Source: [Candidatus Thermochlorobacteriaceae] bacterium GBChlB (GTDB lineage: Bacteria; Bacteroidota; Chlorobiia; Chlorobiales; Thermochlorobacteraceae). From it: a DNA stretch of 64,000 bases. Under the pieces are notes generated by a model. That model was given only the letters and a program-made list of their open reading frames with translations. It was not told the origin of the DNA and did no database searches. How positions within the stretch are numbered: the first letter of the stretch is position 1; every line of letters begins with the position of its first letter. Location of the stretch: positions 1-64,000 of the forward strand of contig JPGV01000009.1 in assembly GCA_000724175.1 (NCBI GenBank), in the 5' to 3' direction. The position numbers were made by a program, and so were the translations under genes. This document shows, in pieces, positions 1 through 64,000 of this stretch.

Positions 1-69
1 AACAAATGAAACAATTTCGTTTTTAATTACACCCACCACAGGAACATCTAGCATGGCAATCAACCCTGT
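1..69. other. AT-rich flank left of the CRISPR array
   Basis: This short stretch has no open frame of note and no further repeat copy. At the array's spacing of 65-67 bases another copy would be expected near positions 3-39, and it is absent, so the array ends at 70. I see no sequence that could pair with the repeat as a tracrRNA anti-repeat. It could be a leader or simply flank; the sequence does not decide. Confidence 0.4.
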
Positions 70-302
70 AATGGAAAAAACTCAGATTTGAAGTCAATCC
101 ACAACTCGAGCCAACGCCGCGTATCCCGCCTCCTAATGTAACAAACTCAGATTTGAAGTCAATCCACAACATCACAATCCTGAGTGACAATCGTCAACTA
201 CAATGTAACAAACTCAGATTTGAAGTCAATCCACAACTCGACACGTTGATGGAGACGATCAACTCAAATGTAACAAACTCAGATTTGAAGTCAATCCACA
301 AT
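70..302 (-). CRISPR. CRISPR array, 4 repeats of 36 bases and 3 spacers
   Basis: Repeats lie at 70-105, 135-170, 202-237 and 267-302, with spacers of 29, 31 and 29 bases. The two middle copies are identical. The copy at 70-105 has two changes in its first eight bases, and the copy at 267-302 differs only in its last base. Read on the minus strand the repeat starts GTTGTGG and ends TTACATT, with TTGACT at repeat bases 9-14 and TACATT at bases 31-36, 16 bases apart and preceded by TG. This resembles type II-C repeats such as those of Neisseria, which carry a promoter in each repeat; 36-base repeats with about 30-base spacers also fit type II. No cas gene is in the window, so the type is an inference. 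The degenerate copy at 70-105 loses the TACATT box, as expected for the last repeat in a minus-strand transcript. Confidence 0.93.
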
Positions 303-1865
303 CTACATCGCGCCGAAGAGCATCGCAGTGCCTGCGCCTGTGATGCCGCAGATTAAATTGACAAGGTCGTTGTCCATCCAGTGATGTCCTTTGATGAGGT
401 TGTTCGGGATGGTCGTTCCGTCTTCTCTGACGCTGTGGGTGCGCTCGGTAATTTTATCGCGAATCGGGTCGTAGTATTGCGCCTGCAAGGTTGCGCCGAA
501 AATGCTGTCGAGCAAGCTGCCAATTAAGCCCGACGCGCCGACGAACACAAACGATGAGACCAGACCGAACCGCGCCATGCCATCGGCGTTGGAGAGCCAT
601 GCGCTGGCACAAATGACGAGCGCGCCCAAGAGTCCGCCGAGTGTGCCTATTGTCGTTATGCCGCCCGATGTGCCGGCGGGAACGGGCTTGAAGGTGATAA
701 TCGAGTGGGGTTTCGGGTTGCGCATCATCGTGCCGATTTCCGTCGCCCAAGTATCCGCCTGCACCGCTGCCATTGTGCCGAGATAGCCGAAGTAAATCAC
801 CTGTTGCATTGCTGGGTCGGTGGTGAAGGAGTGCCAAATCATCAAGAGCCAGCCGACGCCGCCGTTTGCCAACACCTGTCCCATATCGCGCTCCGAGCCT
901 TTTTCGAAAATCAAATCAAATTTTTTCTTGCGCGCCTTGCCAACTTTCGAGAGAATCGAGGAGAGAAAAAAGAAGGTCAAAATTGGAACGGTCCACACCA
1001 GACCGCCCATGCTAAAAATGTTCGCTGCCAAAAGGAACGTTGTCGTCGCGCCGCTTCCGTTGAGGAATTTGAGGCCCAGCGACAATCGAGCAAAAGTGGC
1101 TGAAATGCTCGCACCTAAAATGATGCTGTTTACAAATTCTGCGCCGCGCAGTTCGGGAATGTAGAGCAAATAGGCGACCGCAACGGGAATGAATAAGTTA
1201 TCCATACCGCCCGACAGCAGGGCTTCGACGGCGGTCGCCACCAGTGCCAGCGCGAGTGCGTAGCCGAGTATCACATTTGGGCTAAGCTGCGAGAGAACCG
1301 CTGATGCCGATTGAAAGAATGTCAAACATCCGTATAGCACCAGAAAGCTGACGATGAACATCACGAGCGAGCCTTCAATTGATTTTGTCGTGGTGAATTT
1401 GTATTGGCGCGGCTTTTTGAGATTTTCGCCGACAAGCGCGGCAAGCGCGTCGCCCAAGCCCAAGACAAGCATCGAGGTTTGCAGAATCCACGTGTATTTT
1501 CCCCAGCAGAGCAGCGTGAGCAAGAGAAATGAAATCGGGAAATAGACGGTGCCGTAGTTGAGCGCGTGGGTCGCCGTATCGGATTCGTCGCCGTGCAGCG
1601 ATTTTAACCAGCCGAAACGCACCGCAATCAAGTTGAACGGAATGAACAGGGCGGGAATGAGCGCAGGATAAAAATTAGACTGAAAGAAAAACGGCGCAAA
1701 GAAAATAAAGACGCCCGTCGAGATATGCACAATCTTCCGAGTGAGCTTTGCAGAGACATTCAGAAATTTTTTAAGCGCTTCGCACAGGGCAACAACGCCA
1801 AGAATCAATCCAAATGCGGCAAGAAAATACGGGAAGTCTTCCGACGGCGGCAAGGCAAGGTTCAT
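303..1865 (-). CDS. fused phytol kinase (VTE5-like) and phytyl-phosphate kinase (VTE6/DUF92-like)
   Basis: A 520-residue polytopic membrane protein with two kinase-like halves. Residues about 1-240 match the dolichol/phytol kinase family: RKIVHISTG near residue 43, GLGDALAALVG, KSIEGS and a late GGMDNLFIP motif. Residues about 260-515 match DUF92, the family of plant VTE6, with RDMGQVLANGG, ADTWATEIG and GTSGGITTIGTLGG. In the known families VTE5 phosphorylates phytol and VTE6 phosphorylates phytyl-phosphate, so the fusion would turn free phytol into phytyl diphosphate at the membrane, for chlorophyll esterification or quinone synthesis. The chlorophyll synthase at 56814 is a plausible consumer. 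The gene opens with ATG and its TAG stop touches the CRISPR array directly. Family assignment is solid; substrate is inferred. Confidence 0.8.
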   Translation of the reverse strand: MNLALPPSEDFPYFLAAFGLILGVVALCEALKKFLNVSAKLTRKIVHISTGVFIFFAPFFFQSNFYPALIPALFIPFNLIAVRFGWLKSLHGDESDTATHALNYGTVYFPISFLLLTLLCWGKYTWILQTSMLVLGLGDALAALVGENLKKPRQYKFTTTKSIEGSLVMFIVSFLVLYGCLTFFQSASAVLSQLSPNVILGYALALALVATAVEALLSGGMDNLFIPVAVAYLLYIPELRGAEFVNSIILGASISATFARLSLGLKFLNGSGATTTFLLAANIFSMGGLVWTVPILTFFFLSSILSKVGKARKKKFDLIFEKGSERDMGQVLANGGVGWLLMIWHSFTTDPAMQQVIYFGYLGTMAAVQADTWATEIGTMMRNPKPHSIITFKPVPAGTSGGITTIGTLGGLLGALVICASAWLSNADGMARFGLVSSFVFVGASGLIGSLLDSIFGATLQAQYYDPIRDKITERTHSVREDGTTIPNNLIKGHHWMDNDLVNLICGITGAGTAMLFGAM

Positions 1866-1916
1866 TTTTTACGACCAGAGACGTTGGTTTTTAGTTCCAC
1901 AAAATACAAAACGAAA

Positions 1917-1948
1917 TTTGGCTGCAAAAGAGGAAAACAGTATCTTTG
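1917..1948 (+). promoter_or_regulatory. Bacteroidetes-type promoter of rpsO
   Basis: TTTG at 1917-1920 and TATCTTTG at 1941-1948 are separated by 20 bases, fitting the TTTG / TAnnTTTG pattern known from Bacteroidetes. The rpsO ATG follows about 60 bases later. Confidence 0.6.
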
Positions 1949-2009
1949 CGCCCTAATTTTTCGCGTTGCTTTTTTGAACTTTCTGAATTAAAAGACGAGA
2001 CAACTTCAA

Positions 2010-2279
2010 ATGCCACTGACCAAAGAAAGAAAAGCTGAACTGACCAAAAAGTTCGGCGGCTCAGAGACGAACACGGGCTTGCCAGAGGTGCAAATTGCGC
2101 TGCTGACCGAACACATCAACGACCTGACTGAGCATCTCAAATCGCATGTCAAGGACAATCACTCGCGTCGCGGATTGCTGCAACTTGTCGGCAAGCGCAA
2201 ACGCTTGTTGAACTACCTCATCAAGACCGATGTCTTGCGTTACAGAAAAATTATCGCCGACCTCGACATCCGAAAGTAA
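2010..2279 (+). CDS. rpsO: 30S ribosomal protein S15
   Basis: An 89-residue protein of standard S15 length and sequence. It begins [11 protein letters not shown], carries the conserved [14 protein letters not shown] and [23 protein letters not shown] segments, and ends in the usual basic tail. S15 binds the central domain of 16S rRNA early in 30S assembly. The gene is monocistronic: a promoter lies at 1917-1948 and an intrinsic terminator at 2310-2332. The ATG start gives the exact family N-terminus. No pnp gene follows, unlike in many bacteria. Confidence 0.97.
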
Positions 2280-2309
2280 CGCGGAACGAGCATTTGACTT
2301 TTCCCGAGA

Positions 2310-2332
2310 GCCTCGCTGGTGCGGGGCTTTTT
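2310..2332 (+). terminator. intrinsic terminator after rpsO
   Basis: GCCTCGC at 2310-2316 pairs with GCGGGGC at 2321-2327 (one G-U pair) around a TGGT loop, followed by five T. The region from here to the bchC start at 2516 contains no convincing gene. Confidence 0.75.
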
Positions 2333-2515
2333 CGTCTGACACTTTGGGACAGGCAGTGCCTCTCAGAAAAAAGCCCTCGCTCGGCAGCGGCTGCTCACAT
2401 GGCAAGAAGGTTTGGGACTGCCGCTCTGAGCTAAACATGTTCCGATGGCAGCTTTCTTGAGACAGCCATGATGCAACAGTTTGCCAATTGGCTTAATAAA
2501 CTTCTCACTTAGCCC

Positions 2516-3472
2516 ATGTTTGAGTCGTCCAAAGCGATTGCGTATATCAAGCCCAATAAATTGGAATTTTCCACCTTCATGCATTTACCGCTCGGCGCGG
2601 AAGATGTGCGCGTGCGAACGCTGCTGACCTCCATTGCCCCCGGTATGGAACGCCTACAACTGACCGGCACATCCATCACGTCGAAAGCCTTGAAGTTCCC
2701 GATTATTGCGGGCAGCGAACTTGTGGGCGAAGTGATTGAAACAGGCTCGTCGGTGCAAGATGTGAGCGTCGGGGAGTATGTGTTTGTGCATCGCGCCGAA
2801 AAATGGCTCGATGCCGTTCCGCTTTTCGGGTGTTTGGCGGAGCGCGTGGTTGCATCGGAGTCGCACGTGGTTCCGCTTCGGCGCACGCCCAAAGAACGCG
2901 ATGTCCTTATCGGGTTGCTGGGCTATGCGCTTTCATCCCTCAAAAAGATTGATTTCTCGCGCATCGAGCGCATTTTAATTTTAGGCTTAGGCACAGTCGG
3001 CTTAATGACAGCGGAGGTTTTGACCTACAAAGGCTACGGCACGGTCGATGCCGTCGAGCCGTTTTTGGTGCGTGGCAAACTCGCCGCCGCGCGCGACATT
3101 GCCTTCGACATCGGCGACTTCACAGCGGAGTATCATGACCGATACGACCTCATCATCGAATGCACCGGACGTATTCTTATGCTCGAACAAGCCCTGCCAC
3201 TGCTCAAACCGCAAGGCACATATCTCTTGATGGGGAATTATGACACGATGAAAATTGATTACCGATTGATTCAACACAAAGAGCCGCGCTTACTTACGTG
3301 TTCGCTCACAGAGGACGACGATTTTTTCGAGGCGAAATACATTTTGGGCGAGACGGATTTTGCGGCGGAAAAGTTCATCACGCATCGCTTGCCTGCCGAA
3401 GACTATGAGCAAGCCTTCGACATTGCGCTGAACCGCTCCGAGGCCATCAAAACAGTTTTAACATGGGCGTAA
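2516..3472 (+). CDS. bchC: 3-hydroxyethyl bacteriochlorophyllide a dehydrogenase BchC
   Basis: A 318-residue protein of the BchC branch of the medium-chain dehydrogenases. It has an N-terminal GroES-like half (AGSELVGEVIETG near residues 65-77), a Rossmann motif LILGLGTVGLMTA near 155-167, and a C-terminal ITHRLPAEDYEQAFDIA stretch ending VLTWA, typical of BchC. BchC oxidises the 3-(1-hydroxyethyl) group to 3-acetyl in bacteriochlorophyll a synthesis. The catalytic zinc-ligand pattern of classical alcohol dehydrogenases is not evident, as expected for this family. It stands alone after the rpsO terminator and is followed within 60 bases by a membrane protein gene. Since FmoA binds bacteriochlorophyll a, the gene fits the rest of the window. 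Confidence 0.82.
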   Translation: MFESSKAIAYIKPNKLEFSTFMHLPLGAEDVRVRTLLTSIAPGMERLQLTGTSITSKALKFPIIAGSELVGEVIETGSSVQDVSVGEYVFVHRAEKWLDAVPLFGCLAERVVASESHVVPLRRTPKERDVLIGLLGYALSSLKKIDFSRIERILILGLGTVGLMTAEVLTYKGYGTVDAVEPFLVRGKLAAARDIAFDIGDFTAEYHDRYDLIIECTGRILMLEQALPLLKPQGTYLLMGNYDTMKIDYRLIQHKEPRLLTCSLTEDDDFFEAKYILGETDFAAEKFITHRLPAEDYEQAFDIALNRSEAIKTVLTWA

Positions 3473-3483
3473 CGCTTGTGTTG

Positions 3484-3491
3484 TAACTTTG
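3484..3491 (+). promoter_or_regulatory. TAnnTTTG box before the membrane protein gene
   Basis: TAACTTTG at 3484-3491 matches the -7 box seen elsewhere in the window. A convincing TTG at 19-21 bases upstream is missing; TTTA lies 23 bases away. It favours the ATG at 3527 as start of the next gene. Confidence 0.4.
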
Positions 3492-3526
3492 CCTGAACTT
3501 GGTTGGCAATTCAATTTACACGGCAA

Positions 3527-4408
3527 ATGAACTCACCGATTACGCGGCTCATTGACTACGGCGAAAGCACGTTCGATGCACTCGAAGCCTTCTGGGAAAA
3601 CCCAAGAACACAACGCTTCTCGGCGAATCTGCTTATCGTTACCTTTATCTTAACGCTCATTATCATCGAGCTTCGACGGCGCGGATTTTTGCCCGACGCG
3701 CTGAAATCTGTTTTTCCCGACAGCCATTTTTTTGCCGTCAGTATTGCCTTTACGATGTTGCTCGGCATTGAAATTTTGGGATTGGTGTTCAGCGTGGCGC
3801 GGTCAGTCTCTGAGTCGCTCGGCAAACAGTTTGAAATTCTGTCGCTCATTTTGCTGCGACAGTCGTTCAAAGAGTTCATTTACTTCGATGAACCGATTGA
3901 GTGGCAAAAAGTCTCTGAGCCCGTCATGCACATTTTATCGGATACTGGCGGCGCGTTGGCGATTTTTGCTATGCTCGCGTTCTACAACCGCATTCAACTG
4001 CATCGACCCGTTGTCATGGATGCCAACGAGCGCTTGAAGTTCATTGCCGCCAAAAAGCTCGTTGGGCTGCTCTTGCTGTTGATTTTCATTTCCGTCGGCT
4101 TAAACGACCTTGCCCGCAGTTTCGCAGGGCTGCCGACGTATGATTTCTTTGCGACATTCTACACAATTCTCGTCTTTAGCGACGTGCTGCTGGTCTTGGT
4201 CTCGCTGCGTTACAGCCCAAACTACTTGATTTTATTTCGCAATTCAGGCTTTGCGGTTGCCACCGTGATTATCCGCCTTGCCTTGACCGCGCCGGCGTAT
4301 ATCAATGTCTTGCTCGGCGTGGCAGCGGCGTTTTTTGCTGTCGGCGTAACGATTGCCTACAATGTTTCCAGTTCGTTCAAAGCGCGCACGTCAAAAGAAG
4401 ATCTGTAA
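3527..4408 (+). CDS. polytopic membrane protein of unknown function
   Basis: A protein of 293 residues when started at the ATG at 3527; an upstream TTG at 3503 is possible but would sit only a few bases from the likely transcription start. About six to seven hydrophobic segments alternate with short charged loops, for example LLIVTFILTLIIIEL near the N-terminus and a conserved-looking loop ERLKFIAAKKLVGLL in the middle. I recognise no domain, no catalytic motif and no substrate signature. The C-terminus is short and charged. It lies between bchC and porV with its own possible promoter, so context gives no clear function. Confidence 0.75.
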   Translation: MNSPITRLIDYGESTFDALEAFWENPRTQRFSANLLIVTFILTLIIIELRRRGFLPDALKSVFPDSHFFAVSIAFTMLLGIEILGLVFSVARSVSESLGKQFEILSLILLRQSFKEFIYFDEPIEWQKVSEPVMHILSDTGGALAIFAMLAFYNRIQLHRPVVMDANERLKFIAAKKLVGLLLLLIFISVGLNDLARSFAGLPTYDFFATFYTILVFSDVLLVLVSLRYSPNYLILFRNSGFAVATVIIRLALTAPAYINVLLGVAAAFFAVGVTIAYNVSSSFKARTSKEDL

Positions 4409-4428
4409 TTGAGAGACAAAGAGCGGTA

Positions 4429-4460
4429 TTGGTTTTCTGAAAATTGCGGCTGTATATTCA
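4429..4460 (+). promoter_or_regulatory. candidate porV promoter
   Basis: TTG at 4429-4431 and TATATTCA at 4453-4460 lie 21 bases apart, a looser form of the TTG / TAnnTTTG pattern. The porV ATG at 4494 follows after about 30 bases. Confidence 0.4.
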
Positions 4461-4493
4461 CGCCTCAATTTGAAAACTTATCTCGCTATTTCA

Positions 4494-5636
4494 ATGATAC
4501 GATACAGACAGGGCAGTTGGCTCGCGTTGGTGCTGCTTCTAAATGCGACGACTTCTTTCGCGCAAAACGCGACGGCTCCGCCTACGGTAGTTACCACCGC
4601 CGTTCCATTTCTTTTAATCAGTCCCGATTCCCGCGCCGCAGGCATGGGCGACGTCGGCGTTGCCATTGCCGATAACGCCAGCGCGGTTTTCTGGAATCCC
4701 GCCGGACTTGGCTTTCAAAAGGGGTTGGACGTAAACCTGACCTACTCCAACTGGCTGCCTGCGTTCAACGCTAACCTGTTCTACAATTACCTCACAGGAA
4801 AATACTATGTGCCGGGCTATGGCACATTCGCCCTGAGCATCATTTATCTCAACCTTGGCGAGAGCGCGTTCCGCGACGCGCAAGACCGCGACCTTGGCTC
4901 GTTCCGCAGCTATGAATTTGCTGTCGGACTTTCTTACGGCGTGCGCGTCACCAACGACCTCTCGCTTGGCGCGACCATTCGCTATATCAATTCAGCACTC
5001 ACGCCGTCTAACGTTCAAGTCGGTAACGAGCGCGGCAGCGGTCAGGGCAGCGGCATCTCGTTCGACATCTCCACCTTGTGGAAACCGACATTCAGTGGCT
5101 GGCTTTCCGACCGATTAAGCCTTGGGCTGAACATTTCCAATATCGGTCCCGCCATGACATACATTGATGCTGCACAAGCCGACCCGCTCCCGACAAATTT
5201 CAGAGCTGGCTTTGCGTTCAAACTGCTCAGCAACGATTACAACAAAATGACCGTCGCTGCCGATTTCAGCCGATTGCTCGTGCGGCGTACACAGCAAATT
5301 AACGGCGCAGACACGACGTTTCGACCAGATAACTTTCTTACCGCGCTCTTCAGCTCGTGGGGCACAGAAGCGGTGCTTCGCACATTCACGACCGGCATCG
5401 GCGTAGAGTATTGGTATGGGAAACCGTCGCTGCTTGCATTGCGCGCTGGATACTTTTTCGAAGACCAACGCGCAGGCGGACGCCAATTTCTGACCTTTGG
5501 CGCGGGCGTGCGCTACTCCTCTTTCGGCGTCGATTTCAGCTACTTACAAGCGATTGAACAAAACCACCCGCTTGCTGGCACAGTGCGCATCTCACTCGTC
5601 TTGAATTTTGAAAGCTTAGGCGCGAGACGACAATAA
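4494..5636 (+). CDS. porV: type IX secretion outer-membrane protein PorV (LptO)
   Basis: A protein of 380 residues from the ATG at 4494; the longer reading from a TTG at 4470 would spoil an ordinary signal peptide (MIRYRQGSWLALVLLLNATT, then SFAQ). The mature start TAVPFLLISPDSRAAGMGDV and the following SAVFWNPAG are the hallmark of PorV. The rest alternates short beta strands with Gly and aromatic residues, as in a FadL-like 14-strand barrel. PorV is a shuttle that carries type IX cargo from the translocon to the attachment complex at the outer membrane. The next gene encodes a protein with a type IX sorting domain, and porX lies at 48046, so the system is likely present. An intrinsic terminator follows. 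Confidence 0.87.
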   Translation: MIRYRQGSWLALVLLLNATTSFAQNATAPPTVVTTAVPFLLISPDSRAAGMGDVGVAIADNASAVFWNPAGLGFQKGLDVNLTYSNWLPAFNANLFYNYLTGKYYVPGYGTFALSIIYLNLGESAFRDAQDRDLGSFRSYEFAVGLSYGVRVTNDLSLGATIRYINSALTPSNVQVGNERGSGQGSGISFDISTLWKPTFSGWLSDRLSLGLNISNIGPAMTYIDAAQADPLPTNFRAGFAFKLLSNDYNKMTVAADFSRLLVRRTQQINGADTTFRPDNFLTALFSSWGTEAVLRTFTTGIGVEYWYGKPSLLALRAGYFFEDQRAGGRQFLTFGAGVRYSSFGVDFSYLQAIEQNHPLAGTVRISLVLNFESLGARRQ

Positions 5637-5655
5637 CACTTTCGCGCAACATTCA

Positions 5656-5681
5656 AAGGGCTTGACAACAAGCCCTTTTTT
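5656..5681 (+). terminator. intrinsic terminator after porV
   Basis: AAGGGCTTG at 5656-5664 pairs with CAAGCCCTT around an ACAA loop, followed by a run of T to 5681. Confidence 0.88.
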
Positions 5682-5740
5682 ATTACAACATTTTTTCAGT
5701 CAACTGCCTCGTTTTTCCAAACGCAGAGATTTACGCTTCT

Positions 5741-8700
5741 ATGAGACGCCTGTTCTTAATTTTTCTGCTCTTTCTCTCGACTAATGCTGTTGCGCAAAGC
5801 CGCTTCAAAGCATCGCACCCGATTTCTGCGGATGCCTTGGCGGCAGAATTTTCTTCGCTACGCCCGCGCGGCGTCGGCACGTTTCGCGTGCTTGCTGTGA
5901 TGGTAGAGTTTCAGGAGGACAACGATGCCCGCACAACCGGCACAGGGCGCTTCAACGGGTTGCCGTTTCTGCAAGCCGCAGGCGACACGATTATCGACCC
6001 GCTACCGCACGACCGCGCCTACTTTCAACGTAAGCTCGATTTTTTGAAAAATTATTTCGAGACGAATAGCGACGGAAAAGCGCGGATTACTTACACCGTG
6101 CCAAACCGCGTTTATCAACTTTCACGAGTGATGTCGGAATACGCGCCGCCGCGCACGGGAACAGACTTTACGCGGCTGGCTCAAATGGCGCAGGAAGTCT
6201 GGCAACTCGTCAATACCCAAAGCCCTGAATTGGACTTTACGCAATTTGATTGCTTCATCATTTTTCACGCGGGCGTCGGCAGAGATATTGATTTAGTCGC
6301 GCTCGGCGGCACGAACCCAACGCCGTTTGATTTGCCATCGATTACGTTCAATCTCAATTCCTTACGGCGTTTTCTCGGCGCGTCGTTCAACGGATTTCAG
6401 ATGCGCGGCGGCGCGCGAATTACCAACACGCTGATTTTGCCCTCGACGCAATCGCGCGAAATCGACGCCCTTGGGGGCAAGACCTTGTTGGAACTCTCGA
6501 CCAATGGCTTGCTCTGTGCAAGTTTCGAGAGCTTTCTCGGCGTGCCGGATTTGTTCAACACCGCCAACGGACGCAGTGGCATCGGCAGATTCGGCTTGCT
6601 CGACGGCGAAGGCATTTTCAATTATAACGGCATCTTGCCGCCCGAACCTTCGGCGTGGGAGCGCGTCTATCTCGGCTGGGCGACCCCGATAACCGTTTCG
6701 TCCATCGACCAAGCGTTGCGCTTGCCCGCGCAAGGGTTGCATCAAAATTCCGATTCAGTGATTTACCGCATTCCTATCACATCAAGCGAGTATCTTTTGC
6801 TCGAGAATCGCAACCGCAATGCGCGCGGACGCGGCGTTACCCTTACGCGATTTTTTAGAGGCATGCAATCCACGCAAACCTTCACAGACGACCAAGCTGA
6901 TTTTTCGTTCAGCAACACCAGTGGGCTTAACGGGCAAATCGTCGCCAGCGACAACTACGATTGGTCGTTGCCAACGGCGGTCGTGAACAATCGGCGATTC
7001 GACGGCGGCGTTCTTGTTTGGCACATCGACGACGATTTGATTCAATCGAGACTCGACTCGAACCGCGTCAATACCGATTCGCCGCGTGGCATCTATCTCT
7101 TGGAAGCCGACGGCTCTCAGGACATTGGGCAAAACTATGGCATTCAAGATGCAGGCAACGGCACACAATCGGGCGTTGTGTTCGATGCATTTTTTCAGGG
7201 CAACATCGCGCCGCCATACAGAAACTTCATCGACGACAATACCTTCCCGAACACACGCTCCAATCGCGGCGCAACGAGCAAAATTCGTTTGAGTGATTTC
7301 TCCACGCCTGCACCTGTCATGACCGCCCGCTTTCAACGCGGCGATGATATGCTGCGCGCCTTGTCAGGATTTCCCACGTCCCTATCATTCTCAGCCGCAT
7401 CGGCAACATTTGGCTTGTCGTCGGGCATATCGTTCCAACCTATCGGCAGCGTCGGAACGCTGGCAGTAAACTCTCAGCAAAACGCGGCGTTTCAAGTCGG
7501 CGTCCCAAACGATAGAGCGACGATGGTCATTGATAGCCGCTACAAACCAATTTTGACGTCCCTTCCAAACATCGGGTCGATATTCATCGTCGTTCAGAAC
7601 CGCGACTCGGTAGCGAGCTACATAAACTCGAGTCAACCGACGTTTGTTCGGGAACTGCCCGCGCCAATTTCTGCTGCGCCCGTCTTTGTTCCTGCCGCAA
7701 GAACGCTGCTTGTCGGCGGCATAAATGGACAGGTTTTTCGCCTGTTACTCGATAGCCTGCGTGTTCTCGTAGCCGAGCAAGTCTCTGGACGCCCTCTTGT
7801 TACACTGTCGGAAAATCTTTTCGTCGCCGAAGACCGCGCCAGATTGTTCACGTTTCCAAGCCCTGTTGAATGGAATTTTGACGGTCGGACAGCCGTTGCC
7901 GCTGCCGCATCAGGCAGAGCCGATGGGTTTGTCGGCGCAGTCGTTACGAAGGAGCGCGACCTTTTGCTGTTGAACTTTAATCGCGCGACGTTGAGCCAAA
8001 CGATTACTGTTGTTCCAATTCCGTGCATCAACGACATCACATCGTCCCCTGCGATTGCCGATTTAGAGCATCGTGGCGAACTCTGCACCATTGTTACAGC
8101 AGACGATAAAATTTTTGCATACAACACAACCGGCACGCTTGTCAGCAATTTTCCAATTACGCTCAACTCAGCTAAACCTATTCATGCCAGCCCGATTGTT
8201 GCCGATGTAGACGGCGATACATTTGAAGATGTGATTGTTCAAACCCAAGACGGGCGGCTTCTGGCATACAACCGCTTCGGGAAGAATCTTTTTACGCTTC
8301 CGATTGCTGAAAACACCGAGACGACGCCGACAATTGTTCCCGCGCCGTCAGGGAGAGGCTTGTATCTGTTTAGCGTCGACCGAAGCGGACTCCTGCAAGG
8401 CTTTACATTGCCTAATGCGTCGCAGAACATCGCTTGGTCATCGCTCTATGCAGACAACTTAAACGGCAACACGTATCGACCGTTGCAAACATCCGACCGC
8501 GTGCGCCCTGTCATCGACGAGTTTATGCCCGAGCGGTCTGTTTTCAATTATCCCAATCCTGCCAGCAGCGAAACACGGTTTCGATTTTTCCTCAGCGAAG
8601 CGGCACGCGTTACCATTCACGTCTTTGACCTGACCGGCAATCGTGTGTGGGAACAAACCACAGAGGGACAAGGCGGCACAGATAACGAAGTCGTTTGGAG

Positions 8701-8797
8701 TCTGAACGGCGTGCAGAGCGGAATCTACTACGGCACAGTTACAGCAAGCGGACGCGAGACAAAAACCGTGAGGCTTAAAATTGCCGTTGTTAAATAA
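5741..8797 (+). CDS. secreted type IX cargo with an inactivated M6-like protease domain
   Basis: A 1018-residue exported protein. Residues 1-19 form a signal peptide. Residues about 40-340 resemble M6 (immune inhibitor A-like) metalloproteases: RVLAVMVEFQ, FLKNYFETNSDGK, a long insert, then FLGVPDLFN, GIGRFGLLDGEG and SAWERVYLGWATP. Where the zinc motif HEFGH is expected the protein reads ASFES (Ala260, Ser261, Ser264), so catalytic residues are missing and it is probably not an active protease of this type. Residues about 600-900 contain propeller-like strands (SSPAIADLEHRGEL, ASPIVADVDGDTFEDVIV). The last 85 residues (VFNYPNPASSETRFRF to the end) are a type A C-terminal sorting domain. It lies directly after porV. 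A binding, structural or enzyme-inhibiting role is possible; function is unknown. Confidence 0.82.
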   Translation: MRRLFLIFLLFLSTNAVAQSRFKASHPISADALAAEFSSLRPRGVGTFRVLAVMVEFQEDNDARTTGTGRFNGLPFLQAAGDTIIDPLPHDRAYFQRKLDFLKNYFETNSDGKARITYTVPNRVYQLSRVMSEYAPPRTGTDFTRLAQMAQEVWQLVNTQSPELDFTQFDCFIIFHAGVGRDIDLVALGGTNPTPFDLPSITFNLNSLRRFLGASFNGFQMRGGARITNTLILPSTQSREIDALGGKTLLELSTNGLLCASFESFLGVPDLFNTANGRSGIGRFGLLDGEGIFNYNGILPPEPSAWERVYLGWATPITVSSIDQALRLPAQGLHQNSDSVIYRIPITSSEYLLLENRNRNARGRGVTLTRFFRGMQSTQTFTDDQADFSFSNTSGLNGQIVASDNYDWSLPTAVVNNRRFDGGVLVWHIDDDLIQSRLDSNRVNTDSPRGIYLLEADGSQDIGQNYGIQDAGNGTQSGVVFDAFFQGNIAPPYRNFIDDNTFPNTRSNRGATSKIRLSDFSTPAPVMTARFQRGDDMLRALSGFPTSLSFSAASATFGLSSGISFQPIGSVGTLAVNSQQNAAFQVGVPNDRATMVIDSRYKPILTSLPNIGSIFIVVQNRDSVASYINSSQPTFVRELPAPISAAPVFVPAARTLLVGGINGQVFRLLLDSLRVLVAEQVSGRPLVTLSENLFVAEDRARLFTFPSPVEWNFDGRTAVAAAASGRADGFVGAVVTKERDLLLLNFNRATLSQTITVVPIPCINDITSSPAIADLEHRGELCTIVTADDKIFAYNTTGTLVSNFPITLNSAKPIHASPIVADVDGDTFEDVIVQTQDGRLLAYNRFGKNLFTLPIAENTETTPTIVPAPSGRGLYLFSVDRSGLLQGFTLPNASQNIAWSSLYADNLNGNTYRPLQTSDRVRPVIDEFMPERSVFNYPNPASSETRFRFFLSEAARVTIHVFDLTGNRVWEQTTEGQGGTDNEVVWSLNGVQSGIYYGTVTASGRETKTVRLKIAVVK

Positions 8798-8942
8798 CAG
8801 GGGCATTGTTTGAGCGTCGTGTATCAACGTTGTGTTGACGGTGAAACTCCGACATCATGACTGAACCATAGATTGCGTCGCTACGCTCGCCACCACAAAA
8901 AATATCACGCTTACTTTTTGGTAAGTCTCCGCTCGAAAAAGA

Positions 8943-8968
8943 AAAGGGCTGCTTGCGCAAACCCTTTT
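8943..8968. terminator. bidirectional terminator between convergent genes
   Basis: AAAAGGG and CCCTTTT frame an inner TGC/GCA pairing, giving a hairpin with T on both strands. It sits between the genes ending at 8797 (plus) and 9003 (minus). The surrounding 200 bases hold no convincing gene. Confidence 0.6.
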
Positions 8969-9002
8969 CCCTCCCAACCAAACTCAACTACAAAAAACTT
9001 TC

Positions 9003-9404
9003 TCATTTCATTGACAATGCCTTTGGCACACGGGCTTCGACTTCGAGAATGGGCAGATACTCAAACGAGCCGTCGTAGCTGATGCGTTTGAGCCGATAAT
9101 ACACTCTGCCGTATGCACCACGGTCGAAGAAACCGTATTGCTTCATCTCCGCAGTCGTGCCGTTTCCTTTGATGAACGCGATGGTCTCAAAATTGACATT
9201 GTCGTCGCTGCGCTCGATTTCGAATCCGCTGTTGTTCTTCTCGACTGTCGTTACCCAACGCAGGATAACGCCGCGCGATGTTGCGCCGCCCGAAAACTTC
9301 GCTAAGGCAACGTAAGCCTCGTCGGTTGAAGCCGTTTGGGCGTGTGTCGCCATGCAAAACAAAACAGTTGAGAGGGTTAGAAATCGAACTACGAACCTTA
9401 ACAT
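9003..9404 (-). CDS. small secreted protein with a fibronectin III-like fold
   Basis: A 133-residue protein with a signal peptide (residues 1-22, cut near THAQ) and one beta-sandwich domain. The pattern RGVILRWVTTVEKNNSGFEIERS, NFETIAFIKGNGTT and YYRLKRISYDGSFEY is the module that in many Bacteroidetes surface proteins sits just before the type IX sorting domain. Here the protein stops right after that module and no sorting domain follows. It may be an isolated domain kept in the periplasm or released, or the 3' part of a once larger gene. Binding partners are unknown. It is transcribed towards the 5741 gene, from its own upstream region. Confidence 0.7.
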   Translation of the reverse strand: MLRFVVRFLTLSTVLFCMATHAQTASTDEAYVALAKFSGGATSRGVILRWVTTVEKNNSGFEIERSDDNVNFETIAFIKGNGTTAEMKQYGFFDRGAYGRVYYRLKRISYDGSFEYLPILEVEARVPKALSMK

Positions 9405-9566
9405 TGTATCGCTTCCTTGTTGTTTTATTGTTTTGTTGTAATGTTTAATGTTTTGAATATAGAAACTTCTCTATATCGAGTCAAGAGTCGGCGCGAAAAA
9501 TTTTCATCTTTTTTCTTTACTTTTTTAGGCAAAGAGCAATTTTACGCTTTTTTATTCAGAAAAATT

Positions 9567-10130
9567 ATGCTGATTGCCTTCAATAAACCGTATGGCGTGT
9601 TGTCGCAGTTTACCGCCGACGGTTCAGCACATCGCACGCTCGCCGAGTTCGGGTTTCCCAAAACCGTTTATCCATTGGGACGCTTGGACGCCGAGAGCGA
9701 AGGGCTGTTGCTGCTCAGCGATGAAGGCAAGTTGAACAAAACGCTTTTAGACCCAACTGCACAGCACCTGCGACGCTATCACGTTCAAGTCGAGGGCGTG
9801 CCGTCCGATGAGGCATTGAACCTTTTAGAGCGCGGCGTCGTGATTCAAGGCTACAAAACCCTACCGTGCACAGCGTGGCAACTCCATGGGTTCAGCGTGC
9901 CGCCGCGCACACCAGCGATTCGCTTTCGAAAAGCTATTCCAACCGCATGGATTGCATTAGAACTGACCGAAGGGAAAAATAGACAGGTTCGCAAAATGAC
10001 CGCCGCGGTTGGACATCCGACGCTCCGATTGATTCGTGTTCAAATCGGCGCCTTTGAACTCGGAGATTTGCCCAGCGGGACATGGAGAGCGCTTACTTCC
10101 GATGAGCGGCATTTGCTCTTTTCAAAATAA
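9567..10130 (+). CDS. rluE: 23S rRNA pseudouridine synthase, RluE family
   Basis: A 187-residue RsuA/RluE-type pseudouridine synthase without an S4 domain. The ATG at 9567 gives the usual start MLIAFNKPYGVLSQF; an open frame continues upstream from a TTG at 9417 but is low in complexity and lacks homology. The catalytic loop is GRLDAESEGLLLLS with the active Asp, followed by the GKNRQVRKM motif and the late HPTLRLIRVQIGAF segment. RluE modifies a uridine in helix 74 of 23S rRNA in E. coli. The gene ends nine bases inside the convergent gene at 10122. Exact target position is inferred from the family. Confidence 0.85.
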   Translation: MLIAFNKPYGVLSQFTADGSAHRTLAEFGFPKTVYPLGRLDAESEGLLLLSDEGKLNKTLLDPTAQHLRRYHVQVEGVPSDEALNLLERGVVIQGYKTLPCTAWQLHGFSVPPRTPAIRFRKAIPTAWIALELTEGKNRQVRKMTAAVGHPTLRLIRVQIGAFELGDLPSGTWRALTSDERHLLFSK

Positions 10131-10862
10131 CACTCTGCCGCCATCGACGCTGACGGTTTGCCCTGTGATGTAATCACTCTCAATCAGAAACAACATTGCT
10201 TTTACAATGTCGTCGGGCGTTCCTAAGCGACGGAGCGGGATTTTTTTTAAGATGTCTTTTTCAAGTCCAGCGTCGCGGTCGGGGTGAAGCAGCATTGTAC
10301 CGGGCGCGATAGAATTGACCAGAATTGTCGGCGCAAATTCTTTGGCGAAAATTTTGGTCAGGTGCTGCACGCCGACTTTTGAGGCGGTGTAAGGCGCGTA
10401 TCGTCGCCAAACGAGCGACGCAGAGACGTCGGACATTGTAATGATGCGCGAAATAAACTCCTGTTCTATCATCAGCCGCACGGCGCATTGCATTGTAAAA
10501 AACGTGCCTTTAAGGTTGGTATCGACCAAATTATCCCACTCTTTTTCGGTTACATTCGGGAGCGGCGTTGGAAAGAAACTCGATGCGTTGGCAATGCAGA
10601 CATCGAGCCGTTTAAATCGGCGGGCAAAAAAAGCAAAGGCACGCTCAATTGCGCGCACTTTTGAAATATCACAGCGCACCATTTGAGAGGCCGGCGAAAT
10701 TGCACGCAGTTCTTTGAGCGTTTGGCGGGCTTGCTTCGCAGAGCTCAAGTAGGTAAAGCACACCGCGTATCCGAGTTTCGCCAGCGCCATCGCCATTGCC
10801 TTTCCAAGCCGTCCCGATGCGCCCGTGATGAATGCTGTTTTCTGAACCGTCTCTTGCGCCAC
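10122..10862 (-). CDS. short-chain dehydrogenase, pteridine-reductase-like
   Basis: A 246-residue classical SDR: TGASGRLGKAMA cofactor loop near residue 14, NAS motif (IANASSF) near residue 90, and YTASK with the catalytic Tyr and Lys near residues 157-161. The C-terminus ITGQTVSVDGG is typical. The loop TGASGRLG and the overall layout resemble FolM/PTR1-type pteridine reductases, but that is a weak guess; a general 3-oxoacyl reductase role is also possible. The start is a GTG at 10862, forced because the next in-frame ATG lies inside the Rossmann fold. The gene sits 23 bases after the antiporter gene and is probably co-transcribed with it. Confidence 0.75.
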   Translation of the reverse strand: MAQETVQKTAFITGASGRLGKAMAMALAKLGYAVCFTYLSSAKQARQTLKELRAISPASQMVRCDISKVRAIERAFAFFARRFKRLDVCIANASSFFPTPLPNVTEKEWDNLVDTNLKGTFFTMQCAVRLMIEQEFISRIITMSDVSASLVWRRYAPYTASKVGVQHLTKIFAKEFAPTILVNSIAPGTMLLHPDRDAGLEKDILKKIPLRRLGTPDDIVKAMLFLIESDYITGQTVSVDGGRVLF

Positions 10863-10885
10863 TACATTTTGTCGTTAGGATTTTC

Positions 10886-12178
10886 TCAAAAATAAACCAA
10901 CTGAACGATGATGAAAATGGGCAGCAATACAACCAGCGAGAATTTGTAGATATACGCGAAAAAATCGGGCATTTTCAACCCGTTCTCTTCGGCGACAGCT
11001 TTGACCATAAAATTTGGTCCGTTGCCGATGTAGGTCAGGCTGCCGAAAAAGACAGCGGCAATCGAGATGGCTTTCAATGTGATTTCAGGAACGCCTGCCA
11101 TCATTTGTGGCGCATTTGCACCTAAGCCCAATGCCAGCGAGTAGAATGTTACGGCGGTCGGCGTATTGTCTAAAACCGCGCTAAGCACGCCCGTCGCGTA
11201 GTAAAACTGCACCGCGCTTGTTACGCCCAGCGTTTTTGCATTCGCTTCCAAATACAAAATGCACGGCACCATTGTAATAAAAATGCCGAGAAAAAGATAA
11301 GCCACTTCTTCAATCGGCGCGAAGGTAAACTTATTGCTTTCACGAATAGACTTCGCCGTCGTAAAATATGCCGCCGCTGAAAGTGCCACAATCACCGCTT
11401 CACGAATGAACTTCGCCGCCGGCGTTGTTTTGAACAGCTCAATATACTGCTCGTTCAAAAAGGCAACCGATAGCACCACACCAAAGAGAAACACCAAGTT
11501 CAGCGTGCCTTCCATGCGAATCGGCTGAATTTGCTCAACATCGCGCTTGATCGCTTCCTGAGATTCCATGCCGTAGTAGTATGTGTCGACCGCGTAAAAG
11601 ACAATCAGAATCAGCAAGTTTGTCATCAGCCACTGCGGAAGGAGTTGTAAGAACCACTCAAACGGGACACCGCGCAAATACAAGATAAACAGCGGCGGGT
11701 CGCCGAGCGGCGTAAGTAAACCTCCGCAATTGGCTACGGCACCGATGAAAAACAAGACGGTGTGAACTTTAAATTTGCGTTCTTGATTGGTTTGCAACAC
11801 CGGACGAATGAGCAACATTGCCGCACCCGTCGTTCCCATCAGCGACGCCAAAACCGCGCCGATGCCGAGAAATATGGTATTCGTGAGCGGCTTTGCTTCA
11901 ATATCCCCCGTGATTCTCACGCCGCCTGTAATAATGAACAGTGCGCCGAGTAAAATGAGAAACGGCACATAATCAAACAGCAAGGCATGCTCCAACTCGT
12001 GCCAATGTCCGTCGGCAATGAGATAAATTGACATCGGCACACCGAGTCCGAGTGCAACATAGAGTTTATTGAGATTGTGTTCCCACCAATGATTGGCGGC
12101 AAGCGGCATCACTGCGATGGCGCCAAGCATAAACACAAATGGGATAAGCGACCAAAGTGGAACGTCGTGATGTGGCAT
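10886..12178 (-). CDS. Na+/H+ antiporter, NhaD/CitMHS-like
   Basis: A polytopic membrane protein of 430 residues from the ATG at 12178; an upstream TTG at 12205 would add nine residues. It has about eleven to twelve hydrophobic segments. Motifs of the ion transporter superfamily are LASLMGTTGAAMLLIRP, ANCGGLLTPLGDPP and the second-half AVLDNTPTAVTFYS and LTYIGNGPNF, which place conserved polar residues at helix breaks. In family members such proteins exchange Na+ for H+ across the inner membrane. Substrate cannot be settled by eye; citrate or other anions are used by distant relatives. The gene is the first of a two-gene minus-strand unit with the SDR at 10122. Confidence 0.8.
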   Translation of the reverse strand: MPHHDVPLWSLIPFVFMLGAIAVMPLAANHWWEHNLNKLYVALGLGVPMSIYLIADGHWHELEHALLFDYVPFLILLGALFIITGGVRITGDIEAKPLTNTIFLGIGAVLASLMGTTGAAMLLIRPVLQTNQERKFKVHTVLFFIGAVANCGGLLTPLGDPPLFILYLRGVPFEWFLQLLPQWLMTNLLILIVFYAVDTYYYGMESQEAIKRDVEQIQPIRMEGTLNLVFLFGVVLSVAFLNEQYIELFKTTPAAKFIREAVIVALSAAAYFTTAKSIRESNKFTFAPIEEVAYLFLGIFITMVPCILYLEANAKTLGVTSAVQFYYATGVLSAVLDNTPTAVTFYSLALGLGANAPQMMAGVPEITLKAISIAAVFFGSLTYIGNGPNFMVKAVAEENGLKMPDFFAYIYKFSLVVLLPIFIIVQLVYF

Positions 12179-12296
12179 AAATCGGCTTGATGGTTTTAGG
12201 TGCAACAGAAGTGTTACGCCGCAAAAATAACATTTCTGCGTTGTATATTCTCCCCATGCTTGCTAAAGAACAACTTCATTCCTTCAATCAACTGAC

Positions 12297-13760
12297 ATGG
12301 CAGATTCAACGGTCAAAAAGAAATCCGACTCGCCTGAAAAGGTAATGGAAAAAATCGTCTCGCTGTGCAAGCGACGCGGCTTTGTCTTTCAGTCGTCCGA
12401 AATTTATGGCGGTCTGGGAGCTTGTTATGATTATGGCCCGCTCGGCGTTGAACTCAAAAAAAATATTAAAGACGCTTGGTGGGATTTTATGACGAAGGAA
12501 CACGACAACATCGTCGGCATCGACGCCGCCATTATGATGCACCCAAAAACATGGGAAGCCAGCGGACATGTGGCGAGTTTCAGCGACCCTATGATTGACG
12601 ACAAGACGAGCAAAAAACGCTACCGCGCCGACCACCTCATCGAGGGCTACATCCGTCAGTTGGAGAAAAAAAACAAAGTCGCCGACGCCGAGCGCGTCCA
12701 AGCCGAATTTGTCAAGGCACAAAATGCCGAGAACATGCCAAAGGCACTCTACGACCTTATTGTGGCGGAGCAAATCAAATCGCCCGATTCCGGCGCGTTT
12801 AATTGGACAGAGGTGCGCCAGTTCAACTTAATGTTCAAAACCGAACTCGGCGCTGTGGCTGACGACGCCTCGATTCTTTACCTTCGTCCCGAAACCGCGC
12901 AAGGCATTTTTGTTAATTTCCACACGGTTCGTGAATCGGCGCGCTTGAAGATTCCCTTCGGCATTGCACAAATCGGCAAGGCATTTCGGAATGAAATCGT
13001 CAAAGGCAATTTCATTTTTCGAATGATTGAATTTGAGCAAATGGAGATGCAGTATTTCATCAAGCCCGGCGCTCAAAAAGAGGCGTTTTCGATGTGGCAG
13101 GAAAAACGCTTCAATTGGTATGCGGATTACCTCGGCATCAATACAGAGAACTTAGTGTGGTATCAACACGACAAACTTGCGCACTATGCCGACGCTGCTT
13201 ACGACATCAAGTATAAATTCCCGTTTGGAACAGAGGAAATCGAGGGCATACACTCACGCACCGATTTTGACTTACGCCGCCATCAGGAGTATTCAGGCAA
13301 AAATATGGAATACGTCGAACCCGATGGCAAAGAGCGATACATTCCCTATGTGGTTGAGACGTCGTGCGGTTGCGACCGGTTGTTTTTAATGACGCTCTGC
13401 GATGCGTATGAGGAAGATGTCGTCGATGAGGAAGAGCGCACATCGCTCAGATTGCACCCAAAGCTCGCGCCTGTAAAGGCGGGCATTTTTCCGCTGATGA
13501 AAAAAGACGGCTTGCCCGAAGCAGCCGAAAAACTCTTGAAAGACGTTCAAAAGTATTTCAAAGTGCAATACGACGAGGCTGGTGCTATCGGGCGGCGTTA
13601 CCGACGACAAGATGAAATCGGCACCCCGTATTGCTTCACCATTGACCACGACACGCTCAAAGACGACACTGTTACCGTGCGCGACCGCGACACCACCAAG
13701 CAAGAACGCATCAACATCAGTCAGGTCAAAGCGTATTTGACGGACAAAATTTCAGAATAA
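12297..13760 (+). CDS. glyS: glycyl-tRNA synthetase, single-chain class II type
   Basis: A 487-residue enzyme of the dimeric (eukaryote/archaea-like) glycyl-tRNA synthetase type rather than the two-subunit GlyQ/GlyS type. Visible motifs: GLGACYDYGPLGVELKKN near residue 38, the class II motif 2 region with AFRNEIVKGNFIFRMIEFEQMEM, motif 3 ETSCGCDRLFLM, and an anticodon-binding domain after residue 385. It attaches glycine to tRNA-Gly in the cytoplasm. The ATG start is clear. The upstream gap of about 120 bases separates it from the divergent antiporter gene, so a divergent promoter region is expected there. Confidence 0.95.
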   Translation: MADSTVKKKSDSPEKVMEKIVSLCKRRGFVFQSSEIYGGLGACYDYGPLGVELKKNIKDAWWDFMTKEHDNIVGIDAAIMMHPKTWEASGHVASFSDPMIDDKTSKKRYRADHLIEGYIRQLEKKNKVADAERVQAEFVKAQNAENMPKALYDLIVAEQIKSPDSGAFNWTEVRQFNLMFKTELGAVADDASILYLRPETAQGIFVNFHTVRESARLKIPFGIAQIGKAFRNEIVKGNFIFRMIEFEQMEMQYFIKPGAQKEAFSMWQEKRFNWYADYLGINTENLVWYQHDKLAHYADAAYDIKYKFPFGTEEIEGIHSRTDFDLRRHQEYSGKNMEYVEPDGKERYIPYVVETSCGCDRLFLMTLCDAYEEDVVDEEERTSLRLHPKLAPVKAGIFPLMKKDGLPEAAEKLLKDVQKYFKVQYDEAGAIGRRYRRQDEIGTPYCFTIDHDTLKDDTVTVRDRDTTKQERINISQVKAYLTDKISE

Positions 13761-13802
13761 TCCAAACGCTGAAATTTATGTCGGGACAAGGGTCGGGCGG
13801 CC

Positions 13803-13979
13803 ATGTCATTGCTGCGCTATGCAGTTTTTTTTATTCTCTGTCTTGGACAACTTGTTCAAGGGCGCGTCATTGCAGTAGCCGTGCATTTCATTTTAGCGGG
13901 AATCTTGTGGGTGTTCCTGCTTGGCTGGCTTATTCATTTGTGGTCAATTGTCGACGCCGCCCGTTGGTCTCCGCGCTGA
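13803..13979 (+). CDS. small two-helix membrane protein
   Basis: A frame of 58 codons running ATG at 13803 to TGA at 13977-13979. The protein starts MSLLRYAVFFILCLGQLVQG and has two hydrophobic stretches (about residues 4-18 and 22-48), ending HLWSIVDAARWSPR. This shape, two helices and a terminal IVDAARW-like motif, resembles small inner-membrane proteins found beside ribosome or redox genes in many bacteria, but I cannot name the family. It lies 42 bases after glyS and ends 8 bases before the convergent sepiapterin reductase gene. No strong ribosome binding site is visible, which lowers certainty. Confidence 0.5.
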   Translation: MSLLRYAVFFILCLGQLVQGRVIAVAVHFILAGILWVFLLGWLIHLWSIVDAARWSPR

Positions 13980-13987
13980 CTTGACAA

Positions 13988-14707
13988 TTACAAATCGCCC
14001 GCGACGGGACGCAGAACGAGTTCTTCCACGCTGGTGCGCGTCGGCTGTAAGAACGCGTCGACCATTGCTGTTGCGACATCTTCTGGGCGCATCATTTTTG
14101 CCTGTGTTACCTCATTTTGTTCGCCCCACATCGGCGTATAGACCGCGCCCGGCATGACATTCGTAATTCGCACATTGCATTTCCGCCCGTACAGTCGCAG
14201 GACTTCCACCAAGCCTTTTTGACCGAACTTCGACATGCAGTAAAGCCCGCTTTGCTCGAAGGGCGTTTCGGCGGCAACCGAAGTAATAAAGAAAATATGC
14301 CCGCTTCGACGGGCTTGCATGTCCTTAAAGATGCGCTGTGTCAGGAAAAATGTGCCTTTCAGGTTGATGTTCATTGTGTAGTGGTAGTCGTCTTCTGTCA
14401 GGTCGAGCAGGTCTTTGAATCGCCCAACGCCCGCGTTATTGACAAGGCAATCGATTGCGCCGAAGCGCTTGATGGCGTCGGTGTAAATTTTATCTACGCT
14501 GGTTGTCTCGGCAATGTCTGCCACACAAATATCCGTTTCAAGGCTCATTTCGTCGCAGGCTTTTTTAAGCGACTCCAAGTCCGACAAAGTGCGCGAGACC
14601 AGAAAGAGCTTCGGTGAGAATGCTCGATGCTGGCGTTTCGCAAATTCCAGTGCCAGACTGCGCCCAATGCCTTTACCTGCGCCAGTGATTAGCACGACGG
14701 GATTCAT
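13988..14707 (-). CDS. sepiapterin reductase, Chlorobium type
   Basis: A 239-residue SDR that closely follows the sepiapterin reductase of Chlorobium tepidum as I remember it: LLITGAGKGIGRSLALEFA-like start, DCLVNNAGVGRFKDL, FFITSVAAETPF, the YCMSKFGQKGLVE active-site helix (catalytic Tyr and Lys), and RITNVMPGAVYTPMWG near the C-terminus. In C. tepidum this enzyme makes the L-threo form of tetrahydrobiopterin, which green sulfur bacteria glycosylate. The gene is a good lineage marker. It starts with ATG, stands alone, and ends next to the small membrane protein at 13979. The stereochemistry of the product here is inferred from the family. Confidence 0.85.
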   Translation of the reverse strand: MNPVVLITGAGKGIGRSLALEFAKRQHRAFSPKLFLVSRTLSDLESLKKACDEMSLETDICVADIAETTSVDKIYTDAIKRFGAIDCLVNNAGVGRFKDLLDLTEDDYHYTMNINLKGTFFLTQRIFKDMQARRSGHIFFITSVAAETPFEQSGLYCMSKFGQKGLVEVLRLYGRKCNVRITNVMPGAVYTPMWGEQNEVTQAKMMRPEDVATAMVDAFLQPTRTSVEELVLRPVAGDL

Positions 14708-14740
14708 AAGTTTTTGTTAGGCGTTGATTGTTAGGCATTA

Positions 14741-14780
14741 AAATAAAAACGCTTCAAGACTGGTTGAGCCTTGAAGCGTT
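14741..14780 (-). terminator. intrinsic terminator after pscC
   Basis: AACGCTTCAAG at 14748-14758 pairs perfectly with CTTGAAGCGTT at 14770-14780. On the minus strand the stem is followed by a T-rich tail. It lies downstream of pscC, which ends at 14809. Confidence 0.85.
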
Positions 14781-14808
14781 GAGCGTCATTGAACCCGTTG
14801 GGAAATGA

Positions 14809-15807
14809 TTAGTAAAGTTTTGCGCCAGGCGCCATGATAAAGGCGGCGATTTTTTGCGCCTCATCGTCCGAGATATTTTTGGAGCGGTCTTGCTTGGCAA
14901 GCTTTTGCATCCATTGCACGAGTTTGAGTGCGGTTTCGGGCGACTTCATGTGTTTGGCTTTCATTTTGCCGGCGTTTGCCGCGAGCGAATGACAGGCGGC
15001 ACATTTCTTTTTGTAGACGGCTTCATGAGCAAGCGGGTCTCCGTCCAACGACGCTGCCACAACGGGCGTTTCAGCTGCAGCGGGCGCAGCGGCTGTCGCT
15101 TTCGGGTCGGGCGTTGGTTCAGGCGCAGCGGCTTTCGGTGCAGGTGCGGCTTCCGCAGCCGGCGCAGCGGCTTTCGCTTTTTCCTCTTCCTTCTTGCGGA
15201 ATTCAAGAATCAGATAGTTTTGAATCTTGAACACGTCCGCATCGGGAATCGTTACGCCTTTGGATTTCTTTTCCGCTAAGGCTGCCGACATTGCTTCATA
15301 GATTTTCGTTTCCGACGTCAAGGCTTTGTCATCGAACTTTAACTCGTATTTTTTCAGCAGTTCGTCGACTTCTTTTTTAGCGGCATCGACTGATGTCAGG
15401 TTTGACGTTGCTGGCGGCGCTTCAGCAGCAGGCGTTTCAACTTTGCCTTCGAGTTGGGCTACTGTGCGCGGCGCAAATTTACTGTACATGCCCTGTGGGT
15501 CTTTTTCGTCTTTAGACATCGTGCGCGTGCCGTTAGAACCAACAACGGCAATCCACGCGAAGAAAATCGAGGCGATGCCGATAAAGATAATCGGCAGAAA
15601 CCAGCCGGAGTTATACTGAGCAACGAATTTTCCGGCAATCCAGACAGTTAGGCTTGCGCCGAGAAAGAGTGCCACGTAACGACCGTAGGTGTAAAGCACT
15701 TTTGAGGCTGGCACATCGAGCAACAACGCAGAGAACAGGTAGATAAGCCCAATGACAACGATGCCACCGATTGCCGCACCCGCGAGTTTAAGAGAAGAGT
15801 TGTCCAT
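14809..15807 (-). CDS. pscC: reaction-centre cytochrome c PscC (c-551 type) with an extended linker
   Basis: A 332-residue protein with three N-terminal membrane helices (about residues 7-30, 40-63 and 68-90) and one C-terminal heme site CAACH near residue 270, followed by a helical tail. Three helices plus a soluble monoheme domain is the architecture of PscC, the cytochrome that donates electrons to P840 in the homodimeric Chlorobi reaction centre. It is much longer than the roughly 206-residue Chlorobium protein. The extra part, about residues 115-255, is a charged helical stretch followed by an Ala/Pro/Glu-rich linker. A Met for the sixth heme position may come from the HMKSPE segment or later; this cannot be fixed by eye. 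The gene is monocistronic with a strong terminator. Confidence 0.72.
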   Translation of the reverse strand: MDNSSLKLAGAAIGGIVVIGLIYLFSALLLDVPASKVLYTYGRYVALFLGASLTVWIAGKFVAQYNSGWFLPIIFIGIASIFFAWIAVVGSNGTRTMSKDEKDPQGMYSKFAPRTVAQLEGKVETPAAEAPPATSNLTSVDAAKKEVDELLKKYELKFDDKALTSETKIYEAMSAALAEKKSKGVTIPDADVFKIQNYLILEFRKKEEEKAKAAAPAAEAAPAPKAAAPEPTPDPKATAAAPAAAETPVVAASLDGDPLAHEAVYKKKCAACHSLAANAGKMKAKHMKSPETALKLVQWMQKLAKQDRSKNISDDEAQKIAAFIMAPGAKLY

Positions 15808-16124
15808 GATTTGCTTGGTAGTTTAGAGTTAATTAGGTCTCACGATAAATCGCATCACCCACACTCAAACTTCATGCGTCAGACGGGCATCTTGAATGTG
15901 TGCAGGCAGCTTGCGAAAGCTACCCTTAGAACCAATCAAAGTTACGTAAAGTTCTACACATGCGAGCGTGATTTACGCGCCAGCACTCGCCAATGCCAAC
16001 GATGCTGGCTCGTTTCCACACAATAAATTAGCGATTAAACCGTCCATAACGACCACACTCGAGCCGACTTTTCAGAAATCCACGCTTAAAGCGTATTTTC
16101 CGCAAAACCACGTGCAACGCTGTT
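15808..16124. other. 317-base divergent intergenic region
   Basis: The region between pscC (minus) and the lipid kinase gene (plus) holds promoters for both, but I cannot place them firmly. On the minus strand TAACTTTG (plus 15937-15944) is a candidate -7 box about 130 bases before pscC, without a clear partner. A short hairpin ACGCTT/AAGCGT lies near 16081-16095. Open frames here look like chance. Confidence 0.35.
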
Positions 16125-17111
16125 ATGCCAGATTTATCAACGCCGCTCCCCCATGCTCAACACATTGAGACACTTTTTAACGCCGACGCCGCACGGCGCA
16201 AACTTCACATCATCTTAAATCCCGCTGCCAACAAAGGCGTCGCTGCAAAATATGCTCAAATTTTCCGACGATGGTTTTCAAATGAACGACACGTTGAGCT
16301 GCAGCTGACCGAAAACACTGGCGACGCCACTCGGCTTGCTGAAGCCTCGACATCGAGCATCGTTGCCGCGTGCGGCGGCGACGGCACGGTCAATGAAGTT
16401 GCGCAGAGCCTTGTCCATACAGATCGATTCATGGCGTGCGTGCCGCTTGGGTCGGGCAATGATTTTTTCAGAAATGTCTCTGGCAAAAACGCCGCGCCGC
16501 CCAACCCAGAGTCTCTGTTCGCGTTGTTTCACCGTGCGCCGAAAACAATTGATACAGCGCTGGCGTCCTTTTTTCAGACGCCAGAACATCCAACCGCGCG
16601 ATACTTTTTGAACTCGTTGGGACTAGGATTTACTGGGCGCATTGCCGCCGTTGCCAGCCGCTTCAAGCGATTGCGTGGCGACTTAATCTACGCCTATGCA
16701 CTTTGGCACGTCGCCCGGACGTTTCGAGCCGTGCCGATGCGCATTGAAATCGTCTCACGAAATGGCACGATGTTGATTGATGACTCAATTTTTGCGCTCT
16801 CGGTCGGCAATGGCAAGCGAGAGGGTGGAAAATTTTGGATTGCACCGCAAGCGGAAATGACCGATGGCTTAATTGACGTCTGTATCTTGAAAGCGTTTCC
16901 GATGTGGCAACTGCCACAGTTCGTGCTGCTTTACTTGCAAGGCAAGCAGCTTACACACCGGAACGTGATTTACGCGCAGGCAACGAAACTCACGGTTGAA
17001 CTCTCTTGCCCTGAAACGATGCACCTCGACGGCGAAGTGTTTGAAGGCATCGTCGGCAAACTTTGTGTTGAAGTCCGCCCGCGCTCGCTCAATGTCGTCG
17101 TCGCTCATTGA
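16125..17111 (+). CDS. diacylglycerol kinase-family lipid kinase (YegS/DgkB-like)
   Basis: A 328-residue protein with the DAGK catalytic domain: LHIILNPAANKGVAAKYAQ near residue 25, the nucleotide-binding ACGGDGTVNEVAQ near residue 84, and PLGSGNDFFRN near residue 105. The C-terminal half has the beta-sandwich features of this superfamily, including SVGNGKREGGKFWIAPQAEMTDG and MHLDGEVFEG. Members phosphorylate diacylglycerol or related lipids, often for lipid recycling or glycolipid synthesis. The substrate is not fixed by sequence. Its ATG start matches the family less strictly than later motifs. It precedes the CNNM/CorC gene by about 140 bases. Confidence 0.85.
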   Translation: MPDLSTPLPHAQHIETLFNADAARRKLHIILNPAANKGVAAKYAQIFRRWFSNERHVELQLTENTGDATRLAEASTSSIVAACGGDGTVNEVAQSLVHTDRFMACVPLGSGNDFFRNVSGKNAAPPNPESLFALFHRAPKTIDTALASFFQTPEHPTARYFLNSLGLGFTGRIAAVASRFKRLRGDLIYAYALWHVARTFRAVPMRIEIVSRNGTMLIDDSIFALSVGNGKREGGKFWIAPQAEMTDGLIDVCILKAFPMWQLPQFVLLYLQGKQLTHRNVIYAQATKLTVELSCPETMHLDGEVFEGIVGKLCVEVRPRSLNVVVAH

Positions 17112-17249
17112 CGGGAATGAACTGACAGGCGAAGGGCTGTTGTTCCGTCTCGGCGTGGCGGAGCGGAGTCTTGATTTGTGAAAACGGCTCATTCGTCTTT
17201 TTTCGGGAAAAGGCATATTTTACCCTTTACGAAACGATATTCATCACGC

Positions 17250-18587
17250 ATGAACATAGGCACAGAGGTTCTACTGATACTCGTTCTCATCATTGCAAAC
17301 GGTATTTTCGCACTTTCCGAAATTGCAATTGTCTCCGCGCGCAAAGCACGGTTGCAGCAGCTTGCCAATGAAGGCGATGAAGGTGCAAAAGCTGCGTTAA
17401 ACCTTGCAAACGCGCCTGAACATTTTCTTTCCACCGTTCAAGTCGGTATCACGCTCGTCGGCGTATTAGCAGGTGCCTATGGCGGCGCGACCATTGCCGA
17501 ACAACTTTCCATTCCGCTCAAAGCCGTTCCTTACATCGGCAACTACAGCGACCAAATCAGCCTTGGCATTGTCGTTCTCGTTATCACTTATCTTTCGCTT
17601 ATCATCGGCGAACTTGTGCCGAAACGCTTGGCGCTGGGAAATCCTGAGGGCGTCGCACGCTTTGTCGCAGCGCCGATGATGGCGCTCTCCAACATCGTTT
17701 ATCCAGCAGTGCGCTTGCTATCGGGGTCAACCAATTTCGTCTTGCGAGCCATCGGCATTAAGCCGACAGTGGAATCGACTGTTACGGAAGAAGAAATCAA
17801 AGTCTTGATTGAACAAGGCACGCAAGCAGGCACGTTTGAAGCGGCGGAGCAATCAATGGTCGAGCGCGTGTTTCAATTGGGCGACCGTCGAGTTAGTTCC
17901 ATCATGACGCCACGCACCGACATCGTTTGGCTCGGCATCAACGAGTCAGAGGCTGACATTCGAAAACAAGTCATGGAAAGCCCGCATTCGTCGTTTCCCG
18001 TCTGCGCGGATGACATGGATAGCGTCATCGGCGTCGTTCATGTCAAAGATTTGCTCTCGCAAAATTTTTGCGGCACAGGCATCGACCTTAAAGCCTGTAT
18101 GCGTAAGCCGCTCTTCGTGTTGGAATCGCTGCCCGCCTTGAAAGTCTTGGAGCAGTTCAAAGCGTCGCGGATTCACATTGCGCTCGTCGTCGATGAATAC
18201 GGCACGACGCTGGGACTGCTGACGCTCAACGACATTCTCGAGGCAATTGTCGGCGAGATTCCGACCAGTCAAGAGCCATGGGAACAAAAAATCATTAAAC
18301 GTGCCGACGGCTCTTGGCTTGTCGATGGCATGGTAACGATGGAAGAACTCGGCGAAGCATTTGAGTCGCTTGATTTGCCGCATGCCGAAGAGCGCGATTA
18401 CGATACGCTCGGCGGATTTGTGATTCATCAAATCGGCAGCGTTCCTGTTACCGGTCAAAAATTCTCATGGCAAGGGTGGCATTTTGAAATCATGGATATG
18501 GACGGCAACCGCGTCGATAAAGTCTTGCTCGTACAAGAGCAGCCTGCGCCGGAACCCATGTCGCCGAAACCTGAAACGGAAACCTAA
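17250..18587 (+). CDS. CNNM/CorC-family transporter-like protein (DUF21, CBS pair, CorC_HlyC)
   Basis: A protein of 445 residues from the ATG at 17250 (MNIGTEVLLILVLI); a GTG at 17178 would add 24 charged residues before the first helix and is less likely. Domains in order: DUF21 membrane domain (about 1-190) with ALSEIAIVSARKARL and GELVPKRLAL, two CBS motifs (about 205-330) with MTPRTDIVWL and VVDEYGTTLGLLTLNDILEAIVG, and a CorC_HlyC domain (about 345-430). Such proteins are linked to Mg2+ (or Co2+) export and to older hemolysin annotations. The C-terminus ends in a Pro/Glu-rich tail. It converges with the cupin gene at 18598. Confidence 0.88.
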   Translation: MNIGTEVLLILVLIIANGIFALSEIAIVSARKARLQQLANEGDEGAKAALNLANAPEHFLSTVQVGITLVGVLAGAYGGATIAEQLSIPLKAVPYIGNYSDQISLGIVVLVITYLSLIIGELVPKRLALGNPEGVARFVAAPMMALSNIVYPAVRLLSGSTNFVLRAIGIKPTVESTVTEEEIKVLIEQGTQAGTFEAAEQSMVERVFQLGDRRVSSIMTPRTDIVWLGINESEADIRKQVMESPHSSFPVCADDMDSVIGVVHVKDLLSQNFCGTGIDLKACMRKPLFVLESLPALKVLEQFKASRIHIALVVDEYGTTLGLLTLNDILEAIVGEIPTSQEPWEQKIIKRADGSWLVDGMVTMEELGEAFESLDLPHAEERDYDTLGGFVIHQIGSVPVTGQKFSWQGWHFEIMDMDGNRVDKVLLVQEQPAPEPMSPKPETET

Positions 18588-18597
18588 GTTAAGCCCC

Positions 18598-19098
18598 TCA
18601 GCGCGTCAGGCGTTCAATAATGGCTCGATGCTCTGGGAACTGCGCAAGTAAGTCTTCCCGTTTGGCAAGCTCGAAATCGGCGAAGTCGAATCCGGGCGCG
18701 ACCGTGCAGCCCACCAGCGCAAATGAGTCAGCCGACGCCACCGTTGCACCAAACCAGCTTCCGGCTTTCACGACCGCTTGAAACCGCTCACCATGCTCCA
18801 CATTTCTGCCTAATCGCAGCGCTTGCAGGCGGCCTGCGGTGTCAATCACATAAACCGTTACGCTCGCACCGTCGTAGAAATGCCAGATTTCGTCGGATTG
18901 AATGCGGTGCAACGATGAAAATTCGTTGCTTCGTAAGAGGAAATAAATCGAGGTTGAGACTGCTCTTTCGCCGCCGAACCGCGCGGGCAACGCCGATGCA
19001 GGCAGGCGTTCATCGGAGCGGTAGACTTCCTTGAAAAATCCGCCTTCGGGGTGCGCCTGCATACCCAGCGCAGCAATCCAATACGATGCGTCTTTCAT
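18598..19098 (-). CDS. cupin-fold protein of the DUF985 family
   Basis: A protein of 166 residues from the ATG at 19098 (MKDASYWIAALGMQAHPEGG); a longer frame upstream is Lys/Arg-rich and overlaps the next gene's terminator. Family motifs are HPEGGFFKEVYRS, STSIYFLLRSNEFSSLHRIQSDEIWHFYDG, SWFGATV and GCTVAPGFDFADFELAKREDLL. The fold is a cupin, and the His/Glu residues of the HRIQSDEIWHF segment are candidates for a metal site. Biochemical function is not established for most family members. The gene ends 10 bases from the convergent CNNM gene. Confidence 0.82.
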   Translation of the reverse strand: MKDASYWIAALGMQAHPEGGFFKEVYRSDERLPASALPARFGGERAVSTSIYFLLRSNEFSSLHRIQSDEIWHFYDGASVTVYVIDTAGRLQALRLGRNVEHGERFQAVVKAGSWFGATVASADSFALVGCTVAPGFDFADFELAKREDLLAQFPEHRAIIERLTR

Positions 19099-19112
19099 TT
19101 GTGAAGATGGTT

Positions 19113-19157
19113 GGAAATAAAAAACGCATCTGCCCGTTGGTTGAACAGGCAGATGCG
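19113..19157 (-). terminator. intrinsic terminator after the Lys-rich small gene
   Basis: CGCATCTGCC at 19125-19134 pairs with GGCAGATGCG at 19148-19157. On the minus strand the stem runs into six T, fitting termination of the 19181-19351 gene just before the cupin gene. Confidence 0.82.
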
Positions 19158-19180
19158 CGGTAAAACAAAGCGACAAAGGC

Positions 19181-19351
19181 TCAAGCGCCTTCTTTTTTCT
19201 TTTTGCCTTTTTTCTTTTCCATCTTCTTCTCGGCTTTTGAGCTGTCGGAAACGACGGTTTTATCATCGTTTAGCGATACAGCTTTCGAAGTCGAGCTAAC
19301 GGCAAAGAGGCTGATGCAGCCAATAATTACCGCGAGGAGTGCGCGTCTCAT
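19181..19351 (-). CDS. small exported Lys-rich protein
   Basis: A 56-residue protein starting at the ATG at 19351, chosen because AGGAG stands 7 bases before it on the minus strand. Residues 1-24 form a signal peptide (MRRALLAVIIGCISLFAVSS, then TSKA). The mature part is about 30 residues, first acidic and then almost only Lys, Glu, Gly and Ala (KAEKKMEKKKGKKKKEGA). I know no family for it. Short cationic secreted peptides are seen near the cell envelope in many Bacteroidetes; binding to lipopolysaccharide or nucleic acid is possible but unproven. It has its own terminator and ribosome binding site, so it is likely expressed. Confidence 0.65.
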   Translation of the reverse strand: MRRALLAVIIGCISLFAVSSTSKAVSLNDDKTVVSDSSKAEKKMEKKKGKKKKEGA

Positions 19352-19503
19352 GATATTTCTCCTGTGATAGTTTGTGATTGTGATTGTTATCTTTTCGGCA
19401 CGAGGACTGATTGCCGAATTGACATCAAGATAAAACACTTCTTGGCTCATTTGCAATTTTTCGGCGGTTAAGAAATCTGCTTGAAAAGAGGCGAAACTTT
19501 GCC

Positions 19504-19534
19504 TTTGAAAGTCAGCGATGCAAGCGTATATTTA
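19504..19534 (+). promoter_or_regulatory. promoter of the metK leader
   Basis: TTTG at 19504-19507 and TATATTTA at 19527-19534 lie exactly 19 bases apart, one of the best Bacteroidetes-type promoters in the window. Transcription would start near 19540, about 200 bases before metK. The 150 bases between this promoter and the small gene at 19351 hold nothing else that I can name. Confidence 0.6.
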
Positions 19535-19540
19535 CGCCCT

Positions 19541-19737
19541 GTTTTTGACACGCCATTATCTATGGACACGGTGTCAAAAATTCGCGCTGAAAGCGTGGGT
19601 GTTTGTGAGAGAAATTTCCGTGTCCAAAACAACGTCGTCCGCACGGAAGCCTTCTCGACAAGGCTTTTTTAATTTTTTAATTCAATACACAATACCGTTC
19701 AAGTGATTTCCGTTCAACGCTAATAATACAACCATCA
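19541..19737 (+). ncRNA. structured metK leader with internal terminator, candidate SAM-related RNA element
   Basis: The predicted leader contains four stems in a row. Stem 1: TTTTTGACAC (19542-19551) with GTGTCAAAAA (19571-19580), enclosing CCAT/ATGG. Stem 2: six pairs at 19583-19597 with a GAA loop. Stem 3: TTCCGTG (19616-19622) with CACGGAA (19642-19648). Stem 4: AAGCCTT (19647-19653) with AAGGCTT (19660-19666), followed by six T, an intrinsic terminator. It overlaps stem 3 by two bases. A terminator between promoter and gene implies premature termination control. From memory, a motif called SAM-Chlorobi RNA has been described upstream of metK/ahcY operons in this phylum; this may be a member. 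I see no SAM-I core. Confidence 0.6.
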
Positions 19738-20940
19738 ATGGCAAAATACCTTTTCACATCGGAGTCCGTTTCCGAAGGGCATCCCGATAAAGTCGCCGAC
19801 CAAATTTCAGATGCGCTGCTCGATGCGTTTCTGGAACAGGATAAAAACTCGCGCGTCGCGTGCGAGACATTCGTAACGACAGGACAGGTCGTCGTCGGCG
19901 GCGAAGTTACCACTTCCGCCTACGTTGAAGTTCCCGACCTTGTGCGCAGCGTTATTGAAGACATCGGCTACACGAAAGGCGAATATATGTTCGAGTCGAA
20001 GTCGTGCGGCATTTTCTCGGCGATTCACTCGCAATCGCCCGACATCAATCGCGGCGTCGATAAAAAGACCCCGACAAAAGACAAATTCGACAGCGTCGGC
20101 GCAGGCGACCAAGGCATGATGTTCGGCTATGCGTGCAAAGAAACGCCTGAACTGATGCCCGCCGCAATTACTTACGCGCACCAACTTGTGAAGAAACTCG
20201 CTGATATTCGCAAAGAGGGCAAAGAGATGACCTATCTGCGTCCCGATGCCAAAAGCCAAGTTACGCTCGAATACGACGGCAACACTGTCGTGCGCGTCGA
20301 CACCATCGTTGTTTCTACGCAACATGACCCTGAGCCAAAAGGCGTAACCGAAAAGCAATGGCAAGAGCGCATCAAAGAAGACACCATTGCCTGCGTTATC
20401 AATAAAGTCATTCCGAAACATCTGCTTGATAAACACACCAAGTATTTTGTCAACCCGACTGGTCGGTTCGAGATTGGCGGTCCGCACGGCGATACGGGTT
20501 TGACGGGCAGAAAAATCATCGTCGATACCTATGGCGGCGCAGCTCCGCACGGTGGCGGTGCGTTCTCCGGCAAAGACCCGTCGAAGGTCGACCGCTCTGC
20601 TGCTTACGCCGCACGGCACATCGCCAAAAATGTCGTCGGTGCCGGGCTTGCTGAAAAATGCACTGTGCAAGTCTCTTATGCCATCGGCATCGCGCGTCCT
20701 GTTTCCATCTATGTCAATACGCACGGCACTGGCACCAGCGACGTGAGCGACGCGGAATTGAAAGAAAAAGTCGAAGCAATTTTTGATTTGCGCCCAGCAG
20801 CCATCATTGAGCGGTTTGGGCTTAATAAACCCAAAGGCTGGCGTTATCAAGATACCGCTGCCTACGGACACTTCGGACGAAACATTTTCCCTTGGGAAAA
20901 ATTAGACAAGGTGAAAGACCTTCAGCGCGCGTTTAAATAA
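19738..20940 (+). CDS. metK: S-adenosylmethionine synthetase
   Basis: A 400-residue enzyme of normal length. Signature motifs are [20 protein letters not shown] at the N-terminus (ATP-binding His in GHPDK), [12 protein letters not shown] near residue 120, and [22 protein letters not shown] near residue 265, the P-loop-like segment. It makes SAM from methionine and ATP in the cytoplasm. It heads a putative operon: 15 bases later comes the aspartyl-protease-like gene and then ahcY, so synthesis of SAM and removal of its by-product SAH are coupled. Expression is probably controlled by the leader at 19541-19737. SAM is heavily used in bacteriochlorophyll methylation. Confidence 0.97.
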
Positions 20941-20955
20941 AACCGTTAGGAACGC

Positions 20956-21375
20956 ATGGGCGACGTGGTTGTCAAAATCAAGTTGGAAAATTATGCGATT
21001 GCCGAAGCCGTCAAAACTGGCTTGGCGAAGCGCGATGTTCCGAGTATCGATGTTGATGCCGTTGTGGATACGGGCGCACGTATGCTTGCCATTCCCGAAG
21101 ATTTGGCGCGTGCGCTCGAACTGGCCCGTGTCCGACAAACCAACGTCATTTATGCCGCCGGCACACGCGCCATGCGCGACATCGTCGGCGCGCTGACCGT
21201 TACCTTCGGCGACCGCAGCGCCACGCTCGATGCAATCGTCCTGCCGAAAAGCGCGGAAACGCTGTTGGGACAAGTCCCGCTTGAAGTGTTGGATTTGCTC
21301 GTCGATTGCAATACCCAAACGCTGGTTCGCAACCCAAAATCGCCCGACGATAAAACGCTCTATACCTTGTATTGA
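20956..21375 (+). CDS. retropepsin-like aspartyl protease-family protein
   Basis: A 139-residue single-domain protein of the clan AA aspartic protease type. The active-site motif is VDAVVDTGARMLAIP near residues 35-49, with Asp-Thr-Gly-Ala as in retropepsins, and a second hydrophobic strand pair VGALTVTFGDRSATLDAIVLP. Single-domain members would act as dimers. Bacterial proteins of this group are poorly studied; a protease role is plausible but not shown. The gene sits between metK and ahcY with 15 and 40 base gaps, so it is probably co-transcribed with them. Whether it takes part in the SAM cycle is unknown. The start ATG at 20956 is preceded by a weak AGGAA. Confidence 0.72.
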   Translation: MGDVVVKIKLENYAIAEAVKTGLAKRDVPSIDVDAVVDTGARMLAIPEDLARALELARVRQTNVIYAAGTRAMRDIVGALTVTFGDRSATLDAIVLPKSAETLLGQVPLEVLDLLVDCNTQTLVRNPKSPDDKTLYTLY

Positions 21376-21415
21376 CACTTGCAGTTTTTTTTCAACGACT
21401 AAATAGACCAGAGAT

Positions 21416-22735
21416 ATGGCAACAGCAACTGAAACCAAACGCCTTCCTTACAAAGTGAAGGACATCGCGCTCGCCGAATGGGGACGCAAAGAAATTAGAC
21501 TCGCCGAAGCCGAGATGCCCGGCTTGATGCAATTGCGCAAAGACTATGGCGCGCAGAAACCGCTTAAAGGCGCACGCATCGCCGGCTGCCTGCACATGAC
21601 GATTCAAACCGCCGTCTTGATTGAAACGCTCAAAGAATTGGGCGCAGAAGTCTCGTGGTCGTCGTGCAATATCTTTTCAACACAAGACCACGCGGCGGCG
21701 GCTATCGCCAAAGCGGGCATTCCCGTCTATGCGTGGAAAGGCATGAACGCCGAAGAATTTGATTGGTGCATCGAGCAAACCTTGTTTGCCTTCGAGGACG
21801 GCAAGCCGCTCAACATGATTCTCGACGACGGCGGCGACCTGACGAACATGGTTCTCGATAAATATCCCGAACTCATCGCCGGCATTAAAGGCATTTCGGA
21901 AGAGACGACAACGGGCGTGCATCGCTTGTATGAACGCCAAAAGAACGGCAAGCTCCCGCTTCCGGCCATCAACATCAACGACAGCGTTACGAAGTCGAAA
22001 TTCGATAACAAATACGGCTGCCGCGAGTCGCTCGTCGATGCCATTCGTCGCGGAACAGACCTGATGCTCTCCGGCAAGGTCGCGGTTGTGGCAGGTTTCG
22101 GCGACGTCGGTAAAGGCTCGGCAGAGTCCTTGAAGAACGCTAACGTGCGCGTCATCGTTACCGAAATCGACCCAATCTGCGCCCTCCAAGCCGCAATGGA
22201 AGGCTACGAAGTCAAGAAGATGGAAAACGCCGTCAAAGAAGCTGACATCATCGTAACGGCGACGGGCAACGAGGACATCGTTACCGAAAAGCACTTCCGC
22301 TTGATGAAAGACAAAGCCGTCGTCTGCAACATCGGTCACTTCGATACTGAAATCGATATGGCATGGCTCAATAAGAACTATGGGCATACCAAAATGGAAA
22401 TCAAACCGCAGGTTGACCTCTACACGATTGACGGTAAAGACATTATCGTGCTTGCCGAAGGTCGATTGGTTAATCTTGGCGTGGCGACCGGACACCCGTC
22501 TTTCGTGATGTCGTGTTCATTCACAAACCAAGTGATTGCTCAAATGGAGTTGTGGCAACATTCGGACAACTACGAAAACAAAGTCTATATGCTGCCAAAA
22601 CATCTCGATGAGCAGGTCGCGCGCTTGCACCTTGCAAAACTCGGCGTCGAGCTTGACGAACTTACACCGAAACAAGCAGCATACATCGGTGTCAAAGAGC
22701 AAGGCCCGTTCAAACCGGAATACTACCGTTACTAA
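21416..22735 (+). CDS. ahcY: adenosylhomocysteinase (SAH hydrolase)
   Basis: A 439-residue enzyme. Family landmarks are [17 protein letters not shown] near residue 60, the catalytic DDGGDLTN region near 140, [16 protein letters not shown] near 190, and the NAD-binding [18 protein letters not shown] near 225. The C-terminus FKPEYYRY is universal in the family. It splits S-adenosylhomocysteine into adenosine and homocysteine and so relieves inhibition of methyltransferases. As last gene of the metK unit it is followed by a strong terminator. Many bacteria use the Pfs/LuxS route instead; the present choice is typical of Chlorobi. Confidence 0.97.
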
Positions 22736-22762
22736 GTTTCGTCGTTTGGATTCAACGCCCAA

Positions 22763-22791
22763 GGCAGCCCGAACACGGCTGCCTTTTTTTT
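22763..22791 (+). terminator. intrinsic terminator after ahcY
   Basis: GGCAGCC at 22763-22769 pairs with GGCTGCC at 22777-22783, followed by eight T. Confidence 0.9.
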
Positions 22792-22878
22792 GCGCGCCGC
22801 CGTTGTTTACGCGCAAAGAGTCCGCGCCATTGAGCGGCTCTAAATCGTTTGTGCAGAAATTTAAATCGCGGTCGTGCG

Positions 22879-22886
22879 TATCTTTG
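22879..22886 (+). promoter_or_regulatory. TAnnTTTG box before asd
   Basis: TATCTTTG at 22879-22886 is a full -7 match. The nearest TTTG lies 27 bases upstream, longer than usual, so only the -7 box is convincing. It lies 26 bases before the asd ATG. Confidence 0.45.
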
Positions 22887-22911
22887 CACTTTGAACTTCA
22901 AATCATTTTAT

Positions 22912-23940
22912 ATGTCGTTCGGATATTCGGTTGCTGTGCTTGGTGCAACGGGCATGGTAGGACGCACAATGCTCCAAGTTCTTGAAGAGCGTCGGTTTCC
23001 CGTGAGCCGCCTTGTGGCGCTTGCGTCGGAAAAATCGGTTGGACAAACCATAGAGTTCAATCACCGCACTTATCGCGTCGCTGCGCCGTCCGCCGAGTCG
23101 TTCAAGCACGTTGATATTGCGCTCTTTTCAGCAGGCGCGTCGACGAGCAAAATCTGGGCAGCGGTCGCTGCCGAACAAGGCGCTGTTGTGATTGATAATT
23201 CGTCGGCTTTTCGTATGGACGAGGGCGTGCCGCTCGTTGTGCCGGAAGTCAATGCGGAGAAGATTTTTATCAACGGACGCGCCGCCTCGATTATCGCCAA
23301 TCCGAATTGCTCGACGATTCAAATGGTGGTTGTCTTAAAGCCCTTGCACGACCGTTACAAAATCAAGCGCGTCGTTGTCTCGACCTATCAATCGGTTACT
23401 GGCAAAGGCAAGCAGGGTTTGGAGGCGTTGGAGCGCGAAATTGCTGGCGAAAAATTTGAGACCTACACACATTTTCAGCCAATTGCGTTCAATGTCGTTC
23501 CGCAGGTCGATGTGTTCACCGAAAACGGTTACACAAAAGAGGAAATGAAACTCGTCAATGAAACGAAAAAAATCTTGGGCGACGAGTCCATTATGGTCTC
23601 GCCGACGACCGTGCGCGTGCCTGTTTATGGCGGACATAGCGAATCGGTCAATCTTGAATTTGAGCGCGAGTTCAACATCGAGGAGGTTAAAAAACTGCTC
23701 GCTTCATCGGAGGGTGTGGTTTTGAAAGACAATCCCGCCGAGCAACTTTACCCGACGCCGATTGAGTGCTATGGACGCGACGAGGTGTTTGTTGGCAGAG
23801 TGCGGCGCGATTTATCCCAGCCGAAGAGCCTGAATTTGTGGATTGTTGCCGACAACCTGCGCAAGGGCGCAGCGACGAATGCAGTTCAGATTGCAGAGAA
23901 ATTGGTCGGCACGCTCAAACCGAAAGCGCAGTTGGATTAG
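22912..23940 (+). CDS. asd: aspartate-semialdehyde dehydrogenase
   Basis: A protein of 342 residues from the ATG at 22912 (MSFGYSVAVLGATGMVGRTM). Landmarks are the NADP-binding GATGMVG, SAGASTSKIWA near residue 71, the catalytic Cys in IANPNCSTIQMVVVL near residue 130, and the GGHSESVNLEF segment near 240 with the substrate-binding His. It reduces aspartyl phosphate to the semialdehyde for lysine, methionine and threonine synthesis, so it also feeds the metK pathway. The first ATG is preceded by a promoter box at 22879. The last 26 bases overlap the 3' end of the convergent histidine kinase gene. Confidence 0.95.
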   Translation: MSFGYSVAVLGATGMVGRTMLQVLEERRFPVSRLVALASEKSVGQTIEFNHRTYRVAAPSAESFKHVDIALFSAGASTSKIWAAVAAEQGAVVIDNSSAFRMDEGVPLVVPEVNAEKIFINGRAASIIANPNCSTIQMVVVLKPLHDRYKIKRVVVSTYQSVTGKGKQGLEALEREIAGEKFETYTHFQPIAFNVVPQVDVFTENGYTKEEMKLVNETKKILGDESIMVSPTTVRVPVYGGHSESVNLEFEREFNIEEVKKLLASSEGVVLKDNPAEQLYPTPIECYGRDEVFVGRVRRDLSQPKSLNLWIVADNLRKGAATNAVQIAEKLVGTLKPKAQLD

Positions 23941-25447
23941 CTGCGCCGCTCGTCTCGAAGCGCGATTGGTAAATTGTTGGCAGTTTGATGGAAACGACCG
24001 CGCCGCCTTCTTTGGCGTTGGCAATATCAATGCGCCCGCTATGCTCCGAGACAATTTTAAAGCAAATCGCCAATCCCAAGCCTGTTCCCGATGGCTTTGT
24101 GGTAAAGAACGGATCGAACACTTTTGAGAGCAGCGATTCTGGCACGCCGGGTCCATTGTCCTGAAAAATGATTTCGATGTGCGGTTTTAACTCGCCCACC
24201 TGCGCATATTGAATTTGCTTCACGCTTACTGTCAAACGATGTTTTTTCGACGCGGCATTGGGCTGTTGAACCATGGCCTCGACGGAGTTGAGCATCACAT
24301 TCAAAAATACTTGGTGCAACTGGTCGGGGTCGACGCGAATCGTCGGCAAATTCGGCGCGTATATTTTTGTCAGTTCAACGCCGTTGGTTTTGAAGTTTTG
24401 CTCCAAGAGCGCGGCGACCGTATCGATGATGTTTGTAATTTCAACGCGAATGATGCGCGGGCGCTTGTGTCGCGCAAAGGCAAAGGTGCTTTCAATGAAC
24501 GCATTGATGCGGTCGACTTCCTGCGAAATACGCTTGACATATTGATAGGGTTCGGTCGTAGGGTCTAAGTCCATAATCACAGCTTGCACCATTGACTTAA
24601 TGCCCGCGAGCGGGTTTTTGACCTCGTGCGAAATGGCGGCGGCAATTTCGCCGAGCGTCTGCATTTTTTCAGCTTTTTCAGCTTGTTGGCGGCGCACTTT
24701 GTCTTCAGTGATGTCTTTGAACATCATCACGGCGCCGTCGTGTTCGCCGTTGCTGAGGCGGCGCGGCGAAATAGAATACCCAATGGTTTTGCTTTGCTGA
24801 TTCGTTTGAAGCGTTACTTCCCCACGAGAGCTTTGCGCGACAATAATTTTTTTCTGCTCTTCTGGCGACAAGTTTAACAACCGCACGATGCTTTTGCCTA
24901 AGACTTCGCTCTCGATGTAGCCGATGATTTGCTCTGCCGCTGCATTGACGCCGACGATGTGCGCCGTGTTGTCGAGCACAATTGCTGGCTGCGGCATTTG
25001 ATGCACAAATCCGCCCGACGTGGGCATCGTGTCTTCCTCGTGCCGCTCATCTTCGGTCAAGAGTTGTCGCGATGCAATCAGGCTTTGGCGTTTGCGGAGG
25101 GCGCGAAAGACGGAGTTCGCCGCCTCAATACTATCGGCTGTCATATCGCCCGAAAAATACACGATGTCTGCGAGTCCCGCTCGAAATGCTTTTATCGCCA
25201 AGTCCAATCGATTTACCGCCAGCATTCCGATAATCGGCGTGAGCGCCAATCGTTCATGCAGTTGCTCGATATCATCAATGCTTTCGCTATCGTTGAGGAT
25301 TTCAGCGTAGACGAGGTCGGTTTCAAACGAAATTTTATGCGTTGCGCCCGGCGGAAAAATTTCTGCCCTGATGGCTTGATGCGATAAGACGCGCTGCACC
25401 AAAGAGGCAGACGGCGAGAGATGGGTTAGCAAGGCGGCGGTCGGCAT
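23915..25447 (-). CDS. PAS-domain sensor histidine kinase with an N-terminal receiver-like region
   Basis: A 510-residue cytoplasmic kinase. Residues about 1-120 look like a degenerate receiver or related alpha/beta domain; no clear phosphoacceptor Asp with a following Pro is seen. Residues about 145-250 form a PAS domain (PAIVLDNTAHIVGVNAAAEQIIGY). The HisKA segment carries AAISHEVKNPLAGIKS with His274. The ATPase domain has NVMLNSVEAM (N box), DNGPGV and PSGTGLGLAIC (G boxes). The layout resembles AtoS/NtrB kinases that work with NtrC-type regulators; an NtrC-type gene lies at 38198 but not adjacent. No membrane helix is visible. It overlaps asd at the 3' end. Confidence 0.85.
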   Translation of the reverse strand: MPTAALLTHLSPSASLVQRVLSHQAIRAEIFPPGATHKISFETDLVYAEILNDSESIDDIEQLHERLALTPIIGMLAVNRLDLAIKAFRAGLADIVYFSGDMTADSIEAANSVFRALRKRQSLIASRQLLTEDERHEEDTMPTSGGFVHQMPQPAIVLDNTAHIVGVNAAAEQIIGYIESEVLGKSIVRLLNLSPEEQKKIIVAQSSRGEVTLQTNQQSKTIGYSISPRRLSNGEHDGAVMMFKDITEDKVRRQQAEKAEKMQTLGEIAAAISHEVKNPLAGIKSMVQAVIMDLDPTTEPYQYVKRISQEVDRINAFIESTFAFARHKRPRIIRVEITNIIDTVAALLEQNFKTNGVELTKIYAPNLPTIRVDPDQLHQVFLNVMLNSVEAMVQQPNAASKKHRLTVSVKQIQYAQVGELKPHIEIIFQDNGPGVPESLLSKVFDPFFTTKPSGTGLGLAICFKIVSEHSGRIDIANAKEGGAVVSIKLPTIYQSRFETSGAANPTALSV

Positions 25448-25506
25448 GAACGGTTATCAAGTTACACTTTGGGTAGTGACACGAATTTCAATCGCAGGTG
25501 CATCGC

Positions 25507-26373
25507 TCAAAAGTAGCTCATGGCTTTGACGGCGCACCCGATTGCTTTGAGATACTTTTCAGGCTTGTCTGTTCCACTCAGGACAAAATTCGGCGGCAAG
25601 GTCGCCCGCTGCACGGGGGTTTTGAGCGCGCTCGAGACAAACCCGATAATCTCGTCTGTTACGCTGCTGCCGACCAAACTCACAGGACAGCCTTTGGCAA
25701 TTTTTTTGATTTCGGACAGGGCAAAGTAAGCCACGTCGGTTTCAACTTCGAGCGGCCAGTATTTCATCGCCTCAATTTGGGTCGACATCACGGTGCTAAG
25801 CGACACATAGTCGCGCTCGATTTCAAGCAAGGCGTGTTTCATCTGCGGGTTCATCTGCAAATGCTGCAACGAAATATGCGAGACATCGACCAGATTGATG
25901 TCTTTGCGCGACGCCAACAGCATCATGCGCAAGCGCGTCAGATAACGCTTGGGCAAAAACACCAACAGGTAATTATCAAATTCCGACGGCTGTCCATCGC
26001 TGAGTTGAATCGGCTGCCAGATATACTCGCTGGGGTCGCGTAAAAAGAGTTCCGCTTCGCGTTTGCATTCCTGATTGAACGCCTCGGCATCGAGCGCGCG
26101 GTCGAGCTGCACCGTCACACACTTCGCACCGCTTAGGTTGAGACAAACCGATAGCCGCGACGTGCTCACCCGCGCCAGCGTTTCCGAGAGTTTCTGCGAG
26201 ACATGGGTCATCAACGCAGTGTGTCCTTTGTCTAACAAATTCGCGTATAAGTCATCGTCGAACTTCAACTCCACCGATTGCTGCACGTTATACCAACTGC
26301 CGTCGCCTTGATTTACCAAAACCAGTAAGATGCTGTGCTTCTCGAAGGAAAGCGAAAGTTGAGATTTCGTCAT
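25507..26373 (-). CDS. PilM-like (actin-fold) protein, probable
   Basis: A 288-residue protein I cannot assign firmly. It begins with a beta-rich part (HSILLVLVNQGDGSWYNV), has a central segment, and then a pattern HALLEIERDYVSLSTVM, CPVSLVGSSVTDEIIGFVSSAL, PVQRATLPPNF and YLKAIGCAVKAM. That order, a strand pair, a VGS-like turn, and a late A-I-G-C-A-V helix, recalls PilM and other actin-fold pilus proteins. Key ATP-binding motifs are weak, so it may be a non-ATP-binding member. It is followed upstream on the same strand (20 bases) by a helix-hairpin-helix protein, a pairing that hints at DNA uptake or pilus assembly. The assignment is a guess from shape. Confidence 0.5.
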   Translation of the reverse strand: MTKSQLSLSFEKHSILLVLVNQGDGSWYNVQQSVELKFDDDLYANLLDKGHTALMTHVSQKLSETLARVSTSRLSVCLNLSGAKCVTVQLDRALDAEAFNQECKREAELFLRDPSEYIWQPIQLSDGQPSEFDNYLLVFLPKRYLTRLRMMLLASRKDINLVDVSHISLQHLQMNPQMKHALLEIERDYVSLSTVMSTQIEAMKYWPLEVETDVAYFALSEIKKIAKGCPVSLVGSSVTDEIIGFVSSALKTPVQRATLPPNFVLSGTDKPEKYLKAIGCAVKAMSYF

Positions 26374-26393
26374 TGATGATACAGTTCAGAATG

Positions 26394-26858
26394 TTACTCG
26401 ACAGTTAAATAAAGTTTTAAGCGTTCAAACCGCTCTTGGGTAATGCCTTTTACCTCCAAGAGTTCTTCCAAGGCACGAATTTTTCCGCCCTTGAACGCGC
26501 GAAACCGAATCAATCGGTTTGCAAGCAAGTCGCCGATGTCGGGCAAGGCTTCCAAGTCGGCTTCAGTCGCTGTATTGAAATTGAGTTTCTTACGCGGCAG
26601 GTCGGTGCGGCGCACGTCGCTGCCAGATTCTTTCAGGCTTTCGTCATAAAGCCGTTGTTCGGCCGTCAGCGCGCTGTCTGATTCTTCGCCCATGAACATC
26701 TCCGCTTCGGCTCTTTCAAACAACTCTTTTTTGGCGACAGCCTCGCCCGCCAAATTTAGCCCGACGCCCGCCAACAGGAATCCAAGCAAGCCCGTTACAA
26801 GCAGCACTTCTATGCGCATCACTCCCAGCCGTGTTGCAAGTTGATTGAGCCAGTTCAT
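26394..26858 (-). CDS. membrane-anchored ComEA-like helix-hairpin-helix protein
   Basis: A 154-residue protein with one N-terminal membrane helix (about residues 15-36), a charged linker, and a C-terminal tandem helix-hairpin-helix region (about 90-154): NFNTATEADLEALPDIGDLLANRLIRFR, then ALEELLEVKGITQERFERLKLYLTVE. Such proteins bind double-stranded DNA without sequence specificity; ComEA is the DNA receptor of natural competence. In Bacteroidetes similar proteins are anchored by an N-terminal helix. It lies just upstream of the PilM-like gene in one unit. DNA binding is well supported, competence is inferred. Confidence 0.78.
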   Translation of the reverse strand: MNWLNQLATRLGVMRIEVLLVTGLLGFLLAGVGLNLAGEAVAKKELFERAEAEMFMGEESDSALTAEQRLYDESLKESGSDVRRTDLPRKKLNFNTATEADLEALPDIGDLLANRLIRFRAFKGGKIRALEELLEVKGITQERFERLKLYLTVE

Positions 26859-27011
26859 TGACTTTCTTAAACAGGGAGAGATTGAACATCCGTCGTAAAT
26901 ATGGTGATTTTTTTGCTAACTCTTATTTTTGAACGCCCATTACGATAATTGCTGCGCGATACGCGTCGATCGTGCTAACTTGTCGTTTTCGCTATTGCAT
27001 CGGTTCAATTT

Positions 27012-27977
27012 ATGCTTGTTTATGTGCTTCGGCGCGTCGTGCTTGCTGCGCCACTCGTCTTCGGCGTTTTAACGCTCACATTTTTCATCATTCGCCTTGC
27101 GCCCGGCGACCCGACCGCGTATTTCATTCAGCCCGGCGTCAGCCCAAAAGTTGCCGAACAACTCCGCGAACAATACGGACTAAACGACCCGCTTCCGATT
27201 CAGTATGTTAAATGGATTTTCAGCGTCTTGCAAGGCGACTTCGGCACGAGCTTTAGTCGCTCGCAGCCCGTCTTTGATGTCATTCTCGATGCTGTTCCGA
27301 TTACGCTTTCACTCACCGCGCTTGCCCTCGTGATGCAATTTATTTTCGGACTTGCGCTCGGCACATTTTCCGCCGTCAGACAAGGCACACTTTGGGACAG
27401 AGGCTTGACGATTGGCGCCTTGTTCATTTACTCTATGCCGGAGTTTTGGCTCTCGCTGATGCTGATTATTCTTTTCGCCCTGAAATTAGGCTGGCTGCCC
27501 GCGTCGGGATTGGAGAGCGTCGGCGCGGAGTTTCTTACACTTGACGATTTTTTAATTGATAAGTTCAAACACCTCGTCTTGCCAATTACCGTATTGAGCT
27601 TATCGAGCGCCGCAGGCTTGGCGCGTTACGTGCGCGGCAGTATGTTGGAGGTGATTCGGCAGGACTACATTCGCACCGCGCGCGCCAAAGGGTTGTCGGA
27701 ACGCGCAGTTGTCTTGAAGCATGCACTTCGAAACGCGCTCTTGCCCGTCATTACCATTTTGGGGAATTCATTGCCAGCGCTCTTCGGCGGCGCGTTGTTC
27801 GTCGAGGTCATTTTCGCCATACCGGGCATGGGACGAGTAACTGTCGATGCTATTTTCGCCCGTGATTATCCGCTCATCATCGCCAATACATTTGTCTCTG
27901 CCGTCGTGATTATCTTTGGAAACTTGCTCGCCGATGTGCTGTATGCCGTCGTCGACCCGCGCATTAAATTGACCTAA
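27012..27977 (+). CDS. ABC transporter permease, DppB/OppB family
   Basis: A 321-residue inner-membrane permease. The N-terminus MLVYVLRRVVLAAPLVFGV, the GDPTAYF loop, EQYGLNDPLPIQYVKW and the C-terminal EAA-type loop YIRTARAKGLSERAVVLKHALRNALLPV define the DppB family of dipeptide, oligopeptide or nickel importers. Six helices are visible. The usual partner genes (dppC, ATPases, binding protein) are not adjacent: ccmC follows. It may work with subunits encoded elsewhere or take part in an export function seen for some solitary permeases. Substrate is unknown. Confidence 0.87.
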   Translation: MLVYVLRRVVLAAPLVFGVLTLTFFIIRLAPGDPTAYFIQPGVSPKVAEQLREQYGLNDPLPIQYVKWIFSVLQGDFGTSFSRSQPVFDVILDAVPITLSLTALALVMQFIFGLALGTFSAVRQGTLWDRGLTIGALFIYSMPEFWLSLMLIILFALKLGWLPASGLESVGAEFLTLDDFLIDKFKHLVLPITVLSLSSAAGLARYVRGSMLEVIRQDYIRTARAKGLSERAVVLKHALRNALLPVITILGNSLPALFGGALFVEVIFAIPGMGRVTVDAIFARDYPLIIANTFVSAVVIIFGNLLADVLYAVVDPRIKLT

Positions 27978-28012
27978 AATTGCCGTCTCGGAGAACATTC
28001 CCCCGCAAGAAC

Positions 28013-28051
28013 GTGTTGTTTTTTCTTAGTGCGTTGACAACAACACTTTTT
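28013..28051 (+). terminator. intrinsic terminator after the permease gene
   Basis: GTGTTGTT at 28013-28020 pairs with AACAACAC at 28039-28046 around an 18-base loop, followed by five T. Confidence 0.55.
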
Positions 28052-28222
28052 GATAAACAGAACCCGCGTCGCTTTATGGGGGTTTTATTGTTCAACACTT
28101 CACGGCGCGAAAACGGCTTGCCGTTGAACTTGGTTATTCACAAAGCGCTGGCGGACAAAACACCAGAAACGGCAACACCTCGGAACACGATTCAACACTT
28201 TAACTCATCAATATTCATTAGT

Positions 28223-28882
28223 ATGACTACCAAACTTTTTCAATTCGGATTGTATGCATGGCTTTGCGCCGTGATTGGGTTTGCAATCCTGTCGCCCAAT
28301 AAAGTCGGCATGCTCAATGAAACGACGAAGAATATGTATTTCCACGTGCCAATGTCCATCACGGCGGTCGTCGCGTTTTTGACGTCCGTCTGGTTTAGCG
28401 TGATGTATCTGCGCCGAAAAAATCTCGACGATGACTTGAACGCGGAAGCTGCGTCGGGCTTGGGGTTTATGTTCAATCTGCTCGCTATGATGACCGGCGC
28501 GATTTGGGCGAAGGTAACTTGGGGCGCGTTCTGGCACTGGGATCCGCGCCAGACCACCATTTTTTTGGTCTTCCTCATTTACGCGGCATATTTCGCGTTG
28601 CGTTCTGCTATTCCTGCCGCTGAAAAACGCGCTGCGCTGGCGAGCGTCTACAGCATCTTCTCGTTTCCTGCGCTCATTTTCCTCTACTTCGTCTTGCCGC
28701 GGCTCATTCCGGGCTTGCATCCGGGCTCCGATAAAGGCGACGTCAATCCCGCCGTTTCAAGCACGACCGACCCAATGATTCGAGTCATTCTGTATGCCTC
28801 AATGCTCGGTTTCGCTGCACTGTTTTTCTGGATGCACAGCTTGCGCGTTCGGCAAATGCGTTTGGAACAAAAGCTATCCTGA
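28223..28882 (+). CDS. ccmC: heme exporter CcmC-like cytochrome c assembly protein
   Basis: A protein of 219 residues from the ATG at 28223; the longer open frame from 27980 crosses the terminator and has no homology. Six helices are visible. The tryptophan-rich [13 protein letters not shown] motif near residue 107 is the WWD heme-handling domain, and two conserved His flank it (YFHVPMS and the late FWMHSL). CcmC and its relatives pass heme to the chaperone CcmE in the periplasm for cytochrome c maturation, needed for PscC. Other ccm genes are not in the window. The 245 bases upstream hold the terminator of dppB and no clear promoter. Confidence 0.85.
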
Positions 28883-28883
28883 A

Positions 28884-28913
28884 TTGAAAAGTAGCTTGTC
28901 GGCGTTATCTTTA
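28884..28913 (+). promoter_or_regulatory. gatA promoter
   Basis: TTG at 28884-28886 and TATCTTTA at 28906-28913 lie exactly 19 bases apart. Transcription would begin near 28918, about 20 bases before the gatA GTG. Confidence 0.58.
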
Positions 28914-28937
28914 CGGCTCAACCTAACTTGCGAATTT

Positions 28938-30350
28938 GTGTCCGAACTCTATCCGTCTTACGCCGCGCTCCGCGACCAATTGCTTTCCAAATCTGTTACC
29001 TGCGAAAGCGTTGTTTCCGCCTACCTCAAAAAAATCGAGGCTTCAAGTTCTCTCAATGCGTTCCTTGCCGTCTTTCATGAGCAGGCGTTGGAACGCGCGC
29101 GGGCGCTGGATAAAAAGCTCGCCTCAGGAGAGCGCGTCGGCAAACTTTTCGGATTGCCGATGGCAATTAAAGATAACATCGCGGTCAAGGGAGAGCGCCT
29201 CACCTGTGCCTCGCGGATTCTGTCCAACTTCACGAGCATTTACAACGCAACAGCGGTCGAGCGGCTACTTGCCGAAGATGCCATCATTCTGGGCAAGACG
29301 AACATGGACGAGTTTGCTATGGGCAGCTCGAATGAAAATTCCTATTTCGGCGCAGTAAAAAATCCGCTTGACGACACGCTTGTGCCGGGCGGCAGTTCGG
29401 GCGGTTCGGCGGCAGCGGTGGCGGCGGACTGCGCCTTGGTCGCGCTTGGCTCGGATACGGGCGGCTCGGTGCGTCAGCCTGCGTCGTTCTGCAACATTGT
29501 CGGATTGAAGCCCACTTACGGTCGCGTTTCGCGCTACGGCTTGGTGGCGTTTGGGTCATCGTTCGACCAAATCGGCATCTTATCGAAAACCGTTGCCGAC
29601 GCAGCACTTGTTTTGGAAGTCATTGCCGGCGAAGACACCTACGACTCGACGTCCTCCAACCACGCCGTTCCGGCTTATAGCCAAGCGCTGTCGTTTAAGA
29701 ATGTCCGAATCGGACTGCCGAAAGAATTTTTCACCAGTGCGCTCGATAAAGACATTTCCGACGTTGTGCATTCCAAGCTCAATGTGCTGACCTCCAAAGG
29801 CGCAGAGCTCATCGAGGTCTCGCTGCCACATTCCGAATATGCTTTGGCGACATACTACATTTTGGCGACCGCCGAAGCCTCGTCGAATCTCTCGCGGTTC
29901 GACGGCGCGCGCTATGGCTATCGAGCAGACGGCGTTAAAGACCTGACGGAAATGTATGTTCGGTCGCGCAGCGAGGGCTTCGGCGCCGAAGTCAAACGCC
30001 GCATTATGCTTGGAACTTATGTGCTTTCGGCAGGCTATTACGACGCCTATTACAAAAAAGCGCAACAGGTTCGACGGCTCATTCGTGAAGATTATCTGAA
30101 AGCGTTCAAAGAAGTTGATGTGATTGCTGGACCGACGTCGCCGTTTCCGCCATTTAAATTAGGCTCGAAAATCGATGACCCGCTACAAATGTATTTGTCG
30201 GATATTTACACGGTGCCGATGAACCTTGCAGGTGTTCCCGCTCTGAGCGTTCCTGCTGGTTTTGGCTCGAGCAACTTGCCCGTCGGCATTCAGTATGTTT
30301 CAAATTTGTTTGATGAATCGACGCTGTTTGCTGTTGCAAACGCCATTTAA
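28938..30350 (+). CDS. gatA: Asp/Glu-tRNA amidotransferase subunit A, shortened C-terminus
   Basis: A protein of 470 residues from the GTG at 28938, supported by the promoter just upstream; the frame stays open back to 28794, but that part lies inside ccmC. The amidase signature is intact: GLPMAIKDN (Lys78), [14 protein letters not shown] (cis-Ser near 153) and [13 protein letters not shown] (Ser177 nucleophile). GatA releases ammonia from glutamine for Gln-tRNA or Asn-tRNA formation with GatB and GatC. The protein stops at [13 protein letters not shown]; relatives continue for roughly 15-20 residues (an E-A-T-x-H type tail). The missing end coincides with the start of the nucleotidyltransferase module at 30365. 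Activity is probably kept because the catalytic core is complete. Confidence 0.92.
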
Positions 30351-30364
30351 TTTCGGAGGTCGCT

Positions 30365-30565
30365 ATGAAAAAAAGAGAGATGACTTTGGAAGTCTTTAAT
30401 TCGTTTGAAGCTGCCGACCAAGCGGAACGCGAGTATTGGTGGAGCAAAACACCCGAAGAGCGGTTGATACATTTGCAACTCTTACGAGAGATAAATTATG
30501 GACAATCAGCAGCTACCGCAAGACTTCAACGAGTTCTTGAAGTTGCTAAACTCACACCGCGTTGA
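30365..30565 (+). CDS. small helical protein, partner of the nucleotidyltransferase gene
   Basis: A 66-residue protein with a strong ribosome binding site (GGAGG at 30355-30359). It is mostly charged helix; the segment SFEAADQAEREYWWSKTPEERLIHLQLLREINYG is typical of a family of 60-90 residue proteins that I recall as frequent neighbours of DUF6036-like nucleotidyltransferase genes. It overlaps the next gene by 68 bases. The pair may be a toxin-antitoxin-like module, with this protein as the possible antitoxin or regulator. No DNA-binding domain is evident. Its coding region begins 15 bases after gatA. Confidence 0.75.
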   Translation: MKKREMTLEVFNSFEAADQAEREYWWSKTPEERLIHLQLLREINYGQSAATARLQRVLEVAKLTPR

Positions 30566-30947
30566 GTATTTGCTCATTGGCGGCTACGCGGTCGGATACT
30601 ACGGCTACGCTCGCGCAACAGGCAATATGGACGTTTGGATAGCCAGAACCGACTCTAATGCTGACAGAATCATAGCGGCAATTGAAGAATTCGGGTTCGA
30701 GCGAAGCAGCATTGACAGGAATTTATTTCTTGCGGAACATCAAGTTACCCGTATGGGCATTAAGCCGATGCGCATCGAGATATTGACCTCGATTTCCGGC
30801 GTATCGTTTGACGACTGCTATCCGCATCGAGAGATTGCGGTTATCGATGGCGTTGAAGTCTCGCTGATTAGTTTAGCGCATTTGAAGATCAACAAGAAGG
30901 CAAGCGGTCGATTGAAAGACCTGAGCGACTTAGAAAACTTACCTTAA
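30498..30947 (+). CDS. DUF6036-like nucleotidyltransferase-fold protein
   Basis: A 149-residue protein of the minimal nucleotidyltransferase superfamily. The core is FLKLLNSHRVEYLLIGGYAVGYYGYARATG, then NMDVWIARTDSN: the GG-Y turn and the following strand are conserved, and the family's Asp-x-Asp at this spot reads Asn-Met-Asp. The C-terminal part DGVEVSLISLAHLKINKKASGRLKDLSDLENL is the usual helical end. Related proteins act as toxins or as antitoxins that modify a partner with AMP. The first Asp is replaced, so catalysis is doubtful. The gene overlaps the small gene at 30365, which indicates translational coupling. Confidence 0.8.
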   Translation: MDNQQLPQDFNEFLKLLNSHRVEYLLIGGYAVGYYGYARATGNMDVWIARTDSNADRIIAAIEEFGFERSSIDRNLFLAEHQVTRMGIKPMRIEILTSISGVSFDDCYPHREIAVIDGVEVSLISLAHLKINKKASGRLKDLSDLENLP

Positions 30948-30971
30948 TTTCTTTGGCAACATTATTGACCA

Positions 30972-31502
30972 ATGGCAGAACTTGAACTTCCCGAAGCGAA
31001 AACCGACCGACAGCGCCGCGTTGGATTGGTGATTTCAATCATCGCCATTGTTTTGGCAATCAACACGGCGCTGGGCAATAAATCGGACAACGATGAAATT
31101 TTAGCCCGCGTTCAGGAATCGAACACATGGGCGCGGTATCAAGCTAAAAAAATTCGCAGCACGCAAACCGAACTGACGCGCGACTTGGTTCAGGTGCAAA
31201 TGCTTCATCAAACGCCCGACGAAAACGCTGCCAGCGAAAAGTTGATTAAAACCTACACGGCAACGATTGAACGCTATGAACAAGAAAACAAAGACATCGC
31301 TAGCGACGCCAATGCCTACAAAGTTGCTGGCGACAAGGCAGAACGCCAAGGCAATTTGCACGACATCGGCGATATTTTTCTGCAAATTGCCATCGTCTTG
31401 TGTTCGATTTCCGTTTTGACCGACCAAAGCATTTTCTACCGCGTCGGCATCGGCTTCGGACTTATTGGCGTAGCAATCGGCGGATATGCGTTTCTCTCTT
31501 GA
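30972..31502 (+). CDS. DUF4337 membrane protein
   Basis: A 176-residue protein with a first helix near residues 17-34 ([18 protein letters not shown]) and two more near the C-terminus (about 135-175). Between them lies a charged helical region with [19 protein letters not shown], the motif typical of DUF4337. Family members are widespread and uncharacterised; the layout suggests an inner-membrane protein with a cytoplasmic or periplasmic coiled segment. It starts at ATG 30972, 24 bases after the nucleotidyltransferase gene, and precedes sucD by 71 bases. Function unknown. Confidence 0.75.
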
Positions 31503-31573
31503 AATTTTACCTAACGGCATTTTTTAATCGTCATCGTTTCTCAAACGACATAAAAACCAAAAGGAGCATCAGT

Positions 31574-32488
31574 ATGGCAGTATTAGTTGGAAAAGACACA
31601 CGGCTCGTTGTGCAAGGCATCACGGGCAGCGAAGGCACATTTCATGCGTCGCAGATGCTTGACTACGGGACGAATATCGTCGCTGGCGTTACGCCCGGCA
31701 AAGGCGGACTGAACTATGGTGGCAACGAGAAAGACAAGTTCAGCCGCGACGTTCCGATATACAACACCGTGCGCGACGCTGTTCAACACGCCAAAGCCAA
31801 CACCTCGATTATCTATGTCCCTGCGCCGTTTGCCGCCGACGCGATTATGGAAGCTGCCGACGCTGGCATCAGCGTCATCATTTGCATCACCGAAGGCATT
31901 CCGACCAACGATATGATGAAAGCCTATTGGTTCGCCAAAGAAAAAGGCGCGGTTTTGATTGGTCCGAATTGTCCGGGCGTCATTACGCCGAGTGAAAAAT
32001 GCAAGGTCGGCATTATGCCCGGGTTTATTTTCAAAGGCGACGCGAGCGGCAAAGGCATCGGCGTGATTTCTCGGAGCGGCACACTTACTTACGAATGCGT
32101 TGGTCAACTGTCGGGATTGGGACTTGCGCAATCGACCTGCATCGGCATCGGCGGCGACCCGATTATCGGCACACGTTTCATTGACGCCGTGAAAATGTTC
32201 GCCAAAGACGACCTCACCGAAGCCCTTGTGATGATTGGCGAAATCGGCGGCTCGGCGGAAGAGGAAGCGGCGGCATATATCAAAAAAAATTACAAGAAGC
32301 CGGTCGTCGGATTCATTGCAGGACGCACCGCGCCGCCCGGTCGGCGTATGGGACACGCTGGCGCCATCGTCTCTGGCGGTAAAGGCACTGCCGATGAAAA
32401 ACTCGCCGCCCTGAAAAGCGCAGGCATTCACATTGCGGAAAGCCCTGCCGACATCGGCGCAACCATGCAAAAAGCGTTGGGGCGCTAA
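31574..32488 (+). CDS. sucD: succinyl-CoA synthetase alpha subunit
   Basis: A protein of 304 residues from the ATG at 31574, with AAGGAG at 31561-31566 as ribosome binding site. The protein starts [21 protein letters not shown], has the CoA-binding segments VTPGKGG and [11 protein letters not shown], and the active-site [21 protein letters not shown] with the phosphorylated His. It interconverts succinate and succinyl-CoA with the beta subunit, in the reductive or oxidative TCA cycle. No sucC is adjacent. In Chlorobi the two subunits are often encoded apart. Confidence 0.95.
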
Positions 32489-32524
32489 CCAACTTGTTTG
32501 GAAACACGCCGCCGAAACTCGTCT

Positions 32525-33202
32525 ATGACCTTTGCCGCGCGCGCCCTTCGGTTTTTCAAATCGCTCGATTTTCCTGCCGCGCTTCCGAAGGGCGTTGAAC
32601 TGATGAACCCGTATCGAGACGCCACCACGTTTGGCTATGTTACAACCTTCTTCGAAAAATTTTACAGTGATGATGCCAAGCGCGTTTCGCTGTGGGGTAT
32701 TAATCCGGGACGACACGGCGGCGGACTAACCGGACTGGCATTCACTGACCCGATTGCGCTCAAAGAATATCTTGGCGTTGAGCATTCTTTGACGGGACGG
32801 CGCGAGCCATCGTCGATGTTCATTTACAACGTGATTGAACGCTTCGGCGGCGTGGAGAAGTTTTACGGTCGATTTTACATCAACAGCCTGTCTCCGCTTG
32901 GATTTACAAGGCTTGGCAGGAACTACAATTTTTACGACGATGCACAACTCTTGACGGTTGCCATGCCGTTCATTGTGTCATCAATGCGAGCGCAGCTTAA
33001 ATTCGGCGTGCGGCGCCATGTGGCGATTTGCTTAGGAACAGGAAAACTTTACGATGTTTTTACCAACATCAACCACGCGGAAGGTTTTTTCAAAAAAATT
33101 ATTCCTGTCGAGCATCCGCGCTTCGTGATGCAATATCGGCGGAAACGACAAGCTGAGTTTGTAGAAAAATACCTTGATACGTTGAGCCGCGCGCTGACAT
33201 AA
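32525..33202 (+). CDS. SMUG2-like (DUF4918) uracil-DNA glycosylase superfamily protein
   Basis: A protein of 225 residues from the ATG at 32525. Motif 1 of the uracil-DNA glycosylase superfamily reads WGINPGRHGGGLTGLAFTDP near residue 60, and motif 2 lies near VEHPRFVMQYR at the C-terminus. This is the DUF4918/SMUG2 group, seen in some Bacteroidetes, where activity on deaminated bases has been reported. The likely role is base excision repair of uracil or related lesions. The gene follows sucD closely and ends just before a bidirectional terminator. Substrate spectrum is inferred. Confidence 0.8.
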   Translation: MTFAARALRFFKSLDFPAALPKGVELMNPYRDATTFGYVTTFFEKFYSDDAKRVSLWGINPGRHGGGLTGLAFTDPIALKEYLGVEHSLTGRREPSSMFIYNVIERFGGVEKFYGRFYINSLSPLGFTRLGRNYNFYDDAQLLTVAMPFIVSSMRAQLKFGVRRHVAICLGTGKLYDVFTNINHAEGFFKKIIPVEHPRFVMQYRRKRQAEFVEKYLDTLSRALT

Positions 33203-33204
33203 AA

Positions 33205-33234
33205 AAACCGAGTTCCGGAGACTCGGTTTTTTGT
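33205..33234. terminator. terminator after the SMUG2-like gene
   Basis: ACCGAG and CTCGGT form a stem around a short loop, framed by A on the left and T on the right, so it could work in both directions. Confidence 0.75.
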
Positions 33235-33416
33235 GCGATTTCTTTTTGCTCCGTTTTTGAAGCAGCCCTTCGCTCAGGCGCACCCCTTTTTGTCGGGCAG
33301 GTATTGTGTGTATGCGTTTCCGCATTTAAGCGCCAAGTTGTGCTGGCGCAGTTATGTAGTAACAAAACGATATACGTCGGCGATTGGGCGACGCTGTCTG
33401 TTTATGTTGATACTGA
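33235..33416. other. non-coding stretch before the fmoA 3' hairpins
   Basis: No convincing gene is visible. One hairpin, GCGCCA with TGGCGC, lies near 33330-33350. Short open frames look random. Confidence 0.3.
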
Positions 33417-33510
33417 AAGGAACTTGACGCCCTCAGTCAAGTTCCTTCCCGCCATGAAAAACCTACGAGAGGCCCTCGTAGTTACTGCCACGCTTACAAG
33501 TCGCAAGCGT
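33417..33510 (-). terminator. three consecutive hairpins behind fmoA
   Basis: Hairpin A: AAGGAACTTGAC (33417-33428) with GTCAAGTTCCTT (33436-33447), perfect 12 pairs. Hairpin B: CTACGAG (33463-33469) with CTCGTAG (33475-33481), followed on the minus strand by GTTTTT, an intrinsic terminator. Hairpin C: ACGCTT (33490-33495) with AAGCGT (33505-33510), just after the fmoA stop. Together they probably end transcription and protect the fmoA messenger. Confidence 0.7.
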
Positions 33511-33516
33511 TTGTGA

Positions 33517-34623
33517 TTATTGCGCGTAAAGGACTTCAAATTGACCTGTGCCGCCTTTGCAAATATGTTCCACCCATTTGGCGTAAGCGCCGCCGTACCA
33601 TTTGTAGGTCTCGTTATTTTGGGTGCGATATTGCGGTGCAGCATATCGAATTTTGAAGCCTTTCGGCAACGTGATGGTCAGCTGCGTATCCACCCTGAAC
33701 TCGTTGTATTTGCCGATGATGCCGTGATGGATAATCGGAATAAACGGGTGGTTCAAGATGCGACGCAAGCCGCCGCCAGCGTCGATGGAAATGCCGGGAA
33801 GTTCTCCGTCCGCTTTGACTTCGATGCCTTGCGAGTCGGAGCGGAAACCTGCTTCAATGCTGGCTTCTCTGCCCAAGAGTTTTTCGACCGGGAAGAGCTC
33901 AAGCCAGCGACCGACGGCATCCACCACGCCCGAGCCTGCATTCGAGAAACGCCAGTTGGAGACACCCAATGGTTCTTCTGGCGTGCCTTGTGTGCCAATG
34001 CTGACGACTTCCAAGTTCGAGATGCGCTGTCCGCCTTCATCGAGCGCGTTGTATGCCGGGCCGATGAACCAGAAATCTCGAATCCAATCGCCGAAGTTCG
34101 GACCTGAATTTCGGATGCCAGAAAGCGTGGCTTCCCAAGTAGAAATGAGGTCGTCGTTCTCGAGCGGGATTTTCATCAAGATGTCGTGAAACTGGCGTCC
34201 TTGCAGGTAGCGCGGGTTCGGAATGTTGCGCCGAATGACATCGGATTTGTAGTAATACAGATTCACCACCGAGCCTTCGAAGGAGAAGGCATGACTGAAA
34301 TCGCCGACGGTCACAACGCCATCGCCCACCGCCACACGCCGCTCATCGGTTTCATTGGCAATGTCGGCTTCGACGGTGAGTTTTTTGACGGTGCTGTCAA
34401 CGACAGTTTCAATCAAAACGGAGAAGCGGACGACGTCTTTACTGTCGCCCATGGGTTTGCATTTGAGCTTGATGTTTAAGTCGGTTGGAAGCAACGGAAT
34501 CGCGGGCGTGACATTGATGGTGGCGCGGGCTTTGAGTTTTCCCCAAGTGCTCGTGCCGCCTTCAAGCACGATATCGTAGTCCGAGCGAGCGATGGTTGCT
34601 TCTGCTGCGCCAAAGAGAGCCAT
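33517..34623 (-). CDS. fmoA: Fenna-Matthews-Olson bacteriochlorophyll a protein
   Basis: A 368-residue protein that follows the Chlorobium FMO protein along its whole length: MALFGAAEATIARSDYDIVL start, TIEADIANETDERR-like segment, DFSHAFSFEGSVVNLYYYKSD, GRQFHDILMKIPLENDDLI, DWIRDFWFIGPAYNAL, the His-rich ILNHPFIPIIHHGIIGKYN with pigment ligands, and the end GTGQFEVLYAQ. The trimer carries bacteriochlorophyll a and passes excitation energy from the chlorosome baseplate to the reaction centre. The ATG has AAGGAG 6 bases upstream on the minus strand. It is monocistronic with strong 3' hairpins, fitting very high expression. This is the best lineage marker here; Chloracidobacterium also has fmoA but the other genes favour Chlorobi. 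Confidence 0.98.
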   Translation of the reverse strand: MALFGAAEATIARSDYDIVLEGGTSTWGKLKARATINVTPAIPLLPTDLNIKLKCKPMGDSKDVVRFSVLIETVVDSTVKKLTVEADIANETDERRVAVGDGVVTVGDFSHAFSFEGSVVNLYYYKSDVIRRNIPNPRYLQGRQFHDILMKIPLENDDLISTWEATLSGIRNSGPNFGDWIRDFWFIGPAYNALDEGGQRISNLEVVSIGTQGTPEEPLGVSNWRFSNAGSGVVDAVGRWLELFPVEKLLGREASIEAGFRSDSQGIEVKADGELPGISIDAGGGLRRILNHPFIPIIHHGIIGKYNEFRVDTQLTITLPKGFKIRYAAPQYRTQNNETYKWYGGAYAKWVEHICKGGTGQFEVLYAQ

Positions 34624-34936
34624 AGTTTTCTCCTTTTGCTAAGTAAAACGTTGAGAAAGTTACTCCTGCCTGAACCGTTGCGATAAGCGTTGCACGTCTG
34701 TCGCGTCGTTTCAGGTCTAACTTACACCGCCTGCCTTGCGCTCTCCAAACTGTTTTTGCAATTCGCCTGCGCGCATACAGCCGATACGGTCGATTTTTCA
34801 ACCAGCTGCCGTTATTAAACGACATTATCCGAGGTTGTCAAATTTGCTTGACGCCGCCGTGATAGCTATTATCGCTCGTCCGCAACCTGCGGCGCAATTT
34901 CGTTCACTCATATTTTTCAGCTTTGACTGTTTCAAT
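34624..34936. other. divergent regulatory region between fmoA and a methyltransferase gene
   Basis: About 310 bases without a gene. On the minus strand TAACTTTC (plus 34653-34660) lies 30 bases before the fmoA ATG and may be its -7 box; no good TTG partner is seen. A start for the plus-strand gene may lie near 34900. Confidence 0.35.
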
Positions 34937-35614
34937 ATGATTCCGCCGCATAAAAAACTCGCGCTGGATTTGGCGCAGCGATACACCTTGTCACGAGCCA
35001 CATACCTCATCGGCAAGCACCGTCTGGAAATTTTCAGCATTGCCAATAGCTACGAGTTGCTCGATGAGCTTTCCGAAGAAGCTATGAAAGACGAAGTCCT
35101 GCCGTATTGGGCGGAAATCTGGCCCTGTTCTTTTGTGCTTGCCGAGTTTATTATGGACGATTTGCCAATGCCCGAAAAACACTGTTTGGAATTAGGCGCT
35201 GGCGTCGGGCTGGTTAGCGTCGCTGCCGCAAAAGCAGGGGCGCACATACTTGCCACCGATTACGCGCCCGAAGCTATGGAGTTTATCCGACTTAATTCGT
35301 GGCAGAACGAGGTTTTCGTCAAGGCAGAACGCATGGATTGGCGCGATATTCGGCGGACAGACAACTTTGATTTTATTTTTGCCGCCGACGTGTTGTACGA
35401 ACGGCGCAACCTGCTGCCCGTCGTTTTAGCCGTCGATAAATTACTGAGACCCGATGGGGCAGCATACATCGCCGACCCGCGCCGTGAAATTGCCAAAGAC
35501 TTTCTTGCGTTAGCATCTGAAAACAACTTTAAAGTCGAAGTCTATTCCAAGCCGCTTCAAACTAGCGACCGGCTGCTCAACATCGACATTTACGAACTCA
35601 AAAAACAACCTTGA
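34937..35614 (+). CDS. METTL21/ETFB-lysine-type protein methyltransferase
   Basis: A protein of 225 residues from the ATG at 34937 (MIPPHKKLALDLAQRYTL). The class I methyltransferase SAM site is CLELGAGVGLVSVAAAKAG near residue 78, and the family's post-core motif is FIFAADVLYERRNLLPV near 153, followed by PDGAAYIADPRR. This combination belongs to the methyltransferase 16 family, whose members methylate lysines on proteins, for example on the electron transfer flavoprotein beta subunit. The target here is unknown. It is divergent from fmoA and is followed closely by the DUF4905 gene. Confidence 0.72.
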   Translation: MIPPHKKLALDLAQRYTLSRATYLIGKHRLEIFSIANSYELLDELSEEAMKDEVLPYWAEIWPCSFVLAEFIMDDLPMPEKHCLELGAGVGLVSVAAAKAGAHILATDYAPEAMEFIRLNSWQNEVFVKAERMDWRDIRRTDNFDFIFAADVLYERRNLLPVVLAVDKLLRPDGAAYIADPRREIAKDFLALASENNFKVEVYSKPLQTSDRLLNIDIYELKKQP

Positions 35615-35623
35615 TTTTCATCT

Positions 35624-36538
35624 ATGTTCGACCTTTTCAAGCGCGCGCCCAAACCCAAATTGCTCTGGCAATTCTCGAGCCCAACGCATTACGTATGGCG
35701 CGTCATGTTTCTCGATAATGGCTTACTGATCGGCGAGCATCGAGCGGCAAAAGAACGCAAGGTCTCGTTTTTCCTTTTAGACGACGCCTCTGGAAAACCC
35801 CTTTGGATGAACTTTGTCTTGACCGATTCCGCTTCTCAAAAACCCATCGGCGAGGGCTGGTGGGTCGGCATTGAAACCGTGCATCGCGACCTGTTTTATT
35901 TGCATGGCTATTACAGCCCATCGACACCAGAGCATCTCGGCATCTGGGCATTTGATGCCAAAACCAAAACACATAAATGGGAGCGTCAGGACGTCGGCTT
36001 TCTCTGTATGGTCGGCGACGAAATGTTGGTCTACAGAAACATACTTGTCGAGGGCTTTATGGAACGCGCCTTTTTAGTGCTTGACCCCATGACGGGAAAG
36101 GAAATTCGCAAGTTCAGCGCGGACGGACTTTTGGCGAATCAGATGCGGGTTTCCGCACCAAACTTTGAGCAGGAACAAGGCGTTACGCTGCCCGATAAAG
36201 TTCTGCCGTCCTCGAACCGCTTCGCCGAACTTCAAGCAAAGACCAAGCACCTGTTCCCCTCTGCCAAACTCGTCGATGGGCTTGATGTGATTACGACCAA
36301 CGAAAAATTCATCATCGGTTTCCATGAACAAACCTCAAACATGGTTAAGACGCAAAGCGGACAGCCACTTCCCGCGCTCGACTATACGATGCGCGTTTTC
36401 AGCAACGGCGGCGACCTTCTGTTTGAGGATAAACTCGGCAAAACGATGAGCGGCTTGCTTGCCGACGGGTTCTTCGTGCGCGGCAATAAACTCTACTACG
36501 TCAAAGAGCGCGAAACGCTTTGTGCTGCTGCATTATGA
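35624..36538 (+). CDS. DUF4905 propeller-like protein
   Basis: A 304-residue protein without signal peptide or helices. It consists of short beta-strand repeats with Trp and Asp-Gly turns (LLWQFSSPTHYVWRVMFLDNGLLIG, AFDAKTKTHKWERQDVGF, LDPMTGKEIRKFSADGL), a layout like PQQ propellers. The family DUF4905 occurs in Chlorobi and related phyla and has no known function. It begins 9 bases after the methyltransferase gene and is probably co-transcribed with it. No catalytic motif is visible. Confidence 0.65.
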   Translation: MFDLFKRAPKPKLLWQFSSPTHYVWRVMFLDNGLLIGEHRAAKERKVSFFLLDDASGKPLWMNFVLTDSASQKPIGEGWWVGIETVHRDLFYLHGYYSPSTPEHLGIWAFDAKTKTHKWERQDVGFLCMVGDEMLVYRNILVEGFMERAFLVLDPMTGKEIRKFSADGLLANQMRVSAPNFEQEQGVTLPDKVLPSSNRFAELQAKTKHLFPSAKLVDGLDVITTNEKFIIGFHEQTSNMVKTQSGQPLPALDYTMRVFSNGGDLLFEDKLGKTMSGLLADGFFVRGNKLYYVKERETLCAAAL

Positions 36539-36560
36539 GAGCTGTCTCGGCTGCAAGAGA

Positions 36561-36812
36561 CTATCTGTATTTCATCGCCTCATCAAGCGAATACATCGCC
36601 ATCACCCAGCGGCGAAACGATTGTTCTGTAAAGTATTGATGATTTTGTTCGGGCGCTAAGTAACTCATACCGCGACGTTCACTATACACATGGAAAATGT
36701 TTTTATCGGCCAGATACTCAAACCCGTGCGTTCCCAAAAGCGCGTCTTGCCGCGAAACCTTCCCGACTGTCTTTAAGCGATTGATGAACTCTGCGGCTTC
36801 CGATTCGGACAT
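36561..36812 (-). CDS. small protein of unknown function after a response regulator
   Basis: An 83-residue protein, mostly helical at both ends, with the central segment HGFEYLADKNIFHVYSERRGMSYLAPEQNHQYF. I recognise no domain. A GAGG lies directly before the ATG on the minus strand, and the gene follows the CheY-like gene after 17 bases, so it is likely the last gene of that unit. It might be an output partner of the regulator, but nothing in its sequence shows this. Confidence 0.55.
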   Translation of the reverse strand: MSESEAAEFINRLKTVGKVSRQDALLGTHGFEYLADKNIFHVYSERRGMSYLAPEQNHQYFTEQSFRRWVMAMYSLDEAMKYR

Positions 36813-36829
36813 ACCTCACAGTGGAACGG

Positions 36830-37210
36830 TTAAATGAGCGTGCGCTTTTTGTAGAGCCGCACGGCGTCGTCCGTCGTTTTAACAAGGCTTGCCATATTGA
36901 GCGGCTTGGTGAAGAATTGATAAATGGTGCGGTTTTTCAGATAAGGCTGCACTTTTTCAAAATCGACGAAGCCCGACATCAAAATCACGAACACGTCTTT
37001 GTCAATATCTTTGATGCGCTGCGCGACTTCCAAGCCGTCCATTTCAGGCATCATATAATCTACGACGCAGGCAGCGACCTGTCCTTTATTCTTTCGAATA
37101 AACTCGAGCGCTTGCGGCCCGTTGGTGAAGGCCTCAGTTGGATTGGTCATAGAGAAGATCTCTTTCAGACTTACAAGTAAGTCGTTGTTATCGTCAATAA
37201 TTACAATCAT
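36830..37210 (-). CDS. single-domain response regulator (CheY-like)
   Basis: A receiver-only protein of 126 residues from the ATG at 37210 (MIVIIDDNNDLLVSLKEIF); a longer open frame from 37330 has no homology. Acidic pocket IIDDN at residues 4-8, phosphoacceptor Asp in CVVDYMMPEMDG near residue 51, and the conserved Lys in FTKPLN near 102 are present, so it should be phosphorylated. It has no output domain and must act by binding a partner. It lies between a GDPD gene and an unknown small gene; its kinase cannot be named from context. Confidence 0.85.
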   Translation of the reverse strand: MIVIIDDNNDLLVSLKEIFSMTNPTEAFTNGPQALEFIRKNKGQVAACVVDYMMPEMDGLEVAQRIKDIDKDVFVILMSGFVDFEKVQPYLKNRTIYQFFTKPLNMASLVKTTDDAVRLYKKRTLI

Positions 37211-37265
37211 AATTTTTTCGCAGTCGGTTTTCAGATGATGGTGTTTTAACCTGCGGTTTTTGCGT

Positions 37266-38192
37266 TCAGCGTTGGATGTTTGTCTTGTGAATCTGGGCAG
37301 CAATGTCCGGATAATCGGTGATGATGCCATCTACCCCTAAGATAAGCAATCGTTTCATCTCGTCAAGGTCGTTGACCGTCCATGGAATCAGTTTCATTTT
37401 CCGCGAGTGTGTTTCTCGAACCAGCGTTTCGTCAACTAACTTAAAATATGGGCTGTAAATTTCAGGGATAAAGTTAAGCCGCGAAAGGTTCTCTTGAAAA
37501 CCTAAGTTATTCTCGACCAGCAGTGCCAAACACACGCTCGAGTCTATCTCGCGCATGGCGTGCAGCGCCCGCACATCAAACGATTGCACAGTGGAGCGTG
37601 CCAGAACGCCCAATGTGTTCAAGTCGGTATAGACGAGTCTGGCAAATTCTTTCGGCTCAGGGTGAAATTTTCCGTCGCCCTCCGGAGTGCATTTAATTTC
37701 CACGTTAAAGCGCACCAGTGGCAGATTTTTTTTTCGGCACAACGAATCCACTTGCCGAACCATCTCTGCGACGAGCGGCTTGGAGGCTGGCATTGGCTGT
37801 TGCTTCGGGAATCTTGGATGTCCGCGTTTGCCCACATCGAAGCGTGCAATGTCCTCGTAAGTCAGTTGGTATATGTTGTAGCTTGTCTCGTTTGATTTCT
37901 CAATGGGCGTGCCGTCGGGCGTCGAGCTGATTTCGCTGGAAAACCATGGCTCGTGCGAGATGACGACTTTGTTGTCTTTTGAAATCACGACGTCCAATTC
38001 CAATGTATTCACGCCGAACTCCAACGCTTTGAGAAATGCAGGAATGGTGTTTTCGGGCAAAAGTCCTCGCGCGCCACGATGCCCTTGTAAATCAAATTCT
38101 TTTGGGAATGTTCCGTTTGACATTGGCGAAGGCTGTTCTTTAACCGTGCAGCCCAGTAGCATTGTAAAAAACATCATGACAATTCGCTGCAT
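37266..38192 (-). CDS. glycerophosphodiester phosphodiesterase lipoprotein
   Basis: A 308-residue exported lipoprotein: lipobox LLGC with Cys15, then the GDPD fold. The N-terminal catalytic site is LQGHRGARGLLPENTIPAF, with HEPWF and LELDVVISKDNKVVISHE carrying further catalytic and Ca2+-binding residues. The C-terminal strand PWTVNDLDEMKRLLILGVDGIITDYP is typical. It cleaves glycerophosphodiesters in the periplasm to glycerol 3-phosphate and an alcohol. It follows the NtrC-type gene after 5 bases and precedes the CheY-like gene, forming one minus-strand unit. Confidence 0.88.
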   Translation of the reverse strand: MQRIVMMFFTMLLGCTVKEQPSPMSNGTFPKEFDLQGHRGARGLLPENTIPAFLKALEFGVNTLELDVVISKDNKVVISHEPWFSSEISSTPDGTPIEKSNETSYNIYQLTYEDIARFDVGKRGHPRFPKQQPMPASKPLVAEMVRQVDSLCRKKNLPLVRFNVEIKCTPEGDGKFHPEPKEFARLVYTDLNTLGVLARSTVQSFDVRALHAMREIDSSVCLALLVENNLGFQENLSRLNFIPEIYSPYFKLVDETLVRETHSRKMKLIPWTVNDLDEMKRLLILGVDGIITDYPDIAAQIHKTNIQR

Positions 38193-38197
38193 TGACT

Positions 38198-39634
38198 TCA
38201 GTCTTGTGTTTCGCCTTTGGCTTCGATGCCGAGTTTCTTCATCTGGTAGCGCAAGACATGCCGCTCAATGCCAAGTAACTTAGCCGCTCTGAGTTGATTG
38301 CCGTCCGTTTCGGCAAGCGCCATGCAGATGTATTTGCGTTCAATTTCGTTCAAATGCTCTGTGAGCGAAAAATTTTCAGGAATTTTTTGTGTGGGCTTTT
38401 CGGTCATTGGAACGGGGGAAGCGCATGTTTCCGGCGCCAGTGTCATTGACTCGCTGTCGGGCGGCGAGATTTTTATCGCCAGATGCTCTGGGCGAATCAC
38501 GCTGCCGTTGGGCGCAATGATGACCGCGCGCTCGATGACGTTTTTTAACTCGCGCACATTGCCTTTCCACGAATACGCAAGCAACGCCCCAACAGCGTCG
38601 TCCGAGATTTCCAAACGCTTGCGCATCGCTTGGCTGAAGATATTGAGAAAAAAATCGGTCAGTTGAACAATGTCTTCAGGACGTTTGCGAAGCGCCGGCA
38701 GTTCTATTGGCACGACCTGCAAGCGATAGTATAAATCTTCTCGAAATTCGTTTTTTTCAATCGCTGCTGCAAGGTCTTTGTTTGTTGCCGCCACAATGCG
38801 CACGTCGGCTTTGATGTCGCGCAGCCCACCCACACGGCGGAACGTCTTGGTCTCCATCACCTTTAAAATCTTTGCCTGCGTTGAAAGCGGCATATCGCCG
38901 ATTTCATCGAGAAAGAGTGTGCCGCCGTCGGCATATTCAAAGAGTCCAATTTTTTTGCTGCGTGCATCGGTGAAGGCGCCCGGCTCATAGCCAAAGAGTT
39001 CCGACTCCAACAGGTTATCAGGAATCGCTGCGCAGTTGAGCTCGACGAACGGTTTTTGTTTTCGCACAGAGGACAAATGAATATACTTCGCGATGTGTTC
39101 TTTGCCTGCGCCGCTCTCGCCCAAAATCAGCACCGTTGTGTCGTTGGTTTGAGCGACTTGCGCCGCCATCTCATAGATGTTTTTCATTGCCGGCGACGTG
39201 CAGAGTATAAACTCTGTATCAGCGTAGCGTTTGGCGTTTTCTTCGCGCAAAAATCGAATTTGATTGCGCAGCACAATTTTTTCCGCCGTCTTTGAAATCG
39301 CCAGTTTCAGGGCATCGAGGTCAAACGGCTTCAAGATGTAGTCCGCTGCGCCGTTGCGCACCGCCTCCAACGCCGTCGGCACGGAGTTATACGCCGTGAG
39401 CATCAAAACTTGCACACTTTCATCCATCTTTCGCAGCTCTTTCAGAATGGTAAGCCCATTCATATCGGGCAACATAAAATCCAGCACGACAATGTCGGGC
39501 GAGATTTTCTTCGCCACGCTGAACGCTTCTCTGCCTGTTCCAGCAACCTCGACGATGTATCCCTCCTCCAGCAGTGCTTCCTTGATAAACTCTGAAATCG
39601 TCGGTTCGTCGTCGACGACGAGTATAGTGTTTGC
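38198..39634 (-). CDS. NtrC-family sigma-54-dependent response regulator
   Basis: A protein of 478 residues if started at the TTG at 39634, which has AAGAAGGAA a few bases upstream; the longer frame to 39739 would run towards the tRNA gene. The receiver domain has the acidic pair VVDDE, phospho-Asp in VVLDFMLPDMNG and Lys in LKPFD. The AAA+ domain has GESGAGKE (Walker A) and GGTLFLDEIGD (Walker B). Its sigma-54 loop reads GAFTDA instead of GAFTGA, a variant found in many active proteins. The C-terminus is a Fis-type helix-turn-helix (LRAAKLLGIERHVLRYQMKKL). It should activate genes with sigma-54 promoters. The PAS kinase at 23915 is a possible partner. Confidence 0.9.
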   Translation of the reverse strand, partial: ANTILVVDDEPTISEFIKEALLEEGYIVEVAGTGREAFSVAKKISPDIVVLDFMLPDMNGLTILKELRKMDESVQVLMLTAYNSVPTALEAVRNGAADYILKPFDLDALKLAISKTAEKIVLRNQIRFLREENAKRYADTEFILCTSPAMKNIYEMAAQVAQTNDTTVLILGESGAGKEHIAKYIHLSSVRKQKPFVELNCAAIPDNLLESELFGYEPGAFTDARSKKIGLFEYADGGTLFLDEIGDMPLSTQAKILKVMETKTFRRVGGLRDIKADVRIVAATNKDLAAAIEKNEFREDLYYRLQVVPIELPALRKRPEDIVQLTDFFLNIFSQAMRKRLEISDDAVGALLAYSWKGNVRELKNVIERAVIIAPNGSVIRPEHLAIKISPPDSESMTLAPETCASPVPMTEKPTQKIPENFSLTEHLNEIERKYICMALAETDGNQLRAAKLLGIERHVLRYQMKKLGIEAKGETQD

Positions 39635-39789
39635 GTTGGGCAATTTGTTCCTTCTTTCTATGGTTAAATCGCCTCTCCGCGAGGCAAATGTTAGCGGCGA
39701 TTGTCTTCGCGGTCTGCTTGCTGAGTTTTCGGACGACATTAAACTCGTTCAATCGCGAGGGGCGAGACCGTTCTTTTCGGTTTCCCCCG

Positions 39790-39863
39790 TGCCCTTGGGC
39801 AGAGTCGAACTGCCGACCAAAGGTTTAGGAAACCTCTGCTCTATCCATCTGAGCTACAAGGGC
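39790..39863 (-). tRNA. tRNA-Arg (CCU anticodon)
   Basis: On the minus strand the sequence folds into a complete cloverleaf: acceptor stem GCCCTTG with CAAGGGC, D-arm GCTC/GAGC, anticodon stem GAGGT/ACCTT with loop TTCCTAA (anticodon CCT), T-arm GGCAG/CTGCC with TTCGACT loop, discriminator A at 39790. CCA is not encoded and must be added after transcription. It sits between mutL and the NtrC-type regulator gene. Confidence 0.96.
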
Positions 39864-40000
39864 AACTTTTAACGGCACAGCGCAATTCGCTTAGATATGA
39901 TCGCAGCCGCTATGACTGAACAAGGTGATAAGGGCTTTTTTTCCGCTAAGAATATAAGAACTTCATCATAAAGCAAAAATATTTTGTTTTTGTTGAATAT

Positions 40001-41902
40001 TCACGTTCTCCCGAACATTTTATCGAGTTCCTCGAGCGAGAGCGTGATGACAATCGGTCGCCCGTGCGGGCACACATACGGCATTGAGGTCGCAAAGAGT
40101 TGGTCAATCAACACGTTCATTTCGCGGTGCGAGAGCTTATCGCCTGCCATAATTGCGCTGCGACAGGCATAGGATTTGGCGATGTTGTCGCGTTGTTCCA
40201 ACTGCAGCGTCTCGGCGTAATTTTGATACTGCTCCAAGAGTTCTTGCAGAATTTTTTCTTCTGAGCCGGGACGCACGTCGGGCGGCACGCCTTCAATCAA
40301 GATGGAGCGTCCGCCGAACACGCGCATCGTAAAGCCTAAGCGCTCTAAATCGGGCTTGATGGTTTTCAAAATTTCTTCTTCCCACGGCTTGAGTTCAATG
40401 CGATGCGGGAACAGCAGTTGCTGCGAGTTGGGAATATCAGCGTTCATTACGGCAACGGCGCGTTCATACAAAATGCGCTCGTGCGCCACATGCTGGTCGA
40501 TGAGCATTAAGCCCGATTTGATTTGCGTAACGATATATTTGTTGTGTAATTGCCACAGAAAGCGGTCGGTCGGGTTGCGTTCTTCCGCGCCGTCGGTTGA
40601 TTGATAGATCACTTGATAGGTTTTTGGCGCGGCGGGCGCGGCTGTCTCGAAAAGTTCTTCGGACGTCTGCGGTTCAGAGACATTGGGGGCGACGGCGGAC
40701 GCCACGTTGCCGCTCTCCTTGCCCACTGTGCGCTGCGGCTCGGCTCTGAACATTTCGGCGGCTTGTTTGTATTCGGCGTAGAGCGCGTTGGTGCTGCGAA
40801 CTTCTGTCGAGCGGTCGTTGTAGGAAAGCCGCTTGCTTGCACCTGCAAATGTGTGTTCGTCGGTTCGCCTAACGACGCTGCTTGGTTTTTCTTCAAGTGT
40901 TACGGCGGGCGAAACATCCATCCCGCTCACCGCACGCCGCACCACCGAATTGACCATGGCATAGACATTGCGCTCATCGTCAAACTTAATTTCCATTTTC
41001 GACGGGTGGACATTTACATCAATGTGGCGCGGGTCAATTGTCAGGTAAAGCAGGAAAAACGGCTGTTCGCGCTCGCCCAAAAGTTCGCCGTAGCCTTTTG
41101 CGACCGCATGGGACAACATACGGTTTTGCGTGATGCGCCCGTTGACGAATAAAAATTGTTCGTTTTTCGTGCGCTTCATCATCGCGGGCTTTCCGAGAAA
41201 TCCGTGCAGCGATAGGTAATCGTTTGTTTCAGAAATTTCCAGCAATCCCTTGGAAAAATCTTTTCCGAAAAACACATTAAGCCTCTCTAAGACATCGGCG
41301 GAGTCCAACCGAAAGACCTCGTCGCCGTCGCTGATGAACGTCCATCGTATATCGCTGTGTGCCAAGGCTTGCGCTTGAATAATCTCGTAGATGTGCTTGA
41401 ACTCGGTGGCATCGGATTTGAGGAACTTGCGTCGCGCCGGCACGTTGAAAAACAAATTTCTCACGCTGACACTGGTGCCGTCCGCCGCTTGCGTTTTTTC
41501 TACGGTTTGCATGACGCCGCCGTCGATTTTGACGAGCGTTGCGGTGCGATCGTCGCGCCGTTTAGTCTTCATCTCGACCTGAGCGACAGAGGCAATGCTT
41601 GCCAAGGCTTCGCCGCGAAAGCCAAGCGTATGCAGCGTTTCTAAATCGCCGACATCGGAAATTTTGCTGGTAGCGAAGCGTTCAAACGACATCACCGCGT
41701 CTTCGTCCGACATTCCGCAGCCGTTGTCTATGACTTGAAGCAGCGTTTTGCCTGCATCTTTGATGACGAGCGTTATCTCATTTGCTCCTGCATCAATTGC
41801 GTTCTCAAGCAGTTCTTTCACGGCCGAGGCTGGGCGCTGCACCACCTCGCCTGCCGAAATTTTATTGGCAATCGCATCGGGCAATTTTTTAATCAACGAC
41901 AT
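40001..41902 (-). CDS. mutL: DNA mismatch repair protein MutL
   Basis: A protein of 633 residues from the ATG at 41902 (MSLIKKLPDAIANKISAGEVV). The GHKL ATPase motifs are ELLENAIDAGANEI, DNGCGM, TLGFRGEALASI and the transducer region with RRKFL. The C-terminal domain has LMLIDQHVAHERILYE, matching the endonuclease motif of MutL proteins from bacteria without MutH, along with ACRSAI and CPHGRP metal-site motifs. It therefore probably nicks DNA itself during mismatch repair with MutS. The linker between about residues 340 and 430 is low in complexity. The gene is followed by tRNA-Arg. A frame upstream to 41965 was not used. Confidence 0.95.
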   Translation of the reverse strand: MSLIKKLPDAIANKISAGEVVQRPASAVKELLENAIDAGANEITLVIKDAGKTLLQVIDNGCGMSDEDAVMSFERFATSKISDVGDLETLHTLGFRGEALASIASVAQVEMKTKRRDDRTATLVKIDGGVMQTVEKTQAADGTSVSVRNLFFNVPARRKFLKSDATEFKHIYEIIQAQALAHSDIRWTFISDGDEVFRLDSADVLERLNVFFGKDFSKGLLEISETNDYLSLHGFLGKPAMMKRTKNEQFLFVNGRITQNRMLSHAVAKGYGELLGEREQPFFLLYLTIDPRHIDVNVHPSKMEIKFDDERNVYAMVNSVVRRAVSGMDVSPAVTLEEKPSSVVRRTDEHTFAGASKRLSYNDRSTEVRSTNALYAEYKQAAEMFRAEPQRTVGKESGNVASAVAPNVSEPQTSEELFETAAPAAPKTYQVIYQSTDGAEERNPTDRFLWQLHNKYIVTQIKSGLMLIDQHVAHERILYERAVAVMNADIPNSQQLLFPHRIELKPWEEEILKTIKPDLERLGFTMRVFGGRSILIEGVPPDVRPGSEEKILQELLEQYQNYAETLQLEQRDNIAKSYACRSAIMAGDKLSHREMNVLIDQLFATSMPYVCPHGRPIVITLSLEELDKMFGRT

Positions 41903-42039
41903 AATTTCAACTCTGATTTTGAAAGGATAAACCACCTGTGTCCATAATACGGTTTTTACAGACAAGCGCAGATTTCATCTGACGCAAGAGGGCGTTGTTA
42001 CGCTCGTGTTAAATCTATTTTAAAGTGAAACTTTCTCTA

Positions 42040-42069
42040 TTGGATTCCCCGTTTCTTGTTTTAACTTTG
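42040..42069 (+). promoter_or_regulatory. promoter of the SDR39U1-family gene
   Basis: TTG at 42040-42042 and TAACTTTG at 42062-42069 are 19 bases apart, a full match. Transcription should start near 42075, which rules out an ATG at 42070 and supports the one at 42088. Confidence 0.6.
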
Positions 42070-42087
42070 ATGCCTGTCATAGCTGCA

Positions 42088-43038
42088 ATGGCGAAAACGA
42101 TTATCCTAACAGGGGCAACTGGTCTCATTGGCTCGTCCATTTTTGAGAAACTCACCCAGCGAGGCGACCGTGTGATTGTCTTCGCACGCGACCCTGACAC
42201 TGCAAGAGAGAAATTACCTAACGCCGCAAGCTATGTTCGCTGGGACGCGGAGAAATCCGACGAGCAATCTAACAGCAATTGGCGCAGCTCGATTGGTCAG
42301 GCAGATGCAATCATCCACCTCGCGGGTGTTCCTGTTGCAGAGCGTTGGAACGATGAATACAAAAAGCGTATTTACGATTCTCGTATTCTCAGCACCAGAA
42401 ATTTAGTCTCGGCAATCGAGGCGTCGGCGAAAAAACCAGACGCATTTATTTCTGCGTCAGGCATTGGCTACTACGGCATTCAGCCGCAGCAACATGATGT
42501 GCCTGAATTAACCGAGTCAAGTCCAGCCGCAACAGATTTTTTAGCGAACGTCTGTGTGGATTGGGAAGCTGAAGCCTTACGCGCCGAAACGCTCGGTGTC
42601 AGAACAGCGGTGATTCGCACGGGTGTGGTTCTCTCGACCAGAGGCGGCGCGCTGGAAAAAATGCTCACACCGTTCAAACTGTTCGCAGGCGGACCGATTG
42701 GCGGTGGCGGACAATGGGTTTCGTGGATTCACTTGGACGATGAAGTTGCCATTTTCTTGTATGCGTTGGATAATGCCGGCGTCCGTGGAGCTTTGAACGC
42801 CACCGCGCCAAAAGCGGTAACGATGTCCGACTTGGCTCGCAGTTTAGGAAGAGCGCTATCGCGTCCGTCGCTCTTTCCAGTGCCGAAGGCAGCGTTGCAA
42901 CTCTTGTTCGGCGAAGCAGCCGATGTGGTCGCCGAAGGACAACGCGTCGCGCCGAAGCGATTGACGGAATTGGGATTCCGGTTCTCTTACCAAGATGTGG
43001 ATGCGGCTCTGAAAGACCTATTAGCGCGCTCTGCCTGA
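42088..43038 (+). CDS. SDR39U1-like NAD(P)-dependent epimerase family protein
   Basis: A protein of 316 residues from the ATG at 42088. It begins MAKTIILTGATGLIGSSIF with the extended-SDR cofactor motif TGATGLIG, has IIHLAGVPVAERWNDEYKKRIYDSRI near residue 80, ISASGIGYYGI near 127 with the Tyr-x3-Lys site altered in this family, and the C-terminal HLDDEVAIFLYAL. These are features of the TIGR01777 group (E. coli YfcH, human SDR39U1), whose substrate is unknown. It has its own promoter and lies about 110 bases before the histidine kinase gene. Confidence 0.85.
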   Translation: MAKTIILTGATGLIGSSIFEKLTQRGDRVIVFARDPDTAREKLPNAASYVRWDAEKSDEQSNSNWRSSIGQADAIIHLAGVPVAERWNDEYKKRIYDSRILSTRNLVSAIEASAKKPDAFISASGIGYYGIQPQQHDVPELTESSPAATDFLANVCVDWEAEALRAETLGVRTAVIRTGVVLSTRGGALEKMLTPFKLFAGGPIGGGGQWVSWIHLDDEVAIFLYALDNAGVRGALNATAPKAVTMSDLARSLGRALSRPSLFPVPKAALQLLFGEAADVVAEGQRVAPKRLTELGFRFSYQDVDAALKDLLARSA

Positions 43039-43148
43039 GCACTGATAGGGTCGTTCTTATTGAAGTGGCACATTCGCGCAGCGCGTCGCACCCAAGCCGA
43101 TTTATATGTTTGGTCAACACTCTAACTCTATCGAAGCGATACAGCGTT

Positions 43149-44786
43149 ATGGCGGACAAAAAAGACAAAAAAGAAGGGCAACTAAATTTCCAATACACCG
43201 AGTTGGTTATCTACGGCGTCTTGTTCCTGACGCTTGTCGCATCGGTGTTCGTTTTGAACATCACTATTGCCAACGACAGCCGACGCGATACCGAGCAAAT
43301 CTTCTGCGCGACAAAGCAGCAAGAGTATTGGCAGCGCTCGCTGCGCAGTTTGCTCAAAACTCAAACCACGCAAGCGGAAGTTGAAGCCATCACCTCTGAT
43401 TCGCTGCTAATGACGATGCCCGACCAACAAGCGCTGGTCGAAACCAAACGCAAAATTATTGACACGGTCTTTACCAATTATCGTCATACAATTGAGGACT
43501 TCAGCAAAACGGTAAAGGCGTTGGATAAGGGCGACGATCAGCTCCGTATTGAAGGCACGGAATACGCCATTGACGCAGTGAAAGACCCGCGCGCGCGCGT
43601 CTTCATTGAAGACATTGCGCAGCGTTGGTATCCGCGCGCCGACACCCTGATTGGCGTTTCGCATCAATACGCTGGCACGCGCAAACTCGATGCGAATCTC
43701 TTGCTTGCTTCAATCGACTTCGCCATTCAAAACGATGAGAGCATCTTGACGGCGAACCGTGAGTTTATCGTCAAATTAGGTGAGCTATCTACGGAACGCA
43801 TCAACTCGCTGCAACGCATTCAGATTCTCGCGCTCGTTGCAGGCATCGCCGTGTTTATCGCTATGGCGGTTCGCTTAACGATTTCGCTTCGCAAGCAACA
43901 ACAAATCATCGCCGAGTCGCAAGGTCAGCTCATTCAATCGGAGAAAATGGCGTCGCTCGGTCAAATGGTCGCTGGCTTGGCGCACGAAATGAACACGCCA
44001 CTTGGCTTTGTGAGAAATAACGTTGAAATCATCACCGAAAACGAAAAAGAATTTCATCATGCCCTGCAGCAAAGTAGCGCGGTGCTGAAAGACCTCGTTA
44101 AAGGCAACTATGCCGATGTGGAGAACAGCATTCCGAAAGCCATTGAGAAAATCAATGAAATCGAGAGCATCGGCATGATTGACGAGAACCGCTCCATGCT
44201 CGAGGGCGCCATTCAAGGGTTGGACAGAATCCAAGAGCTTATCATCAACCTCAAAAACTTCTCGCGCCTCGACCAGAGCATGATGCAGAGCGCGAATGTA
44301 AACGAATGTTTGGATTCAACGCTTGTCATCGCCAACCACATCTTGAAGCGGCACATGACCGTCGAAAAGCACTATGGTCAAGTCCCGAACATCCTTTGTG
44401 CGCCATCGCAGCTTAACCAAGTCTTTTTGAACATCATCACCAACGCGGCGCACGCCACCGAAGACCGTGGACGCGGCACGCTGACACTGAAAACCAGCGT
44501 CCAAAAAGACCAAGTGGTGGTTCAAATTTCCGACGACGGTCCGGGCATTCCGAAAGAAATTATCAACAAAATTTTCGACCCGTTCTTCACCACGAAGCCC
44601 GTCGGCAAAGGCACAGGCATGGGGCTGTCTATCTCGAAAAAAATTATTGAGGAAGGACACAACGGACGCATTGATGTAAAAACCGAAAAAGGCAAAGGCA
44701 CCGACTTCTTCATTTACCTGCCCATGAAGAAATCGGAAATTCAAGACAACGAAAAAGTCTTTGATTCTGCGCCGGTCTTTAACTAA
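43149..44786 (+). CDS. membrane-bound sensor histidine kinase
   Basis: A protein of 545 residues from the ATG at 43149. Two membrane helices (about 18-38 and 225-245) frame a periplasmic domain of some 185 residues that looks all-helical, like a four-helix bundle. The cytoplasmic part has the H box GLAHEMNTPLGFVRNN with His279 and a long helical insert, then the ATPase domain with NVNECLDSTLVIANHI, NIITNAAHAT (N box), DDGPGI and GKGTGMGLSISKK. The H box AHEMNTPLG is typical of the HPK4-like kinases. The next gene, 86 bases on, encodes a protein with two receiver domains and is the most likely partner. The sensed signal is unknown. Confidence 0.88.
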   Translation: MADKKDKKEGQLNFQYTELVIYGVLFLTLVASVFVLNITIANDSRRDTEQIFCATKQQEYWQRSLRSLLKTQTTQAEVEAITSDSLLMTMPDQQALVETKRKIIDTVFTNYRHTIEDFSKTVKALDKGDDQLRIEGTEYAIDAVKDPRARVFIEDIAQRWYPRADTLIGVSHQYAGTRKLDANLLLASIDFAIQNDESILTANREFIVKLGELSTERINSLQRIQILALVAGIAVFIAMAVRLTISLRKQQQIIAESQGQLIQSEKMASLGQMVAGLAHEMNTPLGFVRNNVEIITENEKEFHHALQQSSAVLKDLVKGNYADVENSIPKAIEKINEIESIGMIDENRSMLEGAIQGLDRIQELIINLKNFSRLDQSMMQSANVNECLDSTLVIANHILKRHMTVEKHYGQVPNILCAPSQLNQVFLNIITNAAHATEDRGRGTLTLKTSVQKDQVVVQISDDGPGIPKEIINKIFDPFFTTKPVGKGTGMGLSISKKIIEEGHNGRIDVKTEKGKGTDFFIYLPMKKSEIQDNEKVFDSAPVFN

Positions 44787-44807
44787 AAATTTTATTCAAC
44801 GACAGGG

Positions 44808-44838
44808 TTCGCAGTTACGCTCGAAAGCGTTATCTTTG
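44808..44838 (+). promoter_or_regulatory. candidate promoter of the dual-receiver gene
   Basis: TATCTTTG at 44831-44838 matches the -7 box fully; TTCG at 44808-44811, 19 bases upstream, is a poor -33. The ATG at 44873 follows 34 bases later. Confidence 0.45.
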
Positions 44839-44872
44839 CTAATCCATCATTCACCGAGAAAGCATTACAAAC

Positions 44873-45868
44873 ATGGCTGCACCAAATTCTAATATCAACA
44901 TCTTGCTTGTCGACGACGAACCGCTCGTGCTGCAATCGCTCTCTGCGACATTTCGCCGTCAGTATAATGTCTTCACCGCAAATAACGGCAAAGACGCTAT
45001 TGAGGTGGTTCGCCAGAACACGATTCACGTCGTTCTTAGCGACCAGCGTATGCCCGGCATGTTGGGACACGAAGTGTTGAGAATTATCAAGACCATTAGT
45101 CCCAGCACCATTCGCATTCTGCTGACGGGCTATTCTGACCTCGATGCCATTATGAACTCGGTTAATTCCGGCGAAGTATTCCGTTATCTCACCAAGCCGT
45201 GGAAAGTCGACCAGCTGCGCGAAACCGTGAGCGCCGCCGCCGAAATTGCAATGAAGGTCAGCCAAGTTTATCCGAACAAAGCGGACATTATGCGCTCCGG
45301 CGCGGCGGCAACCGCTGAAGGAGTTGTCGAGGAGGAGGTTGCGCCGCCGCCCGCGCCGACTGAAAAAGAAAATCTGCTCATCGTCGAGTTCAACCGCGAG
45401 CAGCTCAACACGATGATTAAAGTCTTTGAAAAGAAATATGCGGTTTTGCCTGCCGCCTCGATTCAAGAAGCCTTTGACCAAATGTCGAAGAATCAGGTCT
45501 CGGTCATGGTCAGCGATTTGAACCTGAACAGCGAAGATGGCTTAGACTTTCTCTACGCGGTCAAACAAGAATATCCGAACATCGTTATTATTCTCTTGAC
45601 GCAAGTGCGCGACGCGCTCTTGGCGATTAAATCCATCAACGAGTTTCAGGTATATCGCTACCATGTCAAGCCGTGTTCGGTGGAAGATTTAGACAAGACC
45701 ATTCAATCGGCAATGGCACGGGCGCGCACCTACAAAGTGCAACCGACACGCAACATTCACGCGATTGCCAAAGAAGTTGCGCCCCAACTCGTCGAGAAAG
45801 AGGCTACCGAAAAAGGCAACTGGTGGCGTGAAAAACTCCGCGCTGCAAAACGCTTCTTCGGCGGCTAA
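44873..45868 (+). CDS. response regulator with two receiver domains
   Basis: A 331-residue protein. The first receiver (about 8-125) has LLVDDEP, phosphoacceptor Asp in VVLSDQRMPGM and Lys in YLTKPWK. A Glu/Pro-rich linker (EEEVAPPPAPTEKE) leads to the second receiver (about 165-285) with MVSDLNLNSEDG and HVKPCS; its first acidic motif is replaced by IVEFN, so it is likely poorly phosphorylated. The C-terminus is a basic helix (NWWREKLRAAKRFFGG). The first domain resembles RpfG-type regulators but no HD-GYP domain follows. It probably works with the kinase at 43149. Output is unknown. Confidence 0.82.
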   Translation: MAAPNSNINILLVDDEPLVLQSLSATFRRQYNVFTANNGKDAIEVVRQNTIHVVLSDQRMPGMLGHEVLRIIKTISPSTIRILLTGYSDLDAIMNSVNSGEVFRYLTKPWKVDQLRETVSAAAEIAMKVSQVYPNKADIMRSGAAATAEGVVEEEVAPPPAPTEKENLLIVEFNREQLNTMIKVFEKKYAVLPAASIQEAFDQMSKNQVSVMVSDLNLNSEDGLDFLYAVKQEYPNIVIILLTQVRDALLAIKSINEFQVYRYHVKPCSVEDLDKTIQSAMARARTYKVQPTRNIHAIAKEVAPQLVEKEATEKGNWWREKLRAAKRFFGG

Positions 45869-45906
45869 GCTTTTTTTTACATCGAGCCGTTCTCGTTGTA
45901 TTTTTG

Positions 45907-45933
45907 AGCAGCTTTCAAACAAGCTGCTTTTTT
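45907..45933 (+). terminator. intrinsic terminator after the dual-receiver gene
   Basis: AGCAGCTT at 45907-45914 pairs with AAGCTGCT at 45921-45928, followed by six T. Confidence 0.88.
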
Positions 45934-45952
45934 ATTTCGATAAACAAACGTT

Positions 45953-46666
45953 ATGTATCGCGTAGCCCTGTCCGAATTTGAAGGACCGCTTGACCTTCTT
46001 CTGTTTTTCATCAAGCGCGACGAGCTGAACATCTACGACATTCCAATTTCGAAAATCACCAAGGACTTCATTGAATATCTTGACGCGTTGCAGACGCTGA
46101 ATCTGGAAGTCGCGTCGGATTTTATTTATATGGCGAGTGTTTTAATGAGCATCAAGGCGAAAATGCTTCTGCCGCGTCCCGACCTTGCCGACGGCGAACT
46201 CGATGAATTCGACCCGCGCACCGAACTTGTGCAGAAACTTTTGGAATACAAACGCTTCAAAGAAATGGCGGCGGCAATGCAAATGCAGGAAGAACTGCGC
46301 CGTAAATTGTTTCCGCGCTTGCAGTTCGAGCATGTCGATGCGCCGCTTGCCGAAGAGTTGCGCCGCCCAACGCTTTTCGATTTGATTCAGGCATATAAAT
46401 ACGCGCTCGACCACGCGCCCAAAAAAACCGTCCACGAAATTCGAAAAATTCCCGTAACAATTGAAGCACAAACCGACTTTTTGTTGCGCCGCTTGAACGA
46501 AAAAGTGCAACTCTCGTTCTTCGAGCTCGTTTCCGAGTTTGACCGTATCACGATTGTTGTAACATTTCTTGCCGTGCTGGAAATGGCAAAAAGCCGTTTG
46601 GTGTCCATACTCGTGCGCGACGACCACAACGACTTTTGGATTTCGCGCAAAGAACATCTCAACTAA
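45953..46666 (+). CDS. scpA: chromosome segregation and condensation protein ScpA
   Basis: A 237-residue kleisin. It starts MYRVALSEFEGPLDLLLFFI, the universal ScpA opening, continues with LNIYDIPISKITKDFIEYLD and SDFIYMASVLMSIKAKMLLPRP, and ends in a winged-helix region (TFLAVLEMAKSRLVSILV). With ScpB it closes the SMC ring and helps condense the chromosome. ScpB is not in the window. It has a terminator before it and a short gap to the DUF1015 gene, so those two may form one unit. Confidence 0.93.
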   Translation: MYRVALSEFEGPLDLLLFFIKRDELNIYDIPISKITKDFIEYLDALQTLNLEVASDFIYMASVLMSIKAKMLLPRPDLADGELDEFDPRTELVQKLLEYKRFKEMAAAMQMQEELRRKLFPRLQFEHVDAPLAEELRRPTLFDLIQAYKYALDHAPKKTVHEIRKIPVTIEAQTDFLLRRLNEKVQLSFFELVSEFDRITIVVTFLAVLEMAKSRLVSILVRDDHNDFWISRKEHLN

Positions 46667-46698
46667 TTTTTCAACTCATTTACTTTCAAACCATTGCT

Positions 46699-47973
46699 AT
46701 GCCAGACATTGCCGCCTTCAAAGGAATCGTCTATAACAGCGACCGCGTTGGCAACTATGAACATGTCTTGTGTCCGCCTTACGACGTGATTCCGCCCGAT
46801 ATGCAAGAGGCGCTTTACGCCCAGTCCGATTACAACGCCGTGCGACTCGAGCTGCCCAAAGAAGACAACAAATACGACATCGCAGCAGAACGCCTAACGA
46901 CTTGGCTTCGCGACGGCATTTTAAAGCAGCACGATACAGACGCTATTTACCCTTATCACCAAACCTTCACCACGAAAGACGGCGCACGCTACACGCGCAA
47001 AGGCTTTATCGCACTCTGTAAACTTTATGAATTTGACAAAGGCATTGTATTGCCGCACGAGCGGACTTTGTCGGGACCGAAGAAAGACCGCTTGCAACTT
47101 TTCATTAAAACGAAAACCAACATCAGCCCAATTTTCGGACTCTACGGCGATAAAGAAAAAATCGTTGACCGTGCGATTGACGCTTTCACTGCGTCGAGCC
47201 GCCCTTACATCGACGCGGAAGATTACCAACACACGCGCAATTTGGTTTGGAAATTAGACGACGCCGAAATTATCCAAACGGTCAAATCTGTCTTGCGCGA
47301 AAAACAGATGTTCATCGCCGACGGACATCACCGCTACGAAACCGCCATTGCCTATCGCAACCTTCGACGCGAGGAACATCCGCACTACACCGGCAACGAA
47401 GCGTATAATTACATCATGATGTTTATGACGAACATCTATGACGACGGGCTGGTGGTGTTTCCGACACATCGATTGGTTCATAGCCTGCCAACGCTTGATT
47501 TGACTGGGCTTTTGGAGAATCTTCATGCGTTTTTCGGCGTTCAGGAACTTGCCGACAAAAAGAAAGTAAAAGACTTTCTCGCGCTCTATCCGCATGGTGC
47601 ATTTGGTTTGGTTACTAAAGAAAAATTCTACGGTGTGCATTTGGCGAGCGATTTGGATAAAGCCATTCCCGAAGCATTGCCGCGCGAATTGAAGTCGCTT
47701 GACGTGGTCTTGCTACATCACTTGATTTTAGGTAAAATGCTCGGTATCACGACGGAGGCGCAGGCGCTGCAAACCCATTTGAATTATTCGAAGGACTTTG
47801 ACGAGGTATTCAATGTGGTCGAGAGCGGCAAAGCGCAACTTGGATTTTTGATGAACCCGACGAGCGTCGCGGAAGTCGAAGCCGTCTCGAGAATCGGCGA
47901 AGTGATGCCGCAAAAATCGACATTCTTTTATCCGAAAGTTCTCACGGGCGTGGTGATGAACTCGATTGCTTAG
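46699..47973 (+). CDS. DUF1015 family protein
   Basis: A protein of 424 residues from the ATG at 46699 (MPDIAAFKGIVYNSDRVG). It has the family segments LCPPYDVIPPDMQEALYA, the RKGFIALCKLYEFDKGIVLPHERTLSGPKKDRL region, MFIADGHHRYETAIAYRN and FMTNIYDDGLVVFPTHRLVH. DUF1015 proteins are often encoded next to serine-pathway genes and are thought to be kinases that use ADP or related donors, but no such neighbour is here. The His-Glu motif DGHHRYE is probably part of the active site. Function remains open. Confidence 0.85.
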   Translation: MPDIAAFKGIVYNSDRVGNYEHVLCPPYDVIPPDMQEALYAQSDYNAVRLELPKEDNKYDIAAERLTTWLRDGILKQHDTDAIYPYHQTFTTKDGARYTRKGFIALCKLYEFDKGIVLPHERTLSGPKKDRLQLFIKTKTNISPIFGLYGDKEKIVDRAIDAFTASSRPYIDAEDYQHTRNLVWKLDDAEIIQTVKSVLREKQMFIADGHHRYETAIAYRNLRREEHPHYTGNEAYNYIMMFMTNIYDDGLVVFPTHRLVHSLPTLDLTGLLENLHAFFGVQELADKKKVKDFLALYPHGAFGLVTKEKFYGVHLASDLDKAIPEALPRELKSLDVVLLHHLILGKMLGITTEAQALQTHLNYSKDFDEVFNVVESGKAQLGFLMNPTSVAEVEAVSRIGEVMPQKSTFFYPKVLTGVVMNSIA

Positions 47974-48045
47974 AAGTAAAGACACCTTTGTTCCATATCC
48001 GTATAAGAGACGAAATTTGTTAATCCATTTGAGTTTTCTTGATTG

Positions 48046-49599
48046 ATGCGATACAAAATTCTTTGGGCAGACGACGAGATTGATTATCTAAAACCGCACA
48101 TTATGTTTTTGACCGACAAGGGTTACGATGTAACAACCGTCGCCAACGGTGAAGACGCAGTACAACTTTCGCGCGAGACGAAATTCGACATTGTGTTTTT
48201 AGATGAACAAATGCCGGGCATTGGCGGCTTGACCGCGCTGTCGGAGATAAAATCCATCTCGCCCTCGACGCCCGTCGTGATGATTACGAAGAACGAGACG
48301 GAGTCGATTATGGAAAAAGCGATTGGCAAAAAAATTTCGGAGTATCTTATTAAGCCCGTCAATCCGAATCAAATTTTGCTGGCGTGCAAAAAGCTCTTGG
48401 AGTCGGAGCGGCTGAAAGGCGACGCCGTTACGCGCGATTACATTCAGGAGTTCAATCGTATTTCACAGGAACTCGTTACGCCGCTCACGGCTGAACATTG
48501 GATAGATATTCACTCTCGGCTGGCGCAATGGGAAGTGGAATTAGACAGCCACCCGCATGTCGATTTACGCCAAACGCTGCTCGACCAAAAGCGCGAGTGC
48601 AACTTGGAATTTGGAAAGTTCATTGAGCGTAGCTACCGCAACTGGATTCACAGCGATAAAGGTAACCGGCCAATGCTCTCGGTCGATGTGCTTGAAAAAA
48701 AAGTCGCACCGGAAATTCAGCCGGGCAAGTCGGTCTTTCTCTTTGTCGTCGATTGCCTGCGGCTTGACCAATGGTTGGTGATGGAAAAAATCTTGCACCC
48801 AATGTTCAAAGTCGAGCGCGATGCATACATCGGCATTTTGCCTTCTGCCACGCCGTATGCACGGAACTCGATTTTTAGCGGGCTGTTTCCCGCCGATATG
48901 GAAAAACGCTACCCAACGCTCTGGGCGGACAATCAAGACGACGAACACAGCAAGAACAAATACGAAGCTGAATTTCTGCAAGACTTCTTCACGCGCCGAC
49001 GTATTGCTGTCAAAGATGTCAAATACGCTAAACTCGTCAGCGCGGACGACAGCCGACAATACGAGCAAGGCATCGGCACACAATTGAAACATCAACTCAA
49101 CGCAGTGGTGGTAAACTTCGTCGATATTCTCGCGCACAGCCGTTCTGATTCGCAGCTCATCAAAGAGCTTTCGCCCGACGAGTCCGCGTTTCGCTCGCTG
49201 ACAAAAACGTGGTTCGAGCATTCGGCGTTTTTGCGCATGCTCAAAACGCTCTCGAAACAAAAAGCAACGATTTTAATTACGACTGACCACGGCAGCATTC
49301 GTTGCATGCGCCCGACGAAAGCCATCGGCGACCGCGAAGCCTCGACGAACCTGCGCTATAAGTTCGGGCGAAATTTGCAATGCGAACAAAAGAACGCCGT
49401 CTATATCAAGACACCGAGCGACTACCGTTTGCCCAATCACGGCTTGAACGTGAATTACATCATTGCCAAAGAAGATTATTATTTCGTTTATCCGACGAAT
49501 TATCATAAATACGTCAATCAATACAAAGATTCCTTTCAGCATGGCGGCATTTCGCTTGATGAACTCGTCGTGCCGATGATTCGACTAACAGCAAAGTGA
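48046..49599 (+). CDS. porX: type IX secretion regulator PorX (receiver plus PglZ domain)
   Basis: A protein of 517 residues from the ATG at 48046. Residues 1-120 are a receiver domain (ILWADDE, phospho-Asp53 in FLDEQMPG, Lys in LIKPVN). Residues about 210-517 are an alkaline-phosphatase-superfamily PglZ domain: FVVDCLRLDQW (metal-binding Asp), the nucleophile Thr269 in LPSATPYARNS, TTDHGSIRC and FQHGGISLDE with metal-binding His. This fusion is PorX, which in Porphyromonas and Flavobacterium controls type IX secretion with the kinase PorY and degrades cyclic oligonucleotides with zinc. PorY is not in the window. tsaE begins five bases after the stop. With porV at 4494 it supports a working type IX system. 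Confidence 0.9.
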   Translation: MRYKILWADDEIDYLKPHIMFLTDKGYDVTTVANGEDAVQLSRETKFDIVFLDEQMPGIGGLTALSEIKSISPSTPVVMITKNETESIMEKAIGKKISEYLIKPVNPNQILLACKKLLESERLKGDAVTRDYIQEFNRISQELVTPLTAEHWIDIHSRLAQWEVELDSHPHVDLRQTLLDQKRECNLEFGKFIERSYRNWIHSDKGNRPMLSVDVLEKKVAPEIQPGKSVFLFVVDCLRLDQWLVMEKILHPMFKVERDAYIGILPSATPYARNSIFSGLFPADMEKRYPTLWADNQDDEHSKNKYEAEFLQDFFTRRRIAVKDVKYAKLVSADDSRQYEQGIGTQLKHQLNAVVVNFVDILAHSRSDSQLIKELSPDESAFRSLTKTWFEHSAFLRMLKTLSKQKATILITTDHGSIRCMRPTKAIGDREASTNLRYKFGRNLQCEQKNAVYIKTPSDYRLPNHGLNVNYIIAKEDYYFVYPTNYHKYVNQYKDSFQHGGISLDELVVPMIRLTAK

Positions 49600-49603
49600 A
49601 TTT

Positions 49604-50062
49604 TTGACCAAAAATTTTCTTTCACGCGGCAGCGAAGAAACCCGCGAATATGCTCGCCAGTTTGCTTGCACGTTGCAGCGTGGCGACGCCGTTGCGCTTA
49701 CGGGCGGACTCGGCGCGGGCAAAACCGAATTCACGCGCGGCATTGCCGATGTGTTCAATGTTTCTGCCGATGTAACCAGCCCGACCTTCACGCTGCTCAA
49801 CATCTACAACGGCACATGGCGTGGCGAAAGCGTGTCGCTCTACCACTTCGATTGGTATCGCTTGGAAACCCGCAATGAGCTCTACAACATTGGAATCGAC
49901 GAGTATCTTTACGGCGATGGGATTTCGATTATCGAATGGGCTGACCGATTCTTGGACGCCCTTCCGAAACACAGCCGGCGCGTCAACATTGATGTTGTCG
50001 GCGAGACGGAGCGCTTGATTATCATCGAGGGTGGTTTGCCGATTGCCCGCGCCACTTTTTAA
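49604..50062 (+). CDS. tsaE: tRNA threonylcarbamoyladenosine biosynthesis ATPase TsaE
   Basis: A 152-residue P-loop ATPase. Walker A is GGLGAGKTEF near residue 34, followed by VTSPTFTLLNIY and the family's YHFDWYRLE segment, and Walker-B-like ISIIEWADRF. TsaE drives the TsaB/TsaD complex that makes t6A at position 37 of ANN-decoding tRNAs. The only reasonable start is a TTG at 49604, since no in-frame ATG occurs before the P-loop. It lies 5 bases after porX and 4 bases before tsaB, so all three are probably co-transcribed. Confidence 0.9.
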   Translation: MTKNFLSRGSEETREYARQFACTLQRGDAVALTGGLGAGKTEFTRGIADVFNVSADVTSPTFTLLNIYNGTWRGESVSLYHFDWYRLETRNELYNIGIDEYLYGDGISIIEWADRFLDALPKHSRRVNIDVVGETERLIIIEGGLPIARATF

Positions 50063-50066
50063 CGCC

Positions 50067-50768
50067 ATGAAGTTACTTGCAATTGAATGTTCTCACCCGC
50101 CCATGAGCGTCGCCGTTCAAGCGGACGACCGTGTTGTTCTCAAGGTCGGGTCGGTCTGGCAAAAAACATCGGAAGAGATTATCCCGCTTATTGACACGGC
50201 GCTGAACGAGGCAGGACTCTCGCCGCATGACTTAGATGCCATTGTTATCTCCGAAGGGCCGGGGTCGTTTACCGCCTTGCGCATCGGGTTCTCAACGGCA
50301 AAAGGGCTTTGCTTTGCACTGGAAAAGCCGCTGGTCGCCGTCGGCACGCTCGATGCAATCGCTGCATCAGTCGCTCACGATGTTGAATCAGAAACGATTG
50401 TGTCGCTTATTTATTCAAAGGCAGACGAATTTTACGTCGGCATCGCAAGCCGAAATACCTTGATTTATCAAGCCTTCACAACCGATGAACCGTCGGTAAA
50501 AAAAACTTATCTAACAATTTCCGAACTCGAGGAGCGCCTTGGGAAAGGAACTGATGCAGTGGTTGTTGGGCGTGTTGCTGAGCGGTGGCGCGATGTGTTG
50601 AATGAGAAATTTCATTGGAAAGACGCAACTCAGTTTTCAGCGCAGACCTTGCTTGGGCTTGGCGAGGAAAAATTGCGCCGTAAGCGCTTTACCGCGCTCG
50701 AGACAGCCGAGCCGTTTTACATCAAACAGTTTGAGGCGAAGACCAGCGAGAGAAAATTTTTCGGATGA
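50067..50768 (+). CDS. tsaB: tRNA threonylcarbamoyladenosine biosynthesis protein TsaB
   Basis: A protein of 233 residues from the ATG at 50067 (MKLLAIECSHPPMSVAV). The first half is an actin-like fold with LDAIVISEGPGSFTALRIGFSTAKGL, the family's signature, and LVAVGTLDAIAAS. TsaB binds TsaD and TsaE in t6A synthesis. The C-terminal half is variable, as usual. The longer open frame from 50031 overlaps tsaE and is not used. A pair of hairpins follows the gene. Confidence 0.92.
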   Translation: MKLLAIECSHPPMSVAVQADDRVVLKVGSVWQKTSEEIIPLIDTALNEAGLSPHDLDAIVISEGPGSFTALRIGFSTAKGLCFALEKPLVAVGTLDAIAASVAHDVESETIVSLIYSKADEFYVGIASRNTLIYQAFTTDEPSVKKTYLTISELEERLGKGTDAVVVGRVAERWRDVLNEKFHWKDATQFSAQTLLGLGEEKLRRKRFTALETAEPFYIKQFEAKTSERKFFG

Positions 50769-50778
50769 CATTTTGCTT

Positions 50779-50811
50779 GTGCTGGCGCACGTCTTGCGCT
50801 GGCGCACGTTT
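50779..50811 (+). terminator. probable terminator after tsaB
   Basis: The 12-base unit GCTGGCGCACGT occurs twice in a row here (once after CTTGT, once after CTTGC). GTGC/GCAC and TGCG/CGCA pairings form an interrupted hairpin, followed by five T. Confidence 0.5.
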
Positions 50812-50897
50812 TTATTCTTCACAGGAAATTTTAACTTTCACTGTTGGTGTTACATCAGACGTTTCGTCCTCTGTAATCTTTTAGAAAAACAACTGAA

Positions 50898-52658
50898 ATG
50901 ATGACTATGATTCGCCTGTCCGTCGCTGCCCGCGTGCTGCTTCTATTGGCTGTTGCGGGATTCGTCTCTGCTTGCAGCGTTACAGAATCCGTAACACGGG
51001 AGACCGCTCAAAAACCGCCGGTCGTCCGTCAGCGTCCCGCCGAAGACCGCGATAAAGCCATGCAATTTTTTGTGAGCGGCGGTCTTTATGAAATCAAAGA
51101 GCAGTTCTCGCAAGCCGTGTTGGAATATCAAGACGCGCTGCGCTATGCGCCTAACGAAAGTGCGATTCACTTTGCCCTTGCCAAATCTTATCGTCGGCTC
51201 AATAAGCTGGAGACAGCGATTTACCACGCGAAGAAGTCCGTCGAACTCGATGCGTCGGAAAAGTGGTATTTCGATTTGTTAGGACAACTTTACTTCGAGG
51301 CGCAGGAGTTCGAGAAAGCCGCCGATGCACTCGAGAAGTTCTGTCAAAAAGATCCGACCAACACTGCTGCGCTCTATTTGCTCGCTGCCGCTTACGGTGC
51401 TGCCGAAAGCTATGACAAGTCGCTCGCCGTCTACGACCGCATTCTACACTCGTCAGGCGCAGATATGGAGGCGTTGTATAAGAAACTGCTCTTGCTTGTC
51501 CAGATGAAGCGCGACGACGACGCGCTAATGACGCTGCTCCAAATGATTATCATCGACCCGAACAACACAGAGCTTTATCAAATGCTCGGCGAACTCTACA
51601 TCAAGTCGGGCAGATATGACGAAGCCTTGGGTGCGTTTCAAGAAATTATCGAGCGCAATCCAAACGATATGCGCGCGCTGGTCGGCATGTCAGAGATTTA
51701 CATCAAGAAGCGCAACTGGCTGAAGTTTGACAACTTCGTCGATAAAATGTTTACCGATGCCAACCTCTCGCTCGATGAAAAACTGAACATTGGCGAACTC
51801 TATCTCGGACGCGCCGGAAAAGATTCTACCATGTTGCGACCGACTGAAATCGTGATGCTGAAGTTGCAAAAGCAGTATCCGAAAGAGTGGAAACCGTATT
51901 GGTTTTTGGGCGTTGTGCAAATGGAGCAACACAATCTGGACGGGGCGATACAAAACTTCAAAGTGCTGACGACCATCAAGCCCGACCTTACGGTTGGCTG
52001 GGAAAATTTGGGCATTGCGTATTTGCAAAAAGGCGACCATGTATCGTCTATTGCTGCGTTTAAATCCGCATTGAAGAAACTCCCGAAAGCACCGTTCCGC
52101 CTGAAAATGCTGCTCGGCTTTGCGTTGAACCAAGCAGGTCAAGATTCCGAAACGATTATTACACTTGAAGACGCCCTCAGAAGCGATGAGAGCATCGGCG
52201 CAGCAGAAAAAGTGCAGATGTATAGCACGCTCGGCATTGCTTACGACCGCTTGGGCAAATACCTTGAAAGCCAGCGCAGTTACGAAGAAGCCTTGAAGGT
52301 CGACCCCGAAAATGCCTTGGTGTTGAACAACCTTGCGTATTCGCTTTCGGAGCGCGACCAGCAATTGGAGCGCTGTTTGGAAATGGCAAAGATTGCCGTG
52401 CAAAAAGAGCCCGACAACGGCGCGTTTTTGGATACCATCGGCTGGGTCTATTTCAAACTCGGCAGATACGAAGATGCTCGCGTGTGGATTGAAAAAGCCG
52501 TCGCCGCCGGGCGCAGCAGCGCCGTCGTGATTGAGCACTTGGGCGATGTCTACCACAAACTCGGCATGCGCGAGAAAGCAATGGAGTATTGGCAACAGGC
52601 GCTCGACTTGAACAAACAAAATGTCTCGCTTCGCCAAAAAATGAACGCGAACCGATAA
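50898..52658 (+). CDS. TPR-repeat lipoprotein
   Basis: A 586-residue exported protein: hydrophobic N-terminus with lipobox VSAC (Cys26), then a short disordered region and about twelve tetratricopeptide repeats from residue 50 to the end. Clear repeats include SQAVLEYQDALRYAPNESAIHFALAKSY, EKAADALEKFCQKDPTNTAALYLLAAAY, YDEALGAFQEIIERNPNDMRALVGM and YLESQRSYEEALKVDPENALVLNNLAYSL. Such lipoproteins form scaffolds for envelope complexes in Bacteroidetes and relatives. It is preceded by the terminator after tsaB and stands alone. The partner is unknown. Confidence 0.87.
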   Translation: MMTMIRLSVAARVLLLLAVAGFVSACSVTESVTRETAQKPPVVRQRPAEDRDKAMQFFVSGGLYEIKEQFSQAVLEYQDALRYAPNESAIHFALAKSYRRLNKLETAIYHAKKSVELDASEKWYFDLLGQLYFEAQEFEKAADALEKFCQKDPTNTAALYLLAAAYGAAESYDKSLAVYDRILHSSGADMEALYKKLLLLVQMKRDDDALMTLLQMIIIDPNNTELYQMLGELYIKSGRYDEALGAFQEIIERNPNDMRALVGMSEIYIKKRNWLKFDNFVDKMFTDANLSLDEKLNIGELYLGRAGKDSTMLRPTEIVMLKLQKQYPKEWKPYWFLGVVQMEQHNLDGAIQNFKVLTTIKPDLTVGWENLGIAYLQKGDHVSSIAAFKSALKKLPKAPFRLKMLLGFALNQAGQDSETIITLEDALRSDESIGAAEKVQMYSTLGIAYDRLGKYLESQRSYEEALKVDPENALVLNNLAYSLSERDQQLERCLEMAKIAVQKEPDNGAFLDTIGWVYFKLGRYEDARVWIEKAVAAGRSSAVVIEHLGDVYHKLGMREKAMEYWQQALDLNKQNVSLRQKMNANR

Positions 52659-52787
52659 ACTCACCGACATCGCTTCTCCATCGGTCAGAGGCGTCAGGGC
52701 GCTCCGTTAAAAAACCGTTGGGAATTTTGGCGCGGCTCGATTAAGTTATGGAGAAAAATTTGATAACTCTTATCAACTTAATCAGCT

Positions 52788-53633
52788 ATGTCAAATGCAG
52801 TCCGCGAACCACAATCGGTTCCGGTCGACCTGCATATGCACACAACTTGTTCAGACGGAAAATACGCGCCCAAAGAACTTGTGGAAAAAGCGTATCAGGT
52901 CGGCTTGAAAGCCATCAGCATTACCGACCATGACAATTTGGCGGCGATTGCCGACGCAAAGCCGCTCGCCGACGCCCTCGGCATTGAGCTTATCAATGGC
53001 GTCGAGGTCAGCACATCTCACTTAGGCAAAGATGTTCACATTTTAGGATACTTCATTAAAGAAGGCACTGCGCTGTGCGGGTATTTAAGTGATTGCCGCG
53101 AAAAACGACTCTATCGCACAGAGCGCATCGTCGAGAACCTTAAAAAGTTGGGCGTCCATATCACCGTCGAGAAAGTCATTGAAAAAGCCGCGAATGGCTC
53201 GGTCGGCCGCCCGCACATCGCCGCCGTTTTGCAAGAAAGCGGCTATGTTCAAAACTACAACGAAGCCTTTGCCAAATACATTGGCTCGCACAGCCCCGCC
53301 TACGAAAAAGGCATTGATACTGAACCGGCCGAAGTCATTCGCCTGATCAGCGAGGCTGGCGGCTTGTCGTTCTTGGCACATCCCGGTCGGTTTGTGCCAG
53401 ACGACACCATTCGCTTTTTAATTGACGAGGGTATCGATGGATTGGAAATTGTTCATCCCTCGCACGATGCAGAACGGCAGGAGTTTTATCGTGCTATCGC
53501 CAACGAGTATTTTCTGTTGATGTCGGGCGGCTCGGATTATCACGGCGTCAAGCCACAGGACGATGAGAACTTTGGACAAATGTTCGTCAACTATACTTGG
53601 CTACAGAAGATGAAAAATCGTCTTGCGTTGTAA
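52788..53633 (+). CDS. PHP-domain phosphoesterase (YciV/RNase AM-like)
   Basis: A 281-residue protein with the PHP metal sites DLHMHTTCSDG (residues 14-24), SITDHDNLAA near 45, NGVEVS near 67, LAHPGR near 197 and GGSDYHG near 247. This layout matches the YciV/TrpH group, active as 3',5'-nucleoside bisphosphate phosphatase or 5'-3' exoribonuclease acting on RNA ends. It acts in the cytoplasm. It starts at ATG 52788 after an AT-rich gap, and ends 50 bases before the ferredoxin hairpin. Exact substrate is inferred from the family. Confidence 0.87.
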   Translation: MSNAVREPQSVPVDLHMHTTCSDGKYAPKELVEKAYQVGLKAISITDHDNLAAIADAKPLADALGIELINGVEVSTSHLGKDVHILGYFIKEGTALCGYLSDCREKRLYRTERIVENLKKLGVHITVEKVIEKAANGSVGRPHIAAVLQESGYVQNYNEAFAKYIGSHSPAYEKGIDTEPAEVIRLISEAGGLSFLAHPGRFVPDDTIRFLIDEGIDGLEIVHPSHDAERQEFYRAIANEYFLLMSGGSDYHGVKPQDDENFGQMFVNYTWLQKMKNRLAL

Positions 53634-53687
53634 CGCCAATCCTGTCCTCTTTCCGTGTCTCTCCTCCGCTGAACAGCGCGTAAACCA

Positions 53688-53716
53688 AGAAGGCGTCCGA
53701 TGTTCGGACGCCTTCT
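53688..53716. terminator. perfect 13-pair hairpin between the PHP and ferredoxin genes
   Basis: AGAAGGCGTCCGA (53688-53700) pairs perfectly with TCGGACGCCTTCT (53704-53716) around a 3-base loop. T-tracts on both sides are weak, so it may protect messenger ends as much as terminate transcription. Confidence 0.6.
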
Positions 53717-53740
53717 ACAATTACAGCCAAAGGACAGTCA

Positions 53741-54040
53741 TTACTTCTTGTCCGCTTCGAGGCTGTCTTTTTTCGCCAAGAGTTCTTCCTGCGTTTCTGG
53801 GAAGTTCGGGTCGGCGACACAGCAGTCGACTGGGCAGACGGCAGCGCATTGCGGCTCTTCGTGGAAGCCGACGCACTCGGTGCATTTATCGGGAACGATG
53901 TAGTAGAGCGAATCGTGAAGCGGCGCATAAGTTTCGCCGAAGAGCGTCCAGTTTTTGCCGCCTTCGTAGATGGCGGTGTTCGGACATTCTGGTTCGCAAG
54001 CGCCACAGTTGATGCACTCTTCTGTGATCATTAAGGCCAT
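53741..54040 (-). CDS. 2[4Fe-4S] ferredoxin
   Basis: A protein of 99 residues from the ATG at 54040, with AAGGAG upstream on the minus strand. Cluster 1 is bound by ECINCGACEPECPNTAI, cluster 2 by KCTECVGFHEEPQCAAVCPVDCC; the extra spacing in the second motif is typical of Chlorobi and Bacteroidetes ferredoxins. Between them lies a 30-residue insert (TLFGETYAPLHDSLYYIV), and a charged tail follows. It would carry electrons for the photosystem I-like reaction centre acceptors or for 2-oxoacid oxidoreductases. It is monocistronic and probably highly expressed. Confidence 0.92.
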   Translation of the reverse strand: MALMITEECINCGACEPECPNTAIYEGGKNWTLFGETYAPLHDSLYYIVPDKCTECVGFHEEPQCAAVCPVDCCVADPNFPETQEELLAKKDSLEADKK

Positions 54041-54205
54041 GGTGTTGTCTCCTTGGTTTAGTGTTAAGTATGATTGATTAAAAAAACTTTTTTGGTCAAT
54101 GACACTGTGTAAAAGCGGCTTGTCGTTGTATAAGTTTCTTTTTGGGAACTGTGGCAATCTTATACGGCGTCTAAATAATGTCGCTAACAGTTTACGTTTG
54201 GATTT

Positions 54206-55381
54206 TCACAGCGTTTCCACAATCATGCCGCTTGCTTCCCCGCCGCCGATGCAGATTGCCGCCAAGCCGCGCTTCAAGCCGCGTTGTTTCAGGGCGTGAA
54301 TGAGCGTTACTAAAATTCGATTTCCGCTTGCGCCAATGGGATGTCCTAACGCGACTGCGCCGCCGTTGACATTCAACTTCTCGTGCGGAATACCTAATTC
54401 TTTTTGTGCTGCCAAGGCGACAACGGCAAACGCTTCGTTGATTTCAAAGAGGTCAATGTCTTTAATCGTCAAATTGGCTTTTTTCAACACTTTTGGAATT
54501 ACGTCAATCGGTGCCGTCGTGAACCATTCGGGCTTTTTCGCTGCTGAGGCAAATGCAACGATTTTCGCAAGCGGTTTCAAGCCTTGTGATTTAACGACGT
54601 TGCCTGACACCACGACCGTTGCTGATGCGCCATCGTTGAGCTTCGAGGCATTTGCCGCCGTTACCGTCCCGTCTTTTTGGAAAGCCGGTTTCAGCGTCGG
54701 AATTTTTTCGGGTCTGAAATTTTTTGGTTCTTCATCTTCGCTCACGGACACTTTTTTGCCTTTTTCTTCCCACTCTACGGCGACGAGTTCCGACGCAAAC
54801 CAGCCCTTTTCTTGGGCTTCAATGGCGCGCCTATAGCTGCACATGGTAAATTCGTCTTGTGCCTCGCGCGAAATATTGTATTCTTTGGCGCAGAGTTCGG
54901 CGGCGTTGCCCATTAAAAACTTGTTGTAGACATCATATAAGCCATCGTATTGCATCGAGTCGATAATTTCGCCGTTGCCGTATCGATAGCCGCCGCGCGC
55001 TTTCGGAAGTAAATACGGCGCGTTGGTCATGGATTCCATTCCGCCCGCTACAATCACATCGGCATCGCCGAGCATCACGGCTTGCGCTGCAAGCATTGTA
55101 GCTTTCAATCCTGACCCGCACATTTTATTTATCGTTAGGGCTTCGGTCGAGACTGGAAGTCCGCCGTAAATCGCTGCCTGACGCGCCGGTGCTTGCCCTA
55201 AGCCTGCGGTAAGCACATTGCCCATGATGCACTCTTGCACATCAGTTTCCGCAAGCCCTGAGCGTTTCAACGCTTCTTTGACTGCGACTGCGCCGAGTTC
55301 GGGAGCGGATTTGGCAGCAAGACTTTGTTGAAAACTTCCAATCGGCGTTCTTGCTGCGCCAACGATATATGTTTCTTGCAT
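54206..55381 (-). CDS. acetyl-CoA acetyltransferase (thiolase)
   Basis: A 391-residue thiolase. The first active Cys lies in NKMCGSGLKATM near residue 88, the His in NGGAVALGHPIGASG near 348, and the second Cys in AAICIGGGEASGM near 380. AAGGMESMTNAPYLL near residue 110 is also typical. Such enzymes join two acetyl-CoA to acetoacetyl-CoA, or work in the reverse direction, in fatty acid use, polyhydroxybutyrate or other carbon pathways. It is not a standard part of strictly autotrophic metabolism and hints at use of organic carbon. The gene stands alone. Confidence 0.93.
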   Translation of the reverse strand: MQETYIVGAARTPIGSFQQSLAAKSAPELGAVAVKEALKRSGLAETDVQECIMGNVLTAGLGQAPARQAAIYGGLPVSTEALTINKMCGSGLKATMLAAQAVMLGDADVIVAGGMESMTNAPYLLPKARGGYRYGNGEIIDSMQYDGLYDVYNKFLMGNAAELCAKEYNISREAQDEFTMCSYRRAIEAQEKGWFASELVAVEWEEKGKKVSVSEDEEPKNFRPEKIPTLKPAFQKDGTVTAANASKLNDGASATVVVSGNVVKSQGLKPLAKIVAFASAAKKPEWFTTAPIDVIPKVLKKANLTIKDIDLFEINEAFAVVALAAQKELGIPHEKLNVNGGAVALGHPIGASGNRILVTLIHALKQRGLKRGLAAICIGGGEASGMIVETL

Positions 55382-55567
55382 TTGTTGAGGTCATGAACTT
55401 CTTGAAAATTCGCGGGCGCAACTTAGCAAAAACAGTTCTCTCGACAAATGAAACCGCTTGTCTGGACGGTGTCTAAATACTTTGCGCAGTCAAACCGCTC
55501 ATGGTTTGGAACACTGCTATACATCGTTGCTTTAGCCATTGCATTGCACAACATACGGAGCCGTGTG

Positions 55568-55897
55568 TTATTCGTCTTCTGATTTTGGCTTAGGTGGCGG
55601 CGGCTGATGCAGAATAGCTTTGAGGGCTTCGCCAACTTTGTCTGCATCGGCGTAATCTTGACGCGCGTTGAGAAGCGGCGCGTAATACGGCGACGGTTCT
55701 TCCACAAACTGCGAGACCAAGCCATAGACACGGCGAGGCTCTTCGTTGAGCACTTCCTGAACGCGCTCCGTCAAGCCGGGATTGGTTTTCTCTAACTCGC
55801 CGAGCAAAATTAAAATCAGTGCGCGGTTCAAGGAGACTTCGTAAATCAAATTTTCAATCTCCATCGCCGTTGGCATTTTCGCCTGCGGGTGTTTCAT
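55568..55897 (-). CDS. small protein of unknown function
   Basis: A 109-residue, mostly helical protein (IENLIYEVSLNRALILILLGELE, then GLTERVQEVLNEEPRRVY) ending in a Pro/Lys-rich tail. I recognise no family. It starts at ATG 55897, 7 bases after the DUF2256 gene on the same strand, so they form a unit. The 186 bases downstream to the thiolase start contain nothing notable. Confidence 0.55.
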   Translation of the reverse strand: MKHPQAKMPTAMEIENLIYEVSLNRALILILLGELEKTNPGLTERVQEVLNEEPRRVYGLVSQFVEEPSPYYAPLLNARQDYADADKVGEALKAILHQPPPPKPKSEDE

Positions 55898-55904
55898 AGT
55901 GTTG

Positions 55905-56081
55905 CTAATTGGTTGAATAATTACGCCGCGATTTGGCTTCTTTGCGGCATCGGTCGGAACAGTATTTGACGTCGTCCCAATTTTTCGCCCACGCCTTGCG
56001 CCATGCCATCGGACGCTTGCACTGCTCGCATATTTTTTCGGGCAATGTGGACTTTGTGTATCGAGTCTTTTCGGTTTTCAT
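55905..56081 (-). CDS. DUF2256 zinc-ribbon protein
   Basis: A protein of 58 residues from the ATG at 56081. The motif CEQCKRPMAWRKAWAKNWDDVKYCSDRCR with four Cys defines DUF2256, a small probably zinc-binding family often found next to photolyase or cryptochrome genes. No such neighbour is here. Function is unknown. It is followed by the helical protein at 55568. Confidence 0.8.
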   Translation of the reverse strand: MKTEKTRYTKSTLPEKICEQCKRPMAWRKAWAKNWDDVKYCSDRCRKEAKSRRNYSTN

Positions 56082-56173
56082 TACGTTGCGATGTAACTTA
56101 AACAGTCGCCGCTCAAACATCAGTGTGTAGACAGCGACACTTTTTGAGAATGCTAAACTTGCTTGAAACGTTT

Positions 56174-56746
56174 ATGCCATCGTTGTTCGATTCTATTATG
56201 CCCATCAACGCAAAGTTCGTTGAAAATTTTACGCCGCGTCTCGCCGACAACGCGCTTCAACTTGGCGATCTTGCGCCTGACTTTGAACTGCCTGACCATA
56301 CAGGCACACCTGTCAAGCTCTCGGATTTCAGAGGCAAACCTGTGTTGCTCGTTTTTACACGCATCTTTACCGATAAAATTTTTTGTCCGTTATGCTATCC
56401 GCATTTACTTGGGCTGCGAGCCGACACAGAAAATTTTAGAGCGCGCGGCGCTGAAATCGTTCTGGTCAATTCCACTTCAATTGAGATGACACGGCAAATC
56501 GTGCAAGAGCAGGGATTTACATTTCCAACGCTCAGCGATGCGGAGTGGCGTGTGTTTGGACTTTACCGTCTCGGTGCTGCGCTTGGCGCGCCGCTGCCCG
56601 CGCAGTTTTTACTCGACCGAAACGGCATTGTTCGATTTAAGTATGTGGCGGGCACCGACCTCTCCAATCAACTGCCATTTCATCCTGAAAATGCACAGAT
56701 GCTTGCACTGATTGATGCACTCAACCAAGACAACACCGCGCCGTAA
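56174..56746 (+). CDS. peroxiredoxin-like thioredoxin-fold protein (AhpC/TSA type)
   Basis: A protein of 190 residues if started at the ATG at 56174; ATGs at 56150 and 56198 are alternatives. The domain begins LGDLAPDFELPDHTGTPVKLSDFRGKPVLLVF and has the Cys pair IFCPLCYPHLLGL near residue 65, then TFPTLSDAEWRVFGLYRLG. The Cys-x-x-Cys order and the later LDRNGIVRFKYVAG are typical of AhpC/TSA-family proteins acting on peroxides or disulfides. The substrate is not settled. It lies directly before the chlorophyll synthase gene; protection of pigments from oxidation is a possible link but unproven. Confidence 0.8.
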   Translation: MPSLFDSIMPINAKFVENFTPRLADNALQLGDLAPDFELPDHTGTPVKLSDFRGKPVLLVFTRIFTDKIFCPLCYPHLLGLRADTENFRARGAEIVLVNSTSIEMTRQIVQEQGFTFPTLSDAEWRVFGLYRLGAALGAPLPAQFLLDRNGIVRFKYVAGTDLSNQLPFHPENAQMLALIDALNQDNTAP

Positions 56747-56813
56747 CTCACATCACACCAGCCTGAATATGCCAAAGCAGTGTAGAATGTTTTTTAATTT
56801 GTTCGTGTAAGCT

Positions 56814-57824
56814 ATGCCAGACATACCCAATGATTCATCGCCCACCAATGCGCCTAAGTCCAAACGTTTGGAGGCGTTGAACGATGCAACGCTCGAGGCG
56901 CGTCTGGCAAACACATCGGGCATTCGAAAAGACAAAGGCGACACGCCGACCTTCAAGCCGACCAAGTTTGAACTGCTGATAAAGTTTTTAAAGCCAATCA
57001 CATGGGTGCCCGTGATTTGGAGTTTTGTCTGCGGCGCAGCCGCCAGTGGCAACTTCGGCTGGTCAAATCTGGGCGACCTCGTCTTTTGGCTCGGCATCTT
57101 GCTAACCGGGCCGCTTGCAACAGGCGTATGCCAAATGTTGAATGATTACTTCGACCGAGACCTCGATGGCATCAACGAACCGACACGTCCAATTCCAGCA
57201 GGCGACATCTCACTACGCGATGCAACCATTCTCATTTCAATTTGGTCTTTGCTTACCGTCGCCGTTGCGTCCTTGATTCACCCGTTTGTCGTCATGCATG
57301 TGATTCTCGGCATTATTAACGCGCATCTCTATAGCGCAAACCCGATTAAACTCAAAAAGCGGTTGTGGTGGGGGAATATCATTGTGGCGTTTTCTTACCT
57401 CGTTTATCCGTGGCTCTCGGGCGAAGTTACCTATCGCGGGGAGATTACAACAGGCTCAATCGTGATTGCGCTTTGTTACGCCCTTGCCAGCACAGGGACA
57501 ATGACCGTGAACGACTTTAAATCCATTGAAGGCGACGAGCACGTCGGGATTCGGACGTTGCCTGTCGTCTATGGCGAAACACGTGCCGCCGTGATTGCTG
57601 CGCTGCTTATCAACATCGGGCAGATTGCCGCCGCGCTCTATATGCTCTGGCTTGGCAAATGGGCGAATGCCGCGCTCGCGGGCGCGTTTGTCGTGCCGCA
57701 AATTTTTCTACAACGTAAGCTCATTGAATCGCCACGCACCAGAGATGTGTGGTATAACGCCCTCGCTCAAAATTTTCTTGTCGCAGGCATGATGGTCTGC
57801 GCGCTGGGACTGAACCGCCCGTAA
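56814..57824 (+). CDS. chlorophyll/bacteriochlorophyll synthase (BchG/ChlG/BchK family)
   Basis: A 336-residue UbiA-superfamily prenyltransferase with a hydrophilic N-terminal extension of about 55 residues and eight or nine helices. The first Asp-rich motif is MLNDYFDRDLDGINEPTRPIPAG, and the second TVNDFKSIEGDEHVGIRTLPVVYG, both specific for (bacterio)chlorophyll synthases. These enzymes attach phytyl, geranylgeranyl or farnesyl chains to chlorophyllides at the membrane. Chlorobi have three paralogues for chlorophyll a, bacteriochlorophyll a and bacteriochlorophyll c; the sequence alone does not say which one this is. It heads a group with a TSUP transporter and puhE. Phytyl diphosphate could come from the kinase fusion at 303. 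Confidence 0.9.
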   Translation: MPDIPNDSSPTNAPKSKRLEALNDATLEARLANTSGIRKDKGDTPTFKPTKFELLIKFLKPITWVPVIWSFVCGAAASGNFGWSNLGDLVFWLGILLTGPLATGVCQMLNDYFDRDLDGINEPTRPIPAGDISLRDATILISIWSLLTVAVASLIHPFVVMHVILGIINAHLYSANPIKLKKRLWWGNIIVAFSYLVYPWLSGEVTYRGEITTGSIVIALCYALASTGTMTVNDFKSIEGDEHVGIRTLPVVYGETRAAVIAALLINIGQIAAALYMLWLGKWANAALAGAFVVPQIFLQRKLIESPRTRDVWYNALAQNFLVAGMMVCALGLNRP

Positions 57825-57844
57825 AAAATAACATCGTTCAAACT

Positions 57845-58618
57845 TTGGAACTCATCGTCATTGCGCTGGTCTCGTTTGTGGCGTCGGGTTTAACGCTCTT
57901 TTCGGGCTTCGGGCTTGGCACTATCCTAACGCCCGTGTTTGCGCTATTTTTTCCCGTCGATGTTGCGATTGCGCTCACGGCAGTTGTACATCTCGCCAAT
58001 AATTTTTTCAAACTGGTGTTGCTCGGAAAATTCGCCGATAAGGACGTCGTCGTGCGTTTCGGCGTTCCTGCAATTTTGTCGGCGATGGCGGGCGCATGGC
58101 TTTTAAATCAACTCACGACGCTGCCCGCGCTGCTCTCTTACCATGCCTTTGGAAAACAATTTGTCGTAACGCCTGTCAAATTTTTCATTGCGCTCTTGAT
58201 GCTGCTCTTTGCATGGGTTGAATTTTCATCGCTCGCCGAAAAAGTTACGGTTGATAAAAAATACTTGCCGCTTGGCGGCGTGTTGTCAGGATTTTTCGGC
58301 GGCTTGTCGGGCAATCAGGGCGCGCTGCGCAGCGCGTTTTTAATTCGATGCAACCTTGAAAAACAGGCATTCATTGCCACTGGCGTTTTGATTGCGTGCT
58401 TGATTGACATCTCGCGCCTTCTCTTTTATCGAGAGCGCTTTACCTATGCGCTTGTCTCGGAAAATTTATGGACGCTCGTGGCGGCGATACTTGCTGCATT
58501 TCTTGGCGTCTTCATTGGGGCAAGGCTGGTTGAGAAAATTACCATGAAAGCTGTTCAAGTGGCGGTTGCCGTTGGTCTTGTCATTATCGCTTTGCTCTTG
58601 GGAAGCGGCGCAATTTGA
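57845..58618 (+). CDS. TSUP-family (TauE/SafE) transporter
   Basis: A 257-residue inner-membrane protein with about seven to eight helices. The first repeat ASGLTLFSGFGLGTILTPVFALFFPV and the second GGVLSGFFGGLSGNQGALRSAFLI carry the Gly-rich turns of the TauE/SafE family. Members export sulfite, sulfoacetate or other organosulfur anions, or take part in sulfur uptake. In a green sulfur bacterium relative, sulfur-compound transport is plausible. The start is a TTG at 57845, 20 bases after the synthase stop; no closer ATG fits. Substrate unknown. Confidence 0.8.
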   Translation: MELIVIALVSFVASGLTLFSGFGLGTILTPVFALFFPVDVAIALTAVVHLANNFFKLVLLGKFADKDVVVRFGVPAILSAMAGAWLLNQLTTLPALLSYHAFGKQFVVTPVKFFIALLMLLFAWVEFSSLAEKVTVDKKYLPLGGVLSGFFGGLSGNQGALRSAFLIRCNLEKQAFIATGVLIACLIDISRLLFYRERFTYALVSENLWTLVAAILAAFLGVFIGARLVEKITMKAVQVAVAVGLVIIALLLGSGAI

Positions 58619-58681
58619 CTTAACTTGCTTTTAGCACAGCGTTGCTTGTTCAACGCGAAACATTATGGAAAGGAGAACTCT

Positions 58682-59587
58682 ATGTCAGTCGTCAACGCGC
58701 CTCGTGAGAACATGCTTGAGCGCACAAATGAACTCTTGCCGCCGCCGACCATTGCCTCTTCGCGGAACGACGCCCTTGCTGCCGCGCATTTCGGGAAGGC
58801 ACTTCCTCAAGCGCAACCACAACGGCTGTGGACGCATCTCATCGGCGGAGCAATTTACTCGCTGGTTTTTTGGTGGCTCTCAACCGCCGCCATTATTTAT
58901 TTCAATTTTCAACCTGAAACGCGGGCAGTGGTATTTTGGCTGACCTTCACGCTTGCCTGCGCGGCAATTTACTTGCTCGTTACACATCGCAACGACGCCA
59001 GCGTTAGAGGTGCGTATATCACCTTTACGGCGGCAGCAGTGGTATGGGCGTTCGTGGAAGTAAGTTTCTATACAGGCTATATTGTCGGGCCTCAGGTGCG
59101 CCCGCTTTTTACGATTGGACCATCGTGGCAGGCGTTTCACCAAGCCGTGCATCGGAGCTTATACCACGAGGTGATGGTTTTGGGCGGCGCAGCAGGAATG
59201 ATTACGCTGTGGTTCTTCTCAAAAAATAAATTCGGCGTGCAGACGTTCCTCATCTTTTGGCTGATGCATCAATCGGCGAAGTTGAACATTTTTCTCGGCG
59301 TTACCAACACGGGAGGAGAGTTTTTGCCCGATACAGTGTCGAGCTTGAAGCCGTATATGACCGTCGCCGCGATGAATTGGCTATTTCCGATTTCCGTTAC
59401 GGTGGCGACCATTGCCGCCTACCAATTGATTTCAAATACATGGCGCGCGGAAGAGACATGGAAAAAGGTCGGACATATTCTCGTGGGCATGATGGCGTTG
59501 CTCGCCGTGCTGGAACATTGGATGCTCGTTCTGCCGCTCGATGGAAGCCTGTGGGATATTGCCGTGCCGCATCTGCGACATCCATGA
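58682..59587 (+). CDS. puhE: photosynthetic complex assembly protein PuhE (DUF3623)
   Basis: A protein of 301 residues from the ATG at 58682, with AAGGAG at 58670-58675. After a hydrophilic N-terminus of about 50 residues come about seven helices. Conserved PuhE features are LVFWWLSTAAIIYFNF, AYITFTAAAVVWAFVEVSFYTGYIVGP, LYHEVMVLGGAAGM, FLIFWLMHQSAKLNIFLGV, GEFLPDTVSSLKPYM and the end LAVLEHWMLVLPLDGSLWDI. PuhE is known from purple bacteria, where it lies in the photosynthesis gene cluster beside the reaction-centre gene puhA and supports pigment or complex assembly. Here it closes a group with a chlorophyll synthase. It is notable in a lineage that has no PuhA. Confidence 0.9.
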   Translation: MSVVNAPRENMLERTNELLPPPTIASSRNDALAAAHFGKALPQAQPQRLWTHLIGGAIYSLVFWWLSTAAIIYFNFQPETRAVVFWLTFTLACAAIYLLVTHRNDASVRGAYITFTAAAVVWAFVEVSFYTGYIVGPQVRPLFTIGPSWQAFHQAVHRSLYHEVMVLGGAAGMITLWFFSKNKFGVQTFLIFWLMHQSAKLNIFLGVTNTGGEFLPDTVSSLKPYMTVAAMNWLFPISVTVATIAAYQLISNTWRAEETWKKVGHILVGMMALLAVLEHWMLVLPLDGSLWDIAVPHLRHP

Positions 59588-59659
59588 ACATCAAATAGCA
59601 CCATGTTCATCTTTGTCGTAAGAGCCTAATATCAACAACTCTTAACCAACACACCTGAT

Positions 59660-60847
59660 ATGTCAACGCCTAATTATGATAAGTTCAAAGTCATCGTATT
59701 GGTTATTTTAGTAGTGGGAGTTTCCCTCGGAATACCAATCATTTCGCTTCTCGACCCCACCCTCATTTTTTCAGGGCAGATTCCGAGTTACCATTATTCG
59801 GGGCAATTTGGAATTCACATACTTAGTTCTCGCGCGGAAAAAATTGATGTTGGATTTCGGGGCGACGCGCCGTTTATCTGGATGGCATCGCTGAAAAACG
59901 CTATGACCCGCAATTTTAGCGGCCGTCTCGATATCATCAACCCGATTGAAAAAAAAAAATTGGTCACTTCGCTTAGCGATGAACAGTTAGGCTCGCCTGG
60001 AACTTCTGTGAGGGAGTTGTCGCGCTGTGGCGAGTATTTCGCCACAGTACACGGAGGCAACTTACAACTTCGAGCCGCAGACGGCGAACTGGTGGAAAAC
60101 AACGAGACGCTCGCTAAAAAATTTCCCGAACTCGGAGCGGGCATTGGAAAAGCGGAGAAACCATTCGGCGGAGACAACCATTTTCTCCTGACAACGAAAG
60201 ACGGCTTTCAATACTGGTATTTCCCGCTACAACAAGTTCTGCTTACAGAACAGCAGTATCGTGAGAAGGAAAAAAAGGTCTACGCCTACGACGCGCCGAT
60301 GGACACGACTGATAAAGACTATGAATTGCGGTATATGTGGGGACTTTCAAAGAAAACCGACGGCGTTAGGCAACAGCTTTACCTGACCGAGAAATACCAT
60401 CTATCGCTTGCGCCCGATTTCAGGCCAGGATCCTTAGAGAATCTGTTTAACGATATAGAGCGTTTTGCGCGTGATGCGGAACGCGGCTTGAGCAAGAGCA
60501 GACAGAATCAACGTTTAAGAAGCGAGAAATTAGTGATGGTTGCAGCGGACGTGTTTTTAGACGGAAAAATTCTGGCGTCCGATTCGCGCTACTGCGTTGT
60601 CTTACACAGCCAAACCATTGAGCCAGATGCTGATAAAATTTTGAGCTGCGTGAACCGCGAGGGGAAGATGTTGTGGCAAATCACTGCACCGAAATTCAAA
60701 TCGTTGGAGGAAGCCCGCAGCAACGACCTTTCGGGCGTCATTGGCAAAAACGCAGTGGCAATTATCAACAATGCATATAGAAACAGAGCGGCGTGTGGGC
60801 TTGATATTCAAACAGGCAAGCTATTATGGGAATTTAGCGCGTTCTGA
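59660..60847 (+). CDS. membrane-anchored protein with PQQ-like repeats, function unknown
   Basis: A 395-residue protein with one N-terminal helix (about residues 9-31) and a large extracytoplasmic part. Short strand repeats such as SGRLDIINPIEKKKLVTSLSDEQLG, LQLRAADGELVENNET and ILSCVNREGKMLWQIT, and ending GLDIQTGKLLWEF, resemble PQQ-like propeller blades. No catalytic residues are evident. It recalls the PA2928-type proteins but this is uncertain. A single ATG start at 59660 follows an AT-rich gap. Context, between puhE and psd, is not informative. Confidence 0.6.
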   Translation: MSTPNYDKFKVIVLVILVVGVSLGIPIISLLDPTLIFSGQIPSYHYSGQFGIHILSSRAEKIDVGFRGDAPFIWMASLKNAMTRNFSGRLDIINPIEKKKLVTSLSDEQLGSPGTSVRELSRCGEYFATVHGGNLQLRAADGELVENNETLAKKFPELGAGIGKAEKPFGGDNHFLLTTKDGFQYWYFPLQQVLLTEQQYREKEKKVYAYDAPMDTTDKDYELRYMWGLSKKTDGVRQQLYLTEKYHLSLAPDFRPGSLENLFNDIERFARDAERGLSKSRQNQRLRSEKLVMVAADVFLDGKILASDSRYCVVLHSQTIEPDADKILSCVNREGKMLWQITAPKFKSLEEARSNDLSGVIGKNAVAIINNAYRNRAACGLDIQTGKLLWEFSAF

Positions 60848-60862
60848 CTGCAACTTGCATCT

Positions 60863-61501
60863 TCAAAAGGTAGCCAAAATGGTTTCGCCTGCGGTAACAT
60901 TGTCGCCAAGACGCACATTTATCGTGGCGCTCTTCGGCAAAAAGACATCCACGCGCGAGCCAAATTTTATCATGCCGAACCGCTCGCCGATTTGAACCTC
61001 GTCGTTTGGCTTTAAATCGCACACAATTCGCCGCGCCACATAGCCTGAAATTTGCTTGAAGAACACCTTGACCCTGCCGTTCTCGATGCCGATTTCGGTG
61101 CGCTCGTTGCGCTCGCCCGATGCATGGTCAAACGCCGCGATGTAGTCTCCTTCAATGTATTTCAGATGCGTTACTTTTCCCGTGAGCGGAATCCGATTGA
61201 CATGAACATTTATCGGCGACATAAAAATGCTGACCTGCGTCGCCGAGCCGCCAAAAAAGTGATGCTCGACATCTTGGATTAAAACCACTTTGCCGTCGGC
61301 AGGCGACACGACAACGCCGTCTTTCAAGGGCGGTGTGCGACTTGGGTCACGGAAAAATTGCAGCGCGAAAAGAACGAGAAAAACGGCAATCGCCAACAGC
61401 GGCACGCCAATCGCAGTCGGTAGGAAATGCGCAACCGCAGCGATGAGAAGCGAAATCAGCGTAACTTTTGCGATGGTCGAGTAGCCGTAGGGCGTTATCA
61501 T
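60863..61501 (-). CDS. psd: phosphatidylserine decarboxylase, short (PSD-A/archaetidylserine) type
   Basis: A protein of 212 residues from the ATG at 61501; the upstream open frame overlaps tilS. Two helices near the N-terminus (about 10-45) anchor the enzyme. Conserved parts are FFRDPSRTPP, VVSPADGKVV, SIFMSPINVHVNRIPLTGKV and the self-cleavage site IKFGSRVDVFLP, where the Gly-Ser bond is cut to make the pyruvoyl group. It makes phosphatidylethanolamine. The gene is divergent from tilS with a 41-base gap, so their promoters must overlap. Confidence 0.9.
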   Translation of the reverse strand: MITPYGYSTIAKVTLISLLIAAVAHFLPTAIGVPLLAIAVFLVLFALQFFRDPSRTPPLKDGVVVSPADGKVVLIQDVEHHFFGGSATQVSIFMSPINVHVNRIPLTGKVTHLKYIEGDYIAAFDHASGERNERTEIGIENGRVKVFFKQISGYVARRIVCDLKPNDEVQIGERFGMIKFGSRVDVFLPKSATINVRLGDNVTAGETILATF

Positions 61502-61542
61502 AGCTTGAGGTTTGTATCTCGAAAACTTGGCGCGAAAATACA

Positions 61543-62514
61543 ATGAACGCGGTTGAGAAAAAATTTTTAGAGCATTGCCAAAAGCGAAAACTCTTTTCAA
61601 AAAACGAGCGCGTGCTGATGGCACTCTCTGGCGGCGCGGATTCCGTTGCGCTGCTTTGTTTGCTTTCCGCCATTCAGCCCGTTCTGAAACTCACACTGGC
61701 CGCCGCCCATTGCAATTTCAGGCTGCGCGGCACGGCAAGCGACAGCGATGAAACTTTCTGCAAAAAATTATGCGCAAAGCGAAACATCCCACTTTTCTCA
61801 ACGCGCTTTGAGACGAAACGCATCGCCGCTGAAAGGAAAACTTCGCTCGAAGAAACCGCCAGAAATTTACGCTACGCTTACTTTGAGGAAATTGCAGAAA
61901 CGCACAACTTCACAAAGATTACAACCGCGCATCATGCCGACGACAATGTCGAGACGATTCTCTTCAATCTCTCTCGTGGCTCATCCATTCTGGGGCTTTC
62001 GGGCATCGCTGAACAACGCGGCAGTATCGTGCGTCCAATGCTTTACCTTTCTCGCGCGGATATTTTAGACTATCTGAAATCGAAGCGACAACGCTATCGC
62101 ACCGACGCCAGCAATTTTTCCGACGACTTTGACCGGAATTTTATTCGATTGCGCGTCATTCCCCTTCTTGAAAAGCGGTTCAAGCATAAACTTTCGGCGA
62201 ACCTTCTTCGGCTTGCGGCAAATGTAACTGAACTTGCAGCATTTTTAGACGAGCATCTTGAACAACTTGCGCAGAAAAAAACACTCGACCTTGCACAAGG
62301 CAGGTTTCAGGTCGCCGACTTGAAATCGCTCACGCCGTTTGAGCAAAAAGAACTCTTCAAGCGCGCGCTGAAGCGTTTTTCAATTGAGCCAAACGCGACG
62401 CTGCTTAGCGACCTTGTGCATTTATTACAGACACAATCGGGACGGAAAATTGTCGTCAGCCCTGCCCTACAAGTTCACTGGAAAGGCAAAGAAATTCTGT
62501 TCGTGAAAATATAG
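61543..62514 (+). CDS. tilS: tRNA(Ile)-lysidine synthetase
   Basis: A 323-residue ATP-pyrophosphatase. The P-loop is LMALSGGADSVALLCLL near residue 30, followed by AAAHCNFRLRGTASDSDETF and TTAHHADDNVETILFNLSRGS, both typical of TilS. It changes C34 of tRNA-Ile (CAU) to lysidine, an essential step. The C-terminal domain seen in longer enzymes is reduced, as in many bacteria. The ATG start is clear. It is divergent from psd and convergent with the lycopene cyclase gene. Confidence 0.93.
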   Translation: MNAVEKKFLEHCQKRKLFSKNERVLMALSGGADSVALLCLLSAIQPVLKLTLAAAHCNFRLRGTASDSDETFCKKLCAKRNIPLFSTRFETKRIAAERKTSLEETARNLRYAYFEEIAETHNFTKITTAHHADDNVETILFNLSRGSSILGLSGIAEQRGSIVRPMLYLSRADILDYLKSKRQRYRTDASNFSDDFDRNFIRLRVIPLLEKRFKHKLSANLLRLAANVTELAAFLDEHLEQLAQKKTLDLAQGRFQVADLKSLTPFEQKELFKRALKRFSIEPNATLLSDLVHLLQTQSGRKIVVSPALQVHWKGKEILFVKI

Positions 62515-62541
62515 ATTGCGTTGAACTTTACTTCTTACCTT

Positions 62542-64000
62542 CTACGCTCTTTCTTTGCCGCTTGCGAGCGTTTGCGCCGCCCAGCCTGCCCAATTTTGCA
62601 GCCAACTCACGCTTCCCGACACGCCTAATTTTTGATACGCGATTGCAAAAATCTTTGGATATGTTGCGCCAACAGTCAAAATCAGCGTCGTGAAATCAGC
62701 AAGCGACATCTCGTCTCGAAACATTGTTTCGCGGTAGCGCGGCGGCAGTTTATCCAACACTTTCATAATCTCGTTCATCAAATCATTCACAAAATTTGGC
62801 TCATCGGTCGCCTTATTGAAGCACATAAATTTCATCAGATTCGACATAATCGCCACATTTGGTTCGTAGGCGTTGATGTGTTCCAAGCGCGTTTTATCGA
62901 GCGCATTTTGTTCTAATGCAACGGCTAATTGACCCGCTGTGCGCTCTAAATTCCGCACCATTGACCCAAATCCGCAAAATGTAAGCGGCGAGGACAGCGA
63001 CGCTGCGTCGCCAAACAATACCACTCGGTCGTCCGCCGTTACCCGCGTCTTTGAAAATCCTTCATGGTGATATGCTGGTATAATTCCAAAAACAGGTTTA
63101 TGAATTTTAAACTGCGCCGATGGCTTTTTGTAAGTTGGTAATTTTTCAAAGTAAGTTTCAAATAAGTTCAACAAACGTTTGTCGTTTTCAGAGTCAATCG
63201 CATCGTAGAAGAAAAGGTAGCTTGTAAATTCAGTATTGGTGGCTGGAAATCCTTCCCAAATCAATTGACGGGCATTGCCGTTGGAAAAATCTGCTGCTTC
63301 TGTGCTGGCAAGAATTTCACCGATGTCGTAGTCAATTCCTTCCAAGCCGCTGGCGAGTGTGCCAACTGTCGGACAGCAGTGTGTTTGCGGGATTCCGTCG
63401 TTAAGCTGCATCGCAATCGGAGATAAAACGCCCATTGTATCGACCAAAACTTTTGACTTAAAGTAACGTGTTTGCCCGTTTTTTTCCACCTCAACGACAA
63501 CGCCGTCGTCGAGTTTAAAGCAGCGTTTGAACAGGGTTTGTCCAAGAATTTTGTTGTGCGGATTTTTCGTGATGCGCTCCAAAGCAAGCCGCAGAATCGC
63601 ATCGGATTCAATTGCGCAGTCCAGCACGCCGTCAATAAATAGTCTTTTGCGCGCGCCTGTTGCGGCGAATTCTACAAAGCCAGTTTTGTAAGTTTTCGTA
63701 ATGGCTTTCTCCGCCTCTGCCTGCGGAATAAGGTTCATTTTATCCAGCCGTGCAAGTTCGCGCAGCGAGATATTCCAGTCGCGGTGGGTTTTAGCAGGCG
63801 TGTATTTATCGATAACGAGGACGGTTTTTTCGTAGAGTTTCACAAGTGCTGCGGCGTGCAGAAGTCCCAGCGTTGCGCCCGCATAAATCAGGTCATACGT
63901 GCCAGAGATCTCGATGCCTTTTGGCAATTTCGAGCTGTCCAAAATGACGGTCGGAACATGCGCGCGTCCGATTTGCGACCAATAGTCGTCGATGTCGAGG
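62542..64000 (-). CDS. lycopene cyclase, CruA/CruP family (5' part outside the window)
   Basis: The frame on the minus strand stays open through an internal Met at 63942 to the right edge, so the gene continues outside. The visible 485 residues include the FAD-binding start ISGTYDLIYAGATLGLLHAAALV, KSKVLVDTMGVLSP, VVLFGDAASLSSPLTFCGFGSMVRNL near the second dinucleotide site, and a C-terminal helical domain. CruA of Chlorobi cyclises lycopene to gamma- or beta-carotene; CruP is a related protein. The N-terminal part outside the window would help decide. It converges with tilS. Confidence 0.85.
   Translation of the reverse strand, partial: LDIDDYWSQIGRAHVPTVILDSSKLPKGIEISGTYDLIYAGATLGLLHAAALVKLYEKTVLVIDKYTPAKTHRDWNISLRELARLDKMNLIPQAEAEKAITKTYKTGFVEFAATGARKRLFIDGVLDCAIESDAILRLALERITKNPHNKILGQTLFKRCFKLDDGVVVEVEKNGQTRYFKSKVLVDTMGVLSPIAMQLNDGIPQTHCCPTVGTLASGLEGIDYDIGEILASTEAADFSNGNARQLIWEGFPATNTEFTSYLFFYDAIDSENDKRLLNLFETYFEKLPTYKKPSAQFKIHKPVFGIIPAYHHEGFSKTRVTADDRVVLFGDAASLSSPLTFCGFGSMVRNLERTAGQLAVALEQNALDKTRLEHINAYEPNVAIMSNLMKFMCFNKATDEPNFVNDLMNEIMKVLDKLPPRYRETMFRDEMSLADFTTLILTVGATYPKIFAIAYQKLGVSGSVSWLQNWAGWAAQTLASGKERA

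Follow-up and report, generated by a model that had tools for sequence, protein, structure and literature searches.

How does a short CRISPR array at the very edge of a Chlorobiales contig come to look as if it carried promoters in its repeats, and could each of these repeats start a crRNA of its own? The array lies at the beginning of contig C9 of [Candidatus Thermochlorobacteriaceae] bacterium GBChlB, base 1 of the contig being the first base of the window (the whole stretch of 64,000 nucleotides analyzed here), in a genome bin of 3.05 Mb in 51 contigs that is rated 100% complete. Four 36-nt repeats with the minus-strand consensus GTTGTGGATTGACTTCAAATCTGAGTTTGTTACATT are separated by three spacers (Table 1), and the stop codon of a gene for a DUF92 membrane protein, encoded on the same strand, directly abuts repeat 1 with zero gap. 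Elsewhere in the window, at 4470-5636, lies a gene for a PorV-like type IX secretion protein (Pfam PF19572).

Table 1. Features of the array and its flanks, numbered from the first base of the window; repeats and spacers are counted in the crRNA direction.
Feature	Position	Strand	Remarks
CRISPR repeat 1	267..302	-	G1A, otherwise intact
Repeat 1 boxes	-35-like 289-294; TG 274-275; -10-like 267-272	-	
Spacer 1	238..266	-	29 nt; predicted start ~5-8 nt into it (cf. C. jejuni)
CRISPR repeat 2	202..237	-	Intact; -35-like 224-229, TG 209-210, -10-like 202-207
Spacer 2	171..201	-	31 nt
CRISPR repeat 3	135..170	-	Intact; -35-like 157-162, TG 142-143, -10-like 135-140
Spacer 3	106..134	-	29 nt
CRISPR repeat 4	70..105	-	nt 1-28 intact; G29T and A32C
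DUF92 membrane protein gene	303..1865	-	Stop codon 303-305
Leader-like flank	1..69	-	Runs to the end of the contig; A-run at 46-50 nt beyond repeat 4

Judged by its sequence, the array is of type II-C, the Campylobacter and Neisseria kind, since its repeat is identical at 36 of 36 positions to the repeats of a complete II-C locus with tracrRNA, cas9, cas1, and cas2 in another member of the same family, the Thermochlorobacteriaceae MAG G002 (contig C20, JAJUFC010000019.1; loci L010/L031). That locus differs from the GBChlB array in having 25 repeats, all intact, which adjoin cas2, type II cas1 (TIGR03639, 286 bits), and cas9 (TIGR01865, 650 bits; a Cas9 of 1154 aa), and in occupying a different chromosomal place, preceded by a gene that we take to be dprA. 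Upstream of its cas9 lies a tracrRNA-like gene, in which an anti-repeat to repeat nt 16-36 is followed by a terminator-like hairpin with a T-run. GTTG-type repeats of 36 nt (or 46-47 nt) and spacers of ~30 nt are features typical of type II-C. The II-C arrangement proposed in the first-pass annotation, which was made from the letters of the DNA alone, is thus borne out by the identical repeat of the relative, and the minus-strand crRNA direction that it assumed is likewise supported.

Among the 41 genomes searched, five gave a match to the repeat and three to Cas9, all three of the latter belonging to this family. G007 carries a near-identical repeat in 12 copies on contig C64, while its Cas9, 80% identical to that of G002, is encoded on another contig; a tracrRNA with an anti-repeat is present in both G002 and G007. 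The G007 array (L013, C64, 1-2063) is broken at 103-1439 by ordinary-looking gene sequence between repeats, the result of an insertion or of a misassembly. G008 has a single mutated repeat (L014, C286, 7334-7369), followed by the terminator hairpin that ends the G002 tracrRNA (compare L010, 12480-12592); it lies near the same tRNA-Lys as in G002 and near a secG-like gene, the Cas9 of G008 being on another contig. This repeat looks like a scar or a rearranged copy of the CRISPR locus. G006, in which no match to Cas9 or Cas1 was found, has a solo repeat (L011, C49, 9073-9108) with an intact TGTTACATT end, located after a partial copy of its own 5′ part and 20 bases 5′ of the ATG with which a co-oriented response-regulator-like gene begins, with a contig end 30 bases off; it is conceivable that this repeat has been reused as a gene promoter.

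Repeats 1-3 of GBChlB each contain TTGACT-N16-TACATT, with a TG one base 5′ of the second box, and TACATT forms the last bases of each. The promoter-like string that the first-pass annotation had ascribed to every intact repeat is therefore exact in three copies, with its box closing the repeat as had been claimed, and has two mismatches in the copy at 70-105. In that copy, repeat 4, the only two substitutions are G29T, the G of the TG, and A32C, the second base of the box, and they remove the extended -10 box; its loss had been read correctly, but the description of this repeat as the terminal copy needs revision, as it is probably the leader-proximal repeat and not simply an end.

No match to the full string was obtained in 100 shuffles of the window. 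Under a strict rule (at least 5/6 matches in the -35 box, spacing of 15-19, at least 4/6 matches in the -10 box, its second base being A and its sixth T, and TG before the -10 box), the 64-kb window holds three minus-strand sites, all inside the array, and two plus-strand sites; a looser promoter scan of positions 1-2000 returned the same three sites, against 1.6 ± 1.3 in shuffles. When the repeat itself was shuffled (100,000 trials each), single-base shuffling gave a strict site in 0.11% and Markov shuffling in 0.25% of the trials, and at the repeat end in 0.015% and 0.03%, respectively, although these probabilities overstate the promoter case because II-C repeats share descent. The second box matches just four of the six bases of TATAAT. 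As evidence for a -35 box, the TTG at nt 9-11 is weak; it was probably kept for another reason, since it is common to most of the 46-47-nt II-C repeats, whose ends read CAAC or similar and lack the box. The -35 match of the promoter originally proposed thus does not count as independent evidence.

How often II-C repeats end in this way was examined across the phylum, where a search of 394 genomes with the G002 Cas9 detected relatives in 51. Forty-eight loci outside the family and four more were given to an array finder, and an array was recovered in 46 of these 52 (the exceptions being L023, L068, L089, L094, L101, and L105). Among the 24 distinct 36-nt II-C repeats found via Cas9 (Neisseria being left out), the last hexamer (nt 31-36) fits nAnnnT in 17. 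It is preceded by TG in four: those of GBChlB and G007, and the similar extended ends of Arcicella (L034; TGTTATAGT) and of L069 (TGTTACATT). A TAnnTT end located exactly 19 bases after a TTG was found in 8 of the 24. Three of 17 distinct 44-48-nt II-C repeats (L082, L095, and L113) hold TTG-N17-21-TAnnTTTG, the full promoter pattern of Bacteroidetes type, compared with a shuffle mean of 0.11. The second orientation of L078 was left out of these two counts.

The latter motif bears on what the first-pass annotation had presented as a puzzle, namely, that host promoters appear to follow TAnnTTTG and the repeats a different pattern. Upstream regions of divergent and tandem genes in 424 kb of the GBChlB genome were compared with shuffles. 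Between divergent genes, TAnnTTTG was counted 21 times (9.6 ± 2.8 in shuffles), TTG-N17-21-TAnnTTTG five times (1.1 ± 1.0), the repeat's own pattern TGnTAnAnT 11 times (4.5 ± 2.0), and TATAAT twice (4.3 ± 2.1); upstream of tandem genes, TAnnTTTG showed no clear excess (8 versus 5.5 ± 2.5), and in an open list of gapped words it ranked 11th. TAnnTTTG as a host promoter pattern is modestly supported, but the repeat fits its first six positions, and as far as sequence can tell the puzzle mostly dissolves, because TTG-N19-TACATT, besides conforming to TGnTAnAnT, fits the Bacteroidetes-type TTG-N19-TAnnTT and is short only of the final TG, which falls in the spacer. The proposal that spacers are chosen to complete TAnnTTTG was rejected: in 36-nt arrays ending in TAnnTT, TG occupies spacer nt 1-2 in 14 of 262 cases, against 16.0 expected, and T at spacer nt 1 is mildly raised, but this is also seen in arrays with other ends. 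A broader reading, which we regard as a long shot, is that II-C repeats carry the promoter type of the host's own sigma factor: the repeat of this family would borrow the last two TAnnTTTG bases from the spacer, some Bacteroidota 46-47-nt repeats would hold the whole pattern, and the GBChlB array, lacking cas genes, would persist as a series of small promoters of which the leader-side one is off. If true, how much crRNA is made would depend on the first two spacer bases.

Among known systems, the II-C repeat of Neisseria meningitidis (Zhang 2013) is reportedly 36 nt long, with a GTTGT start and a TG-N-TACAAT end; it thus resembles the GBChlB repeat in its start, its length, and its closing TG-N and box, but its sequence is otherwise unrelated. 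In the C. jejuni II-C system, according to Dugar 2013 (PMC3656092), repeats end in GGTAAAAT, which is extended -10-like, and primary transcripts were mapped to spacer nt 5, whereas the crRNA 3′ end is made by RNase III with tracrRNA. The claim that such arrays dispense with RNase III is accordingly not general; for Neisseria crRNA, independence from RNase III is stated in PMC5006608. The GBChlB repeats 1-3 share with C. jejuni the extended -10-like end, and repeat 1 shares the A at nt 1 that another paper (PMC12080349) gives for the first C. jejuni repeat. In contrast, the box is TAAAAT in C. jejuni and TACATT in GBChlB, C. jejuni promoters have no clear -35 box where GBChlB has TTGACT, and cas9 and tracrRNA were not found in the GBChlB bin. 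For Flavobacterium columnare and F. psychrophilum, two reports (PMC8092290, PMC10309648) propose a repeat-borne promoter from a TTG located 33-35 bp upstream of the spacers. The idea is the same, in a phylum with TAnnTTTG promoters, but the TTG lies near the repeat start there, whereas GBChlB combines a TTG at nt 9-11 with a closing -10-type box. Riemerella is reported (PMC5006608) to be without repeat-borne promoters. Literature searches on Thermochlorobacter CRISPR, TAnnTTTG in II-C repeats, and orphan II-C arrays returned no paper on the arrays of this lineage.

The flank beyond repeat 4 looks like a leader, as its A-run (T at 20-24 on the plus strand) is placed much as in other II-C arrays: in 31 of 49 such arrays (L068-L115 set) the longest A-run begins 49-57 bases after the final repeat, and an A-run of at least 5 at 44-57 occurred in 0.5% of shuffled flanks. 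On the plus strand, positions 1-69 also form the end of a 29-aa reading frame, for which no relative was detected in 40 other genomes (best E 0.19) and no match in Pfam; it may be the end of a divergent cas2. An 18-aa minus-strand frame had suggested the start of the ABC permease gene that follows the DUF92 gene in relatives of genus g2; this was rejected, since the GBChlB ortholog (74% identity) lies on contig C44.

According to PMC12080349, the repeats of II-C arrays carry promoters, new spacers are taken up at the last repeat, and mutations are frequent in the first repeat, which is the oldest (60% of 357). In the 49 other arrays considered here (one 33-nt repeat in L108 being left out, and L090 counted as n = 1), the first repeat was mutated in 22 and the last in only two, L074 and L078, which are broken or doubtfully oriented arrays regarded as artefacts; it was intact in 47, and 10 of the 49 are at the edge of the fetched stretch. 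The GBChlB array is mutated in both end repeats. Repeat 1 is probably the extra, oldest repeat of II-C arrays, and the mutated leader-side repeat at the opposite end suggests that the array no longer gains spacers.

Cas9 and tracrRNA had been expected to the left of the array, but the left edge of the window is the contig end, and neither was found in the 51-contig bin. Cas1 was found neither with the G002 protein nor by a Cas1 family search that, as a control, gave matches in 9 of 14 genomes. A nearby type I or III cas operon, the case that the first-pass annotation had named against its own reading, was not seen by this search, and the absence from the bin of Cas1 of any type speaks against any type I or III system that encodes its own Cas1. 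A search of the 51 contigs with window positions 1-302, up to E 10, revealed no convincing anti-repeat or second repeat-like stretch (two weak places were inspected), and the single HNH_4 match in the genome lies in a free-standing 173-aa reading frame that is not Cas9; a search with PF18541 was uninformative, as it found no match in GBChlB or in the controls. Only 69 bases of contig remain beyond repeat 4, and it is on this side that G002 has its cas2, so the missing cas genes fit an orphan array and an assembly gap alike, and the cas genes may sit in such a gap left of the array. Searches beyond the genome yielded no exact spacer match in viral contigs, no match of the array DNA to phage records, and one weak Deinococcus match to plasmids (E 0.5); nothing informative came from the repeat or Cas9 relatives in viral contigs, the left flank in phages, or the array in Rfam.

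We consider it likely that this is a short type II-C array in which the box-ended repeats 1-3 each launch their own crRNA precursor. The extended -10-type box TGTTACATT that ends these repeats would direct RNA polymerase to start ~5-8 bases into the next spacer, and each start would give a separate short precursor, consisting of a guide of ~22-27 nt and, from the repeat that follows, a 5′ part for pairing with a tracrRNA. The leader, and cas2-cas1-cas9 if still present, would lie left of the array, beyond the contig end. Repeat 4, its promoter box lost, would need only its 5′ part, as the 3′ end of the last crRNA; its predicted duplex with the G002 tracrRNA has -30.7 kcal/mol, compared with -41.6 kcal/mol for the repeat. 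Speaking against this reading are the weak second box, a TTG that is not specific to end-box repeats, the unusual mutation of the leader-side repeat, the lack of Cas9, Cas1, and anti-repeat matches in the bin, and the lack of exact spacer matches in viral contigs and of phage records matching the array. That the resemblance to a promoter is due to chance seems very improbable: the -10 box matches at just four of six positions, and the match had already been noticed when it was tested, but a strict site is rare in shuffled repeats (0.1-0.25%, and 0.015-0.03% at the end), and a similar end recurs in Arcicella and L069. Somewhat less improbable, though still unlikely, is that the repeat 3′ end is kept for Cas1-Cas2 integration at the leader-repeat junction or for anti-repeat pairing, with the promoter look as a by-product; crRNAs would then derive from a read-through precursor (e.g., from the DUF92 gene) that RNase III cleaves. 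In favor of this, the leader adjoins the repeat 3′ end in this II-C family, nt 16-36, box included, pair perfectly with the G002 tracrRNA, which spacer-internal starts would not need, and the TTG at nt 9-11 is common to repeats without an end box; moreover, the same-strand DUF92 gene abuts the array, and the sole terminator-like site found in 1-2000 is on the other strand. Set against this are the rarity in shuffled repeats of an extended -10 match with the proper spacing and the same arrangement in C. jejuni, where starts were mapped.

A dead remnant, deprived of its cas genes and tracrRNA, with a decayed leader-side repeat and with only functionless transcription, if any, is a serious possibility to which we give a little less than even weight. 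It is consistent with the lack of Cas9, Cas1 of any type, and an anti-repeat in the bin, with a mutated last repeat where nearly all other arrays have an intact one, and with the remnant repeats of family members (G006:C49 and G006:C78, from a genome that gave no match to Cas9 or Cas1, and G008:C286). However, the contig ends exactly on the expected cas2 side, repeats 2 and 3 are perfect, and the flank is leader-like.

Repeat-borne promoters of type II-C are already known from Campylobacter and Neisseria, with a further proposal for Flavobacterium; the array of GBChlB extends this layout, as a prediction, to a hot-spring family of Chlorobi. The natural repeat variants described here could serve to distinguish conservation of the repeat end as a promoter from its conservation as an integration site. 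If GBChlB really has no cas genes, its array would show the fate of such self-transcribing arrays after the loss of Cas9.

Follow-up and report, generated by a model that had tools for sequence, protein, structure and literature searches.

The leader of the metK-ahcY operon in the window (the whole 64,000-nucleotide stretch of DNA analysed) is, judged by its sequence, an additional member of the known orphan RNA family SAM-Chlorobi (RF01724), and it probably acts as a co-transcriptional attenuator controlling the activated-methyl cycle. Within the family of the window, the predicted element precedes both metH and metK-ahcY, and the elements therefore cover metH, metK and ahcY, three SAM-cycle enzymes. 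The genome that contains the window belongs to the order Chlorobiales; its family also includes Candidatus Thermochlorobacteriaceae and Ca. Thermochlorobacter aerophilum contigs. Coordinates of the features are given in Table 1.

Table 1. Features of the metK-ahcY leader and operon in the window, and the metH-leader copy in the same genome
Feature	Position	Strand	Details and evidence
Promoter TTTG-N19-TATATTTA	19504-19534	+	Bacteroidota/Chlorobiota type; TTTG 19504-19507, TATATTTA 19527-19534; from sequence
P1 stem-loop, 10 bp	19542-19580	+	TTTTTGACAC 19542-19551 / GTGTCAAAAA 19571-19580; MFE fold; covariation
SAM-Chlorobi RNA (RF01724), full-length model match	19546-19627	+	cmscan 48.2 bits, gathering cut-off 35, E 5.8e-6 for the window
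P1a, inner stem of P1, CCAT/ATGG	19553-19556/19562-19565	+	MFE fold; covariation
Alternative (pseudoknot) helix, 5' strand TGGACACGG	19563-19571	+	Complements 19618-19626
P2 hairpin CGCGCT-GAA-AGCGTG	19583-19597	+	Arms CGCGCT 19583-19588 / AGCGTG 19592-19597; MFE fold
P4, antiterminator-like hairpin	19609-19656	+	19615-19623/19641-19649 plus GAGAA/TTCTC 19609-19613/19652-19656; MFE fold; partner-swap test
Third stem TTCCGTG/CACGGAA	19616-19622/19642-19648		Extends to 9 pairs in the MFE fold
Alternative (pseudoknot) helix, 3' strand CCGTGTCCA	19618-19626	+	Also within the P4 5' arm
Intrinsic terminator GGAAGCCTT-CTCGAC-AAGGCTTTT, T run after	19645-19668	+	Terminator search; relatives
metK, methionine adenosyltransferase	19738-20940	+	TIGR01034, 561 bits, cut-off 309
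139-aa clan AA aspartic-protease-like ORF, between metK and ahcY	20956-21375	+	TIGR03698, 54.2 bits, just under cut-off 57.35
ahcY, adenosylhomocysteinase	21416-22735	+	TIGR00936, 638 bits, cut-off 498
metH-leader copy, window's own genome	G000:C25:17602-17697	-	Rfam 25.1 bits, cut-off 35

Since 2010, SAM-Chlorobi has counted as an orphan candidate, with fitting genes, no ligand found and no mechanism in the accessible papers. In the searchable text of Weinberg et al. 2010 (PMC2864571), the RNA is located before metK/ahcY operons of the phylum and strong promoters are noted, its status as a switch is rated "?", and in-line probing of several constructs found that neither SAM nor SAH was bound. 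A regulon study of 2013, which covered 11 Chlorobiales genomes, lists 11 sites for SAM-Chlorobi in its accessible text (PMC3766115). No ligand is demonstrated in the searchable main-text literature on SAM-Chlorobi or RF01724.

To establish which family the leader belongs to, we ran an Rfam scan. The first-pass annotation had named SAM-Chlorobi as a lead, proposed a covariance search and seen no SAM-I core. The covariance-model score, over the gathering threshold, bore the lead out, and the match took in model positions 1-87 of 87; apart from one tRNA, there were no other Rfam matches in the window. SAM-I indeed stayed below its gathering score, and none of the SAM-II, SAM-III, SAM-IV, SAM-V, SAH and SAM/SAH riboswitches exceeded the gathering threshold in the window. 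The sole SAM-type match at E<=10 within 19200-19900, to SAM-V on the opposite strand, was rejected as sub-threshold (18.8 bits against a cut-off of 41). As in the published description of the family, the element occupies the 5' UTR of a metK and ahcY operon in a Chlorobi host and has a strong promoter directly upstream, which lies exactly where it had first been placed. Among 61 non-redundant leaders (54 metK and 7 metH), 45, the window leader included, had a promoter score of at least 9 out of 10 just upstream, compared with 2.5% of shuffles. metK adjoins ahcY in those checked relatives with loci long enough to show both genes; in the relatives' loci examined, the two genes are close together and no counterpart of the 139-aa ORF was found. 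Following ahcY on the same strand is asd (aspartate-semialdehyde dehydrogenase, 22849-23940, +), which was likewise not found in the relatives' loci examined.

Matches occurred in 89 out of 394 genomes sampled from the phylum, all but one in the window's order. The exception (G234, E 9e-4) was a chance match at a coding end, lacking the 3' strand and with no Met gene downstream, so the sample held no convincing member outside the order. A pattern scan of GTDB genomes recovered the full motif upstream of metK or metH in Chlorobiales; pattern matches in Firmicutes, Proteobacteria and others were discarded because neither a metK nor a metH start was seen after them, as were third weak matches in two genomes (G075 and G334, E 0.26 and 0.8) with no Met gene seen downstream. 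The metK leaders of two Chlorobiaceae genomes (L215 in G117 and L216 in G338) gave no motif match and retained a promoter-like stretch.

The lead to a second copy came from sister genomes, where two weak RF01724 matches (31.5 and 32.2 bits) were each followed by a gene for methionine synthase, metH (NF007024, 2030 bits). A second SAM-Chlorobi copy proved to lie upstream of metH in 9 out of 9 genomes of the window's family, mostly missed by Rfam. To avoid circularity, we trained a model on metK leaders alone. This model recovered 8 out of 9 family metH leaders at E<1e-4, that of the window's genome among them, and gave the ninth (L202) 0.24; across the whole window genome, the metH copy ranked second (E 9e-9). 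The layout of this copy matches that of the metK copy. In the distant sister genome G133, the all-leader model, whose training set contained them, picked up the metK and metH copies, and the metK-only model, trained without the G133 copies, picked up the metK copy at E 2.8e-6. Six metH leaders from other families (f2, f3 and f4; L203-L208) held no credible match to the metK-only model; the one in L204 was partial, on the opposite strand and at E 2.2. A further metH-like gene (L209, G386:C64) sits on an N-stretched contig with the leader absent from the readable part, and it is perhaps a contaminant, contamination of G386 being 13%.

The metK-ahcY leader (19541-19737) is laid out in the order promoter, P1 with its inner CCAT/ATGG stem, P2, third stem and intrinsic terminator, and the three stems first annotated there (10 pairs with the inner stem, 6 pairs and 7 pairs) were found in place, followed by the terminator. 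Folding of the leader only modestly beat that of shuffles (z -2.15, 11 out of 200 shuffles equally good), and proof of the element thus rests on conservation, namely the covariation of P1 and P1a and the RF01724 match. We scored covariation on 30 aligned leaders. In P1 and P1a, both partners vary in 7 out of 11 pairs, 97.5% of cells are paired, and double-change cells number 44 as against 12.5 in shuffles; the covarying pairs that the first-pass annotation had suggested looking for in relatives are present. P1a variants among relatives include CCAA/TTGG and CCGA/TCGG. P2 varies among relatives in both position and sequence.

Further analysis revealed a 9-bp pairing, absent from the first-pass annotation, between 19563-19571 and 19618-19626. 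This alternative helix cannot form together with the inner CCAT/ATGG stem or with the third stem (P4). Its 6-bp core, GGACAC/GUGUCC, pairs in all 30 aligned leaders. L201 carries a compensatory change (GGACGC/GCGTCC), L102 and L163 have CTATGGACAC/GTGTCCATAG (10 bp) and L202 has UCUUCGGACAC/GUGUCUGAAGA (11 bp). Because the 3' strand tracks changes inside P1a in these four leaders, the comparison suggests that the alternative helix may compete with P1a rather than merely fill its bulge. Across the helix, both partners vary in 5 out of 12 pairs (mean of the shuffles 2.7, with 1 out of 500 as high), while double-change cells (8 versus 7.2) and the share of paired cells are no better than in shuffles; this covariation is thin because the core is nearly invariant.

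The 5' arm of P4 begins upstream of CCGUGU and contains it, and P4 and the alternative helix are therefore mutually exclusive. We evaluated P4 by a partner swap in the 61 leaders. The P4 5' arm paired with its own downstream sequence at -16.4 kcal/mol on average and with that of other leaders at -13.5, and none of 2000 permutations was as low. Permuting within lineages left z at -7.5, or -4.6 with the invariant CCGUG omitted, compared with -2.4 for a reversed partner and -2.0 for the P2 arm as controls; part of the signal is thus relatedness, and most of it is not. Non-Chlorobiaceae families and Chlorobium-like leaders showed the effect clearly, and the nine Chlorobaculum-like leaders did not. 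RNAalifold found no consensus fold in the downstream region of Chlorobiaceae leaders, the gappy alignment being the probable cause.

The complete intrinsic terminator first annotated between the promoter and metK is present. A 500-base stretch held two terminator-like sites on both strands, against 0.6 expected from shuffles, and the leader part downstream of the motif yielded a terminator in 0 out of 50 simple shuffles. The overlap of the third stem with the terminator had been put at two bases and is larger: P4 pairs 7 of the 9 bases in its left arm. Among other metK leaders of the same family, the P4 3' arm pairs 12/14, 11/12, 11/13 and 6/7 of the terminator's left-arm bases, and in other families 13/15 and 7/8; the best duplex for P4 in L163 and in L042 stops short of the terminator. 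Terminators were found at the corresponding place in 12 out of 15 same-family leaders (null 3%). Chlorobiaceae leaders keep P4 and have a canonical terminator in just 5 out of 43 cases (null 3%), and all three metK leaders from one sister genus (L033, L036 and L117) lack one; the platform is therefore not universal. Chlorobiaceae leaders such as L055 and L066 also have, between P4 and the start of metK, a recurrent CAG-U5/6-CUG followed by UUGUU.

For 19541-19680 of the window leader, nested-model estimates were -40.1 kcal/mol for the P4 fold and -38.1 kcal/mol for the alternative-helix fold, and the leader is accordingly predicted to be bistable. Forcing the terminator yielded the same structure as forcing the alternative helix, namely the alternative-helix fold. 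As the transcript lengthens, the predicted minimum-energy structure is the alternative-helix fold at 88 and 105 nt and the P4 fold from 110 nt. With more downstream sequence added, it shifts to a third, mixed fold (-44.1) with a partial P4 beside a shortened terminator stem, so the fold energies are a guide only. P4 has the layout of an antiterminator. The predicted anatomy is that of an intrinsic-termination attenuator, in which a mutually exclusive antiterminator and terminator lie between promoter and gene. The overlap of antiterminator and terminator, together with the covariation seen among relatives, thus supports at the level of sequence the earlier proposal of control by premature termination.

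We propose that transcription would start just upstream of P1 and that the segment AUGGACACG could then pair either locally, giving P1 and its inner P1a, or farther downstream with the strand CCGUGUCCA, giving the alternative or pseudoknot helix. The latter strand overlaps the P4 5' arm, and the P4 3' arm covers most of the terminator left arm. With P1/P1a and P4 formed, the terminator would be prevented and metK-ahcY transcribed; with the alternative helix formed, P4 would be broken, the terminator would form and transcription would stop. We infer that switching takes place while transcription is under way, that it is tipped by a metabolite or protein belonging to the activated-methyl cycle, and also the direction: as a best guess, high SAM, directly or via a protein, would favour the terminator state. 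SAM feedback fits metK and metH most simply, and SAM as the signal is a plausible reading that falls a little short of probable. More tentatively, SAM-Chlorobi may be a SAM-cycle riboswitch class of its own, whose aptamer swaps inner P1a for a long pseudoknot and which, in the window's family, controls metH and metK-ahcY via an antiterminator. If so, the binding tests of 2010 would have failed from the wrong pseudoknot/P4 context or the wrong ligand.

The same two folds could serve an ON switch sensing SAH (or homocysteine), in which the ligand stabilises P1/P1a and P4, averts termination and raises ahcY, metK and metH for SAH recycling. The genes with the element do form the recycling loop, and SAH riboswitches elsewhere control SAM-cycle genes according to the accessible text of PMC4239095; we consider this version unlikely, however, given that SAH was unbound in the in-line probing described in the searchable text of PMC2864571 and that no sequence feature sets the polarity. 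That neither SAM nor SAH binding was seen in vitro in that text would also agree with the leader RNA being the target of a protein, whether a methyl-cycle regulator or an RNA-binding protein, that picks the fold in place of a metabolite. A nearly invariant core, CCATTANNTATGGACAC..GTGTCC, would suit a protein site, as would confinement of the element to the order Chlorobiales, but no candidate protein was identified and the mutually exclusive folds look like a riboswitch platform, making this a rather improbable account. It is very doubtful that GGACACGG...CCGTGTCC, an inverted repeat, serves as a DNA operator with incidental RNA folding: it is near-invariant and lies downstream of the promoter, yet the spacing of its halves varies widely and the covariation of P1, P1a and P4 is that of RNA helices. 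Leader-peptide attenuation, with the conserved ATGGACACG as the start of a short regulatory ORF, was rejected as scarcely credible, since the window's ATG GAC ACG opens 36 codons ending in the terminator run but ORF length and end vary freely, other frames are equally open, close relatives mostly differ in length by 1 or 2 nt with no frame or length conserved, and L202 has TCG for ATG yet retains the stem pairing.

Taking these results together, we favour the attenuator reading. Methionine synthase joins the genes that carry a SAM-Chlorobi element. One genome with metK and metH copies, each with a canonical terminator overlapping a covarying antiterminator, makes it possible to look for ligands directly, by assaying transcription termination. 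In the searchable main-text literature, we found no description of the metH copies, of a P4 antiterminator or of P1a competing with the 3' strand.

Many SAM-I switches are attenuators with an antiterminator and a terminator. The window leader resembles SAM-I and the other SAM/SAH families by analogy, in the leader control of SAM-cycle genes, but these have a different fold and gave no gathering-score match. With RF01724 it shares the metK-ahcY genes, a Chlorobiales host, a promoter directly upstream, P1 with the inner CCAU/AUGG hairpin, P2 and the 3' CCGUGUCC strand. It differs in the predicted P4 antiterminator and terminator downstream, beyond the Rfam model, and the window's genome differs from described SAM-Chlorobi cases in its extra, diverged copy upstream of metH, which falls below the Rfam cut-off.
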